From: Bacillota bacterium
Lineage (GTDB): Bacteria; Bacillota; UBA4882; UBA10575
DNA length: 42,201 nucleotides
NCBI GenBank assembly: GCA_012837715.1
Contig: DUQR01000017.1
Coordinates: forward strand, 1 to 42,201
Direction of reading: 5' to 3'
The position numbers and the translations under genes are program-made. Each line of letters starts with the position of its first letter. Positions within the stretch are counted from its first letter, which is position 1. Of this stretch, positions 1 to 42,201 are shown one piece after another. The notes beneath the pieces were generated by a model. That model saw only the letters and a list, made by a program, of their open reading frames with translations. It was not told where the DNA came from and did no database searches.

Positions 1-41
1 AAATCGATGACCCTCAGTTTTTTCATTTCCTGTTGAGTCAT
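1..41 (-). CDS. Transposase, N-terminal fragment (cut by window edge)
   Basis: Only 13 codons are visible: MTQQEMKKLRVID, running off the left edge. A purine-rich Shine-Dalgarno (GAGAGGAG, 51-58 on the minus strand) stands about 9 nt before the ATG at 41. The short sequence resembles the first residues of ISNCY-like transposases, which open with a helix-turn-helix used to bind the element's ends. The identification rests on those residues and on the IS-like end downstream of the promoter side. A 10-bp inverted repeat (42-51 with 67-76) encloses the ribosome-binding site. Confidence 0.5.
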   Translation of the reverse strand, partial: MTQQEMKKLRVID

Positions 42-116
42 GTAAAATGTCTCCTCTCTCATGGGTGACATTTTACCAGAATAGATTCAACCTGACATTA
101 TCACAGAATAACTACA
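1..116 (-). mobile_element. Partial insertion sequence, terminal end
   Basis: The start of a transposase-like reading frame (see next entry) lies just inside a likely IS terminus. Read on the minus strand, the element appears to begin at 116 with TGTAGTTATTCTGTGATAATG, and everything from 117 onward looks like host sequence with the yqzL promoter. The rest of the element lies outside the window, so neither the second inverted repeat nor a target duplication can be checked. Family assignment is uncertain; the N-terminus recalls HTH transposases of the ISNCY type. Confidence 0.55.
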
Positions 117-133
117 TTGCGGCCGTTAAGTAC

Positions 134-162
134 TTGTAAACGCGGAGGGCTTATGCTATAAT
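134..162 (+). promoter_or_regulatory. Sigma-A type promoter of the yqzL-pheST unit
   Basis: TTGTAA at 134-139 and TATAAT at 157-162 are separated by 17 bp. No other comparable promoter is visible before the T-box, so this probably drives yqzL and, subject to T-box attenuation, pheS and pheT. Confidence 0.75.
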
Positions 163-214
163 GTGAATAGATGGCGGGCACTTTCGACCAGAATAATGGA
201 AGGGGAGGGGTTTT

Positions 215-310
215 ATGATCCTTTCCGCAGAGTTTTTCTGGAGACTATTTGAGATTACCGGGTCGATCACAGCCTACTTGTTATATAAGGAATTTATTAA
301 TCTCAATTAA
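215..310 (+). CDS. yqzL: YqzL-like small protein
   Basis: This is a 31-residue protein of unknown function. It has the pattern of the Bacillus YqzL family: an aromatic start (FFWRLFEITGSI) followed by AYLLYKEF. A strong Shine-Dalgarno (GGGGAGGGG, 199-210 region) precedes the ATG at 215. The gene is preceded by a good promoter (134-162) and followed at once by the Phe T-box leader, so it is probably made constitutively while pheST downstream is attenuated. In Bacillus the homologue lies near recO and glyQS; here it is linked to another aminoacyl-tRNA synthetase. The recognition is by eye on a very short sequence. Confidence 0.7.
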   Translation: MILSAEFFWRLFEITGSITAYLLYKEFINLN

Positions 311-570
311 AGGAAAGACGAGGAAGGAAAAGAGTAACCGCACCGAACGGCACAGGGAGGAATGGGAAATTGAGAACATTCCCCGGGAAGGCGGTTGAAG
401 TTCGTTCTGGAGTCGCTGGCTGAACAAGAGAGTAGGCCATGCCGGTTTCCACCGTTACCGGAAAGGATCCTTTCGACAAGGATCTGCAAAGCGGAGTCGG
501 TCATGACTAAAATGGGTGGTACCGCGGAAGTAACCTTTCGTCCCTAAATATGGACGGAAGGTTTTTATTT
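311..570 (+). promoter_or_regulatory. T-box riboswitch, phenylalanine-specific leader of pheST
   Basis: The conserved T-box sequence GGGTGGTACCGCGG lies at 514-527, with the TGGT able to pair with an uncharged tRNA acceptor end. Stem I features are visible: GAGGAAGGAAAAGAGTA near 320-336, a GGAGGAATGGGAAATTGAGAAC distal region near 355-376, and the specifier region GAAGTTCG at 397-404. The codon TTC at 401-403 would read tRNA-Phe, which agrees with the downstream genes. The competing terminator is 532-570. Uncharged tRNA-Phe would favour the antiterminator and expression of pheS and pheT. Confidence 0.9.
532..570 (+). terminator. T-box intrinsic terminator
   Basis: A 12-bp stem (AACCTTTCGTCC at 532-543 with GGACGGAAGGTT at 552-563) is followed by a T-rich tract. 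The left arm overlaps the antiterminator, as expected for a transcriptional T-box. Confidence 0.88.
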
Positions 571-609
571 TATCTTTTATTGCTAAGGTATAGGAAGGAG
601 GCTACTAGT

Positions 610-1632
610 TTGCAAGATGAACTGAGAACCATTGAAGAACAAGCCCGAAAGGAGATTACCGGCGCAACTTCATCCCAACAACTAGCAGAATTTCGGCTGA
701 AGTATTTTGGCAAGAAGGGCTTGGTGACCCAGTATTCCCGGACTTTGGGAACTCTTTCCCCGGAAGAAAGGCCATTGGTAGGTAAACTTATTAACAACCT
801 ACGCAGCCGTCTAGAAGAAGCATTAAAAGACCGTCAACAGGAGCTAGCAGACCAAGAAGCGGCCGCTCAATTTGAAAGGGAACGGTTGGATGTGGAGCTT
901 CCGGGGAGACCGCCCCGACGGGGCCATCCGCATCCGCTCCAATTAATTATTGAGGAAATTACCATGACCTTTTTGGGCATGGGTTTTTCCGTGGCGGAAG
1001 GTCCTGAAGTAGAATTAGACTTTTACAATTTTGAAGCTCTAAATATTCCGCCTGAACATCCGGCCCGTGACATGCATGACTCTTTGTACATTACCGATAA
1101 CATTCTTTTACGCACACATACCTCTCCCGTGCAGATTCGGACGATGGAAAAACTCTACCCGCATCCGGTGCGGATTATTGTTCCCGGCCGGGTTTACCGC
1201 CGGGATGCCTTAGATGCCACCCATTCACCCATCTTCCACCAGATCGAAGGGTTACTAGTGGATAAAAAGGTGAGTTTTAGTGATTTAAAAGGGGTCTTAA
1301 CTGTTTTTGTCCACAAATTCTTTGGCGAAGACCGCCAGGTTCGGCTCCGCCCAAGTTTTTTCCCTTTCACCGAACCCAGTACAGAAGTGGATGTGTCTTG
1401 TGTCTGCCGGGGCCAAGGTTGCCGGATCTGTAAAAACACCGGCTGGATTGAGATTTTGGGCGCCGGTTCGGTCCATCCGAAAGTCTTAGCCATGGCTAAG
1501 TATGATCCGGAGGTCTATTCCGGGTTTGCCTTCGGAATGGGAGTAGAGCGCATCGCCATGCTCCGGTATGGAATTACCGATATCCGTCAATTCTACGAGA
1601 ATGACTTCCGTTTACTCAGTCAATTTCACTAG
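610..1632 (+). CDS. pheS: Phenylalanine--tRNA ligase alpha subunit
   Basis: PheS carries the catalytic core of the alpha2-beta2 synthetase that charges tRNA-Phe in the cytoplasm. The product is 340 aa, the usual length. An N-terminal coiled-coil arm (about residues 1-90) is followed by the class II catalytic domain. Motif 2 surrounds RVYRRDALDATHSPIFHQ, and motif 3 is in GFAFGMGVERIAML near the C-terminus. I start the gene at TTG 610, behind AAGGAGG at 595-601 with 8 nt spacing. The upstream in-frame ATG at 550 lies inside the T-box terminator stem and has no ribosome-binding site. pheT follows after 13 bp, and both are controlled by the T-box. Confidence 0.96.
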   Translation: MQDELRTIEEQARKEITGATSSQQLAEFRLKYFGKKGLVTQYSRTLGTLSPEERPLVGKLINNLRSRLEEALKDRQQELADQEAAAQFERERLDVELPGRPPRRGHPHPLQLIIEEITMTFLGMGFSVAEGPEVELDFYNFEALNIPPEHPARDMHDSLYITDNILLRTHTSPVQIRTMEKLYPHPVRIIVPGRVYRRDALDATHSPIFHQIEGLLVDKKVSFSDLKGVLTVFVHKFFGEDRQVRLRPSFFPFTEPSTEVDVSCVCRGQGCRICKNTGWIEILGAGSVHPKVLAMAKYDPEVYSGFAFGMGVERIAMLRYGITDIRQFYENDFRLLSQFH

Positions 1633-1645
1633 GAGGGAATAAGAA

Positions 1646-4057
1646 TTGCGTGTTTCATATAACTGGTTACGGGAATATGTCCCGGTTAAGCAAAGCCCGA
1701 CGGAACTGGCGGAACTTTTAACCATGGCTGGACTCGAAGTGGATGAAATCATCGATTTAGGGGCTTCTTACCGCGATCTTGTCCTTGGCGAAGTGGCTGC
1801 CATAGAGCGCCATCCCAAAGCGGATCAACTCTATCTTTGTCGGATCCGTTTAAACGATGGGGAAGTGAGCGTGATTACCGCCGCTCCTAATCTAAGCGTG
1901 GGAGACATCGTTCCCATTGCCCTTCCTGGCTCTACACTGCCTGATGGCAAAATAATTCAACCGACCGAATTTTTCGGGATTGTTTCCCAAGGTATGCTCT
2001 GCTCCGAAGAAGAACTGGGCTTAGCCCGTAAGTCGGAAGGGATTATGGTTTTACCCGCCGGTACCGATTTAAAAGCTGATTTGCCAACCGTCTTGGGCTT
2101 AGACGATTATGTGCTGGTTTTGGAATTGACTCCGAACCGGGCCGACTGCTATGGCATGCTTAACCTTGCCCGCGAAGTAGCCGCGCTAACGAATACCAAA
2201 ATAACCTTACCGGAGGATCCCGTTGCAGAAATAGAGCCTTCGGTGGCGGATTTAGTCACCGTTGAAGTACTTAATCCGGATTTGGCGCCCCGTTACGCTG
2301 GCCGCGTACTACTGAATTTAAAAATCGGCGAGTCTCCCTTATGGCTAAAAACCCGCCTCCTGGCCGCCGGGATGCGCCCCATTAATAACCTGGTTGATCT
2401 GACCAACTATGTGATGTTGGAGTTTAACCAACCCTTGCATGCCTTTGACCTAAACAAAATGGAAGACCGGAAAATCCTGGTCCGTTCAGCCCGACAAGAT
2501 GAATCCATCATTACTTTGGACGGGGAAGAAAGAAAACTCCATCCTGGCCAATTGGTCATTGCCGATGCGGCACAGGCCCAATGTATTGCCGGGGTAATGG
2601 GCGCCTTCGATAGCGAAGTAACCAGCTCGACCCAAACCATCTTTTTGGAATCGGCTTATTTTGCCCCGGTTTCGATTCGGCGCACCGCTCAGGAATTGGC
2701 CATCCGTTCAGAGGCGGCCATCCGCTTCGGTAAAGGACTAGACCCGGAGACGGTACCGCTGGCTTTAAACCGGGTCGCCTCTTTGGCTCAGCAACTCGGT
2801 ATTGCCCAGACCGCCAAAGGAATCATCGATTACAATACCCAACCGGTCCCTACACGGAAAATCTGGTTCCGACCGGAGAAAATCAACGCTTTACTGGGCA
2901 CCGAGTTGGAAGCAACCTATATGAAAACGATTTTTCAACGCCTAAACTTCCAGATTGATGGGGACAATGCGGAAGGAAAAACTTATATCACGCCCCCTTC
3001 GTACCGGTTAGACATCGAGAACGAAGCAGATCTAGCTGAAGAAGTAGCCCGGATTTACGGTTACAATGAGATCCCGGTCACCTATCCGGCAGCCCAAATT
3101 ATCGGGAAACGCACTCCGCAGCAAGAATTCACCGACAAAACCAGGAATATCCTCCTGGGGTTGGGCTTAAGTGAGATCATTACCTATAGTTTCCACGGCG
3201 AAAAAATGTTCGACCGCCTCAACATCCCGGAAGAGCATCCTCTACGCCAAACCGTAAAGATGAAAGTCGCCCTCAGTGAAGAAGGTTCTCTGATGCGTAC
3301 CACTTTACTACCGGGTGTCTTGGAAAGCCTAAGCTATAACGCCAGCCGTAATCGGCACGACCTCCAGATCTTCGAAATTGCCCACGTTTATCATCCCAAA
3401 GCCGAAGCCGGAGAGTTGCCCGATGAACCATTACATTTAGCAGGTGGACTCAGCGGACGGGTGTCGGAGCTTGGATGGAACCAGAGCAACCGCGAAGTAG
3501 ATTTTTACGACGGAAAAGGTGTACTGGAAACCCTCCTTTCCCACTTACGGGCTAAAGGGGTAAGTTTTCGCCGGGGTGAGCACCCCACCATGCATCCGGG
3601 ACGGACCGCAGTCGTTGAAGCTTACGGACGTCAGATCGGGTTTGTCGGTGAGATTCATCCGGCAGTAAAGAAGGAGTTTAACCTTACGGCTCCGGTAGTT
3701 CTTTTTGAGCTAAACTTGGATGAGTTATGGCAGACCGCTGAGAAAGAGGTAATCAGTGTCAGCCCCTTACCAAAATTCCCTCCAATCCTGCGGGATCTGG
3801 CCTTTTTGTTACCGGAAAAAGTAGCGGCCAAAGACCTAATCAACCTTTTCTACGAAATTGGCGGGGATAAATTAGAGGCGGTAAACTTGTTCGATGTTTA
3901 CCAAGGTGATAAAATTCCTGCCGGATACCGGAGTTTAGCCTTTTCCTTGACCTTCCGTATCCCTGACCGTACCTTGCAGGATGAAGAGGTTAATCTGCTG
4001 ATGGAAAAGATCATCAATACCGCTACCCAACGCTTTAAGGCACAACTTCGCGCCTAA
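1646..4057 (+). CDS. pheT: Phenylalanine--tRNA ligase beta subunit
   Basis: PheT is the large tRNA-binding and editing subunit of phenylalanyl-tRNA synthetase. The protein has 803 aa, normal for bacteria. Domains in order are an N-terminal OB-fold tRNA-binding domain (about 40-150), the B3/B4 editing region (about 200-400), B5 (about 400-480), the catalytic-like core (about 480-700) and a C-terminal ferredoxin-fold anticodon-binding domain (about 710-803). Translation begins at TTG 1646, behind AGGAGGG at 1631-1637. It is co-transcribed with pheS and is followed by a terminator at 4131-4163. Confidence 0.96.
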   Translation: MRVSYNWLREYVPVKQSPTELAELLTMAGLEVDEIIDLGASYRDLVLGEVAAIERHPKADQLYLCRIRLNDGEVSVITAAPNLSVGDIVPIALPGSTLPDGKIIQPTEFFGIVSQGMLCSEEELGLARKSEGIMVLPAGTDLKADLPTVLGLDDYVLVLELTPNRADCYGMLNLAREVAALTNTKITLPEDPVAEIEPSVADLVTVEVLNPDLAPRYAGRVLLNLKIGESPLWLKTRLLAAGMRPINNLVDLTNYVMLEFNQPLHAFDLNKMEDRKILVRSARQDESIITLDGEERKLHPGQLVIADAAQAQCIAGVMGAFDSEVTSSTQTIFLESAYFAPVSIRRTAQELAIRSEAAIRFGKGLDPETVPLALNRVASLAQQLGIAQTAKGIIDYNTQPVPTRKIWFRPEKINALLGTELEATYMKTIFQRLNFQIDGDNAEGKTYITPPSYRLDIENEADLAEEVARIYGYNEIPVTYPAAQIIGKRTPQQEFTDKTRNILLGLGLSEIITYSFHGEKMFDRLNIPEEHPLRQTVKMKVALSEEGSLMRTTLLPGVLESLSYNASRNRHDLQIFEIAHVYHPKAEAGELPDEPLHLAGGLSGRVSELGWNQSNREVDFYDGKGVLETLLSHLRAKGVSFRRGEHPTMHPGRTAVVEAYGRQIGFVGEIHPAVKKEFNLTAPVVLFELNLDELWQTAEKEVISVSPLPKFPPILRDLAFLLPEKVAAKDLINLFYEIGGDKLEAVNLFDVYQGDKIPAGYRSLAFSLTFRIPDRTLQDEEVNLLMEKIINTATQRFKAQLRA

Positions 4058-4130
4058 TCCTTCGAGTTGGAGCCGGGTCGCCAACGCTTTCGAACCAAGG
4101 ATAACTTGCTTTTGAGCCGAGACGAACTGA

Positions 4131-4163
4131 AACAAACCACCCGCAATACGGGTGGTTTGTTAT
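4131..4163 (+). terminator. Intrinsic terminator after pheT
   Basis: A 13-bp perfect stem (AACAAACCACCCG with CGGGTGGTTTGTT) around a short loop ends the pheST transcript. The T tract is short. Confidence 0.8.
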
Positions 4164-4238
4164 TCCCGTAATGGAAAATGGTCCTTTTTTTATCGTTCTT
4201 TAGTTTATGGCAATTCTAGGGGAAATTATTTAAATTTC

Positions 4239-4274
4239 GGCCTTTTTCTAGATTAAGTCTTTCCGAAAAAGGTC
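4239..4274 (+). promoter_or_regulatory. Inverted repeat upstream of agrB
   Basis: GGCCTTTTTC (4239-4248) and GAAAAAGGTC (4265-4274) form a near-perfect dyad just before agrB. It could be an operator or a leader hairpin; there is no T tract for termination. No clear promoter pair was found beside it. Confidence 0.4.
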
Positions 4275-4309
4275 GATAATCTTACTGACGAGAGCGAGGA
4301 GGCATGCTG

Positions 4310-4942
4310 ATGGCCTTAAAAAGACTAGCAAATTCCTGGACGGAAAGACTGGCGCGGATCACCGGCGAAACCGACCGTTACAAGATTGCCTTGGCCCGAT
4401 ACATGGTTGAAAGCTTTCTCTCCATGCTCCTCTCACTCTTTTTTATCCTCATCTTTGGCCTCATTTTTGGTGTGTTAAAAACGGCCATTTTGATCACAAT
4501 CGCAGTTGCAGTTCTAAAATCTTTTATGGGCGGGTTACACCTTAAAACTCCGCTCCGGTGCGCTCTGGTGGGTGCGGTCATGACCATTCTCCTTAGTTAT
4601 CTTGCCCGAATTTTACCTTTTCACCAGATCCCAAAGCTGGTTCAATTATGGGTCTTCGTCTTTTTAGTTTTTATCGTTTGGAAACAAGCCCCCCTTGAAG
4701 CGCAGGGAAAACCACTGACGATTGAGCATAAGAAGAGTTTAGCCCGCTATTCCAGACTCCTTATTCTTCTAATTACTCTGATTTGTTGGGGCTGGCCACA
4801 AGGCTTCGCTATAAATGAACTTTTCTATGGTACGTTTTTTCAAGGATTAAACCTAACTCGACCTTTAGCCCTTGCCTTAGCTACCCTTGATCATGCTTTG
4901 GACCGCGCAGCCGACAAGTTTCAAGGAATTATTCGATTATAA
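4310..4942 (+). CDS. agrB: AgrB-like peptide-processing membrane endopeptidase
   Basis: AgrB-family proteins are membrane cysteine endopeptidases that remove the C-terminal tail of the AgrD pre-peptide and help form its thiolactone ring. The product has 210 aa with several hydrophobic segments. The catalytic pair stands out: GGLHLKTPLRC gives His77 and Cys84, the same positions as in Staphylococcus aureus AgrB. I start at ATG 4310 because the Shine-Dalgarno GCGAGGAGG (4294-4302) is 7 nt away; the ATG at 4304 would be too close. An AgrD-like peptide gene follows at 4963, and an AgrC-like protein at 5319. No AgrA regulator is present. The start is moderately sure, the family assignment strong. 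Confidence 0.92.
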   Translation: MALKRLANSWTERLARITGETDRYKIALARYMVESFLSMLLSLFFILIFGLIFGVLKTAILITIAVAVLKSFMGGLHLKTPLRCALVGAVMTILLSYLARILPFHQIPKLVQLWVFVFLVFIVWKQAPLEAQGKPLTIEHKKSLARYSRLLILLITLICWGWPQGFAINELFYGTFFQGLNLTRPLALALATLDHALDRAADKFQGIIRL

Positions 4943-4962
4943 ATAGAAAGGAGGTTTTGAAA

Positions 4963-5076
4963 GTGAAAAAACGGATTTGTTCGGTCCTTCTGTCGGTACT
5001 GGCGATTCTGGCCAGTTGCAGTCTGTGTTCGGCGTGCTTTTTCATCTGGTATCAGCCGGAAATTCCCCAGAAATAG
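4963..5076 (+). CDS. agrD: AgrD-like cyclic lactone autoinducer pre-peptide
   Basis: This 37-residue gene fits the cyclic lactone autoinducer family. A basic, hydrophobic leader (VKKRICSVLLSVLAILAS) is followed by the core SACFFIWYQPEIPQK. By analogy with clostridial AgrD proteins, where a Cys-plus-four-residue ring precedes a hydrophilic tail with Gln-Pro, Cys25 would close a five-residue thiolactone (C-F-F-I-W) and the YQPEIPQK tail would be cut by AgrB. Translation starts at GTG 4963, 8 nt after AAGGAGG (4948-4954). The gene lies 20 bp after agrB, as expected for a pre-peptide and its processing enzyme. The mature peptide boundaries are inference. Confidence 0.88.
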   Translation: MKKRICSVLLSVLAILASCSLCSACFFIWYQPEIPQK

Positions 5077-5130
5077 CAACATTGAAGACAAATAGTCCTT
5101 AGTCCTTACTCAATCTGTAGATTATCAAAT

Positions 5131-5154
5131 GATGAAAATCAAAGCCAGGTGAGT
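5131..5154 (+). repeat. 24-nt dispersed repeat, copy 1
   Basis: This stretch, beginning GATGAAAATCAAAGC, recurs at 34878-34901 with one mismatch (C/T at position 16), and weaker similarity continues for about 35 nt downstream. At the other site it encodes the last residues (MKIKAR) of an unknown 82-aa protein plus its stop codon; here the same residues and stop could be read from ATG 5132, but no gene is attached. It may be a remnant of a paralogue or a mobile or structured element. Confidence 0.55.
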
Positions 5155-5230
5155 AACTAGCATCGGAGGTTTCTTGAAGCAGCTTCGTAAAAAAGAAACT
5201 GATTATTCTTAAGCACACGTATTCTTAAGA

Positions 5231-5267
5231 GACGTATGTTTATATGTTTGACATATAAATATACGTC
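5231..5267 (+). promoter_or_regulatory. 37-bp palindrome upstream of the AgrC-like gene
   Basis: Two 17-nt arms (GACGTATGTTTATATGT at 5231-5247 and ACATATAAATATACGTC at 5251-5267) pair with a single G-T wobble around a 3-nt loop. A TTGACA hexamer at 5248-5253 sits at the centre, with only weak -10 candidates downstream (around 5268-5276). There is no T tract, so it is more likely an operator over a promoter, or a processing hairpin, than a terminator. Confidence 0.55.
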
Positions 5268-5318
5268 TATCCTATGCGCTCAATCTTTGAAGTGCTTAAA
5301 GGCAGGTGTTAAGATCCC

Positions 5319-6641
5319 TTGCCAAAAGATGTATTATTGCAGCTCGTCGCAGGGAAGCAACATTATATCTTATTTTTAACGTTTATTGTTTTCATAATAA
5401 ACTGGGTAGTGATGCTCAAACTAGGCCTAATAATAATCCGATGCACAGTAAAAATACAAAAGCTTATTTTCCCTTGGGCTTTACTTGGTGTTATATACAG
5501 CCTTATTACCAAGCAAATTATTTCTGAATTCCTTTATTTTTTTACAACATTACTGGTGATTTTCGTTATATTGCTAATTATATCTAAAAAGGATCCGTTA
5601 ACCGTTTTCTTTGGCGCATTAACATCACTACTCTCACCAATCTTTAGTATATTATTATTTGGACAGCCTTTACTCATGATTAATGTTACGCGGGAAATAA
5701 TGTTAGGGCCAGAGGGTATAGTAATCGGAAGTATATTAGAAGGTATTGTGCCAGCTTTTTTTCTTGTCATTACGCGTAGTAGTATCCGGTCTGAAGAGGA
5801 CAAAAATAAAACATTCTGTCGCAATGTAATAATTAGTATATTCCTTTTATTTGTTTCGTATTTTTTATGCGCAATCGTTTTTTATTACCTCACTAATTAT
5901 CGGGACTCAATTCTCTGGTATGTTCTAATCAGTGAGGCCATACTGGTCAGCATTACAATTATTGCCTTTTTCCGGCTCAGATCGGTAATTAAAAAAGAGC
6001 AACAAAGAAGTGAAGAAAACCACAGCACCTACCTGTTAAGAACGATCCTCTCCAAACAAAGGGAGTACCGGAATTTTTTCCAAGTGATCCGCGCAATGGC
6101 GGAAAGGGAAAGCAACCAGAATATTGTTGATTATATTGATCACATCTTAATTGATATGTCTTTAATTGAAGAGTCTAATGGCGTCAACCCCATTTTCGCC
6201 GCTTTCCAGGTGGCTGAACAAATCAAAGCCAAAGAAAAAGGGGTTGAAATCTCTACCAAAACAAAATCGGATCTACACCAATTAAGGGAGCCGGTTCAAG
6301 TATATGATATTTTCAAAGACTTACTACAGTTTTTTGTCGATTACGAAGAAAGGGTCTTAGCGGATGAGCATCGTATCAACGTCGAAATTGACGAGACAGA
6401 TCAGGAATATATCTTTAAAATAACCCGCAAGAACGGTAGGGAGGAGTCGGGAACGGATCTTAATCATGTATCTACTCCCCCGGAAGGAGAGCATCGTCTG
6501 GAACAGATTGCGAAACGTATTCGGAAACTACGGGGAAAGATTTTTTTCTTGTATCAAGAGGATAAATTAAGGGGCTGCCTGTTTAGAACCGCCAAGGCCA
6601 AACCAAAAGATTACCTTTTCCCCTTTAATTTTGGAACCTGA
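5319..6641 (+). CDS. AgrC-like membrane sensor, probable pseudokinase
   Basis: The 440-aa product has an N-terminal membrane domain with about six hydrophobic segments (roughly 15-220), as in AgrC receptors, and then a cytoplasmic region laid out like an AgrC-type kinase. The dimerisation helix is recognisable as QREYRNFFQVI (247-257), where the family has a pattern like RHDYxNHLQVI. The phosphoacceptor His is Arg248, and the later N-box and glycine-rich ATP-binding motifs are not recognisable (EGEHRLEQIAKRI, 389-401). It may therefore sense the AgrD peptide without signalling by phosphorylation, or be decaying. The start is taken at TTG 5319 with only a weak GGCAGGTG (5301-5308). The N-terminal half is clearly more AT-rich than neighbouring housekeeping genes. 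There is no response regulator nearby. Confidence 0.75.
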   Translation: MPKDVLLQLVAGKQHYILFLTFIVFIINWVVMLKLGLIIIRCTVKIQKLIFPWALLGVIYSLITKQIISEFLYFFTTLLVIFVILLIISKKDPLTVFFGALTSLLSPIFSILLFGQPLLMINVTREIMLGPEGIVIGSILEGIVPAFFLVITRSSIRSEEDKNKTFCRNVIISIFLLFVSYFLCAIVFYYLTNYRDSILWYVLISEAILVSITIIAFFRLRSVIKKEQQRSEENHSTYLLRTILSKQREYRNFFQVIRAMAERESNQNIVDYIDHILIDMSLIEESNGVNPIFAAFQVAEQIKAKEKGVEISTKTKSDLHQLREPVQVYDIFKDLLQFFVDYEERVLADEHRINVEIDETDQEYIFKITRKNGREESGTDLNHVSTPPEGEHRLEQIAKRIRKLRGKIFFLYQEDKLRGCLFRTAKAKPKDYLFPFNFGT

Positions 6642-6670
6642 CTCCTTCCGAAGAAGGAGTTTACTTTTTT
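6641..6670 (+). terminator. Intrinsic terminator after the AgrC-like gene
   Basis: An 8-bp stem (ACTCCTTC with GAAGGAGT) with a CGAA tetraloop is followed by TTTACTTTTTTATT. The stem begins at the last base of the stop codon. Confidence 0.88.
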
Positions 6671-6717
6671 ATTGTCAAATATATAAAGGATAACATCATC
6701 TTAGGTGGTGAGCTCCG

Positions 6718-6996
6718 GTGACGGCCCACAAAATCGAAGGCAAACCTCTAAACCGTGTAACCATTAAAATCATGGGTGATGAGTATAATGTAGTCGGACC
6801 GGAGTCACCAGAGTACATTGACCGTCTGGTTGAAACCATCGAAGCTAAGATTGAAACCATTCAAAAAGCCCATGGTGATGCCAAGTTATCCAAGACTCAG
6901 TTGGCTATCTTGGTCGCCTTACAGATTACGGATGAATTGGAAAAGCTTCGCATAGACCATGAAAATCTGGAGAAATTAATACAAGCAGCCAAATGA
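6718..6996 (+). CDS. zapA: Cell division protein ZapA
   Basis: ZapA binds and bundles FtsZ filaments at midcell. The 92-aa product has the typical opening NRVTIKIMGDEYNVVG, a globular head with ESPEYIDRLVETIEAKI, and a long C-terminal helix (about 50-92) for coiled-coil dimerisation. The start is GTG 6718, 9 nt after AGGTGG (6703-6708). In Bacillus, zapA sits close behind pheST and before cvpA; here the agr-like cassette separates it from pheT while the zapA-cvpA link is kept. Confidence 0.9.
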   Translation: MTAHKIEGKPLNRVTIKIMGDEYNVVGPESPEYIDRLVETIEAKIETIQKAHGDAKLSKTQLAILVALQITDELEKLRIDHENLEKLIQAAK

Positions 6997-7022
6997 GCTT
7001 GGCGCAACCGGAGGAAATAACC

Positions 7023-7859
7023 ATGAATCTGGATCTAGTCTTTTTGGACTGGGCGATCATTATTACCTTACTCATCTTTACCTACCGCGGTTTTCGCCAC
7101 GGGTTTGTCCAACAGTTTTTAAGCATCATCGGATCAGTGGTTGCAGTCATTGCTGCTTTCTATTTTTATGGGAAACTGGGAATGATCTTAGCTGCTTGGC
7201 TTCGAATCTCCGAAAATCTGGCCGGGATTCTCGGATTCATCCTCATTGTAATTATCATTAGCGCCGCTGTTGGCCTAAGTGGCAAGAAATGGAAGAAAGC
7301 TACCGATAATTCTTCCATTTCCACACTGGACGGTATCTTCGGCGCGCTTTTTGGCGCCCTGAAAGTATTGATCGTTTGGGTCTTAATCCTCCTGCTCCTT
7401 AGCTCCTTACCGTGGGATTTTATCCAAACACCTTTGCTTGAATCAACGCTGGCCCGGGATGTTTTAAAATTGGCTCCTTGTTTTTATTTTCTTCAGGAAA
7501 AAGCATTACCGGCTGATGTTCCGCGACTCTATTTGACGCCGGAAGGATTGCAGTTTAGAAAGCTTCGCTACGAAGATTTAGATGGCAGCACTTGTATTGC
7601 CTGCGGAGGAGAGGTTCGTTATTTAGGTCCGGCCAAACAAGGCCTTTTTTATTTTCCCCTCTTCCAATGCTCCGTTTGCGAACGCCGCAGTGACGGCTGT
7701 CAAACGTTCGAAGGGTTTCATCTGTATTATGGTCGTTGTCCTTGGGAGGCCCGGACTTTTCCCGACGGAACCAAATGCGAAATTTGGAGCGACCAGCCTC
7801 CGGTTTATCCGGCCAGGATCTGCCCGGTTTGTGGGCAAAGTAATGTGAGCTCCTTTTAA
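7023..7859 (+). CDS. CvpA-family membrane protein with a cysteine-rich C-terminal domain
   Basis: Residues 1-135 match the CvpA family: about four transmembrane helices with the conserved FTYRGFRHGFVQQ segment after the first and TLDGIFGALFGALK before the last. CvpA proteins are linked to colicin V production and envelope homeostasis, but their mechanism is not settled. Unusually, about 140 more residues follow. They contain nine cysteines in a zinc-ribbon-like arrangement (C191/C194, C216/C219, C226, C239, C252, C267/C270, including CIAC, CSVC and CPVC). I choose ATG 7023, 8 nt after GGAGG (7010-7014). The upstream ATG 6993 overlaps zapA's end and lacks a ribosome-binding site. The tail's function is unknown. 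Confidence 0.82.
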   Translation: MNLDLVFLDWAIIITLLIFTYRGFRHGFVQQFLSIIGSVVAVIAAFYFYGKLGMILAAWLRISENLAGILGFILIVIIISAAVGLSGKKWKKATDNSSISTLDGIFGALFGALKVLIVWVLILLLLSSLPWDFIQTPLLESTLARDVLKLAPCFYFLQEKALPADVPRLYLTPEGLQFRKLRYEDLDGSTCIACGGEVRYLGPAKQGLFYFPLFQCSVCERRSDGCQTFEGFHLYYGRCPWEARTFPDGTKCEIWSDQPPVYPARICPVCGQSNVSSF

Positions 7860-7913
7860 AACCGATTTGCCCCGCCCCGTTAATTAAGCTTTGCCCACAG
7901 TAGATCGCTCATG

Positions 7914-8022
7914 CTTTTCCGTTGTAACCATCCCTTACCTGCTCAAGGAGAACACTTTTCCGTTGTAGCCATTAAAAAGGATACCAATACGATATAAACC
8001 AAAGGATAACGAAAAAAAATCC
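7914..8022 (+). repeat. Dispersed palindromic repeat, degenerate copy
   Basis: Two copies of CTTTTCCGTTGTARCC (7914-7929 and 7955-7970) and the following TTAAAAAGGATACCAATAC resemble the element at 29677-29713; 7955-7990 matches it with about four substitutions and one indel. AACCATCCC-TTACC (7926-7938) also recurs at 29567-29581. The trailing ACCAAAGGATAACGAAAA corresponds to the right arm of the larger copy. Confidence 0.6.
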
Positions 8023-8036
8023 GAAAGGGAGGAACC

Positions 8037-10559
8037 ATGAAAAACAGCAAGTTTATCCTTCCCGAATTACTCGCCCCGGCCGGAGATTGGGATACCTTAA
8101 AGGTCGGGGTGGCCGCCGGCGCCGATGCAGTCTACGTCGGAGGGAAATTATTCAGTGCCCGTCAGTCTGCCCCTAATTTTGATGAAGTGGAATTGGCGAA
8201 AGCCGCCGACTATCTTCACCTGCGTGGACGTAAACTGTATGTCACCGTCAATACCCTGATTAAACAGGAAGAAATCGATGGGTTTTTAGAGTATATAAAT
8301 TATCTATCCCAAATTGGGGCCGATGCGGTTATTCTCCAGGATTTAGGGGCCCTGTACCTGATCCGTACCTATTGGCCGCATTTACCGGTTCATGCCAGTA
8401 CCCAAATGACGGTCCACGATGGCACCGGGGTACGGTTTCTCCAAAATCTAGGGGTAGAGCGGGTAATTCTTTCCCGGGAATTAAGCTGGGAAGAGATCAA
8501 AGCCATCCATGAGGCGAATGAGGTCGAACTTGAGGTCTTTGTCCATGGGGCGCTTTGTGTGGCTTACTCCGGCGCCTGTCTCTTCAGCAGTCTAGTAGGT
8601 GGCCGTAGTGGCAACCGGGGGCGCTGCGCGCAACCTTGCCGGCTGACCTATACCTTATTCCGGACCAACAGCAAAGGAAGCCCCGTGTTGGTCTCAGAAC
8701 GGGAAAAACACCTGCTTTCGCCTAAAGATCTGGCACTGATTACGGCGATCCCGGAACTGATCACGGCCGGAGTAAGCTCCTTAAAGATCGAAGGCCGGAT
8801 GAAAGGTCCGGAGTATGTAGGAACCGTTGTCCGTACCTACCGGAAAGCTTTAAACCGTTATGCGGAAGATCCTACCCATTTTCAAATCCATACCGAAGAA
8901 CTGAAAGCATTGGCCAGTGTGTTTAACCGGGGCTTTTCCTCCGGATATTTCCTTGGCGACCTTGGTCCGGAATTAATCAGCCCCGACCGTCCCAACAACC
9001 GGGGACGTTTTATCGGTCGGGTGATAACCTACGATCAAAACAGAAAAAAATGCTTGCTGAAGTTAGAAGAAGACCTGGCGGAAGGGGACGGGGTGGAAGT
9101 CTGGGTTAAAGTCGGCGGCCGAGTCGGAACCATTGTCGAAGATCTAGCGGTCAACGGCAAAAAAGTGGAACAAGCCCGGGCGGGAACAGAAGCGTGGTTT
9201 GCTTTACCGGAACCGGTTAAAGCGGGGGATCGGGTTTTTCTTACCTCCTCGCGTTTTTTAAGCCAAAAAATCCAACAAATGATGCGCAATGATTACCCAG
9301 GCTCCAAACTCCCTTGTGCTTTACGGGTAAAGGTTGCTCCGGAGGAACCCCTGCTTTTGGAGATGGAAGGTTTAGATCAGAAAGTAACGGTTCGGACCAG
9401 CGAAAAAGCACAAGTCGCTACGAAACGTCCGTTAACGGAAGAGGCATTACATAATCACCTGACCCGACTGGGAGAAACCCCCTTCCGCGCCGACCGGATT
9501 GCCACGACGATTAAAGGGAAACCCCTTGTTCCCTATAGTCAGCTGAACCAAGCCCGGAGGGAAGCGGTTCAACTGTTAAGTGAGAAAATCTTGGCCCGCC
9601 ATCACCGGCCAGCCATTGACCTTCGGATCATCAAGGGGGAAGCGGAGCAGGGGAAAAACAGCTACCAACGTTCCGGCCCTTCTTTTCTCACCGTCTTCGC
9701 CGGTAATCTGGACCTCTTAAAAGTAGCTTTGGCCGCCGGAGTAACAAGAGTCATCTTCGGGGGAGAAAGTTTTACCCCCGGTTTTCAATGGACCAGTGAC
9801 ATGTTGGCGGCAGGGGTGGAACTGGCCCGCCGTTTTCGCGCCCAGGCCATAATCGCACTCCCCCGGATTACCCGGGAGCGGGAGAAAAAAAGAGTGCTCA
9901 ACTATATCCGGACCAGCCACGAGCTACGTCCGGACGGGTTTCTCCTTTCCCACTTAGGAAGTTTACAAATAATCCTTACTACTTCAGATTTGCCAATTTA
10001 TGCCAATTATCCCTTTCACTTTTTCAATTCCTTTACCCGAAAAATCTTTGACCAGCAACGCCTCAAAGGGTTTACCCTGTCGCCCGAATTAACCAAAAAA
10101 GAAGTGTTAGCTCTCGTCAACCGCCAGGAATTCAGCCAAGTCGAAGTGGAACTTCTCGTCTTTGGCGCCCTTGAGTTAATGGTCTCCCAGTTTTGCCCAG
10201 TGGGCGCCGGGACCGGAAAGAAGCCACCCCAAACCTGTCCGCGTCCCTGCCGGCAAGGGTCTTATTTCTTACGGGACCGTAAAGCCATTGATTTTCCAGT
10301 GGTCGTTGATGATTTTTGTCGCCTCCACTTATTGAACAGTAGGTATCTTTCGCTCCTCCGTGAACTCGAAGGCCTAAGGAACCAAAAGTTAAGTTTACGT
10401 TTGGAATTACGCCACCAGAACCCGGAAGTAGCCACCAAAGTGATTACCCTTTACCAAAAGGCTTTAGCGGTTGGCGGGACCGAAGAAGACCAGTCCACCC
10501 TAGAAGCAATCTTGGAGCAAGGACTGACTAGAGGCCATTTTTACCGGGGAGTTGAATAA
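8037..10559 (+). CDS. U32 peptidase-family protein, long DUF3656-type
   Basis: U32-family proteins were named as collagenases, but characterised members such as RlhA and TrhP hydroxylate rRNA or tRNA bases. At 840 aa this belongs to the long form. The N-terminal U32 barrel (about 1-300) has ELLAPAGDWDTLKVGVAAGA and the family signature EVFVHGALCVAYSGACLFS, followed by GNRGRCAQPCR, whose cysteines may bind a metal or cluster. A middle DUF3656-like region covers about 330-520, and a second barrel-like domain extends to the C-terminus with cysteines in CPRPCR. The start ATG 8037 has GGGAGG at 8027-8032. RlhA-type 23S rRNA modification is the best guess, not shown. Confidence 0.85.
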   Translation: MKNSKFILPELLAPAGDWDTLKVGVAAGADAVYVGGKLFSARQSAPNFDEVELAKAADYLHLRGRKLYVTVNTLIKQEEIDGFLEYINYLSQIGADAVILQDLGALYLIRTYWPHLPVHASTQMTVHDGTGVRFLQNLGVERVILSRELSWEEIKAIHEANEVELEVFVHGALCVAYSGACLFSSLVGGRSGNRGRCAQPCRLTYTLFRTNSKGSPVLVSEREKHLLSPKDLALITAIPELITAGVSSLKIEGRMKGPEYVGTVVRTYRKALNRYAEDPTHFQIHTEELKALASVFNRGFSSGYFLGDLGPELISPDRPNNRGRFIGRVITYDQNRKKCLLKLEEDLAEGDGVEVWVKVGGRVGTIVEDLAVNGKKVEQARAGTEAWFALPEPVKAGDRVFLTSSRFLSQKIQQMMRNDYPGSKLPCALRVKVAPEEPLLLEMEGLDQKVTVRTSEKAQVATKRPLTEEALHNHLTRLGETPFRADRIATTIKGKPLVPYSQLNQARREAVQLLSEKILARHHRPAIDLRIIKGEAEQGKNSYQRSGPSFLTVFAGNLDLLKVALAAGVTRVIFGGESFTPGFQWTSDMLAAGVELARRFRAQAIIALPRITREREKKRVLNYIRTSHELRPDGFLLSHLGSLQIILTTSDLPIYANYPFHFFNSFTRKIFDQQRLKGFTLSPELTKKEVLALVNRQEFSQVEVELLVFGALELMVSQFCPVGAGTGKKPPQTCPRPCRQGSYFLRDRKAIDFPVVVDDFCRLHLLNSRYLSLLRELEGLRNQKLSLRLELRHQNPEVATKVITLYQKALAVGGTEEDQSTLEAILEQGLTRGHFYRGVE

Positions 10560-10565
10560 TAATGA

Positions 10566-10594
10566 TTTACACATCTTTTGAACTATGATAAAAT
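10566..10594 (+). promoter_or_regulatory. Promoter of rpsO
   Basis: TTTACA (10566-10571) and TAAAAT (10589-10594) with 17-bp spacing stand directly after the U32 gene. Confidence 0.7.
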
Positions 10595-10601
10595 TTATTC
10601 T

Positions 10602-10711
10602 GTAGTTTAGGGCACTACGCCCTAACAAATGTCAAGCCACCCCTTTCTGGGATAACCGTTTCCTCCGGCGGTGTTCTCGGATTGGAGGGCAAGTAATAGT
10701 AAGGAGGTGAA
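10602..10711 (+). promoter_or_regulatory. Possible S15 autoregulatory leader
   Basis: The roughly 110-nt untranslated leader before rpsO has a hairpin AGGGCACTACGCCCT and then CCTCCGG/TTGGAGGG elements able to pair. S15 often represses its own mRNA through structured leaders in bacteria. No match to a named leader class could be confirmed by eye. Confidence 0.35.
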
Positions 10712-10715
10712 ACCA

Positions 10716-10982
10716 GTGCTGGATCTAGAAAAAAAAGCGGAAATTATTCAGAAATACCGGATTCATGAAGGTGATACCGGCTCACCCGAAGTACAAATCG
10801 CTATTCTTACGGAAAGAATAAATTACCTTACCGAGCACTTAAAGGTTCACAAAAAGGACCACCACTCGCGTCGGGGTTTATTAAAAATGGTCGGTCAGCG
10901 TAGAGGTTTACTCAATTATCTCTACAAGACCGACATTCAGCGTTATCGTTCAATCATTGAACGTCTTGGGTTACGCAAATAA
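10716..10982 (+). CDS. rpsO: 30S ribosomal protein S15
   Basis: S15 binds 16S rRNA early in assembly of the 30S platform. The product is 88 aa, the normal size. It has the conserved [19 protein letters not shown], the rRNA-binding [11 protein letters not shown] and the closing [13 protein letters not shown]. The start is GTG 10716, 8 nt behind AAGGAGG (10701-10707); the upstream in-frame ATG 10671 would add 15 unconserved residues within the leader. pnp follows, the classical rpsO-pnp pair, with a terminator-like hairpin between them. Confidence 0.96.
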
Positions 10983-10983
10983 G

Positions 10984-11017
10984 AAAAGGAAGCGGGGGCT
11001 ACCCGCTTTTCTTTCTG
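10984..11017 (+). terminator. Terminator between rpsO and pnp
   Basis: A GCGGG/CCCGC stem extended by AAAAG/CTTTT is followed by CTTTCTGT. It probably reduces readthrough to pnp. Confidence 0.65.
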
Positions 11018-11098
11018 TATTTGGTCATAATAATAAAAAAATGTTTACCATGCCTCCGGTGGTTATCGGAGCAAGGTAGAAAGGGGGTTTTCCTTTAA

Positions 11099-13201
11099 TT
11101 GAAGAAATACCAAATTAACTTGGCCGGTCGCCCTTTAAGCGTTGAGATTGGGAAAGTGGCTAAACAAGCCAATGGCGCGGCCCTAGTCAGGTACGGCGAT
11201 ACAGTTGTTTTGGTCACTGCTGTCGTCTCGGCTCAACCCCGTGAAGGGATCGATTTTTTCCCACTCTTAGTGGACTATGAAGAAAGGCTTTATGCCGTGG
11301 GCAAAATTCCCGGTAGTTTTCTCCGGCGGGAAGGACGTCCCACCGAAAGCGCAATCCTGGCTGCCCGGACCATTGACCGGCCGATCCGGCCTTTATTCCC
11401 CAAGGGTTTTCGTAATGATGTCCAGGTGGTGGCCACCGTTTTATCGGTGGATCCGGATAATCCTACCGATACCACAGCGATGATCGGTGCTTCCATTGCC
11501 CTTTCCATCTCAGAGATTCCTTTCCAGGGACCGGTCGCCGGCGTCCACGTCGGACGGGTAGACGGTCAATTAGTGATCAATCCCACTTTACAACAGGCAG
11601 AAAAGAGTGACCTGGATGTGATTATCGCCGGGACCAAGGACGCCATTATGATGGTAGAAGCAGGTGCCAAAGAAGTTCCGGAAGAAGAGATCTTAGAGGC
11701 CATTCTTTTCGGTCATGAAGAGGTTAAAAAACTGGTGGCTTTCCAAGAGGAGATCAAAGCTGAAATCGGCAAACCACCAATCGAAGTCGAACCCTACGAG
11801 CCCGATCCACAGATTGTTGCCGCCGTAAAAGAGTACTGCAGTGAGCAGCTAACGGTAGCCTTACGCACCGGTGACAAATTGGAAAGAGAAAGCCGGGTGG
11901 ATCAGCTTAAAGAAGAAACCCATCACTACCTCGCCGAACAATTAGGCGAAGAAGACTATGCCGCAAAAGCCCGTGACATCAGTGAAGCCCTTGATAGTCT
12001 AATCAAACAAGAGGTCCGTCGGATGATTGTGGAAGATAAGATTCGGGTTGACGGCCGGGCTTTGGACGAAATACGTCCCATCAGTTGTGAAGTAGGAGTT
12101 TTACCCCGTGCCCATGGTTCCGGTCTTTTTACCCGTGGACAAACACAGGTGCTCTCTACCGTCACGCTCGGACGGGTCAGTGAAGAGCAGATCCTCGACG
12201 GGTTGAATGATGAGGATACCAAACGCTACATCCATCACTATAATTTTCCCGCTTTTAGCGTGGGTGAAGTCAAACCGGTCCGCGGCCCCGGTCGGCGGGA
12301 GATTGGCCACGGCGCCTTAGCCGAAAGGGCGCTCGCCCCCATGATTCCATCGGAAGAAGAGTTTCCCTATACCATCCGGGTTGTTTCAGAAGTCTTGGAA
12401 TCAAATGGTTCGACTTCCCAGGCCAGTATTTGCGGGAGCACATTAGCATTAATGGATGCCGGCGTGCCGATTAAAAAACCCGTCGCCGGGGTAGCCATGG
12501 GGTTAGTCAAATATGAGGAGCAAATTTGTGTCCTCTCCGACATCCAAGGGCTGGAAGACCATCTGGGTGATATGGACTTTAAGGTGGCCGGAACAAAAGA
12601 AGGGGTCACTGCCATTCAAATGGACATGAAAATATCCGGCATTTCCAAGGAAATCCTCCAGCAAGCCCTGGCCCAAGCACGAGAAGGACGGTTATTCATC
12701 CTCGACAAAATGCTGGCGGTGATCGATCAACCGCGAGCTGATCTTTCCCCATACGCGCCACGGATGATCACCTTCGAAATTGACCCGGATAAGATCCGCG
12801 ATGTGATTGGACCAGGCGGGAAAATGATTCGGAAGATCATTGAAGAAACCGGCGTTGACATTGATATTGAAGACGATGGCCGGGTCTTCATCACCTCCGT
12901 GGACAGCACTGCCGGCGAAAAAGCGAGAGCGATTATTGAACGGTTAACCAGTGACGTGGAAGTAGGTAAAACCTATTTAGGAAAAGTAGTAAGGTTGATG
13001 AATTTTGGCGCCTTTGTCGAAATTTTGCCTGGTAAAGAAGGTTTGGTCCACATTTCCCAACTGGATAAAGAGCGAGTGGCGAAAGTAGAAGACGTGGTTC
13101 ATGTTGGTGACGAAATTTTGGTAAAAGTCATTGAAATCGATAAACTCGGCCGTATTAATCTCTCCCGAAAAGCACTCCTGCTTGAACAGGGGCGAAGCTA
13201 A
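11099..13201 (+). CDS. pnp: Polyribonucleotide nucleotidyltransferase (PNPase)
   Basis: PNPase degrades RNA 3' to 5' by phosphorolysis and takes part in mRNA turnover. At 700 aa it has the full set of domains: first RNase PH domain (about 1-215), helical linker, second RNase PH domain (about 310-540, with [19 protein letters not shown]), a KH domain (about 555-615, [16 protein letters not shown]) and an S1 domain (about 620-690). The start TTG 11099 lies 11 nt after AAGGGGG (11081-11087), slightly long. A small hairpin (TGCCTCCG with CGGAGCA, 11050-11073) is in the leader; in many bacteria PNPase autoregulates through its 5' hairpin. Confidence 0.96.
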
Positions 13202-13204
13202 CCC

Positions 13205-13238
13205 AGAACCGAGAGGAACTTCTCGGTTCTTTTTTTAT
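13205..13238 (+). terminator. Intrinsic terminator after pnp
   Basis: The stem AGAACCGAGA with TCTCGGTTCT and a run of seven T residues end the pnp transcript. Confidence 0.93.
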
Positions 13239-13325
13239 GCACAAAAGGACAAAGGCCTCTCATATACTGTTCTAGACGGGAAGCAATAATGATCTTAAGC
13301 AGCGCTTTGTTTACAATATGTAGTG

Positions 13326-13354
13326 TTTAACTTAAATCAGACGATCAAGATAAT
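13326..13354 (+). promoter_or_regulatory. Weak promoter candidate before the small membrane ORF
   Basis: TTTAAC (13326-13331) and GATAAT (13349-13354) have 17-bp spacing. The -35 match is poor. Confidence 0.3.
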
Positions 13355-13409
13355 GTATGGGGATGATTAACGCCGAAAGCCTAAATATAAAAAGAGAGGA
13401 GGAAGGATC

Positions 13410-13580
13410 ATATATTCCTTATTCCACCTTAAACGGTACGGACGGATTCTTCTCCTGGGGATCACCTTTGTTTCTTTAATCAAATGCCTGCTTTTCCCTA
13501 CGGCATTAGATGTGTTAATCTTAGTGGGACTACTCTTTCTCTCCGGCCTCGTGGTCCTGGGGAACGGTAAAGGTCTCTAA
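13410..13580 (+). CDS. Possible small two-helix membrane protein with a non-canonical start
   Basis: An open frame of 56 codons follows a strong Shine-Dalgarno (AGAGGAGG, 13395-13402). It encodes a basic patch (HLKRYGR), a hydrophobic segment (ILLLGITFVSLI), a turn (KCLLFPTALD) and a second one (VLILVGLLFLSGLVVLG). No ATG, GTG or TTG occurs in frame at the right distance. ATA 13410 (7 nt spacing) or ATC 13407 would have to serve, or a sequencing error has removed the start. I recognise no family. The good ribosome-binding site and two helices in one frame favour a real gene; the start codon argues against. Confidence 0.4.
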   Translation: MYSLFHLKRYGRILLLGITFVSLIKCLLFPTALDVLILVGLLFLSGLVVLGNGKGL

Positions 13581-13639
13581 ATTTTTTTTGCCCTTCACAT
13601 GGTAATATTTGGCATTTTACCTTTTTTTAATAAAATCTC

Positions 13640-13668
13640 TTGACAAATCCATTAATTTGGGGCATGAT
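13640..13668 (+). promoter_or_regulatory. Promoter of mraZ and the division cluster
   Basis: TTGACA (13640-13645) with CATGAT (13663-13668) at 17 bp lies just before the MraZ-type repeats. The -10 is imperfect. Confidence 0.65.
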
Positions 13669-13687
13669 GGATAATACAGAGACAAAG

Positions 13688-13712
13688 TGGAGTGAAATGG
13701 AGTGAAATGGAG
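13688..13712 (+). promoter_or_regulatory. MraZ operator repeats
   Basis: Three direct TGGAG repeats at 13688, 13698 and 13708 recur every 10 bp, one helical turn. This matches the arrangement of MraZ-binding repeats upstream of mraZ in other bacteria and predicts autorepression of the cluster. Confidence 0.8.
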
Positions 13713-13729
13713 AAGAGGGTGAATTGGTC

Positions 13730-14161
13730 TTGTTTATGGGGGAATTCCTGCATTCCTTAGATGATAAGGGACGACTTATTATCCCCGCCAAACTTCGGGA
13801 AGGACTGGGGGAGAAGTTTATTCTCACCCGTGGACTTGACCGTTCACTTTTTGTTTACCCTTTATCCGAGTGGGAGAATATAGAGGAAAGAATGAAAGCC
13901 TTACCAACGACTCAGGCTGATGCCCGTGCTTTTGTCCGGATGTTCTTTTCCGGGGCTATTGAATGCGAACCGGACAAGCAATGGCGCATCACCATCCCGA
14001 CTAATCTGCGCACCCATGCCCGCATCGATAAAGACCTTTATATTCTCGGTGTTTCCACCAGGATTGAGATCTGGTCGCGAGAGGTTTGGGAAGAATATTC
14101 GAGCCAAGCGGAAGAATCCTACGAAACTTTGGCCGAAAAAATTGTTGGTCTTGGGATATAG
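13730..14161 (+). CDS. mraZ: Transcriptional regulator MraZ
   Basis: MraZ is a ring-forming DNA-binding protein that represses its own division and cell-wall operon. The product has 143 aa with two SpoVT/AbrB-like halves, each with the conserved D-K-x-R or W-R-I pattern (DDKGRLIIPAKLRE near residue 12 and DKQWRITIPTNLR near residue 85). I start at TTG 13730 because it gives the usual MFMGE opening and a 10-nt spacing to AGAGGG. TTG 13724 and ATG 13736 are alternatives. Three TGGAG repeats lie just upstream. Confidence 0.93.
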   Translation: MFMGEFLHSLDDKGRLIIPAKLREGLGEKFILTRGLDRSLFVYPLSEWENIEERMKALPTTQADARAFVRMFFSGAIECEPDKQWRITIPTNLRTHARIDKDLYILGVSTRIEIWSREVWEEYSSQAEESYETLAEKIVGLGI

Positions 14162-14172
14162 GACGGTAGCCG

Positions 14173-15114
14173 ATGGAAGAAGTCAAACATCAACCGGTAA
14201 TGCCAAAGGAAGTATTAGCATATCTCAACCCGCAACCGGGCGAAGTTATCGTCGATGGGACGATAGGTTTGGGGGGACATGCCCAATTAATTGCTACCCG
14301 GTTAGGCCCAACGGGAGTGCTCATTGGTATTGATCAGGACCCGGCGGCGCTGACCATCGCCCGCGAGAACCTGGCTTTTTTTTCCGGAAAACTAGTGCTG
14401 TTCCATGATAACTTTGAAAACATCGGGTCCTTACTCCTCAAATCTTTTCCCCAGGGCGTCAATGGTCTGCTTCTGGATCTGGGTGTTTCATCGCTCCAAC
14501 TTGACCGCGGGGAAAGGGGGTTCTCCTATCAACAGGATGCCCCTTTGGATATGCGGATGAACCCGGAGCAAAGTCTGTCCGCCGCCGATGTGGTTAACAC
14601 CTTTTCCCGGGAAGATTTAACCGACATTATCCGGGAATATGGTGAAGAAAGGTGGGCGAGCCGAATCGCCCAATTTATCGTGGAACAAAGAAGAAATAAA
14701 CCTTTGGTTACCACTGGCCAATTAGTAGAGGTGATCAAAGCAGCGATTCCCGCTGGTGCGCGGCGGACAGGACCTCATCCGGCGCGTCGCACCTTCCAAG
14801 CGATTCGGATCGCTGTAAACCGCGAATTAGATGTTCTTACGAAAGGACTTCATGAAGGGATTACCGCTTTAAAACCCGGCGGACGTATCGTGGTGATTAG
14901 TTTCCATTCTTTAGAAGACCGTATTGTCAAAAAAACCTTCCGTCAGTGGGCAAAAGCTTGTCATTGTCCTCCAGAATTCCCCATCTGTCAGTGCGGGGGA
15001 AAACCGGAACTAAAAATATTAACCGCCCATCCGGTGCTGCCCACCACTGAAGAGAGTCAGCGGAATCCAAGAAGTAGGAGCGCCAAACTTAGAGCCGCTT
15101 CTAGACTGGTCTAG
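14173..15114 (+). CDS. rsmH: 16S rRNA (cytosine1402-N4)-methyltransferase
   Basis: RsmH (MraW) methylates C1402 in the 30S decoding centre. At 313 aa it has normal length. It opens with HQPVMPKEVLAYL, then the SAM-binding GTIGLGGHA and IGIDQDPAAL. The characteristic LLLDLGVSSLQLDRGERGFS, the HPARRTFQAIRIAVNREL insert and the SFHSLEDRIVKKTF motif follow. The ATG at 14173 lies 11 bp after mraZ with only a weak purine stretch. Position and order match the standard mraZ-rsmH-ftsL arrangement. Confidence 0.96.
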   Translation: MEEVKHQPVMPKEVLAYLNPQPGEVIVDGTIGLGGHAQLIATRLGPTGVLIGIDQDPAALTIARENLAFFSGKLVLFHDNFENIGSLLLKSFPQGVNGLLLDLGVSSLQLDRGERGFSYQQDAPLDMRMNPEQSLSAADVVNTFSREDLTDIIREYGEERWASRIAQFIVEQRRNKPLVTTGQLVEVIKAAIPAGARRTGPHPARRTFQAIRIAVNRELDVLTKGLHEGITALKPGGRIVVISFHSLEDRIVKKTFRQWAKACHCPPEFPICQCGGKPELKILTAHPVLPTTEESQRNPRSRSAKLRAASRLV

Positions 15115-15136
15115 GTTAGGAAAGGAGCGCATACAA

Positions 15137-15625
15137 ATGGTAAGGGCAAGCGCGAAAAAGTTAACACCGGAATCTCCTGCCCCCGTCCGAACAAAAAAAG
15201 TAAAAAAGGTTGTCATTAATCTAGAAAAAGTCCGCTGGTTTCTACGGATTGGTGGCTTATTGGTTGTATTAACAATGGCCAATGCCTCTATTCAAGCCTT
15301 GGTGGCGCAAACCCAATATCAACTCGCTGATCTCCAAGCCGAACTGAAAACAGTGGATCATCAGATTGGTTGGCTCCAATGGGAACTGGCCAGTCGGGTC
15401 GCTCCACAACAACTGGCCAGACAGGCATTGAAAGGAAAAACGCGAGGGGATGTCGAAAGAACCGATGATGCCCTAAGCCAACTTACGCCCAATCTAGTCC
15501 TTCCACCTTCCATTTTGATTGTGGATCCAGCCACCACACCCACCGGAAATAAAGTCACGGCAAAGCTTCATGATTTGTTGGCCGGAGTCGGGCGTACCAT
15601 GGCCAAAGGAGCGTTATCCGAGTGA
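15137..15625 (+). CDS. ftsL: FtsL-like cell division protein
   Basis: FtsL is a small bitopic membrane protein that joins FtsB/DivIC and DivIB/FtsQ and helps activate septal peptidoglycan synthesis. The product is 162 aa. It has a basic cytoplasmic N-terminus (KKVKKVVINLEKVR), one membrane segment (about 33-52) and an extracytoplasmic coiled coil (about 55-95: QTQYQLADLQAELKTVDHQI). The low-complexity C-terminal third is longer than in typical FtsL. It starts at ATG 15137 behind AAAGGAG. Assignment relies on topology and on its place between rsmH and the PBP gene. Confidence 0.82.
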   Translation: MVRASAKKLTPESPAPVRTKKVKKVVINLEKVRWFLRIGGLLVVLTMANASIQALVAQTQYQLADLQAELKTVDHQIGWLQWELASRVAPQQLARQALKGKTRGDVERTDDALSQLTPNLVLPPSILIVDPATTPTGNKVTAKLHDLLAGVGRTMAKGALSE

Positions 15626-15645
15626 AAAATTAGGGAGGTATCCGG

Positions 15646-17757
15646 GTGTCCGGACTAAATCCATTTATGATCAGAAAAAGAACGACCTTGCTTTTATTAG
15701 GCATTTTTGGCGTAATAGGCATCCTGATAGGTCGTCTTTTCTATATTCAGGGGATCAAAGCCAATTATTACCATGGACTGGCCGAAGACCAAAGACTACG
15801 GGATATCCGCGTCGAACCCATGCGCGGGACCATCTTTGACCGAAAGATGAACACCTTAGCTTTCAGTTTTGAGACGGAAGCCGTCTATGCCATTCCATAC
15901 CAGATTAAGAACGCGCAAGCCGACGCCAAAATTATTGCCGAAAAATTAAACCTTTCCGAAAAGGAAGTCTACAGTAAGCTGACGAAGAAAACTTCATTTG
16001 TCTGGATAAAATTAAAACCTGCACCGGAAGAGGCGCAAGCCATTAAAGAAGCCCGGATCCCCGGCGTGGAAGTTGCCCAAAAAGCCCAACGCTTTTATCT
16101 CCAAGGTAGTTTAGCCGCTCATTTACTTGGCATTTCCGGGATTGACAACCAAGGCCTCGAAGGCATCGAAAAATATTATGACCAATTTCTCCGGGGGATT
16201 CCCGGTAGTGAACAAGCCGAATATGATTCCAAAGGCAACTATATTCCCATGGGTGAACGGCGTTTTATCGACGCTCAGAATGGAGCGTCTTTAGTTTTAA
16301 CCGTGGACCAAGTCATCCAGTATATTGCCGAACGGGAATTGGAAAAGGCGGTGGTGGAAAACGGGGCGAAACGGGGCGCTGTTATTTTGATGGATCCGAT
16401 GAACGGAGAGATCCTTGCCTTAGCCAACTACCCAACGTTTGACCCGAATCGATATGCCCAGTTTCCCAGCGCCCAGCGGCGGAATTGGGTCCTAGCCGAT
16501 CAGTTTGAACCGGGTTCGACTTTTAAAATTATCACCGCCGCGGCCGCTCTGGAAGAAGGTATCGTCCGGCGGGATTCTCCCTTTTTTGACCCTGGTTATA
16601 TCGTCGTTGAAGACCGGACTCTAAAATGTTGGCGCGCAGGTGGTCACGGCAGTCAAACTTTTGTGGAAGCGGCGGAAAATTCATGTAATCCCGTCTTTGC
16701 TTCTTTAGCATTGCGTTTAGGCCAACAGAAATTTCTCCAGTACATCCGGGCTTTTGGTTTTGGCGAGCAAACCGGGATCGATTTTCCCGGAGAAGCAAAA
16801 GGGATCATTCCACCGCTCGCGCGCATCAAAAACGTGGAACTGGCCACCATCGGCTTCGGGCAGGGTATTTCCATCACGCCGATCCAATTATTATCTGCCC
16901 TTTCCGCCATCGCCAACGGCGGGGAATTGGTCCAACCCCGTTTGGTCAAGGAGATCCGCACCCCCGACGGCCAAGATGTGCTTAAGGAATTCAGTAAAAA
17001 TACCATTCGCCGGGTAATTTCCAAAGAGACTGCCCGGGAACTGGCGACCATCCTGAGTTCCGTGGTGGAAAACGGTTCCGGCAACCGAGCACGGATTGCC
17101 GGCTATACGGTAGCCGGTAAAACCGGAACGGCGCAAAAACCGGGAAAAGGGGGGTACGGTGAAGGACGCATTGCCTCCTTTATTGGTTTTGCCCCGGTGG
17201 AAGACCCAAAAGTGGCGGGGATTATCATCTTAGATGAACCGCAGGGGCCGGTGAAATATGGTGGGGTGATCGCCGCTCCCTTTTTCTCAACCATTGTTGG
17301 CGATACCTTAAAGTATTTAGAAGTAAAACCGAGTAAAAGTACGAAAGAGCACGGACCAAATTCCGATGAAAATTCGGTGGAAGTCCCGAATTTACTTCAC
17401 CTCCCAAAAAAAGAAGCACTTCGCATCTTAAGCGAAGCTGGACTAACCTACCGGGAACTGGGAGCGGGAGAGTATGTAATCGCGCAGAATCCGAAGGCGG
17501 GGGTAACGGTAAAACCAAAGACCACCATCTTACTCTACTATGATGAGGAATCACGTTACGGGAACGAACTTTCAACGGTAATTGTCCCCAATCTAAGCGG
17601 ACTAACTCCCCAAGAAGCAGAGAAGACCCTTAAGAAACTGGGGTTAAAACTAGCCCCTCAGGGCTGGGGTATTGCCCATCAGCAAATTCCGGCGCCTGGC
17701 ACCCGTTTATCCAGCGGCGCAACGGTCACAGTCTACTTTGTGGCTTCCAACGAGTAA
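15646..17757 (+). CDS. ftsI: Class B penicillin-binding protein with two PASTA domains (FtsI/PBP2B type)
   Basis: This transpeptidase cross-links septal peptidoglycan. The 703-aa protein has an N-terminal membrane anchor (about 13-33), a dimerisation domain and a transpeptidase domain. Catalytic motifs are S291-T-F-K294, S346-C-N and K492-T-G. Two PASTA repeats follow (about 575-640 and 645-703, opening EVPNLLHLPKKEA and IVPNLSGLTPQEA). Two PASTA repeats and the length resemble Bacillus PBP2B; SpoVD has one. There is only one such gene here, so division and sporulation forms cannot be separated. The start is GTG 15646 behind AGGGAGG. Confidence 0.93.
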   Translation: MSGLNPFMIRKRTTLLLLGIFGVIGILIGRLFYIQGIKANYYHGLAEDQRLRDIRVEPMRGTIFDRKMNTLAFSFETEAVYAIPYQIKNAQADAKIIAEKLNLSEKEVYSKLTKKTSFVWIKLKPAPEEAQAIKEARIPGVEVAQKAQRFYLQGSLAAHLLGISGIDNQGLEGIEKYYDQFLRGIPGSEQAEYDSKGNYIPMGERRFIDAQNGASLVLTVDQVIQYIAERELEKAVVENGAKRGAVILMDPMNGEILALANYPTFDPNRYAQFPSAQRRNWVLADQFEPGSTFKIITAAAALEEGIVRRDSPFFDPGYIVVEDRTLKCWRAGGHGSQTFVEAAENSCNPVFASLALRLGQQKFLQYIRAFGFGEQTGIDFPGEAKGIIPPLARIKNVELATIGFGQGISITPIQLLSALSAIANGGELVQPRLVKEIRTPDGQDVLKEFSKNTIRRVISKETARELATILSSVVENGSGNRARIAGYTVAGKTGTAQKPGKGGYGEGRIASFIGFAPVEDPKVAGIIILDEPQGPVKYGGVIAAPFFSTIVGDTLKYLEVKPSKSTKEHGPNSDENSVEVPNLLHLPKKEALRILSEAGLTYRELGAGEYVIAQNPKAGVTVKPKTTILLYYDEESRYGNELSTVIVPNLSGLTPQEAEKTLKKLGLKLAPQGWGIAHQQIPAPGTRLSSGATVTVYFVASNE

Positions 17758-17826
17758 TCCTAGTGGAATATTTTACCTATTAAATGTGAAGAATAACAGT
17801 GTCATTATTGTTTGAAGGTGTTGTCG

Positions 17827-19296
17827 ATGAAATTAAAAACAATCTTGGATGGGATCCCCATCCGTGAATTCCAAGGTGATCCAGAGCACGAAATCTCCGC
17901 GGTTTGGGCTAATTCCCAGGAAGTTACCGCCGGTTCCTTATTTATTGCGCTCAAAGGTTCGCTCCACGACGGCCATAACTTTATTCCCGAAGCTATAGCC
18001 AAAGGCGCCCGGGCTGTAATGGTGGAAACAAAAGTCCCGGTTCCGGCGGGGATCAGCCTGGTGCTGGTTGAGGATACCCAAGCTGCCCAGAGGCTGGTAG
18101 GTCAAAATTTCTACGGCGATCCGGCGTCGAAACTTAAACTGATCGGCATTACTGGAACCAAGGGTAAGACGACAACCGCTTTTCTGACTTATTCAATTTT
18201 GAAAGCCGCTGGTTTCAAAACCGGTCTCATTGGCACAATCTACAATTTAGTGAATGGACAAAAATTACCTACCAGAAACACCACTCCGGCTTCGCTTGAA
18301 TTGCAACGTCTTTTGGCGGAAATGGTCAAAGCAAAAAGCGAATATGTGGTGATGGAAGTCTCTTCCCATGCTATTGCTTTAGAACGGATAGCCGGTCTTA
18401 CTTTTTGCCGGGGAGTATTTACCAATCTCACCCGGGATCATCTTGATTTCCATTGTACTTTTGCCGACTATCTTGCCACTAAAACCAGGTTCTTTGCCGA
18501 CTTGCCTGCCACGGCCAAAGCCCTGATCAACCTGGATGATTCCCATGGCCCCCAGATTGCCGCGGCCACCAATGGAGAAGTAATTGGCTACGGTTTACGG
18601 GCCGACCTCCCGGTCCGGGCGGAAAGGGTTAGAACCACGATGAAAAAGACGGAATTCCAGTTCATGAGCGCAGAAGGTTCTTTACCGATCCACCTCAATT
18701 TAATCGGCCAATTTAATGTATATAATGCCCTAGCCGCCGGCGCGGTCGGTATTTCCTTAGGCTTCGATCTGGAAACGGTCAAACGGGGATTAGAGCAACT
18801 CCCGGGCGTGCCCGGCCGGTTCGAACTTGTCCCCACCCGAGGCGAGTACACGATCGTCATTGATTACGCACATACGCCGGATAGTTTAGAAAATCTACTT
18901 ACTACCGCTCGGGCTTTGACGCCCAAGCGGGTAATTACGGTTTTTGGGTGCGGGGGTAACCGGGATCAAGGTAAAAGAGGGTTGATGGGTGAGGTCGCGG
19001 CCAAAATAAGTGATTACACCATCATTACCAATGATAATCCACGGCGGGAAGACCCGGAAAGGATTGCCGCCCAGATCAAAAAGGGTTTTTTAGAAACTAA
19101 ACCCGATGGGGCCCTCGAAGTCCTCCTCGACCGGGAAGCGGCGATCAAAAAAGCCGTCCTTATGGCTGAGGCCGGTGATATGGTCGTGATTGCCGGAAAA
19201 GGCCATGAAACCTACCAGGACTTTGGAACGTATAAGATCCATTTTGACGATAAAGAAACTGCGCAAAGCGTAGTGAAGGAGAAAGAAGAGACTTAA
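17827..19296 (+). CDS. murE: UDP-MurNAc-L-Ala-D-Glu--meso-diaminopimelate ligase
   Basis: MurE adds the third residue of the peptidoglycan stem peptide in the cytoplasm. The product has 489 aa and three Mur-ligase domains. The ATP loop is GITGTKGKTTT. The specificity motif near the C-terminus is TNDNPRRED; DNPR is characteristic of enzymes that add meso-diaminopimelate rather than L-lysine. I start at ATG 17827, 6 nt behind GAAGGTG (17814-17820). murF follows with a 2-bp gap. Confidence 0.95.
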   Translation: MKLKTILDGIPIREFQGDPEHEISAVWANSQEVTAGSLFIALKGSLHDGHNFIPEAIAKGARAVMVETKVPVPAGISLVLVEDTQAAQRLVGQNFYGDPASKLKLIGITGTKGKTTTAFLTYSILKAAGFKTGLIGTIYNLVNGQKLPTRNTTPASLELQRLLAEMVKAKSEYVVMEVSSHAIALERIAGLTFCRGVFTNLTRDHLDFHCTFADYLATKTRFFADLPATAKALINLDDSHGPQIAAATNGEVIGYGLRADLPVRAERVRTTMKKTEFQFMSAEGSLPIHLNLIGQFNVYNALAAGAVGISLGFDLETVKRGLEQLPGVPGRFELVPTRGEYTIVIDYAHTPDSLENLLTTARALTPKRVITVFGCGGNRDQGKRGLMGEVAAKISDYTIITNDNPRREDPERIAAQIKKGFLETKPDGALEVLLDREAAIKKAVLMAEAGDMVVIAGKGHETYQDFGTYKIHFDDKETAQSVVKEKEET

Positions 19297-19298
19297 TC

Positions 19299-20708
19299 AT
19301 GCCGGTATTTACTTTAGATGAGCTAATCAAAGCCACCGCCGGGAAGCTAGTGCGAAGGGGTAATGATCAACAGATCAAGGGGGTCAGTATTGATAGCAGA
19401 ACCCTGGTGCCGGGGGAAGTTTTTATTGCGCTTAAGGGTCTCAACTTTGACGGCCATGATTATGTGCAAACCGCCATCGAGAAAGGGGCGGTCGCCGTGA
19501 TCACCGAAAGGGAACTGCCTTTACCCCCGGCTTGGCGGGGCACAGTAATTAACGTTCCCGACACCCGCGAAGCCTTCGGGCATTTAGCCCGCTTCCACCG
19601 ACTCCGTTTTGACGGACCGGTCATCGGCATCACCGGTAGTAACGGTAAGACCACCACCAAAGAATTGATCGCCTCCATTCTGGCCCAAACGGGAAAGGTG
19701 GTCAAAACCGAAAAAAATTTCAACAACGAAATCGGATTACCCCTTACTTTACTCAAGATCACCTCCGACACCAGCGCCGTCGTGGTCGAAATGGGCATGC
19801 GCGGAAAAGGACAGATTGCTTATTTAGCAAAGCTTGCCCAACCGACAATGGGGGTAATTACCAACATTGGCGTAACCCATTTGGAACTCTTAGGTAGTCA
19901 AGGGGCAATCGCCGAAGCGAAGGGGGAATTAATCCAAGCACTCCCTCCTTCCGGAGTTGCTGTTTTGAACGGCGATGATCCCTTCGTCACCCGGATGGGT
20001 ACGGGTTTTTCCGGAAAAACCCTATATTACCGACTACATTTCCGAAAGGATGAGTCGGGACCGGCGCCCGATCTTTTTACCGTCGCCATCACCACGAAGG
20101 GCGATCGGGAAGAGGTAACGGTTGACGGACGGTGGGGTCAATTTGATTTTAGCCTGCCGCTCCTCGGTCGCCATAATGTGGCTAATGCTTTAGCCGCCGC
20201 CCTCGTTGGCCTGAATTTGGGTCATAAACCCGAAGAGGTTGCTCTTGGCTTAGCCAATGTCCACAATCTGGAGAAACGCCTGCGGAGGTTAGAAATAGCC
20301 GGGATTACCGTTTTAGATGACACCTATAACGCCAGTCCGGCTTCGGTCCAGGCGGGCCTGGAGGTTTTACAGAAAATAGATCATCCCGGACGTAAAATTG
20401 CCGTTTTAGGAGATATGCTAGAACTGGGGCCGATCGGCAAAGCAGCCCATCGCCAAACCGGCGAAATGGTTGCTCGCTACGGCTGTGCCGCCCTCTTCAC
20501 CTACGGGCCGCTTTCCCTGGAAATGAAGAAAGGCGCGGCGAAAAAAGGGGTGTTGGCTTATCATTTTTCGACTAAGGAAGAACTGTGGCTGAAGTTGAAA
20601 GCCTATTTGGCTCCGGGTGATGCCATCCTGATCAAAGGATCCCGTGGTATGGAAATGGAAGGAATCGTGGAAAAGATCATTGCCCTAGAGAAGGGGGGAG
20701 AAAAATGA
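19299..20708 (+). CDS. murF: UDP-MurNAc-tripeptide--D-Ala-D-Ala ligase
   Basis: MurF adds D-Ala-D-Ala to complete the stem pentapeptide. The 469-aa protein shows the ATP-binding loop GITGSNGKTTTKE, the conserved EKNFNNEIGLPLTLL just behind it, and DDTYNASPASVQAGL in the C-terminal domain. It starts at ATG 19299. It overlaps mraY by 4 bp in an ATGA arrangement, which indicates translational coupling. Confidence 0.95.
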   Translation: MPVFTLDELIKATAGKLVRRGNDQQIKGVSIDSRTLVPGEVFIALKGLNFDGHDYVQTAIEKGAVAVITERELPLPPAWRGTVINVPDTREAFGHLARFHRLRFDGPVIGITGSNGKTTTKELIASILAQTGKVVKTEKNFNNEIGLPLTLLKITSDTSAVVVEMGMRGKGQIAYLAKLAQPTMGVITNIGVTHLELLGSQGAIAEAKGELIQALPPSGVAVLNGDDPFVTRMGTGFSGKTLYYRLHFRKDESGPAPDLFTVAITTKGDREEVTVDGRWGQFDFSLPLLGRHNVANALAAALVGLNLGHKPEEVALGLANVHNLEKRLRRLEIAGITVLDDTYNASPASVQAGLEVLQKIDHPGRKIAVLGDMLELGPIGKAAHRQTGEMVARYGCAALFTYGPLSLEMKKGAAKKGVLAYHFSTKEELWLKLKAYLAPGDAILIKGSRGMEMEGIVEKIIALEKGGEK

Positions 20709-21685
20709 ACATCCCATGGCTTGCTCTTATTGTCGCTGGAACCACAGCCTTTTTATTTGTTATTCTCTTTGGGCCTTATGTCATAAACCTCTTAGCGAAA
20801 TTGAAATTTGGCCAGACCGTGCGGACGGAAGGACCGAAAACCCACCAAAAGAAGACGGGAACTCCGACCATGGGGGGTGTGCTCATTCTGTTTGGGATTA
20901 CCGCCGGGACTTTAGCCGGTTTAGGCCGCCGTTGGTCGCCCAACCTGCGCTGGACCCTTTTTCTAACCCTTGGGTATGGCGCCTTGGGCTTGCTCGATGA
21001 CCTTTTAAATATTGTTTATCATCGCTCCTTAGGTTTGAAAGCCCGTTATAAATTGTTGGGACAAGTATTTTTAGCCGGTCTTTTCGGGTTATATGTGGTG
21101 CAGTCGGGGGTTATGGTGACCTTAAAGATACCTTATTTTGACACCCATCTCGCCTTCATCAATCCGGTAATCACCTTTCTCTTTGTTGTTTTTACCTTAG
21201 TCGCCATGTCTAATGCGGTTAATCTCACCGACGGCCTGGACGGCCTAGCCGGCGGGACCTCCCTCATCGCCGGTTTAGCGATGGGGATCTTGGCTTTACT
21301 CCAAAACGAAACCGGTCTGGGCATCTTTGCCCTAGCCTTAGCCGGCGCCTGTTTGGGCTTTATTTGGTTCAATGCTCCTCCAGCCCAGGTTTTTATGGGC
21401 GACACCGGCGCGTTAGCCCTCGGCGGCGCCTTAGGAGCAATCGGGATCCTTTCCCGGACCGCCCTTTTTCTCCCGATTATCGGCGGAATCTTCGTAGCGG
21501 AGAACCTCTCCGTAATCCTGCAAGTTTTAAGTTATAAGACAACCGGAAAACGGATCTTACGGATGTCGCCTTTACACCACCATTATGAGTTAGGCGGCCT
21601 CTCCGAAAGTAAAGTGGTGATTCGCTTCTGGATTGTCGGTATCCTGTTGGCATTATTCGGTCTGGCCGGTTATAAAATAGGATAA
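20705..21685 (+). CDS. mraY: Phospho-N-acetylmuramoyl-pentapeptide-transferase
   Basis: MraY moves phospho-MurNAc-pentapeptide onto undecaprenyl phosphate to form lipid I in the membrane. The 326-aa protein has about ten transmembrane segments. Conserved loops include KTHQKKTGTPTMGG, the aspartate pair in GLLDDLLN, NLTDGLDGLAGG, GDTGALALGGALG and the C-terminal MSPLHHHYELGG. A strong AAGGGGGG lies before the start. murD would be expected next in many Firmicutes but is absent; ftsW follows. Confidence 0.96.
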   Translation: MNIPWLALIVAGTTAFLFVILFGPYVINLLAKLKFGQTVRTEGPKTHQKKTGTPTMGGVLILFGITAGTLAGLGRRWSPNLRWTLFLTLGYGALGLLDDLLNIVYHRSLGLKARYKLLGQVFLAGLFGLYVVQSGVMVTLKIPYFDTHLAFINPVITFLFVVFTLVAMSNAVNLTDGLDGLAGGTSLIAGLAMGILALLQNETGLGIFALALAGACLGFIWFNAPPAQVFMGDTGALALGGALGAIGILSRTALFLPIIGGIFVAENLSVILQVLSYKTTGKRILRMSPLHHHYELGGLSESKVVIRFWIVGILLALFGLAGYKIG

Positions 21686-21732
21686 GTGCTTCCAAACCAA
21701 ACCAATGAGCGAAAATGGAGTGGGGTGAGGAA

Positions 21733-22830
21733 ATGAAAGCTGGGAGGCCTGATTCATTTATCTTCTTAATTGTTTTATTCCTGTTAGTCCTTGGCGTGGT
21801 GATGGTGACCAGTGCTAGTTTCCCCCGGGCTTTAAATTCAACCGGCGGCGCCGATCCTTTTGCTTTCGGCAAGAAACAACTGTTCTTTGCCTTTCTTGCG
21901 CTCGTCCTGATGGTAATCATGATTAACTTTAATTACCGGCGCTTCCGCAAGCTGACAGTGATCTTTGCCGTTTTAGCGCCTATCTTCTTGGTCCTGGTTC
22001 TCTTTTTTGGCGCTGAAATCAACGGCGCCCGGCGCTGGTTTGATTTTCGCGTCTTTAACTTTCAACCGTCTGAGTTTGCCAAATTAGCCTTGATTTTTGT
22101 CCTTGCCCATTATTTAACCGAAATCGGACCGGAAGTGCGCAATTTCTCCACCGGTATTCTCATCCCCTTGCTTTACGTTGGTTTAATCTGCGGTTTAATT
22201 ATGATGGAACCGGATTTAGGAACAACCATTGTGGTCTTTGCCATCTTTATTGCCATGCTTTTTGCCGCCGGAGTACGGGCTAGTCACCTGTTGCTCATTG
22301 GCTTGTTCGGCTTGTCCGCCGGAGCTTTCTTGATCCTTCAGGAACCCTACCGGTTACAACGGCTCTTTTCCTTTATTGATCCAACTCAAGATCCAAAAGG
22401 ATCCGGTTGGCAAATTCTCCAATCGTTAATGGCTTTAGGTTCAGGGGGAATTATTGGTTTAGGTTTGGGGCGGAGTCGACAAAAGTTTTTCTATTTACCC
22501 GAACCCCATACTGATTATATCTTCTCGATCATCGGTGAAGAGCTAGGGTTACTAGGCGCCCTTTTGGTCCTCTTGCTCTTTCTTGGTCTCGCCTGGCGGG
22601 GATATAAAATCGCTTTATCAACCAGTGATCCCTATGGCAGTCTTTTGGCCGTGGGGATAACCTCCTGGCTGGTAATGCAAGCCTTGATCAATATTGCCGT
22701 GGTGACGGCCACCATTCCTGCGACGGGAATCACCCTTCCGCTGTTAAGCTATGGCGGTTCTTCGTTAGGCCTTACCATGGCCGCCGTTGGGGTTCTGTTG
22801 AATATTTCCCGGCAAACCAATCAAACTTGA
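21733..22830 (+). CDS. ftsW: SEDS-family lipid II polymerase FtsW/SpoVE
   Basis: FtsW polymerises lipid II at the septum together with a class B PBP. The protein has about 365 aa and ten hydrophobic segments. SEDS hallmarks are INGARRWFDF...QPSEFAKLALI, then GLGLGRSRQKFFYLPEPHTDYIF and the closing ITLPLLSYGGSS. The chosen start ATG 21733 gives the typical short cytoplasmic N-terminus, but its Shine-Dalgarno (GGGGTGAGG) is close. ATG 21715 is an alternative. It could be FtsW or sporulation-specific SpoVE; position in the cluster favours the division role. Confidence 0.92.
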   Translation: MKAGRPDSFIFLIVLFLLVLGVVMVTSASFPRALNSTGGADPFAFGKKQLFFAFLALVLMVIMINFNYRRFRKLTVIFAVLAPIFLVLVLFFGAEINGARRWFDFRVFNFQPSEFAKLALIFVLAHYLTEIGPEVRNFSTGILIPLLYVGLICGLIMMEPDLGTTIVVFAIFIAMLFAAGVRASHLLLIGLFGLSAGAFLILQEPYRLQRLFSFIDPTQDPKGSGWQILQSLMALGSGGIIGLGLGRSRQKFFYLPEPHTDYIFSIIGEELGLLGALLVLLLFLGLAWRGYKIALSTSDPYGSLLAVGITSWLVMQALINIAVVTATIPATGITLPLLSYGGSSLGLTMAAVGVLLNISRQTNQT

Positions 22831-23016
22831 GCAAAGGATTGAGCGAAAGCCGGTGTGACGAGGGACAACCTGGCCCGTTGTCACTAAGATGATGTCTTTT
22901 GCATAAAATACCTACGGCTGAAGGATCCAAAAGAGCGTTCGTCACTTATAGTTGCGGCGCCTTTAATTTCTATACTTGACGTAATTAATGATTTGGCAAA
23001 GTTGGAGGTGACACGG

Positions 23017-24276
23017 GTGGAGCAATTGCATATTGTTGGCGGACGACGCCTCCATGGTCAAGTCCGCATCAGTGGCGCCAAAAACGCAGTGCTGAAATTA
23101 ATGGCCGCCTCTTTATTGGTAGAGAACGAATGTATTATTCGGAATGTGCCTTTAATTAAAGATGTTTTGACCATGATCGAGGTTTTACGCAATTTAGGGG
23201 TGGAACTATCCTGGGAAGAAGAAGCCGTCCTTAGAATTAAACCGAAAAAAGGATTGAACTATGTCGCCCCTGACGAACTAGTCCGGGAGATGCGCGCCTC
23301 TGTACAGGTGATGGGGCCGCTTTTAACCAAAATCGGAAAAGTTAAACTGTTTCAACCGGGCGGATGTGTAATCGGGCAACGACCAATTGATCTGCATCTT
23401 AAGGGATTCCAGGCTTTAGGCGCACACGTAGTCGAAGAACATGGTTACGTTTATGCCGAAGCCAGCAAACTAAAGGGTGTTGATATCCACCTTGATTTTC
23501 CTAGTGTGGGAGCGACCGAAAATATTATGGCGGCGGCGATTCTCGCCGAAGGAACCACGGTCATCAAAAATGCCGCCAAAGAACCGGAGATAATTGAGGA
23601 ACAAAACTTCTATAACCGTTTAGGCGCCCGTATCCGCGGGGCGGGCACCGATACGATTCGGATTGAAGGCGTTCCTGCTTTACGTTCGGTTCCCGTTGAC
23701 TATACCGTGATTCCCGACCGGATTGAAGCCGGAACTTATATCCTGGCCGCGGCGATCACCGGTGGAGAGATTACCCTTTTAGATGTGATTCCTGAACATT
23801 TTGAGGCTTTAACTTCCAAGCTAAAAGAATGCGGAGTCCAAATCCAGATTGACGGCGATAACATGACCGTAGCCTCTAGTGGAAAACTAAAGGCGATTGA
23901 TGTCACGATCTTACCCTATCCCGGTTTTCCCACCGATCTACAACCCCAAATGACGGCTGTCATGTCCCTGGCCGACGGAACCAGTCTGATTACAGAGAAT
24001 GTTTTCGGAGGCCGTTTCCGTTATGTGGACGAATTAGTACGCATGGGCGCTAATATCCGGGTGGAGGGGAGGAGCGCAGTAGTAAAAGGGGTTAAACGTT
24101 TGACCGGCGCCGCCGTGATTGCCCCCGATCTACGGGCGGGTGCGGCTCTCGTCCTGGCCGGCTTGGCGGCTGAAGGTAAAACCGTCATCGAAGGGGCACA
24201 TTTTATTGACCGCGGTTACGAACGGATCGAAGAAAAGCTATCCTCCTTAGGAGCGGAGATCTCCCTTATAAATTAA
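23017..24276 (+). CDS. murA: UDP-N-acetylglucosamine 1-carboxyvinyltransferase
   Basis: MurA performs the first committed step of peptidoglycan synthesis, transferring enolpyruvate from PEP to UDP-GlcNAc. The 419-aa product has the substrate-binding ISGAKNAVLKLM near residue 14. The catalytic, fosfomycin-reactive cysteine is Cys117 in PGGCVIGQRPIDLH. The start GTG 23017 follows GGAGGTG (23004-23010); the upstream in-frame TTG 22993 has no ribosome-binding site. A 186-bp gap separates it from ftsW. murG and murB, often present here, are missing. Confidence 0.95.
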   Translation: MEQLHIVGGRRLHGQVRISGAKNAVLKLMAASLLVENECIIRNVPLIKDVLTMIEVLRNLGVELSWEEEAVLRIKPKKGLNYVAPDELVREMRASVQVMGPLLTKIGKVKLFQPGGCVIGQRPIDLHLKGFQALGAHVVEEHGYVYAEASKLKGVDIHLDFPSVGATENIMAAAILAEGTTVIKNAAKEPEIIEEQNFYNRLGARIRGAGTDTIRIEGVPALRSVPVDYTVIPDRIEAGTYILAAAITGGEITLLDVIPEHFEALTSKLKECGVQIQIDGDNMTVASSGKLKAIDVTILPYPGFPTDLQPQMTAVMSLADGTSLITENVFGGRFRYVDELVRMGANIRVEGRSAVVKGVKRLTGAAVIAPDLRAGAALVLAGLAAEGKTVIEGAHFIDRGYERIEEKLSSLGAEISLIN

Positions 24277-24393
24277 TCAGAAAACCGAGTATAAAATTTC
24301 CTCCCATAGTAAAGAGTAAAAATTAAGGAATATTTTTCAGAGAAAATCGTAACATTTAAGGAGAGAACTTATTTTGATGGGGAGGGGCAAATA

Positions 24394-24876
24394 TTGGAAA
24401 CTAAAAAATCACTAAAGGCCTTTACTTCAATATTGACCAAAGTGGCTGGTCTGGTTTTCTTTGCATTTCTTGCCATCTCATTAGGGGTCATTTTCGGCAC
24501 CTTATTTAAGGATTGGGTAAGCGAGGATCCGTTATCGCCGGTCCAAGGGAAAAACGAACCGTATCAGGAACCACTAACCATCAAACTTCCGGAACAAGAG
24601 ACACCCGAAGACACCAGTAGTACTTATTTTTACTCGGATGAATATTTCCCGTCCGAAACAGCGGTCAGGTTTAAAGTACAAGTCGGACCTTTCCAAGTCC
24701 GGGAAGAAGCGCTCCAGGTTGCCAGTACTTTACAAAACGAAGGTTATCCGGTTTTTGTCAGCAAAGGCCTCCCGTGTTATGTCCAAGTTGGTGCATTTTC
24801 CAACCCGAGTAATGCCAGCAATCTCCAGAATGAATTGATCGGTAAAGGTTATTCCGCCTATATCAAAGAAGAATAA
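24394..24876 (+). CDS. Membrane-anchored SPOR-domain protein
   Basis: The 160-aa protein has one transmembrane segment (about 17-37), an acidic proline-rich linker (about 45-90) and a C-terminal SPOR domain (about 92-158: FKVQVGPFQVREEALQVAS and YVQVGAFSNPSNASNLQNEL). SPOR domains bind septal peptidoglycan stripped of stem peptides, so a role at the division or spore septum is likely. It starts at TTG 24394 behind GGGGAGGGG. It stands alone between murA and a strong terminator. Confidence 0.85.
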   Translation: METKKSLKAFTSILTKVAGLVFFAFLAISLGVIFGTLFKDWVSEDPLSPVQGKNEPYQEPLTIKLPEQETPEDTSSTYFYSDEYFPSETAVRFKVQVGPFQVREEALQVASTLQNEGYPVFVSKGLPCYVQVGAFSNPSNASNLQNELIGKGYSAYIKEE

Positions 24877-24916
24877 TAAACCGAAACCAACTGGAAAGTC
24901 ATCTTTATCCATCCAA

Positions 24917-24970
24917 ACGACAATTCTTGTTTAAAAGAAGGATTTAAAACAGAATTGTCGTATTTTTTTT
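24917..24970 (+). terminator. Intrinsic terminator after the SPOR gene
   Basis: ACGACAATTCT (24917-24927) pairs with AGAATTGTCGT (24951-24961), extended inside by GTTTAAA/TTTAAAAC, and is followed by eight or more T residues. Confidence 0.9.
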
Positions 24971-25024
24971 TAGGCTCTTTTTTTGCTAAAATAAAGCAAT
25001 CAATTTCCATAAGGAGATGGCCGG

Positions 25025-25396
25025 ATGAAATTACGTGAGGTGCAAAAACTGCTCAAAGCGAAAACCCTGACCGGAGAAGGACTATTAGACCAACTAGAGG
25101 TCAAAATGATCTGTGGTTCCGACTTGATCAGTGATGTTTTAACTTTTACCAAAGAAAAATCCCTACTCCTTACCGGTTTAACTAACCCCCAAATTATCCG
25201 GACCGCTGAAATGATCGATCTCTGTGGAATTGTCTTTGTGCGGGGGAAAACCCCCAGCGATGAGGTTGTTTCCATGGCGGCGGAACGGTCCCTGCCTTTA
25301 CTCGTCACCGACCTTCCGCTTTATGAGTCTTGTGGCCTTTTATATAATGCCGGTTTACAAGGGTGCAGCGGACTGCAGATCAACTGCCGGGGGTGA
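25025..25396 (+). CDS. DRTGG-domain protein (first copy)
   Basis: The 123-aa protein consists of a DRTGG-like domain: an opening MKLREVQKLLKAKTLTGEG, a middle SDLISDVLTF, and an alpha/beta pattern ending LPLLVTDLPLYESCGLLY. DRTGG domains occur in phosphotransacetylases and CBS proteins and are of unknown, probably regulatory, function. It starts at ATG 25025 behind AAGGAG. An ATPase gene follows 5 bp later, and a second DRTGG gene lies at 27240, flanking the HydS-like gene. Comparable stand-alone DRTGG genes occur in hydrogenase clusters of Clostridia and Thermotogae. Confidence 0.8.
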   Translation: MKLREVQKLLKAKTLTGEGLLDQLEVKMICGSDLISDVLTFTKEKSLLLTGLTNPQIIRTAEMIDLCGIVFVRGKTPSDEVVSMAAERSLPLLVTDLPLYESCGLLYNAGLQGCSGLQINCRG

Positions 25397-25401
25397 CAGA
25401 A

Positions 25402-25866
25402 TTGACGGAAACCCGGGTCCTTTTAGAGTTCCCGGTGGAAGGGGGCAATTTTCCGGCTGCCGGAGAAGCGGCCAGCAAAGTTAAGAAAACCCTCCAGAAA
25501 TTAGGAATTGATTCCAACTTGACCAGAAGGGTTTCCATTGCCACTTATGAAGCAGAAATGAATATCGTGATCCATGCCGATTACGGAAAGATTACCTTAC
25601 AGGTCGATCCCGACGGGATTTGGATCCGGGCGGAAGACCGTGGGAAAGGAATCCCCGACATCAGCCAAGCAATGATCGAAGGCTTCTCCACCGCGCCGGA
25701 AAGGGTCAGAGAAATGGGTTTTGGCGCCGGTATGGGTTTGCCCAACATCAAAAAATGCGCTGATCTCCTTGAGATCTCAAGTAAACTCAATATCGGTACT
25801 ACTGTTGCGATGGGCTTTTATTACCCAACCGCAAAGAGGGAAAGCGGACAATCTAAACCAAACTGA
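25402..25866 (+). CDS. RsbW-like GHKL ATPase (anti-sigma factor type)
   Basis: The 154-aa protein is a single HATPase_c domain of the RsbW/SpoIIAB kind. It has the N-box ATYEAEMNIVIHA, the G1 box AEDRGKGIPD and the G2 box GFGAGMGLPNIKKCADLLEI. Such proteins are serine kinases or switch ATPases that bind partner proteins. No sigma factor or anti-anti-sigma partner is adjacent, so its target may be the HydS-like protein or the DRTGG proteins. The start is TTG 25402 behind GGGGGTGAC; the upstream ATG 25363 lies inside the previous gene. Confidence 0.83.
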   Translation: MTETRVLLEFPVEGGNFPAAGEAASKVKKTLQKLGIDSNLTRRVSIATYEAEMNIVIHADYGKITLQVDPDGIWIRAEDRGKGIPDISQAMIEGFSTAPERVREMGFGAGMGLPNIKKCADLLEISSKLNIGTTVAMGFYYPTAKRESGQSKPN

Positions 25867-25888
25867 TCTTCCGTGAGGAGGTGGTTTG

Positions 25889-27271
25889 ATGGAACCCCGT
25901 GCCCATTCCGTCGTCATGGACGAGGAAAAATGTAAAGGATGCACCAATTGCATTAAAAGGTGTCCAACGGAAGCAATCCGCGTCCGCGGTGGGAAAGCTT
26001 TTATTCTTACGGAACGTTGTATCGATTGCGGGGAATGTATTCGCACCTGTGAAAACCATGCCAAAAAAGCAGTAGCCGATTCCTTAGATGCCCTTCAACA
26101 ATATCAGTACCGGGTAGCTTTACCGGCCCCCAGCTTATATGCGCAATTCAAATCGGAAAAACCGGAAAAAATTATCGCCGCCCTTTATCAACTAGGGTTT
26201 GACGAGGTATATGAAGTGGCTTATGCCGCCGAATTAACGACCTGTGCCATTCAACAATATATTCGGGACTACCAAAAAACCGACCGGACCGAGGTTTATC
26301 CCCTCATTTCTTCCTCCTGTCCGGTGGTTACCCGCTTGATTCAAATCCGCTTCCCAAGCCTCCTTCCAAATTTAATCCCAGTGGATCCACCGTATATTAC
26401 CGCCGCCAAATGTTTTCTCCAGCATAGACTGCCCGTGCTCAGCCTTTCCCGGGAAAAAGTGGGCGTCTTTTTTATTACACCATGTCCGGCCAAGATTACC
26501 GACCTCAACGTCTATGGCAAGCATTTGGTCGATGGCGCCATTCCCATCAGCCTGATTTTTGGCAAGCTAAATCAGATTTTGTACCAAAAAAAGCTTTCTC
26601 CCTCTTCCCCGCAAAGTTCCGGTGTGGGGATGGGCTGGGCGCGGGCTGGTGGGGAAAATTTCGCAGTCAAATTCGAGAACACCATGGCGGTTGATGGGAT
26701 CCAAAATATTGTCGCCTTGCTCGAAGAGATCGAAATGGGTAAACTCCATGATATTGAATTTATTGAGGCCATGGCGTGTCCCCAGGGGTGTGTCGGCGGC
26801 GCGTTAACCATTGAAAACCCCTTCGTCGCCCGGGTAATGATTCGAAAACTGGCCGAGCATTACGGAGATAAGGCTTTACCGACCAAGGTCGAAGCAATGT
26901 ACAAAGAGCTAACCCAAAAGGATTCACGCTTCTTTATCCATGACCAAGTTATCCCGGCAAAACCCATCCTCAAACTGGACGGTGATCTGACAAAAGCAAT
27001 TAAGAAATTAAACCAATTAGAAGAGATTGTCGCCAAACTTCCTGGGATTGATTGTGGCGCTTGCGGTTCACCAACCTGCCGCTCATTAGCGGAAGATATC
27101 GTTCAGAATAAGGCCCAACTGACCGATTGTATTATTATCCTACGGGAACAATTGGAAGAGTTAGCCCAGCGCTTATTGGTTTTAGCCCAGATCCGTCCGC
27201 CAGCGATGGGTTGGGAAACCGGAAGAAAGGGGGAGAAGAATGACTCTGAGGGAACTAGTTCAATTGATTGA
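25889..27271 (+). CDS. HydS-like [FeFe]-hydrogenase homologue with Fe-S domains (putative H2/redox sensor)
   Basis: The 460-aa protein opens with two [4Fe-4S] motifs (C15-C18-C21-C25 and C44-C47-C50-C54). A hydrogenase large-subunit domain follows. All four H-cluster cysteines appear to be kept: C144 in SSSCPVV, C199 in TPCPAK, C297 and C301 in EAMACPQGCVGGA. The proton-relay cysteine next to the first is Ser143, as in putative sensory hydrogenases. The C-terminus adds a further cluster motif (IDCGACGSPTCRSLAEDIV, C389/C392/C397/C414) and a helix. No PAS domain is visible, unlike Thermotoga HydS. I start at ATG 25889, 7 nt after GAGGAGG. It overlaps the next gene by 32 bp. Sensing is inferred. 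Confidence 0.85.
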   Translation: MEPRAHSVVMDEEKCKGCTNCIKRCPTEAIRVRGGKAFILTERCIDCGECIRTCENHAKKAVADSLDALQQYQYRVALPAPSLYAQFKSEKPEKIIAALYQLGFDEVYEVAYAAELTTCAIQQYIRDYQKTDRTEVYPLISSSCPVVTRLIQIRFPSLLPNLIPVDPPYITAAKCFLQHRLPVLSLSREKVGVFFITPCPAKITDLNVYGKHLVDGAIPISLIFGKLNQILYQKKLSPSSPQSSGVGMGWARAGGENFAVKFENTMAVDGIQNIVALLEEIEMGKLHDIEFIEAMACPQGCVGGALTIENPFVARVMIRKLAEHYGDKALPTKVEAMYKELTQKDSRFFIHDQVIPAKPILKLDGDLTKAIKKLNQLEEIVAKLPGIDCGACGSPTCRSLAEDIVQNKAQLTDCIIILREQLEELAQRLLVLAQIRPPAMGWETGRKGEKNDSEGTSSID

Positions 27272-27584
27272 AGCAGAGGTCGTGACCGGTGAAGGACGCT
27301 TAGACGAAAAGGTCACCGGAGTTTACGTTTCTGATCTCTTAAGTGATGTCATGGGGCACGCCCGGGAAGGGGAGGTGTGGCTGACCATCCAAACCCACAC
27401 CAATGTAGTGGCCGTGGCTTTATTACTGAATCTGGCCGCGGTTATTTTCACGGCCGACGCTAAACCCGACCCTTTAACCGTAGAAAAGGCACAAAACGAA
27501 GGCACGGTTCTCCTGACGACCAATTTAAGCACCTTTGAAACCGCCGGGCGCCTCTATTGTAAATTAAATGAAAACCCCGCTTAA
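27240..27584 (+). CDS. DRTGG-domain protein (second copy)
   Basis: The 114-aa protein has a DRTGG-type opening (MTLRELVQLIEAEVVTGEG) and VSDLLSDVMGHA, with the same layout as the first copy at 25025. The copies look paralogous but diverged. It starts at ATG 27240 behind AAGGGGGAG, inside the end of the HydS-like gene, and overlaps the PHP gene by 17 bp; such overlaps suggest translational coupling. Function unknown; regulatory binding of a nucleotide is possible. Confidence 0.8.
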   Translation: MTLRELVQLIEAEVVTGEGRLDEKVTGVYVSDLLSDVMGHAREGEVWLTIQTHTNVVAVALLLNLAAVIFTADAKPDPLTVEKAQNEGTVLLTTNLSTFETAGRLYCKLNENPA

Positions 27585-28308
27585 AACCTATGCCGCCGAT
27601 CTTCACCTCCACACCATCCTTTCGCCCTGTGGGGACGGGCAGATGGTACCGGAACTAGTTTTCGCGCAAGCGCTCAAAAAGGGGGTTCAGATTCTAGCGA
27701 TCACCGATCATAATTCCACCCGCAACCTTCCGGCCTTTCTTCGCCTCTGTCCACCGGAATTATGGGTGATCCCAGGAATGGAAGTCCAGACCAAAGAGGA
27801 GATACATCTAATCTGTTTATTTCCCCGGTTGGAACCGGCAATGGAGTGGGGGAAGACGGTCCGGGCTTTGTTACCGTCCATCAAGAATGAAAAGGGGTAT
27901 TTTGGTTCGCAAATAATCTTAAACGAAAACGGAGCAGCCGATGGGGAAGAGGAAGTTTTGCTCCTTAACTCCATTGATCTATCTCTGGAAGAAACCGTTG
28001 CCCAGGTGCGGCGGTTAGGCGGACTCATCTATCCGGCCCATATTAACCGGCCAGCCTTTAGCATCATTTCACAAATCGGGTTTATCCCGGAGGGTCTAGA
28101 GTTTAAAGTCTTAGAAATCTCACCCCGCGCCTGTGTGGAACAGCTTGGTCAACAATACCCCGACTACACTCTAGTCCGGGCTTCCGATGCCCATTATTTG
28201 GAGCAAATTGGTGTTCAGGCTTCCTCTTTAAAATTGGCCGGTTTGAATTGGGAGGAGCTAATTTTTGCCCTCACCCGGCAGGAAGGGAGGGATGTAATCC
28301 TTCATTAA
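27568..28308 (+). CDS. PHP-domain metal-dependent phosphoesterase
   Basis: The 246-aa protein has the PHP motifs: AADLHLHTILSPCGDG (motif I), ILAITDHNSTRN (motif II), IPGMEVQTKEEIHLIC (motif III) and RASDAHYLEQIG near the C-terminus. Family members hydrolyse phosphoesters such as nucleotides or 3',5'-bisphosphates using two or three metal ions. The substrate is not evident. It overlaps the second DRTGG gene and ends the first half of the cluster. In related clusters PHP genes sit beside hydrogenase genes, but the reason is not known. Confidence 0.85.
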   Translation: MKTPLKTYAADLHLHTILSPCGDGQMVPELVFAQALKKGVQILAITDHNSTRNLPAFLRLCPPELWVIPGMEVQTKEEIHLICLFPRLEPAMEWGKTVRALLPSIKNEKGYFGSQIILNENGAADGEEEVLLLNSIDLSLEETVAQVRRLGGLIYPAHINRPAFSIISQIGFIPEGLEFKVLEISPRACVEQLGQQYPDYTLVRASDAHYLEQIGVQASSLKLAGLNWEELIFALTRQEGRDVILH

Positions 28309-28410
28309 CATTAATGTAACATGGTAAAACCAGCTATTACGTTGAATTTTTGTTAAAATAATGGTAACCTGAAATATGGAGTTAGATCTACACTTGAGGA
28401 GGCAATAACG

Positions 28411-28902
28411 ATGACAGAAGCCTGTTGCCATGGTATTACAGATGAAAAATACCAGAAACTAGATGAGGTCATTAACCAGTACAAGGGAAAGCCGGGTGGA
28501 TTAATTCCGGTGCTCCACCAAGCCCAGTTAATCTTTGGTTATCTGCCGAAAGAAGTCCAGATCAAAGTCGCGGAAGGACTTGACATTCCTTTAAGTGAAG
28601 TATATGGTGTAGTTACTTTTTACACATTTTTCTCCCAAAAACCAAGAGGAAAACATACCATCGGGGTATGTTTGGGCACAGCTTGCTACGTGAAAGGGGC
28701 AGCTGAAATTGTGGAAGCCCTGGAGAATAGTCTAGGGATTAAAGTGGGGGACACTACCGACAATGGAGAGTTTTCGTTAATGGTCACCCGTTGTATTGGC
28801 GCCTGTGGACTAGCCCCGGTGTTAACGGTCGGCGAAGATGTATACGGACGTTTATCTCCTGACAAAATACCGGAGATTATCAAACACTACGAGAAGATGT
28901 AA
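28411..28902 (+). CDS. hydC: NuoE/HydC-like [2Fe-2S] subunit
   Basis: The 163-aa protein is a thioredoxin-fold [2Fe-2S] protein of the NuoE family. The first half includes IPVLHQAQLIFGYLPKEVQ and EVYGVVTFYTFF. The cluster cysteines are in CLGTACYVKG (C-x4-C) and TRCIGACGLAP (C-x3-C). It carries electrons from the flavin subunit (see 29795) in NADH-linked hydrogenase or bifurcating complexes. It starts at ATG 28411 behind GAGGAGG. The catalytic HydA gene is not in the window. Confidence 0.9.
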   Translation: MTEACCHGITDEKYQKLDEVINQYKGKPGGLIPVLHQAQLIFGYLPKEVQIKVAEGLDIPLSEVYGVVTFYTFFSQKPRGKHTIGVCLGTACYVKGAAEIVEALENSLGIKVGDTTDNGEFSLMVTRCIGACGLAPVLTVGEDVYGRLSPDKIPEIIKHYEKM

Positions 28903-28923
28903 AAGAGCTAAAAATTGCTGAGT

Positions 28924-28953
28924 AGGAGAAGAAACGTTTTTTTATTTTCTCCT
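28924..28953 (+). terminator. Weak hairpin after hydC
   Basis: AGGAGAA pairs with TTCTCCT around a loop rich in T; a clear T tract after the stem is lacking. It might attenuate rather than end transcription. Confidence 0.35.
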
Positions 28954-28982
28954 CCTTGTGATTTTTGGATCAAAGTCCGGTG

Positions 28983-29534
28983 ATGGTTTTGAAAGACTTT
29001 TCACTGCATCTATTAGATTTAGCGCAAAATTCGTTGCGGGCGGGCGCTACTTTAATCAGTTTCTTCCTTAACGAACAAGTTAGAGAGAATCTGTTGGTCA
29101 TTGAGATCAAAGATAACGGTAAAGGAATGACCCGTGATGAACTGAGAAAAGTAGTGGACCCCTTTTTCACGACCCGCACCACCCGTAAAGTAGGTTTAGG
29201 TGTCTCTCTTTTTGCTGCCGCCGCCCAGCGTTGTGGGGGAAAATTAACCATAAGCTCCACACCTGATCTAGGAACGCGGTTAACTGCCAGCTTCCAGCTG
29301 AACCACTGGGACAAACCTCCCCTGGGCGATATGGCTAGCACATTAATAACCTTAATCGCCGGAAATCCTGAGGTTGATTTGGTCTATCGGCACCAGAGGG
29401 GAACCGCCGAGTATCTTTTTGATACTAGAGGTATAAAAAAACAATTGAAGGATGTTCCGATTTGTAACCCTACGGTTTTGACTTTTCTAGAAGAAGAGAT
29501 TCGAACGGGTTTAGCTCAGATCGAGAACTTATAA
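28983..29534 (+). CDS. GHKL (histidine kinase-like) ATPase of hydrogenase clusters
   Basis: The 183-aa protein is a lone HATPase_c domain with an N-box (LHLLDLAQNSLRAGA), a G1 box (EIKDNGKGMTRDELRK) and a lid/G2 region (FFTTRTTRKVGLGVSLF). There is no phosphoacceptor helix. Lone ATPases of this kind lie between NuoE- and NuoF-like genes in hydrogenase operons of several anaerobes, so this arrangement is typical, though the role is unproven. The start is uncertain: ATG 28983, TTG 28989 or TTG 28965, none with a good Shine-Dalgarno. Confidence 0.78.
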   Translation: MVLKDFSLHLLDLAQNSLRAGATLISFFLNEQVRENLLVIEIKDNGKGMTRDELRKVVDPFFTTRTTRKVGLGVSLFAAAAQRCGGKLTISSTPDLGTRLTASFQLNHWDKPPLGDMASTLITLIAGNPEVDLVYRHQRGTAEYLFDTRGIKKQLKDVPICNPTVLTFLEEEIRTGLAQIENL

Positions 29535-29764
29535 ACTAATTGGGCTAATTGCGTTGTCCCCCTAGCAACCATCCCGTAACCAGAGCTTGATTGGCTTGAC
29601 CGGTCATCGGTAAGCATCACACTATCGATTGGGGCACGCCCCCGATGAGTAAACAACGCAATTGGCTTGAACAAAGCTTTTTCCGTTGTAACCAATAAAA
29701 AGGATTTCAATACCATATTTGTATTGGAATCGTTGAAGCCAAGGACAACGCAAAAAGCCCTAAC
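29535..29764. repeat. Palindromic intergenic element, full copy
   Basis: About 230 bp between the ATPase gene and hydB are built of nested inverted repeats. The outer arms are GGGCTAATTGCGTTGTCC (29542-29559) and GGACAACGCAAAAAGCCC (29743-29760). An inner arm ACAACGCAATTGGCTT (29654-29669) also pairs with the left end. A second hairpin joins GCTTTTTCCGTTGT (29676-29689) with ACAACGCAAAAAGC (29745-29758), enclosing GATTTCAATAC/GTATTGGAATC. A degenerate copy lies at 7914-8022. It could be a MITE-like mobile repeat or a structured RNA. Confidence 0.65.
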
Positions 29765-29794
29765 TAAGCTAGAAAGGAAGAAGGGAAGTAAATT

Positions 29795-31588
29795 ATGAAC
29801 CTGTATCGTGCTCATGTCTTAATTTGCGGTGGCGCTGGTTGTCTTTCGTCCGGATGCAAAGCAGTCTTAGACAAGTTTAATACCGAGCTCAAAGCACATA
29901 ATTTACAAGACGAAATTAATGTGGTTGAAACCGGGTGTATTGGTACCTGTGATCTAGGACCGGTCATGGTGGTCTATCCCGAGGGAATATTTTATCAGAA
30001 AGTCGCTCCGGAAGATGTCACGGAAATTATCGAAGAACATCTCATCAAAGGAAGGTACGTCACCCGTTTATTATATGAACGACCGGCTTCCGGTGAACAA
30101 ATACCTTTTTACAATGAGATTAATTTCTTCCGGAAACAGCAGCGGATTGCTTTACGGAACGTCGGACTAATCAATCCCGAAGTAATCGAGGAATATATCG
30201 CGCAAGACGGTTATCTCGCCCTTGGTAAAGTGCTTTCCACCTACACCCCGGAACAAGTAATCCAAGTGCTTAAAGATTCCGGGTTACGGGGAAGAGGAGG
30301 GGCTGGATTCCCCACCGGCTTGAAATGGGAGTTTACCAAAAATGCCCCCGGGGATCAGAAATACGTGATCTGTAACGCCGACGAGGGCGACCCTGGCGCC
30401 TTTATGGACCGCAGTGTTCTCGAAGGAGATCCCCATTCCGTAATTGAGGCGATGACGATTGCCGGTTATGCCGTTGGCGCCAATCAAGGTTATATCTATG
30501 TGCGGGCCGAATATCCTTTAGCTGTGCAAAGATTGGAAGACGCCATTAAAAAAGCCCATGAATTTGGGATGCTTGGTGAGAATATTTTCGGAACCGGTTT
30601 TTCCTTTGATCTGGAAATCCGCGTCGGAGCGGGCGCCTTTGTCTGTGGTGAAGAAACCGCCCTGCTCGCCTCGATCGAAGGGAAACGGGGAGAACCCCGT
30701 CCCAAACCGCCTTTCCCGGCTTCCCAAGGATTATGGGGTAAACCAACCTTAATCAATAACGTGGAGACTTTCGCTAATATTCCCGTCATCATTAATCGGG
30801 GCGCCGATTGGTTTAAACAGATCGGTACGGAAAAAAGCAAAGGCACGAAAGTTTTCGCCTTAGCCGGAAAAGTTAATAACACCGGTCTGGTGGAAGTGCC
30901 CATGGGCACCACTTTACGCGAAGTCATCTTTGAATTGGGCGGTGGCATTCCCAACCATAAGCGGTTTAAAGCAGCCCAAACCGGTGGTCCCTCCGGCGGT
31001 TGTCTTACCGAGAAAGATCTGGATCAGCCCATGGATTACGAGTCGTTAGTAGCAGCCGGTTCAATGATGGGGTCCGGTGGCTTGATCGTCATGGACGAGG
31101 ACAACTGTATGGTGGACGTAGCCCGCTTCTTCTTGGAATTTACCCAGGATGAATCGTGCGGTAAATGTACCCCGTGCCGGGTTGGAACCAAAAGAATGTT
31201 GGAGATCTTGACTAAAATTACCCAAGGTAAAGGCGAAGAAAAGGATCTGGAACTTCTGGAGGAATTAGCCACTTCCATTAAGGCCACCGCCTTGTGCGGA
31301 CTGGGTCAATCGGCTCCTAATCCGGTCTTGAGCACAATCCGGAATTTCCGCGATGAATATTTAGCCCACATTAGGGAGAAAAGATGCCCCGCCAAAGTAT
31401 GTCGGGCCTTATTACAATACTCCATCAGCAGCGAATTGTGTAAAGGGTGCGGGTTATGCGCACGTAATTGTCCGGAGAATGCAATCAGCGGCGAACCGAA
31501 GAAACCCTATACCATTGACCAAGAAAAATGTATCAAGTGCGGTAATTGTCTGGATAAATGTCCCTTTAACGCAATTACGCTTAAGTAA
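29795..31588 (+). CDS. hydB: NuoF/HydB-like NADH-oxidising flavoprotein
   Basis: The 597-aa protein has three parts. An N-terminal [2Fe-2S] thioredoxin-like domain (about 1-90) carries CGGAGCLSSGC and CIGTCDLGP. The NuoF core (about 120-540) carries the FMN/NADH loop LRGRGGAGFPTGLKWEF, VICNADEGDPGAFMDR and the [4Fe-4S] motif SCGKCTPCRVGTKRM. The C-terminus has two ferredoxin-type clusters (CKGCGLCARNCPENAI, CIKCGNCLDKCPFNAI). This layout matches HydB of bifurcating hydrogenases and related NADH:ferredoxin enzymes. The start is ATG 29795. HydA, normally the next gene, is missing; a LuxR-type gene follows. Confidence 0.92.
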   Translation: MNLYRAHVLICGGAGCLSSGCKAVLDKFNTELKAHNLQDEINVVETGCIGTCDLGPVMVVYPEGIFYQKVAPEDVTEIIEEHLIKGRYVTRLLYERPASGEQIPFYNEINFFRKQQRIALRNVGLINPEVIEEYIAQDGYLALGKVLSTYTPEQVIQVLKDSGLRGRGGAGFPTGLKWEFTKNAPGDQKYVICNADEGDPGAFMDRSVLEGDPHSVIEAMTIAGYAVGANQGYIYVRAEYPLAVQRLEDAIKKAHEFGMLGENIFGTGFSFDLEIRVGAGAFVCGEETALLASIEGKRGEPRPKPPFPASQGLWGKPTLINNVETFANIPVIINRGADWFKQIGTEKSKGTKVFALAGKVNNTGLVEVPMGTTLREVIFELGGGIPNHKRFKAAQTGGPSGGCLTEKDLDQPMDYESLVAAGSMMGSGGLIVMDEDNCMVDVARFFLEFTQDESCGKCTPCRVGTKRMLEILTKITQGKGEEKDLELLEELATSIKATALCGLGQSAPNPVLSTIRNFRDEYLAHIREKRCPAKVCRALLQYSISSELCKGCGLCARNCPENAISGEPKKPYTIDQEKCIKCGNCLDKCPFNAITLK

Positions 31589-31716
31589 TAGCGGGTAAAA
31601 GAGGCTAATTAAATTTTCGTCCTTCACCTCCTCGCCTTTTTATTCATATCATGTACCAGAAGAAATTCGTCCTTGGTAAGTATTTTCTATGGTAGAATGG
31701 AGAGGAGGAAGGGCAG

Positions 31717-31971
31717 ATGGCCCAATTACCGAGTACGCATCGACCCAATCTCCTTGAACAGTTGAGCCCCAGAGAGCGGGAGATCCTGCCTTTAGTGGCT
31801 CAAGGAAAGGATAATCGTGAGATTGGTAGGATCTTATTCATTAGTGAAAAAACAGCGAAAAACTACGTGACCAGTATTCGGAAGAAGTTAGGATTGAAAA
31901 ACCGAGCCCAAATTGCCCTCTTTGCGCTCAAAGAGGGGATCATTCAGCTTGATGAGACCTTAATTAATTAG
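31717..31971 (+). CDS. Small LuxR/GerE-type HTH regulator
   Basis: The 84-aa protein is a LuxR-type DNA-binding domain alone, similar in size to GerE. It shows LSPREREILPLVAQGKDNRE, the helix-turn-helix around IGRILFISEKTAKNYVTSI, and RKKLGLKNRAQIALFAL. It has no receiver or ligand domain, so activity is presumably set by its amount or by partners. It starts at ATG 31717 behind GAGGAGGAAGG and is followed by a terminator at 32008-32043. Its targets are not evident. Confidence 0.85.
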   Translation: MAQLPSTHRPNLLEQLSPREREILPLVAQGKDNREIGRILFISEKTAKNYVTSIRKKLGLKNRAQIALFALKEGIIQLDETLIN

Positions 31972-32007
31972 TATATTGCCCCATAGGGAAATAAATTTCA
32001 ACTGCAA

Positions 32008-32043
32008 AATGCAGTCTTGGGTTGCCAGGACTGCATTTTTTTA
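32008..32043 (+). terminator. Intrinsic terminator after the LuxR-type gene
   Basis: AAATGCAGTC pairs with GACTGCATTT and is followed by a T tract. Confidence 0.9.
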
Positions 32044-32055
32044 CATAAAGGATTA

Positions 32056-32165
32056 GGACCTAAGACCACGAAAATAGTAAGCACCGAAGTGGTTGCGGTC
32101 TAGGTTCCCAATGGTAGAGGAGGCGAAAAAGCGGACAACCACCGGTTAGGAGAGAATAACGAACC
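32056..32165 (+). promoter_or_regulatory. Possible structured leader of the CAP-protein gene
   Basis: Between the terminator and the CAP gene the sequence forms an extended hairpin: GGACCTAAGACCAC with GTGGTTGCGGTCTAGGTTCC (32056-32107), followed by CGGTT/AACCG pairing (to about 32170). It does not match a riboswitch class that I can identify with confidence. Confidence 0.3.
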
Positions 32166-32212
32166 AACCGTTGCAGCACGACGAAAAGGGCAGTCTGAAG
32201 GGAGAAGATTCG

Positions 32213-32992
32213 ATGCGGATTCGTGCCCGATTCGTTAGTAGTTTCATTCTCGCAGTTGCCCTTATCTTTGTGGTACTACTTCCAGCATTAGCTGCCACCT
32301 ACTATGTGACTTATGGGTCCTCACCCTATTATACGCCACCGACTGGTGGTTCGTCTTACGGAAACGGAAGTACGTATCAATATAACTCGGGGAGCTACTC
32401 AACGAAGTATAATTCGAACTACTCCACGCAGTACTATTATTACACCAGCCGCTACAGCAATGGATCAAGCTACTATGTACCTCCGAAAACAAGTACTCCG
32501 GCTCCGAGCAATCCAAAGCCGAGTAACCCCGCTCCCAATAACCCGGCTCCGACTAACCCAACCCCAGTGGAGCCCAAGCCGACCAACCCGACGACCCCAA
32601 GCAAAGGGTTGACGGCAATGGAGCAGAAGATGGTAACCTTAGTCAACCAGGAACGGACCAAGGCTGGCTTACAACAGTTAAAAGTAGACAACACCCTGGT
32701 ACAGCTGGCTAGAAAGAAAAGCCAAGATATGATTGACAAGAACTATTTTGGCCATACTTCACCGACCTATGGTTCGCCTTTTGAAATGATGAAAAGCGCC
32801 GGCGTCAGTTACTATACGGCCGGTGAAAACCTAGCTGGCGCCGGTTCAGTCGAATCAGCCCACGCCAGTCTTATGGCCAGCTCCGGCCATCGCGCAAATA
32901 TTCTCAATGCCCGGTATAACCATTTCGGCGTTGGGATTGCGGTAGGTGGCCCCTATGGGAATATGTTCACCCAATTATTTATCGGAAAATAA
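32213..32992 (+). CDS. Secreted CAP/SCP-domain protein
   Basis: The 259-aa protein has a signal peptide (MRIRARF then a hydrophobic stretch ending at ALAA, about 1-27). A Tyr/Ser/Gly-rich low-complexity region (about 28-88) and a Pro/Asn/Thr linker (about 90-130) follow. The CAP domain (about 135-259) has MVTLVNQERTKAGLQQL, HTSPTYGSPFEMM, AGENLAG and SSGHRANILNARYNHFGVGI. Bacterial CAP proteins such as YkwD are exported and implicated in spore coat or envelope functions; the activity is unclear. The start ATG 32213 is 7 nt behind AGGGAGA; TTG 32171 would put residues before the signal peptide. Confidence 0.88.
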   Translation: MRIRARFVSSFILAVALIFVVLLPALAATYYVTYGSSPYYTPPTGGSSYGNGSTYQYNSGSYSTKYNSNYSTQYYYYTSRYSNGSSYYVPPKTSTPAPSNPKPSNPAPNNPAPTNPTPVEPKPTNPTTPSKGLTAMEQKMVTLVNQERTKAGLQQLKVDNTLVQLARKKSQDMIDKNYFGHTSPTYGSPFEMMKSAGVSYYTAGENLAGAGSVESAHASLMASSGHRANILNARYNHFGVGIAVGGPYGNMFTQLFIGK

Positions 32993-33044
32993 AATTTTAA
33001 ACAACTGCCTTTCGTCGGGAAAAGCTGCACCGCTTTTCCACACC

Positions 33045-33075
33045 AAAAAAGCCTGCTTTCAAGAGCAGGCTTTTT
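33045..33075. terminator. Bidirectional terminator between the CAP gene and lexA
   Basis: GCCTGCT (33051-33057) pairs with AGCAGGC (33064-33070), flanked by six A and five T residues, and can stop both convergent transcripts. A second hairpin (GGAAAAGC/GCTTTTCC, 33018-33039) lies just before it. Confidence 0.88.
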
Positions 33076-33089
33076 CACTTTTTTAAGGC

Positions 33090-33710
33090 TTAAAACTTGC
33101 GGATCAACCCGATCACCTTCCCTAAAACCGAAAGGTGATCAGTATAGATCGGGTTATAAACCGGATTCTCCGGTTGGAGCCGATATCGGCCGGCTTCCCG
33201 GAAAAACCGTTTGACCGTAGCTTCGCCATTATCAAGGAGGGCCACAACAATCTCGCCGTTGTTGGCGGTGGAAGTTTTATGGACCACCACCAGATCCCGG
33301 TCAAATATCCCGGCGTTAATCATACTATCTCCCTTGATTTTTAAAATAAAGAGATCCCGATAGGAAGTGAAATCTTTGGGCAAAGGATAATACTCTTCAA
33401 TATTTTCCACCGCTAAGATGGGTTCACCAGCAGTCACCCGACCGAGCACCGGAACGGGGAGAACCTCTGGGGAGAAAAGCTCAGTGGAATCTAGCGTCGG
33501 TTTTAATATTTCAATCGCCCGGGGCTTTGTTGGATCGCGCCGGATATAGCCTAATTGTTGTAATTTCTCTAAGTGAGCATGCACCGATGAGCTTGAGCTC
33601 AAACCAACCGCTTCCCCGATTTCCCGGACTGATGGGGGATAACCCTTCATTTGGGTCTCTTTAATTATATACTCTAAAATCTCTTGCTGCCGTTGGTTAA
33701 GATCCTCCAC
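33090..33710 (-). CDS. lexA: LexA SOS repressor
   Basis: LexA represses DNA-damage genes and cleaves itself when RecA filaments form. The 206-aa protein has a winged HTH (about 1-65: YPPSVREIGEAVGLSSSSSV) and a peptidase S24 domain. Self-cleavage falls at A94-G95 (VTAGEP), with Ser129 (GDSM) and Lys167 (ATVKRF) as the catalytic dyad. The start is GTG 33710, 6 nt from AAGGAGGG (33717-33724). The promoter on the minus strand overlaps an SOS box, so it regulates itself. The divergent yneA-like gene shares the region, as in Bacillus. Confidence 0.96.
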   Translation of the reverse strand: MEDLNQRQQEILEYIIKETQMKGYPPSVREIGEAVGLSSSSSVHAHLEKLQQLGYIRRDPTKPRAIEILKPTLDSTELFSPEVLPVPVLGRVTAGEPILAVENIEEYYPLPKDFTSYRDLFILKIKGDSMINAGIFDRDLVVVHKTSTANNGEIVVALLDNGEATVKRFFREAGRYRLQPENPVYNPIYTDHLSVLGKVIGLIRKF

Positions 33711-33788
33711 CTAAATCCCTCCTTCGGAAAAAAACAGGTATTTTTTTCTAACTCCCGCATATATAAATGGTAAAAAATCCTGCTTCAA

Positions 33789-33817
33789 GTATACCATAGG
33801 TAATATTTTTATGCAAA
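33789..33817 (-). promoter_or_regulatory. Promoter of lexA
   Basis: On the minus strand TTGCAT (33817-33812) and TATACT (33794-33789) are spaced by 17 bp. The SOS box at 33814-33827 overlaps the -35. Confidence 0.78.
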
Positions 33818-33827
33818 CAATTGTTCG
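33814..33827. promoter_or_regulatory. LexA SOS box 1
   Basis: CAAACAATTGTTCG, whose complement is CGAACAATTGTTTG, fits the Gram-positive SOS consensus CGAAC-N4-GTTYG. It overlaps the lexA -35 element. Confidence 0.85.
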
Positions 33828-33833
33828 ATCACT

Positions 33834-33861
33834 TGACACAAACATACGTTCGTGTTAAAAT
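33834..33861 (+). promoter_or_regulatory. Promoter of the yneA-like gene
   Basis: TTGACA (33834-33839) and TAAAAT (33856-33861), 16 bp apart, enclose SOS box 2. A TATAAT at 33893-33898 is another possible -10 without a good -35. Confidence 0.7.
33839..33852. promoter_or_regulatory. LexA SOS box 2
   Basis: CAAACATACGTTCG (complement CGAACGTATGTTTG) lies in the spacer of the yneA promoter, a position that would block RNA polymerase. Confidence 0.88.
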
Positions 33862-33877
33862 AATCCTAACAATATAG

Positions 33878-33891
33878 CGAACATATGTTTG
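33878..33891. promoter_or_regulatory. LexA SOS box 3
   Basis: CGAACATATGTTTG matches the consensus on the plus strand. It lies 20 bp before the gene, downstream of the promoter. Confidence 0.88.
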
Positions 33892-33910
33892 TTATAATGG
33901 GGGAATGGAC

Positions 33911-34255
33911 ATGAGCACTACTGAAATGAGGACAAGCGAACCTAGGTTAGGAACGGTAATAAACGTGCGCCTAAAAAAACGTTGGCGTTGGAATCCGCGC
34001 AAAGGAATTACCAATTTAGCGCTCTTGTTGTTCTTGTTCTTCTTCATTTTCATGGCCTTTTATTATAGCGCCGCCAAAAGTCAGGGACAAGCCTGGGCCC
34101 GTGAAATAATGGTCGAAAGAGGGGATACCTTATGGCAAATTGCCCTCCGTTATTATCCCCATACCGACCCCCGCAAGCCCGTGGCCGCAATCAAAGACCT
34201 TAATAACTTGAAAACCTCGATGATTTATACTGGACAGAAACTAAGATTGCCCTGA
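33911..34255 (+). CDS. yneA: YneA-like SOS cell-division inhibitor (LysM protein)
   Basis: YneA delays septation in Bacillus during the SOS response. This 114-aa protein has the same layout: short basic N-terminus, one membrane segment (about 34-52) and a C-terminal LysM domain (about 66-113: MVERGDTLWQIALRYYP and MIYTGQKLRLP). It is divergent from lexA and covered by SOS boxes, as in Bacillus. I start at ATG 33911 because GGGGGA lies 6 nt before it; ATG 33905 is too close to that site. Toxicity to division is inferred from family and regulation. Confidence 0.87.
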   Translation: MSTTEMRTSEPRLGTVINVRLKKRWRWNPRKGITNLALLLFLFFFIFMAFYYSAAKSQGQAWAREIMVERGDTLWQIALRYYPHTDPRKPVAAIKDLNNLKTSMIYTGQKLRLP

Positions 34256-34418
34256 ATAAGTAAGGTTTGGAACCACTGAATGAGATTTTGGGCCATGAGT
34301 TTTTATTCGCTAAAATAACACCTCACAAGTCTTACTCCTCGTGAGGCGCAAACAGTCTTTGTTTTGATATGAATATTTTATTCGTCCGCTTCTGGTTGGC
34401 CTAATAGACTCATTAACC

Positions 34419-34440
34419 AAGGATGTTCATCCTTTTTTTG
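34419..34440 (+). terminator. Intrinsic terminator downstream of yneA
   Basis: AAGGAT/ATCCTT with a GTTC loop and seven T residues. The 395-bp gap (34256-34650) also has a hairpin CCTCAC/GTGAGG near 34321-34345 and no other gene that I can see. Confidence 0.75.
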
Positions 34441-34650
34441 CGCTCCGCTTACTTCTGAAGGGGAGACTTTAACCTATCAGCCAAATTTTAGCTCTTGATA
34501 TTTATCACGGGAATTGACATTTGTAAATAGTACCAAGGTTTTTATTACCACGTTTGGATTTATTTTGTAGGGACTCTGTGCCAAAAACAACCTTTGTCAA
34601 CGTCCTATAATACATATTATGTTAATTATGAATGAAAAGAGGGATCGTTG

Positions 34651-34899
34651 GTGGTAGAAATAATGCTTTTAAGTCCGGAACAATTAGCTTGCCATGAAGA
34701 TGTAGTGAGCCACTTAAACCAAAAAACCATCGAGGAGCTTTTAGACCAAATTACAAGCATCCTCGATGGCCGGCTCGACCGGTTCCATAATGAGTTCCAA
34801 AAACGCTTCCAAGGTTATAGTCCGGAATTCGTCTCCGGTCTGGTTCATTTACAGAAGATAGATGTGAAAAAATACACGATGAAAATCAAAGCTAGGTGA
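34651..34899 (+). CDS. Unknown 82-aa protein
   Basis: I do not recognise this family. The protein is soluble, rich in charged residues and predicted mostly helical (QLACHEDVVSHLNQKTIEEL, then DQITSILDGRLDRFHNEFQK). It ends in KYTMKIKAR. The start GTG 34651 has AGAGGG (34638-34643) 7 nt away; TTG 34648 is also possible. The last 21 nt and stop belong to a 24-nt repeat found also at 5131. A terminator at 34980-35006 ends the transcript. Its neighbours give no hint of function. Confidence 0.6.
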   Translation: MVEIMLLSPEQLACHEDVVSHLNQKTIEELLDQITSILDGRLDRFHNEFQKRFQGYSPEFVSGLVHLQKIDVKKYTMKIKAR

Positions 34900-34901
34900 G
34901 T
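34878..34901 (+). repeat. 24-nt dispersed repeat, copy 2
   Basis: This copy covers the end of the unknown 82-aa gene and matches 5131-5154 except for one base. Downstream, a GAAGC-containing hairpin follows in both places (here AGCTGGT/ACCAGCT, 34926-34954). Confidence 0.55.
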
Positions 34902-34979
34902 CGATAAGCAGCGATGGCGAATAGAAGCTGGTCGTTCGAGCGGCGTCACCAGCTAGAATCACTTTTCGTTTTTTATATT

Positions 34980-35006
34980 ACGTTTAGTCATCAACTAAAC
35001 GTTTTT
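34980..35006 (+). terminator. Terminator of the 82-aa gene
   Basis: ACGTTTAG and CTAAACGT form an 8-bp stem followed by five T residues. It overlaps the end of the convergent DUF438 gene. Confidence 0.75.
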
Positions 35007-36210
35007 CCCCGGTAAGCTCCTGGAGCGGCCGGATGTCCTGGGTAACTTCCAAGGTTCCCATATATGTTCCCTGCTCGTCCCGGACGGCAAAGTAACGGAT
35101 GTAAACGTACCGCTCCCCCATTTTAATCCAGAATTCTTCGGCGTCCTTTCGACCGTTTTTAAAATCCTCCACAATCTGCTCAACAATGTGCACACTGGCT
35201 GGGGGATGACAGTTGGCCACTTTTCGCCCAATCACTGTTTTTGGCCGGGGGAAAATCCGGTCCTTAGCTTGGGAAAAATACTTCACCGTTCCTTCTTTAT
35301 CCACAAAGGTAATATCCACCGGTAAGGCGTTAAAGATTTGGTTGATCTCCTCCCGTAAAAGGAGGCCGGTTTCAAAGCGGATATAGCCATCGGCGGGACG
35401 TTCCCCTTCCGCCCGGGCCTTTTGTTCGACGTTAATCTTGACCGGTTTCCACTCAGCGGCAGGCTGCGCTAAAAAGAAGCCGATTTCTTCACTTTCCCTG
35501 GCAATTTCGCCCCATTCATCCTCGGTTAAGGTATCAATGGCCATGGGAAACAAGATGTTTTCTTCTTTAAAGATCATCTCCCGGACTTTTCCGATCATCT
35601 CTTTGATCTTCGCGACAACTTGATCCTTGGCGCCTGCATAGTCAGTTAAGAGATTGATCCCTTCTTTAATGGCGGCCCGAATCTCATCATCCACTCCCCA
35701 CATAACTTTCGGCGGGGCGCTGATCCCGTATTTTTCCAGTAAGGGAAAGAGCAGATTTTCTTTCCGGGAATAATGCCGATCAATCCCCCGTAATCTCTCC
35801 AGATCATTCTTTAATAGATTAACCGTCTCTTCCTTATCTTCCCGTTGAAAGTAGGCCAAATGGGGCTCAAGCTTTTCGGTCAGAAATTTTTCCAATTCTC
35901 TGTTTTCCAGCTTGAAAGTATGTATTGGATGACCGGGGAGCTCTTCAATTTTCTCCGGTTGATGAATCTCGGTGATGGAACCCTTAAAAACAGCCGCATG
36001 CACATCACAAAGCCTTTGCACTTCTTCCACGGGTAATCCTTCCTGGATCAAAGCCTGTTCCAGTTCGGCAATTTCGGTAGCGGACACACCCTCGAAGGTT
36101 GCTTCGAATCTGGCTTTCACCTCATCAACGCTTTTACCCTTGTGTAAATCACTGATGATCTCTTTCAGTACCGACTGCCGATATTCCCGGTTATTAATCA
36201 GTTCACTCAC
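34984..36210 (-). CDS. DUF438 / hemerythrin-like / PAS protein
   Basis: The 408-aa cytoplasmic protein has three domains. DUF438 (about 1-70) opens VSELINNREYRQSVLKEI. A hemerythrin-type HHE bundle (about 80-235) carries candidate iron ligands in HPIHTFKLEN, EPHLAYF, DRHYSRKENLLFP and FKEENILFP. A PAS domain (about 285-400) contains ITFVDKEGTVKYFS. This arrangement is common in anaerobic Firmicutes and is thought to sense or bind O2 or NO, without direct proof. I start at GTG 36210, 6 nt from GGGGAGGGG; the longer frame from ATG 36258 would add 16 unconserved residues. Confidence 0.88.
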   Translation of the reverse strand: MSELINNREYRQSVLKEIISDLHKGKSVDEVKARFEATFEGVSATEIAELEQALIQEGLPVEEVQRLCDVHAAVFKGSITEIHQPEKIEELPGHPIHTFKLENRELEKFLTEKLEPHLAYFQREDKEETVNLLKNDLERLRGIDRHYSRKENLLFPLLEKYGISAPPKVMWGVDDEIRAAIKEGINLLTDYAGAKDQVVAKIKEMIGKVREMIFKEENILFPMAIDTLTEDEWGEIARESEEIGFFLAQPAAEWKPVKINVEQKARAEGERPADGYIRFETGLLLREEINQIFNALPVDITFVDKEGTVKYFSQAKDRIFPRPKTVIGRKVANCHPPASVHIVEQIVEDFKNGRKDAEEFWIKMGERYVYIRYFAVRDEQGTYMGTLEVTQDIRPLQELTGEKRLVDD

Positions 36211-36452
36211 TCTGAACCCCTCCCCTTCTCTATTATCCATATTTCCGGAATAACTCATTCTTGAAATTGGTGCTTTCTTGATCAGCGCTTCCCGCTAGTC
36301 GGTCCGGAAAAGGAAAGCAAAAAAGGATTTTGGTCATTACGGTGTAAATAAATAATCAGGAAGGAAGTTTCCCCTGATTGACTTATCCTTTACTGTTCGA
36401 TTACGATTTTAAGGAAGATCAAAAGCCCGAGTCGGCTGAGGAAAGGTGCGTT

Positions 36453-37265
36453 ATGAGAAAAAAATATGTCTTCCTGGCGGTTATCTTGCTTTCCCTCTTT
36501 ACCTTTTTCAACCCTTTCGGCCGGTCCACAGAGATAATCGGTGTAACTCCACCGTCCGGACCGGCGCTTTATACCTACAAGATCGTCAACCGCCTCCCCC
36601 ATGATCCCCAAGCCTTTACCCAAGGCTTGGTTTACAAAGACGGCTGTTTTTACGAAGGGACCGGTCTCTATGGCCATTCCTCCCTGCGCCAAGTCAACCC
36701 CGCCGACGGGACAGTACTAGACCAAGTTAACCTCCCGTACACTTTTTTCGGCGAAGGCATTACCATTCATCAAGACCGGATTATTCAGTTAACCTGGCGA
36801 GAACACCGCGCCTTCGTCTATGACTTGGCCTCTTTTTCCTTACTAGACACCTTTACTTACACCACGGAAGGCTGGGGCATCACCTCAGACGGAAAATATT
36901 TAATTATGAGTGATGGTTCCTCGCTCCTTACCTACCGTGACCCGGATACCTTCAACTCGGTGCTAAGACTTCCCGTACGAAGCAACGGGCAACCAGTCAC
37001 CCACCTAAATGAACTCGAGTTTATTAACGGAAAGATCTTCGCCAATGTCTGGTTAACCGACCAGATCGCCATCATCGATCCGACCTCCGGTCAGGTCACC
37101 GCCTGGCTGGACTTAACCGGACTTTTGGATCCGAAAGACCACCCCGGCCAGACCGTTGATGTCCTCAACGGGATCGCCTATGATGAGCAAGAAGACCGCT
37201 TGTTTGTGACCGGGAAACTTTGGCCGTATATCTTTGAGATTGAGATTATGACGGAAAAAGAATAG
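36453..37265 (+). CDS. Glutaminyl-peptide cyclotransferase
   Basis: Enzymes of this family turn N-terminal glutamine into pyroglutamate. The 270-aa product has an N-terminal signal or anchor (MRKKYVFLAVILLSLFTFF) and then a beta-propeller. Family motifs are HDPQAFTQGLVY, EGTGLYGHSSLR, EGWGITSDGKYLIMSDGS, LNELEFINGKIFANVW and LNGIAYDEQEDRLFVTGKLWP. It is therefore probably extracytoplasmic. I start at ATG 36453 (AAAGGTG four nt upstream); the longer frame from 36378 puts charged residues before the signal. It stands alone, convergent with the patatin gene. Confidence 0.88.
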   Translation: MRKKYVFLAVILLSLFTFFNPFGRSTEIIGVTPPSGPALYTYKIVNRLPHDPQAFTQGLVYKDGCFYEGTGLYGHSSLRQVNPADGTVLDQVNLPYTFFGEGITIHQDRIIQLTWREHRAFVYDLASFSLLDTFTYTTEGWGITSDGKYLIMSDGSSLLTYRDPDTFNSVLRLPVRSNGQPVTHLNELEFINGKIFANVWLTDQIAIIDPTSGQVTAWLDLTGLLDPKDHPGQTVDVLNGIAYDEQEDRLFVTGKLWPYIFEIEIMTEKE

Positions 37266-37312
37266 CTACACGTACATGCTCTCCCCCACCCTCCTTCATC
37301 ACCTAGGCAGAT

Positions 37313-39253
37313 TTATAGGGAGAGGTCTATGGATAAAGCCCCCTTCCAAGAAGTCTTTGCCAGGTCGTAAACGACATACCCCCCGAAACTGGACGGTTTG
37401 ATCCCCAGTAAATTTAACTCACAGGTCAGTCCGGCACCAACCGCGTAATATGGTTCCAACCGGTAATAGAGGTCAATAAAGGAAAACCAGGTGAGCTCTT
37501 TCAGTTGAATACATTGTAACAATTCCAGCGAATAGGGAAAACGGTAATGATACGCTATTTCCAGAGCGGATTGGACCAGATTCTCCCCTTCCGCGGTATC
37601 CGGTTCAATCCCGCGGTAAATCAAGGGATGGGCGAACAAAGCTTCGCTTTGCGTATTACTCACGACTAACCTTGGCTGCAACGTCAAATTGTCGTATGCC
37701 GAAATCTTAAGGGATTGGACAGCCACATATTTAGTCTCTGTGAACGTCAATCCCTGGCTGGCAGCGGGCGTATAAAGATCCAACCCACTGCGTAGCTGAT
37801 GTTCACCCCAGTTAAGGTCAAAGGTTCCAGCGTTATGCAAATAAGAAGTATGGTCTAGCTCCGCCCATCCGCATGTTAAGGTAAAGTTAGGCTGGTAATA
37901 CTTTAAATCGACCCCGTAACCCCAAAGGTCTTGCTTTGGGGTTTCTTCGTAATGTAGTTTACCGATGAGGTCAAGGTCTCTGGTCAACCCAATAAATTTT
38001 AGTTTGAGCGCGTAGTTATCCAAGCCCTTACCGCGTGTTAAACCCCGGAGGTCGAGCTTTCCTTTTTGCCAAAGAAACCCGTACTGTAAAGCGGTAGCTT
38101 CTTCACGAATTAATTCTTGCTTAAAAAATGAATGTCCACGACCGAAATAGAGAAGCGGCTTAATTCGGGTAAAATCGTACTGCAACCGCTCGTATTTTAT
38201 ATCACGCAGCACTTGCGCCAAATTAAGCTGTTCCTCCTCGCCCTTCCCGGCTAACGGGGTATGTTCCGGAGATTGGTTTAGAGGGATCTCCTTTTCCGCT
38301 AAAATCCGTTTAATCTCAGGAATCAGTTTTTGGGCCTCATGGTAACCAAGGGCGATAAAATCTGCCGCCAAATGATAATCCATAAAGGAATAATCCCCCA
38401 CGTTGCAGTTGATCGTGGCATCGGAATAACGGTCAATGATTGCTTTGGAATTACGATCTTTGAATATATTAATAAATCTAGTCACCGCACGGACCGGAAA
38501 GGCATATGTATTATAGGGCAATTCATCAAAGGCCGTTGTGGCAATAACAACGTCGGCCCCCAGGACCTTGGCGGCCTGGGCCGGTGTCAACTCCAAAATC
38601 CCCGGATCCATTAGGAAAAGACCATCATAGTCCACCACGGGGAAGAAAAGAGGGATGGAGTAAGATCCTTGAATCTCCCGGGAGATAAGCCCACTGGTAT
38701 GTACATATTTAACGCCATGGGTCAGGTCATAACTGAGCAGAGCAGTTTGGATTGGAAATTCCTCCAACCGTTGGTGGGGCAAGACTCGTTCAATAAAATA
38801 GTTGACTCTCCGGGTGTCAATTACCGAATAGAGAAAGGGAAAATTTAGATCAAACATTGAAGGAAGAATATCGCTGGTGACCAACTCCTCGATGGTTGCC
38901 AGCGGCATCCCGCTTCCATACAAGACGGCAACAATCGCTCCCATACTCGAACCGACCACCAAATCAACCGGAATCCCCTCCTCTTCAAGGGCTTTTAAGA
39001 TTCCGACGTTAACCAATGCCCGGGCACCTCCACCGCCCAGGGCCACAGCAACCTTTTGTTTTTGAACCTTGTCGATCTGCGGGGAGTCCTGAACAAAGAA
39101 AATCTCCCCCGTCTCCTCTTCTTCAACAACCCGGTATGAACGGTTAATCTCTTCGGCATTAGCGAGGGCAATACTAGATGGCCAGAGCAACAGACAAAGG
39201 GTTACAATGACGCTGAGCAGTAATGGCTTTCGCAAACTTAAGACTTTCCTCAA
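37313..39253 (-). CDS. Patatin-like phospholipase with a beta-rich C-terminal region
   Basis: The 646-aa protein has a signal peptide (about 1-32, ending SSIALANAEE). The patatin domain (about 65-290) has the oxyanion loop LGGGGARALVNVGIL, the nucleophile Ser103 in GSSMG and the dyad Asp216 in MDPG, where DG[GA] is usual. The C-terminal ~270 residues alternate polar and hydrophobic residues in strand-like segments (for example YALKLKFIGLTRDLDL, GYGVDLKYYQPNFTL, LRSGLDLY), like the beta-barrel of PlpD-type or surface-antigen patatins. I start at TTG 39253, 6 nt behind AGAGGAAGGA; TTG 39280 lacks a site. Outer-membrane insertion is inference. Confidence 0.82.
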   Translation of the reverse strand: MRKVLSLRKPLLLSVIVTLCLLLWPSSIALANAEEINRSYRVVEEEETGEIFFVQDSPQIDKVQKQKVAVALGGGGARALVNVGILKALEEEGIPVDLVVGSSMGAIVAVLYGSGMPLATIEELVTSDILPSMFDLNFPFLYSVIDTRRVNYFIERVLPHQRLEEFPIQTALLSYDLTHGVKYVHTSGLISREIQGSYSIPLFFPVVDYDGLFLMDPGILELTPAQAAKVLGADVVIATTAFDELPYNTYAFPVRAVTRFINIFKDRNSKAIIDRYSDATINCNVGDYSFMDYHLAADFIALGYHEAQKLIPEIKRILAEKEIPLNQSPEHTPLAGKGEEEQLNLAQVLRDIKYERLQYDFTRIKPLLYFGRGHSFFKQELIREEATALQYGFLWQKGKLDLRGLTRGKGLDNYALKLKFIGLTRDLDLIGKLHYEETPKQDLWGYGVDLKYYQPNFTLTCGWAELDHTSYLHNAGTFDLNWGEHQLRSGLDLYTPAASQGLTFTETKYVAVQSLKISAYDNLTLQPRLVVSNTQSEALFAHPLIYRGIEPDTAEGENLVQSALEIAYHYRFPYSLELLQCIQLKELTWFSFIDLYYRLEPYYAVGAGLTCELNLLGIKPSSFGGYVVYDLAKTSWKGALSIDLSL

Positions 39254-39280
39254 TGCTAATTCCTTCCTCTCTAAGAACAA

Positions 39281-39613
39281 CCCTTATTTTGCCTCCATAA
39301 AAATACGATATTTGTTATTGTTGTTTTATTCGTGTCTATCCCCCCAACTTCCTTGTTTGTGCGGAGACTTTGAAAGTCCTTCAAACAATTGTTACCTGGC
39401 CCGCTACCATTGCCAGGCAAAACTCTTAATTTATTGCCCCAATGGCAAATGGAATTTCAGGTGGAGCTGGGCGACTTTTTTTCACGACGATAAACGCGGC
39501 GAAGGGTAGTGATCTTCCCCCGCCGCGCTTATATTACTGTAACCCTTAAGGAGCAAGAAGAGGCTGCCCCCGAAGAATAGACTGAAGACAGGCCCTTTCT
39601 TCCTATTTAACCC
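39281..39613. other. Intergenic region with hairpins, no gene seen
   Basis: It contains a hairpin CCTGGC/GCCAGG (about 39398-39419) and a GC-rich one, CGCGGCG/CGCCGCG (about 39494-39526), between two minus-strand genes. Either may end the lipoprotein transcript. No convincing promoter was found. Confidence 0.4.
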
Positions 39614-40162
39614 TTATTGCTTTTTAAACAAGAGATCTTGATCATTATGTTCACCGCTTTCATAACTATAATTATATGTAACCGTGCCGCTTTTTCCTTC
39701 GTGGATCCATAACGAGTAAACAGAAAGTGTTTCGGGATCGGTCAATGTTCCGCTTAAAGAAACGACGACATTATGGGAAGGGGAAAATTCCTTAACCACT
39801 CGAGCGGAAACGTGATGCACATAGGGAACGGTCCATATAGTGATATAACACTCGCTCCACATCGTGCCATCAATAGAAACACTTCCTTCCAAAATCGGAC
39901 TTGCCAGCGAACCATAGTGGTCGGATTTACTTCCATACATGTCGAAACTTTCACTCACGGTTAAGGTGACGCTGTACGGACATTCTCCTTGGCCTGGCCA
40001 AAACCATGTCCCTTTATAGTCGTCAGCAGTTGCAAATGGTAAGCCACTCCCGGACCCGGGACCGTCACTATTTCCGCCATTACCACCATTACCCCCGCCT
40101 GATTTGCCGCAGCCCGTGAAGACCGAGGCAAAGACGGCCATGGCTAACACGCAAAAAAACAA
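39614..40162 (-). CDS. Putative lipoprotein
   Basis: The 182-aa product has a hydrophobic N-terminus (FFCVLAMAVFASVF) ending in TGCGKS, a plausible lipobox with Cys18 as the lipidation site, although Phe at -3 is atypical. A Gly/Asn/Ser-rich linker (about 20-42) is followed by a beta-rich domain with YKGTWFWPGQGECPYSVTL, unlike any family that I know. The start is uncertain: TTG 40162 lies directly after GGAAGGG with almost no spacing, GTG 40150 is another option, and an ATG (40183) with good context is in another frame, which hints at a small frameshift. Function unknown. Confidence 0.6.
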   Translation of the reverse strand: MFFCVLAMAVFASVFTGCGKSGGGNGGNGGNSDGPGSGSGLPFATADDYKGTWFWPGQGECPYSVTLTVSESFDMYGSKSDHYGSLASPILEGSVSIDGTMWSECYITIWTVPYVHHVSARVVKEFSPSHNVVVSLSGTLTDPETLSVYSLWIHEGKSGTVTYNYSYESGEHNDQDLLFKKQ

Positions 40163-40411
40163 ACCCTTCCGGACGCCTCATTTTATCCGATACCCCCATT
40201 TACTTTTATATTTTTATTATAAAAAGGGGTTATCAACAAAATCTAAGCAACGTACAACAGGGTGAATTTGCCGCGTTATGGGTCTTGATCCAAAAGTAAG
40301 GGAGGTGTTCGCTGTCCCTTGTTATTTGCCTCATAATCTACGACAAAAAAATAAGACCGAGCGGAGCGAACTTCCTTTGGCCTTAACTTTTTCGCCGTCC
40401 TTCCACGGCCC

Positions 40412-40591
40412 CTACATTACAAACATTAACCAAATAAGCGGATAGGCAATAAACAGATTCTTCCTGCAGAGCAGATAAATACAGCCGTACATCAATCCCC
40501 CAAGAAAACCGTAGAGCCCAACAGATACCCCTTTCAGATTATGCTTTTTAGCGAACTCCAGCATGCAAACGTCAACTAGAAATTGAGCCAC
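40412..40591 (-). pseudogene. C-terminal fragment of a membrane protein, cut by the IS
   Basis: Reading on the minus strand from the IS boundary, about 55 codons remain open, with two hydrophobic segments (GLYGFLGGLMYGCIYLLC, LFIAYPLIWLMFVM) and a stop at 40412. The frame runs into the IS end at 40592, so the upstream part was probably displaced by insertion. A short gene starting at the internal ATG (MLEFAKKHNLKG) cannot be excluded. I do not recognise the family. Confidence 0.35.
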
Positions 40592-40592
40592 T

Positions 40593-40620
40593 GGGGGTGC
40601 GGACAAAATCCTGGACTTGG
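40593..40620 (+). repeat. Left terminal inverted repeat of the IS
   Basis: It opens GGGGGTGCGGACA and ends GGACTTGG, pairing with 42174-42201. Confidence 0.88.
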
Positions 40621-40639
40621 AATAGTCAGGAGGATGTCC

Positions 40640-42172
40640 ATGTACTCATACGAAGATCGTATTAAAGCAGTGAAACTATATATTAAATATGACTTAAGTG
40701 TAGCAGACACAATCAGGGAACTTGGTTACCCAACACGTAACGCTCTTATTAAGTGGTATAAAGAGTATAAAGAAAAAGGTGACTTACATACTGATTATGA
40801 GAGAGAGCCCGAATTTTCAAGAGAACAGATGCAAAAGGCTGTTAATTACTATCTTGAGCATGGACGCTGTATCAGACGAACTGTAAGGATCTTGGGATAT
40901 CCCTCTACAACGACATTGATGCAGTGGATTGATAAATTAGCTCCGGGACAAAGAAAAGTTCGCATAACCCATGGCGATATGATACAATTTAGCGAAGAAA
41001 AGAAGAAGGATGCTGTTATTTCCCTGTGCACAAGAGATACATCTGCAGCCGTTGTTGCGGAAGAATACGGTGTCAGTAGAGCATGCTTGTACAACTGGAA
41101 AAAGCAGCTTCTCGATAAAAAGGATGAGAACAGCATGGTTCATTCAAAAAAGCCAAACCTTCCAGATGATAAGGATGAACTTCAAGCAGAATTAGAGTCA
41201 TTAAGGAAACAGGTACATAAACTACAGTTAGAGATAGATATTCTGACCAAAGCGGCAGAGATAATAAAAAAAGACCTGGGCATCGATCGCCAAAACCTGA
41301 CGAATAAAGAGAAAACCATGGTGATCGATGCCCTTAGGACAAGATACCAGCTTGATGAATTGCTAGAAGCAACAGGTATGGCAAAAAGTAGCTATTTCTA
41401 TCAAAGAAAGGTACAAACTCAACCCGATAAATATTTTACGTTGCGGTCAAAGGTAAGAGACATTTTTAACGAAAATAGGTGTTGCTACGGATATAGGCGT
41501 GTCCATGCAGTACTCAAGAATGAAGGTATTACGTGTTCAGAAAAGGTTATTCGGATGATAATGAGCACAGAACAGCTTATCATTCACGGGAAGAAAAAGC
41601 GTAGGTATAACTCCTATTTTGGAGAGATAAGCCCTGCTGTGCCGAATCTTCTAGCCCGTGACTTTCATGCTGATAAACCTAATGAGAAATGGGTAACTGA
41701 TCTTACGGAGTTTCTAATACCAGCAGGGAAAGTCTATCTTTCGCCAATCCTTGATTGCTTTGATGGTCTGGTCGTAAGTTGGTCAATAGGAACAAGCCCG
41801 GATGCAGAACTTGTTAACAGTATGCTGGATGAGGGAGTCGCTTGTCTGTCCGATGATGAACACCCGATTTTACATAGCGATCGAGGTGGTCACTATCGCT
41901 GGCCTGGTTGGATCTTACGTATGGATACTTATGGCTTGATTCGCTCTATGTCCAAAAAAGGATGTACACCCGATAATGCTGCATGTGAAGGTTTCTTTGG
42001 CACGCTTAAGACGGAAATGTTCTACGGTAGATCTTGGGAAGGAGTCTCTTTAGAACAGTTTATCAAAGAACTTGATTGTTATATACGATGGTACAATGAG
42101 AAACGAATTAAGATGCGTCTGGGGGGTATGAGCCCCTTGGTTTATAGACGAAGTCTTGGTCTAGTAGCATAA
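40640..42172 (+). CDS. IS3-family transposase, single fused OrfAB frame
   Basis: The 510-aa transposase has two N-terminal helix-turn-helix regions (about 1-50 and 115-160, the second GVSRACLYNWKKQLLD) and a leucine-rich coiled coil (about 175-215). An HTH_21-like segment and an integrase core with the DDE triad follow: Asp in WVTDLTEF, Asp in HSDRGGHYR and Glu in ACEGFFGTLKTEMFY. Most IS3 elements use two overlapping genes and a -1 frameshift; here one open frame spans both. An A7G run remains at the usual slip position (41266-41273). The start is ATG 40640, 6 nt behind CAGGAGG; the frame open from 40583 includes the inverted repeat. Confidence 0.93.
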   Translation: MYSYEDRIKAVKLYIKYDLSVADTIRELGYPTRNALIKWYKEYKEKGDLHTDYEREPEFSREQMQKAVNYYLEHGRCIRRTVRILGYPSTTTLMQWIDKLAPGQRKVRITHGDMIQFSEEKKKDAVISLCTRDTSAAVVAEEYGVSRACLYNWKKQLLDKKDENSMVHSKKPNLPDDKDELQAELESLRKQVHKLQLEIDILTKAAEIIKKDLGIDRQNLTNKEKTMVIDALRTRYQLDELLEATGMAKSSYFYQRKVQTQPDKYFTLRSKVRDIFNENRCCYGYRRVHAVLKNEGITCSEKVIRMIMSTEQLIIHGKKKRRYNSYFGEISPAVPNLLARDFHADKPNEKWVTDLTEFLIPAGKVYLSPILDCFDGLVVSWSIGTSPDAELVNSMLDEGVACLSDDEHPILHSDRGGHYRWPGWILRMDTYGLIRSMSKKGCTPDNAACEGFFGTLKTEMFYGRSWEGVSLEQFIKELDCYIRWYNEKRIKMRLGGMSPLVYRRSLGLVA

Positions 42173-42173
42173 A

Positions 42174-42201
42174 CCAAGTCCCAAAAAATGTCCGCACCCC
42201 C
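42174..42201 (-). repeat. Right terminal inverted repeat of the IS
   Basis: The complement opens GGGGGTGCGGACA and ends GGACTTGG. It reaches the last base of the window. Confidence 0.88.

Follow-up and report, generated by a model that had tools for sequence, protein, structure and literature searches.

[FeFe]-hydrogenases of group D (M2e) have already been called putatively sensory, with sites upstream of bifurcating hydrogenases, and the absence of a PAS domain is a known trait of the group, in the available text of PMC8163306 and PMC3561251. Its only characterised enzyme, TamHydS from Thermoanaerobacter mathranii, carries Ala at the proton-relay site, turns over H2 slowly and reversibly, has a reported alternative proton path E252/D265/E289 and reportedly changes its secondary structure on exposure to H2 (PMC8163306, PMC10407848, PMC13104023). 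Descriptions of the TamHydS partners go no further than an ATPase and an AraC-type gene (PMC8163306, PMC10407848, PMC13104023), and the most recent study considers the identification of interaction partners crucial to working out how the enzyme signals (PMC13104023). The M2e genes Athe_1292, Csac_1857, TTE0887, Cphy_3798, Cthe_0335 and Teth39_1463 were listed and classed as sensory in PMC3561251; its available text places them, much like the gene studied here, some five genes upstream of a bifurcating hydrogenase and in the vicinity of protein kinases, reports them to be without PAS, and contains no description of a DRTGG/PHP composition, of fusions or of a module without hydrogenase genes.

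The window, i.e. the whole 42,201-nt stretch of DNA analysed, contains five tightly coupled open reading frames on the plus strand that fill positions 25025-28308 exactly. They encode, in this order, a DRTGG protein, a SpoIIAB/RsbW-type ATPase, a [FeFe]-hydrogenase homologue (HydS), a second DRTGG protein and a PHP phosphoesterase, and the Pfam matches of all five exceed the gathering cut-offs.

HydS (25886-27271, plus strand) matched Fe_hyd_lg_C (111 bits), Fer4 and FeS (50 bits) in Pfam. As the sequence-only reading had noted, the H-cluster cysteines are kept (C145, C200, C298 and C302, all four invariant in 86/86 relatives) and the relay position, C299 in CpI, is occupied by a serine, S144, which is consistent with the TamHydS alignment data. 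Among the 86 relatives the relay site is Ala in 58, Ser in 27 and Thr in one, whereas all 26 group A proteins have Cys there; likewise, the M353 site is T198 in HydS and Thr or Ser in 85 of the 86, against Met in 26/26 of group A. The proton path of TamHydS is kept with the same spacing as E257, D270 and E294, the E252 site being Val in group A and mostly Leu in group C. The C-terminal Cx2Cx4Cx16C motif (C390, C393, C398 and C415) accompanies the FeS match; the Pfam search of HydS returned no PAS, kinase or MCP domain, and the N-terminal [2Fe-2S] part found in HydA is missing. HydS thus resembles TamHydS in size, lack of PAS, the cysteine motif, loss of C299, the M353 to Ser/Thr replacement, the E252/D265/E289 path, D378 and D403; it differs in having Ser instead of Ala at the relay and Ala at the moderately conserved S249 site, as do 35 of the 86 relatives.

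In the phylogenetic tree, which left out TamHydS itself, HydS fell into a clade of 33 sequences with 100/100 support, apart from groups A and C, with group A also at 100/100. A catalytic group A hydrogenase was ruled out by S144, T198 and this placement, and a group C (M2f) sensory hydrogenase by the lack of a C-terminal PAS or fused signalling domain. The described group C (M2f/C3) proteins, TmHydS, R. albus HydS and T. saccharolyticum HfsB, share with HydS a putative sensory role and a C-terminal FeS cluster; they lie upstream of HydCBA, where HydS precedes hydC and hydB. They differ by their fused PAS, and the group C protein of the present genome also by a neighbouring phosphatase; the companions of HydS are DRTGG proteins and an ATPase. 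Judged by its residues, HydS matches the signature published for group D (M2e) and is a putative sensory enzyme. The earlier suggestion of sensing rather than turnover therefore stands as far as separation from the catalytic group A is concerned; its argument from the relay cysteine is weaker, as the loss of this residue does not by itself mean absence of turnover, since TamHydS with Ala there turns over H2 and the alternative proton path is kept here. Because TamHydS still turns over H2, HydS may have a minor catalytic role.

HydS was found in 162 of 398 genomes and 101 of 271 genera of the phylum. The gene neighbourhood was surveyed in the loci of 80 named relatives, the denominators being loci with room around HydS: the ATPase adjoins HydS in 77/78 and the complete five-gene set occurs in 52/69, with median intergenic gaps of 15 or -4 bases. 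This conservation, which extends over a wide range of genera, is far beyond chance, and it upholds the five-gene block as originally described. Furthermore, each adjacent pair of the core is fused in some relative, every fusion type being confined to one lineage: the first DRTGG protein with the ATPase in Thermosediminibacterales-type loci, the ATPase with HydS in two loci of one family (L206, L207), and the second DRTGG protein with the C-terminus of HydS in two loci of one family (L189, L200). The claim of a hydrogenase homologue free of PAS or kinase fusions consequently holds, for the family as a whole, for PAS only, the absence of which is typical of group D, as L206 and L207 do fuse the ATPase to HydS. 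A predicted structure of this ATPase-HydS fusion reached pLDDT 89 and pTM 0.78, and its hydrogenase part superimposed on CpI with Z 33.3 and rmsd 2.9 over 345 residues; the model of the DRTGG-ATPase fusion (pLDDT 52 from an 8-row alignment) was not used. The ATPase-HydS fusion suggests how cells could convert hydrogen levels into a signal, a connection that workers in the field describe as missing. Conserved neighbourhood and the three natural fusions together make the ATPase in the first place, and the DRTGG proteins next, candidate partners of HydS, and thereby provide named candidates for the partners of group D that PMC13104023 had asked for.

On balance, we favour a reading in which HydS acts with the ATPase and both DRTGG domains as one switch responsive to H2 or redox state. 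HydS would bind H2 or equilibrate with cellular electron carriers and change its shape, as is reported for TamHydS, and this change could be passed straight to the docked ATPase, with the DRTGG domains acting as adaptors, the second of them placed where group C proteins have their PAS domain. The ATPase might then phosphorylate or release a target, the PHP protein may reset the state by removal of phosphate or nucleotide, and the usual beneficiary would be the bifurcating hydrogenase encoded alongside. The fusion of a CBS pair to the ATPase in two loci (L036, L193) and a Rex gene directly upstream in 11 relatives' loci fit redox or energy control; the hydrogenase genes adjoining the block in most relatives, and its persistence without hydC, hydB or hydA nearby in L073, L085, L096 and L097, also speak for the switch. 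Against it, each fusion type is confined to one lineage, the block holds no conserved DNA-binding or STAS protein that could serve as target, and HydE, HydF and HydG, which H-cluster maturation needs, were not found in the 98.7%-complete assembly. The redox- or H2-responsive switch of the sequence-only reading is backed by a conserved and fused set of partners, its sensing and output steps remain conjectural, and its RsbW-type form fares badly, as discussed below. A more tentative proposal, which we would not yet call probable, is that an H-cluster protein gating a docked GHKL ATPase via DRTGG adaptors is a non-PAS way of H2 signalling across a large share of anaerobic Bacillota, without two-component or STAS/sigma switching, the target being either a metabolic enzyme, namely the bifurcating hydrogenase, or a phospho-metabolite that PHP clears. 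If the switch is real, it would explain H2 sensing without PAS in fermenting and syntrophic bacteria and bear on the control of H2, ethanol and acetate formation.

The surroundings of the block qualify the picture of a stand-alone signalling unit: positions 25025-28308 make up the leading section of a cluster of hyd genes. Directly after the block (28411-31588), all on the plus strand, come a HydC/NuoE-like 2Fe-2S subunit (28411-28902; 2Fe-2S_thioredx, 177 bits), a second HATPase (28965-29534; HATPase_c, 53.9 bits), whose position between hydC and hydB is conserved in relatives, and a HydB/NuoF-like flavoprotein (29795-31588; Complex1_51K, 165 bits); on these genes, and on the absent hydA, the sequence-only reading was silent. 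Like that of TamHydS, the locus has a histidine kinase-like ATPase flank; TamHydS lies upstream of a bifurcating hydrogenase, a position usual though not universal in group D, and in the present locus hydC and hydB follow and hydA does not. Such genes adjoin the block in most relatives, hydA being present in 47/60. This linkage with hydC, the second HATPase, hydB and often hydA, the reversible H2 turnover of TamHydS and the two GHKL ATPases in one cluster would suit an accessory factor that assembles, protects or electronically primes HydABC, the ATPases serving as chaperones and HydS taking part in slow electron transfer. We regard this as rather unlikely: the block or its core occurs without adjoining hydC, hydB or hydA in L050, L052, L062, L073, L085, L096 and L097 (the block itself in the last four), HydS is devoid of the N-terminal [2Fe-2S] part of HydA, and its divergence at the relay and active site follows a pattern common to the whole group.

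The ATPase (25363-25866, plus strand; HATPase_c, 36.4 bits) has an uncertain start, as its GTG codon at 25363 lies within the preceding DRTGG gene. In profile comparison its best solved relative was SpoIIAB (1til, E 5e-13), and its N, G1 and G2 boxes are intact (E63, N67, H71; D92xGxG; G119xGxGxGL) and invariant or nearly so in 79 relatives. With the GHKL fold and ATP boxes in common with SpoIIAB/RsbW anti-sigma kinases, it could be pictured as a HydS-gated kinase that keeps a sigma factor bound and has a STAS antagonist as its phosphorylation substrate, the more so as the same genome carries a group C PAS-HydS side by side with a SpoIIE-type phosphatase gene (contig C10). Such classical partner switching is disfavoured, and in our judgement improbable, because Pfam detected no STAS or sigma gene within the block and the only stand-alone STAS gene of the genome lies on another contig beside a sigma-F-like gene, and hence probably belongs to spoIIA. 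Moreover, the curated SpoIIAB family model gave 48 bits against a cut-off of 135, and relatives of the ATPase are fused to DRTGG, CBS or HydS.

The two DRTGG proteins (25025-25396 and 27240-27584, plus strand) matched PF07085 with 32 bits (cut-off 25.2) and 36.4 bits, respectively; profile searches with the second gave only weak matches to solved structures, namely HPr kinase and AF_1212. The PHP-type metal-dependent phosphoesterase (27568-28308, plus strand; PHP, 32.4 bits) has its metal ligands intact (D11, H13, H15, D47, H48, E72, H80, H158 and H209, each conserved in 60 to 63 of the 63 relatives), the nearest solved relatives by profile being Endonuclease Q and a 5'-3' exoribonuclease. In CBS-pyrophosphatases, DRTGG has reportedly a part in the binding of ApnA (PMC7226116), and this, together with the CBS-ATPase fusions and the intact PHP site, would accommodate an energy-charge sensor in which DRTGG, with CBS in some relatives, binds an adenine nucleotide, for instance AMP or Ap4A, that is hydrolysed by PHP, the part of HydS being limited to a redox check. 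We give this explanation a low probability, as CBS occurs in two loci only, PHP is absent from Desulfotomaculia-type loci and dispensable in several lineages, and the DRTGG domains here are divergent, their nucleotide binding being putative.

A takeover by HydS, in Hydrogenispora relatives, of the catalytic H2 role in the HydBC unit after loss of HydA, for which one could invoke the failure to find hydA after hydB here and in any Hydrogenispora-type locus with room, is extremely improbable, given that HydS has the same features in species keeping hydA, lacks the N-terminal clusters of HydA and coexists with two complete HydCBA sets elsewhere in the genome.

Our literature search found no paper describing a hydrogenase cluster with a DRTGG gene, nor one on the five-gene module. 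The single paper that mentions DRTGG as well as hydrogenase refers to a DRTGG protein linked to lactate. Relative to the literature found, the partner set of group D HydS (DRTGG, ATPase, PHP) and its fusions are new; the sensor reading is not, group D having already been called putatively sensory.

A scan of the window for Rex operators gave 11 matches with up to three mismatches against 8.25 expected by chance, none of them at the start of the block. In the gap that separates the block from the SPOR gene, a stem-loop followed by a T run (24917-24972, plus strand; -17.2 kcal/mol, z -3.26, with 1 of 200 shuffles equally good) is probably a terminator at the upstream edge of the block. Finally, an 84-aa stand-alone GerE/LuxR-type HTH protein is encoded after hydB (31717-31971, plus strand; GerE, 73 bits), as in the Hydrogenispora relatives L020, L022, L023 and L026-L029, and is a candidate output of the switch.

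The stretch, 42,201 bases long, represents the entire contig C52 of the draft genome G000 (2.43 Mb, 98.7% complete), and its nearest named relatives among the matches listed are Bacillota MAGs, one of them labelled Hydrogenispora. ORF calling filled positions 25025-28308 of the + strand with five overlapping or almost touching ORFs, assigned by Pfam, each above cut-off, to a DRTGG protein (d1), a HATPase, the hydrogenase homologue HydS (Fe_hyd_lg_C, Fer4 and FeS), a second DRTGG protein (d2) and a PHP protein. Since the 148 bases preceding the first gene contain a stem-loop with an adjoining T run, and the + strand scan found no terminator-like sites between the genes as far as hydB, the transcription unit probably begins at the block and takes in hydC (start 28411), a second HATPase gene (28965) and hydB (29795), all on the + strand. 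A stand-alone GerE/LuxR-type HTH gene of 84 aa (31717-31971), placed after hydB and co-oriented with it, perhaps also belongs to this unit. Upstream, at 17812-20708, MurE and MurF are encoded, whose N-terminal domains are regarded as kin of DRTGG/HPr-kinase N domains; their proximity is probably a coincidence, because the block has different neighbours in other genomes. An ORF at the contig end (40583-42172) was judged by its sequence to be an IS3-like transposase.

HydS homologues were present in 162 of the 398 genomes and 101 of the 271 genera of the phylum survey. Neighbours were counted in the 80 best named loci out of 496 confirmed ones and, where the sequence left room, the ATPase gene stood immediately 5' of HydS in 77/78 loci, accompanied by d1 (68/78), d2 (67/70) and PHP (58/70). 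The full set of five occurred in 52/69 loci, with eight more lacking PHP alone, and the conservation on which the sequence-only reading had staked its signalling block was thus borne out. Median gaps were 15 bases between ATPase and HydS and -4 bases for the other block pairs, and the commonest upstream family outside the block reached just 11/80 loci. Downstream, 60 loci with enough room carried hydC (52), the second HATPase (53), hydB (53) and hydA (47), while the sensor core occurred without hydC and hydB in seven of them. In L050, L052 and L062 the ATPase-HydS pair was kept, most other block genes were replaced, and CheW and carbon-nitrogen hydrolase genes flanked the pair; L062 retained the first DRTGG gene. 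In 11 loci (L033, L037, L038 and other Thermosediminibacterales loci among them) the gene immediately preceding the block encodes a Rex-type repressor, and most of these loci have the DRTGG-ATPase fusion.

Every neighbouring pair of the core occurs somewhere as a single protein: Thermosediminibacterales have a d1-ATPase fusion of about 269 aa, two genera of one family have HydS-d2 (563 and 570 aa; L189 and L200), and two genera of another have ATPase-HydS (601 and 626 aa; L206 and L207). Fusions of neighbouring genes are standard evidence of direct functional coupling, and these three kinds, from three separate lineages, together chain the sensor, the ATPase and both DRTGG proteins. The predicted structure of the ATPase-HydS fusion was confident (pLDDT 89.1, pTM 0.78), and its hydrogenase part matched CpI (4xdc) with Z 33.3 and rmsd 2.9 over 345 residues. 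The earlier statement that PAS or kinase fusions are absent holds for PAS, the lack of which is a known group D trait, but across the family it does not hold for kinase fusions, the ATPase being fused to HydS in L206 and L207. Group C HydS carries a PAS domain at the position occupied by DRTGG in the HydS-d2 protein.

The H-cluster ligands C145, C200, C298 and C302 are present in HydS and serine (S144) occupies the relay position, as first read from the sequence. With group D marks taken from published numbering of the Thermoanaerobacter mathranii enzyme TamHydS, its E252, D265 and E289 correspond, with matched spacing, to E257, D270 and E294, and its D378-C379 and D403 to D389-C390 and D414; the M353 site is T198 and the C-terminal motif Cx2Cx4Cx16C. 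These signature sites are near-invariant across 86 relatives, whereas group A has C at the relay, M at M353 and V at the E252 site, and group C mostly other residues; the S249 site is Ala, likewise in 35/86 relatives. In the 92-row tree HydS fell inside a clade of 33 (support 100/100), with group A separate at 100/100 and PAS- or MCP-bearing proteins also outside, and so not among the catalytic hydrogenases, the placement that had been named as contrary evidence. Rows named D were collected by similarity to this HydS and TamHydS was not among them, so the group name rests on the signature, by which HydS is another member of the already known group D. The serine had also been taken to indicate sensing rather than turnover; the group D signature favours a sensor, but TamHydS shows slow, reversible H2 turnover although its relay site is Ala (2020 TamHydS paper), and Ser is therefore compatible with turnover.

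The proposed RsbW-like switch ATPase was upheld as to fold and not as to pathway. Its profile matches SpoIIAB (1til, E 5e-13) and all nucleotide boxes are intact, but it scored 48 bits against the SpoIIAB family model (cut-off 135), and no STAS or sigma gene was found within the block. The one stand-alone STAS gene of G000 lies on contig C18 immediately before a sigma-F-like gene, a pair that looks like spoIIA. The PHP protein retains its metal ligands and shows resemblance to PHP enzymes such as Endonuclease Q and a 5'-3' exoribonuclease. No DRTGG gene besides d1 and d2 was detected in G000; DRTGG is reported to be important for ApnA binding in CBS-pyrophosphatases (PMC7226116). A CBS-domain pair is fused to the HydS-linked ATPase, with an adjoining DRTGG gene, in L036 (634-1521) and L193 (585-1469), and CBS and DRTGG co-occur also in nucleotide-regulated pyrophosphatases.

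The data show conserved linkage, the fusions, an intact ATP site, and intact H-cluster ligands and group D proton path. Beyond this, we propose that HydS would sense H2 or redox state, and that its change of shape may be passed to the docked ATPase by direct contact and through the DRTGG adaptors. The ATPase would then switch a target to another state, the likeliest kind of target being one linked to the adjacent bifurcating hydrogenase, and in PHP-bearing lineages PHP may reset the phospho-signal. The classing of group D as sensory and the ATPase flanking TamHydS are already on record, the former in a 2012 survey (PMC3561251), which relied on nearby kinases and bifurcating hydrogenases, and the latter in the 2020 TamHydS paper. 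In the mostly open-access literature searched, no description was found of this precise module, of how widely it is spread, of its occurrence independently of hyd genes or, above all, of the fusions. The conserved partners and fusions address the identification of interaction partners, named for group D as a critical gap in 2026 (PMC13104023).

Elsewhere in G000, a complete hydC-hydB-hydA on contig C10 (L100) is preceded by two Rex-like genes and by genes for a 2Fe-2S protein, a PAS-type group C HydS and a SpoIIE-type phosphatase. C18 has a second complete hydCBA, and on C20 (L102) HydS and an MCP signalling domain are joined in one protein. As the C10 and C20 proteins and the HydS of the block differ, the genome carries three distinct styles of putative hydrogen sensor. 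Within the clade of the present locus no hydA follows hydB in any locus with room (Hydrogenispora-type relatives L020, L022, L023 and L026-L029 had enough sequence), and the small GerE gene stands there instead, its 84-aa HTH product being a candidate regulator in hydA's place. HydE, HydF and HydG were not detected in the 98.7% complete G000 despite two complete HydCBA sets. HydG scored above cut-off in 10/15 family members and was also not found in genus g4 (G012, G013); because it adjoins HydF in relatives, a single assembly gap could account for the non-detection of both in G000. The catalytic HydA on C18 (L101, 7152-8897) reads TSCSPGW, compared with TSCCPAW in the C10 HydA.
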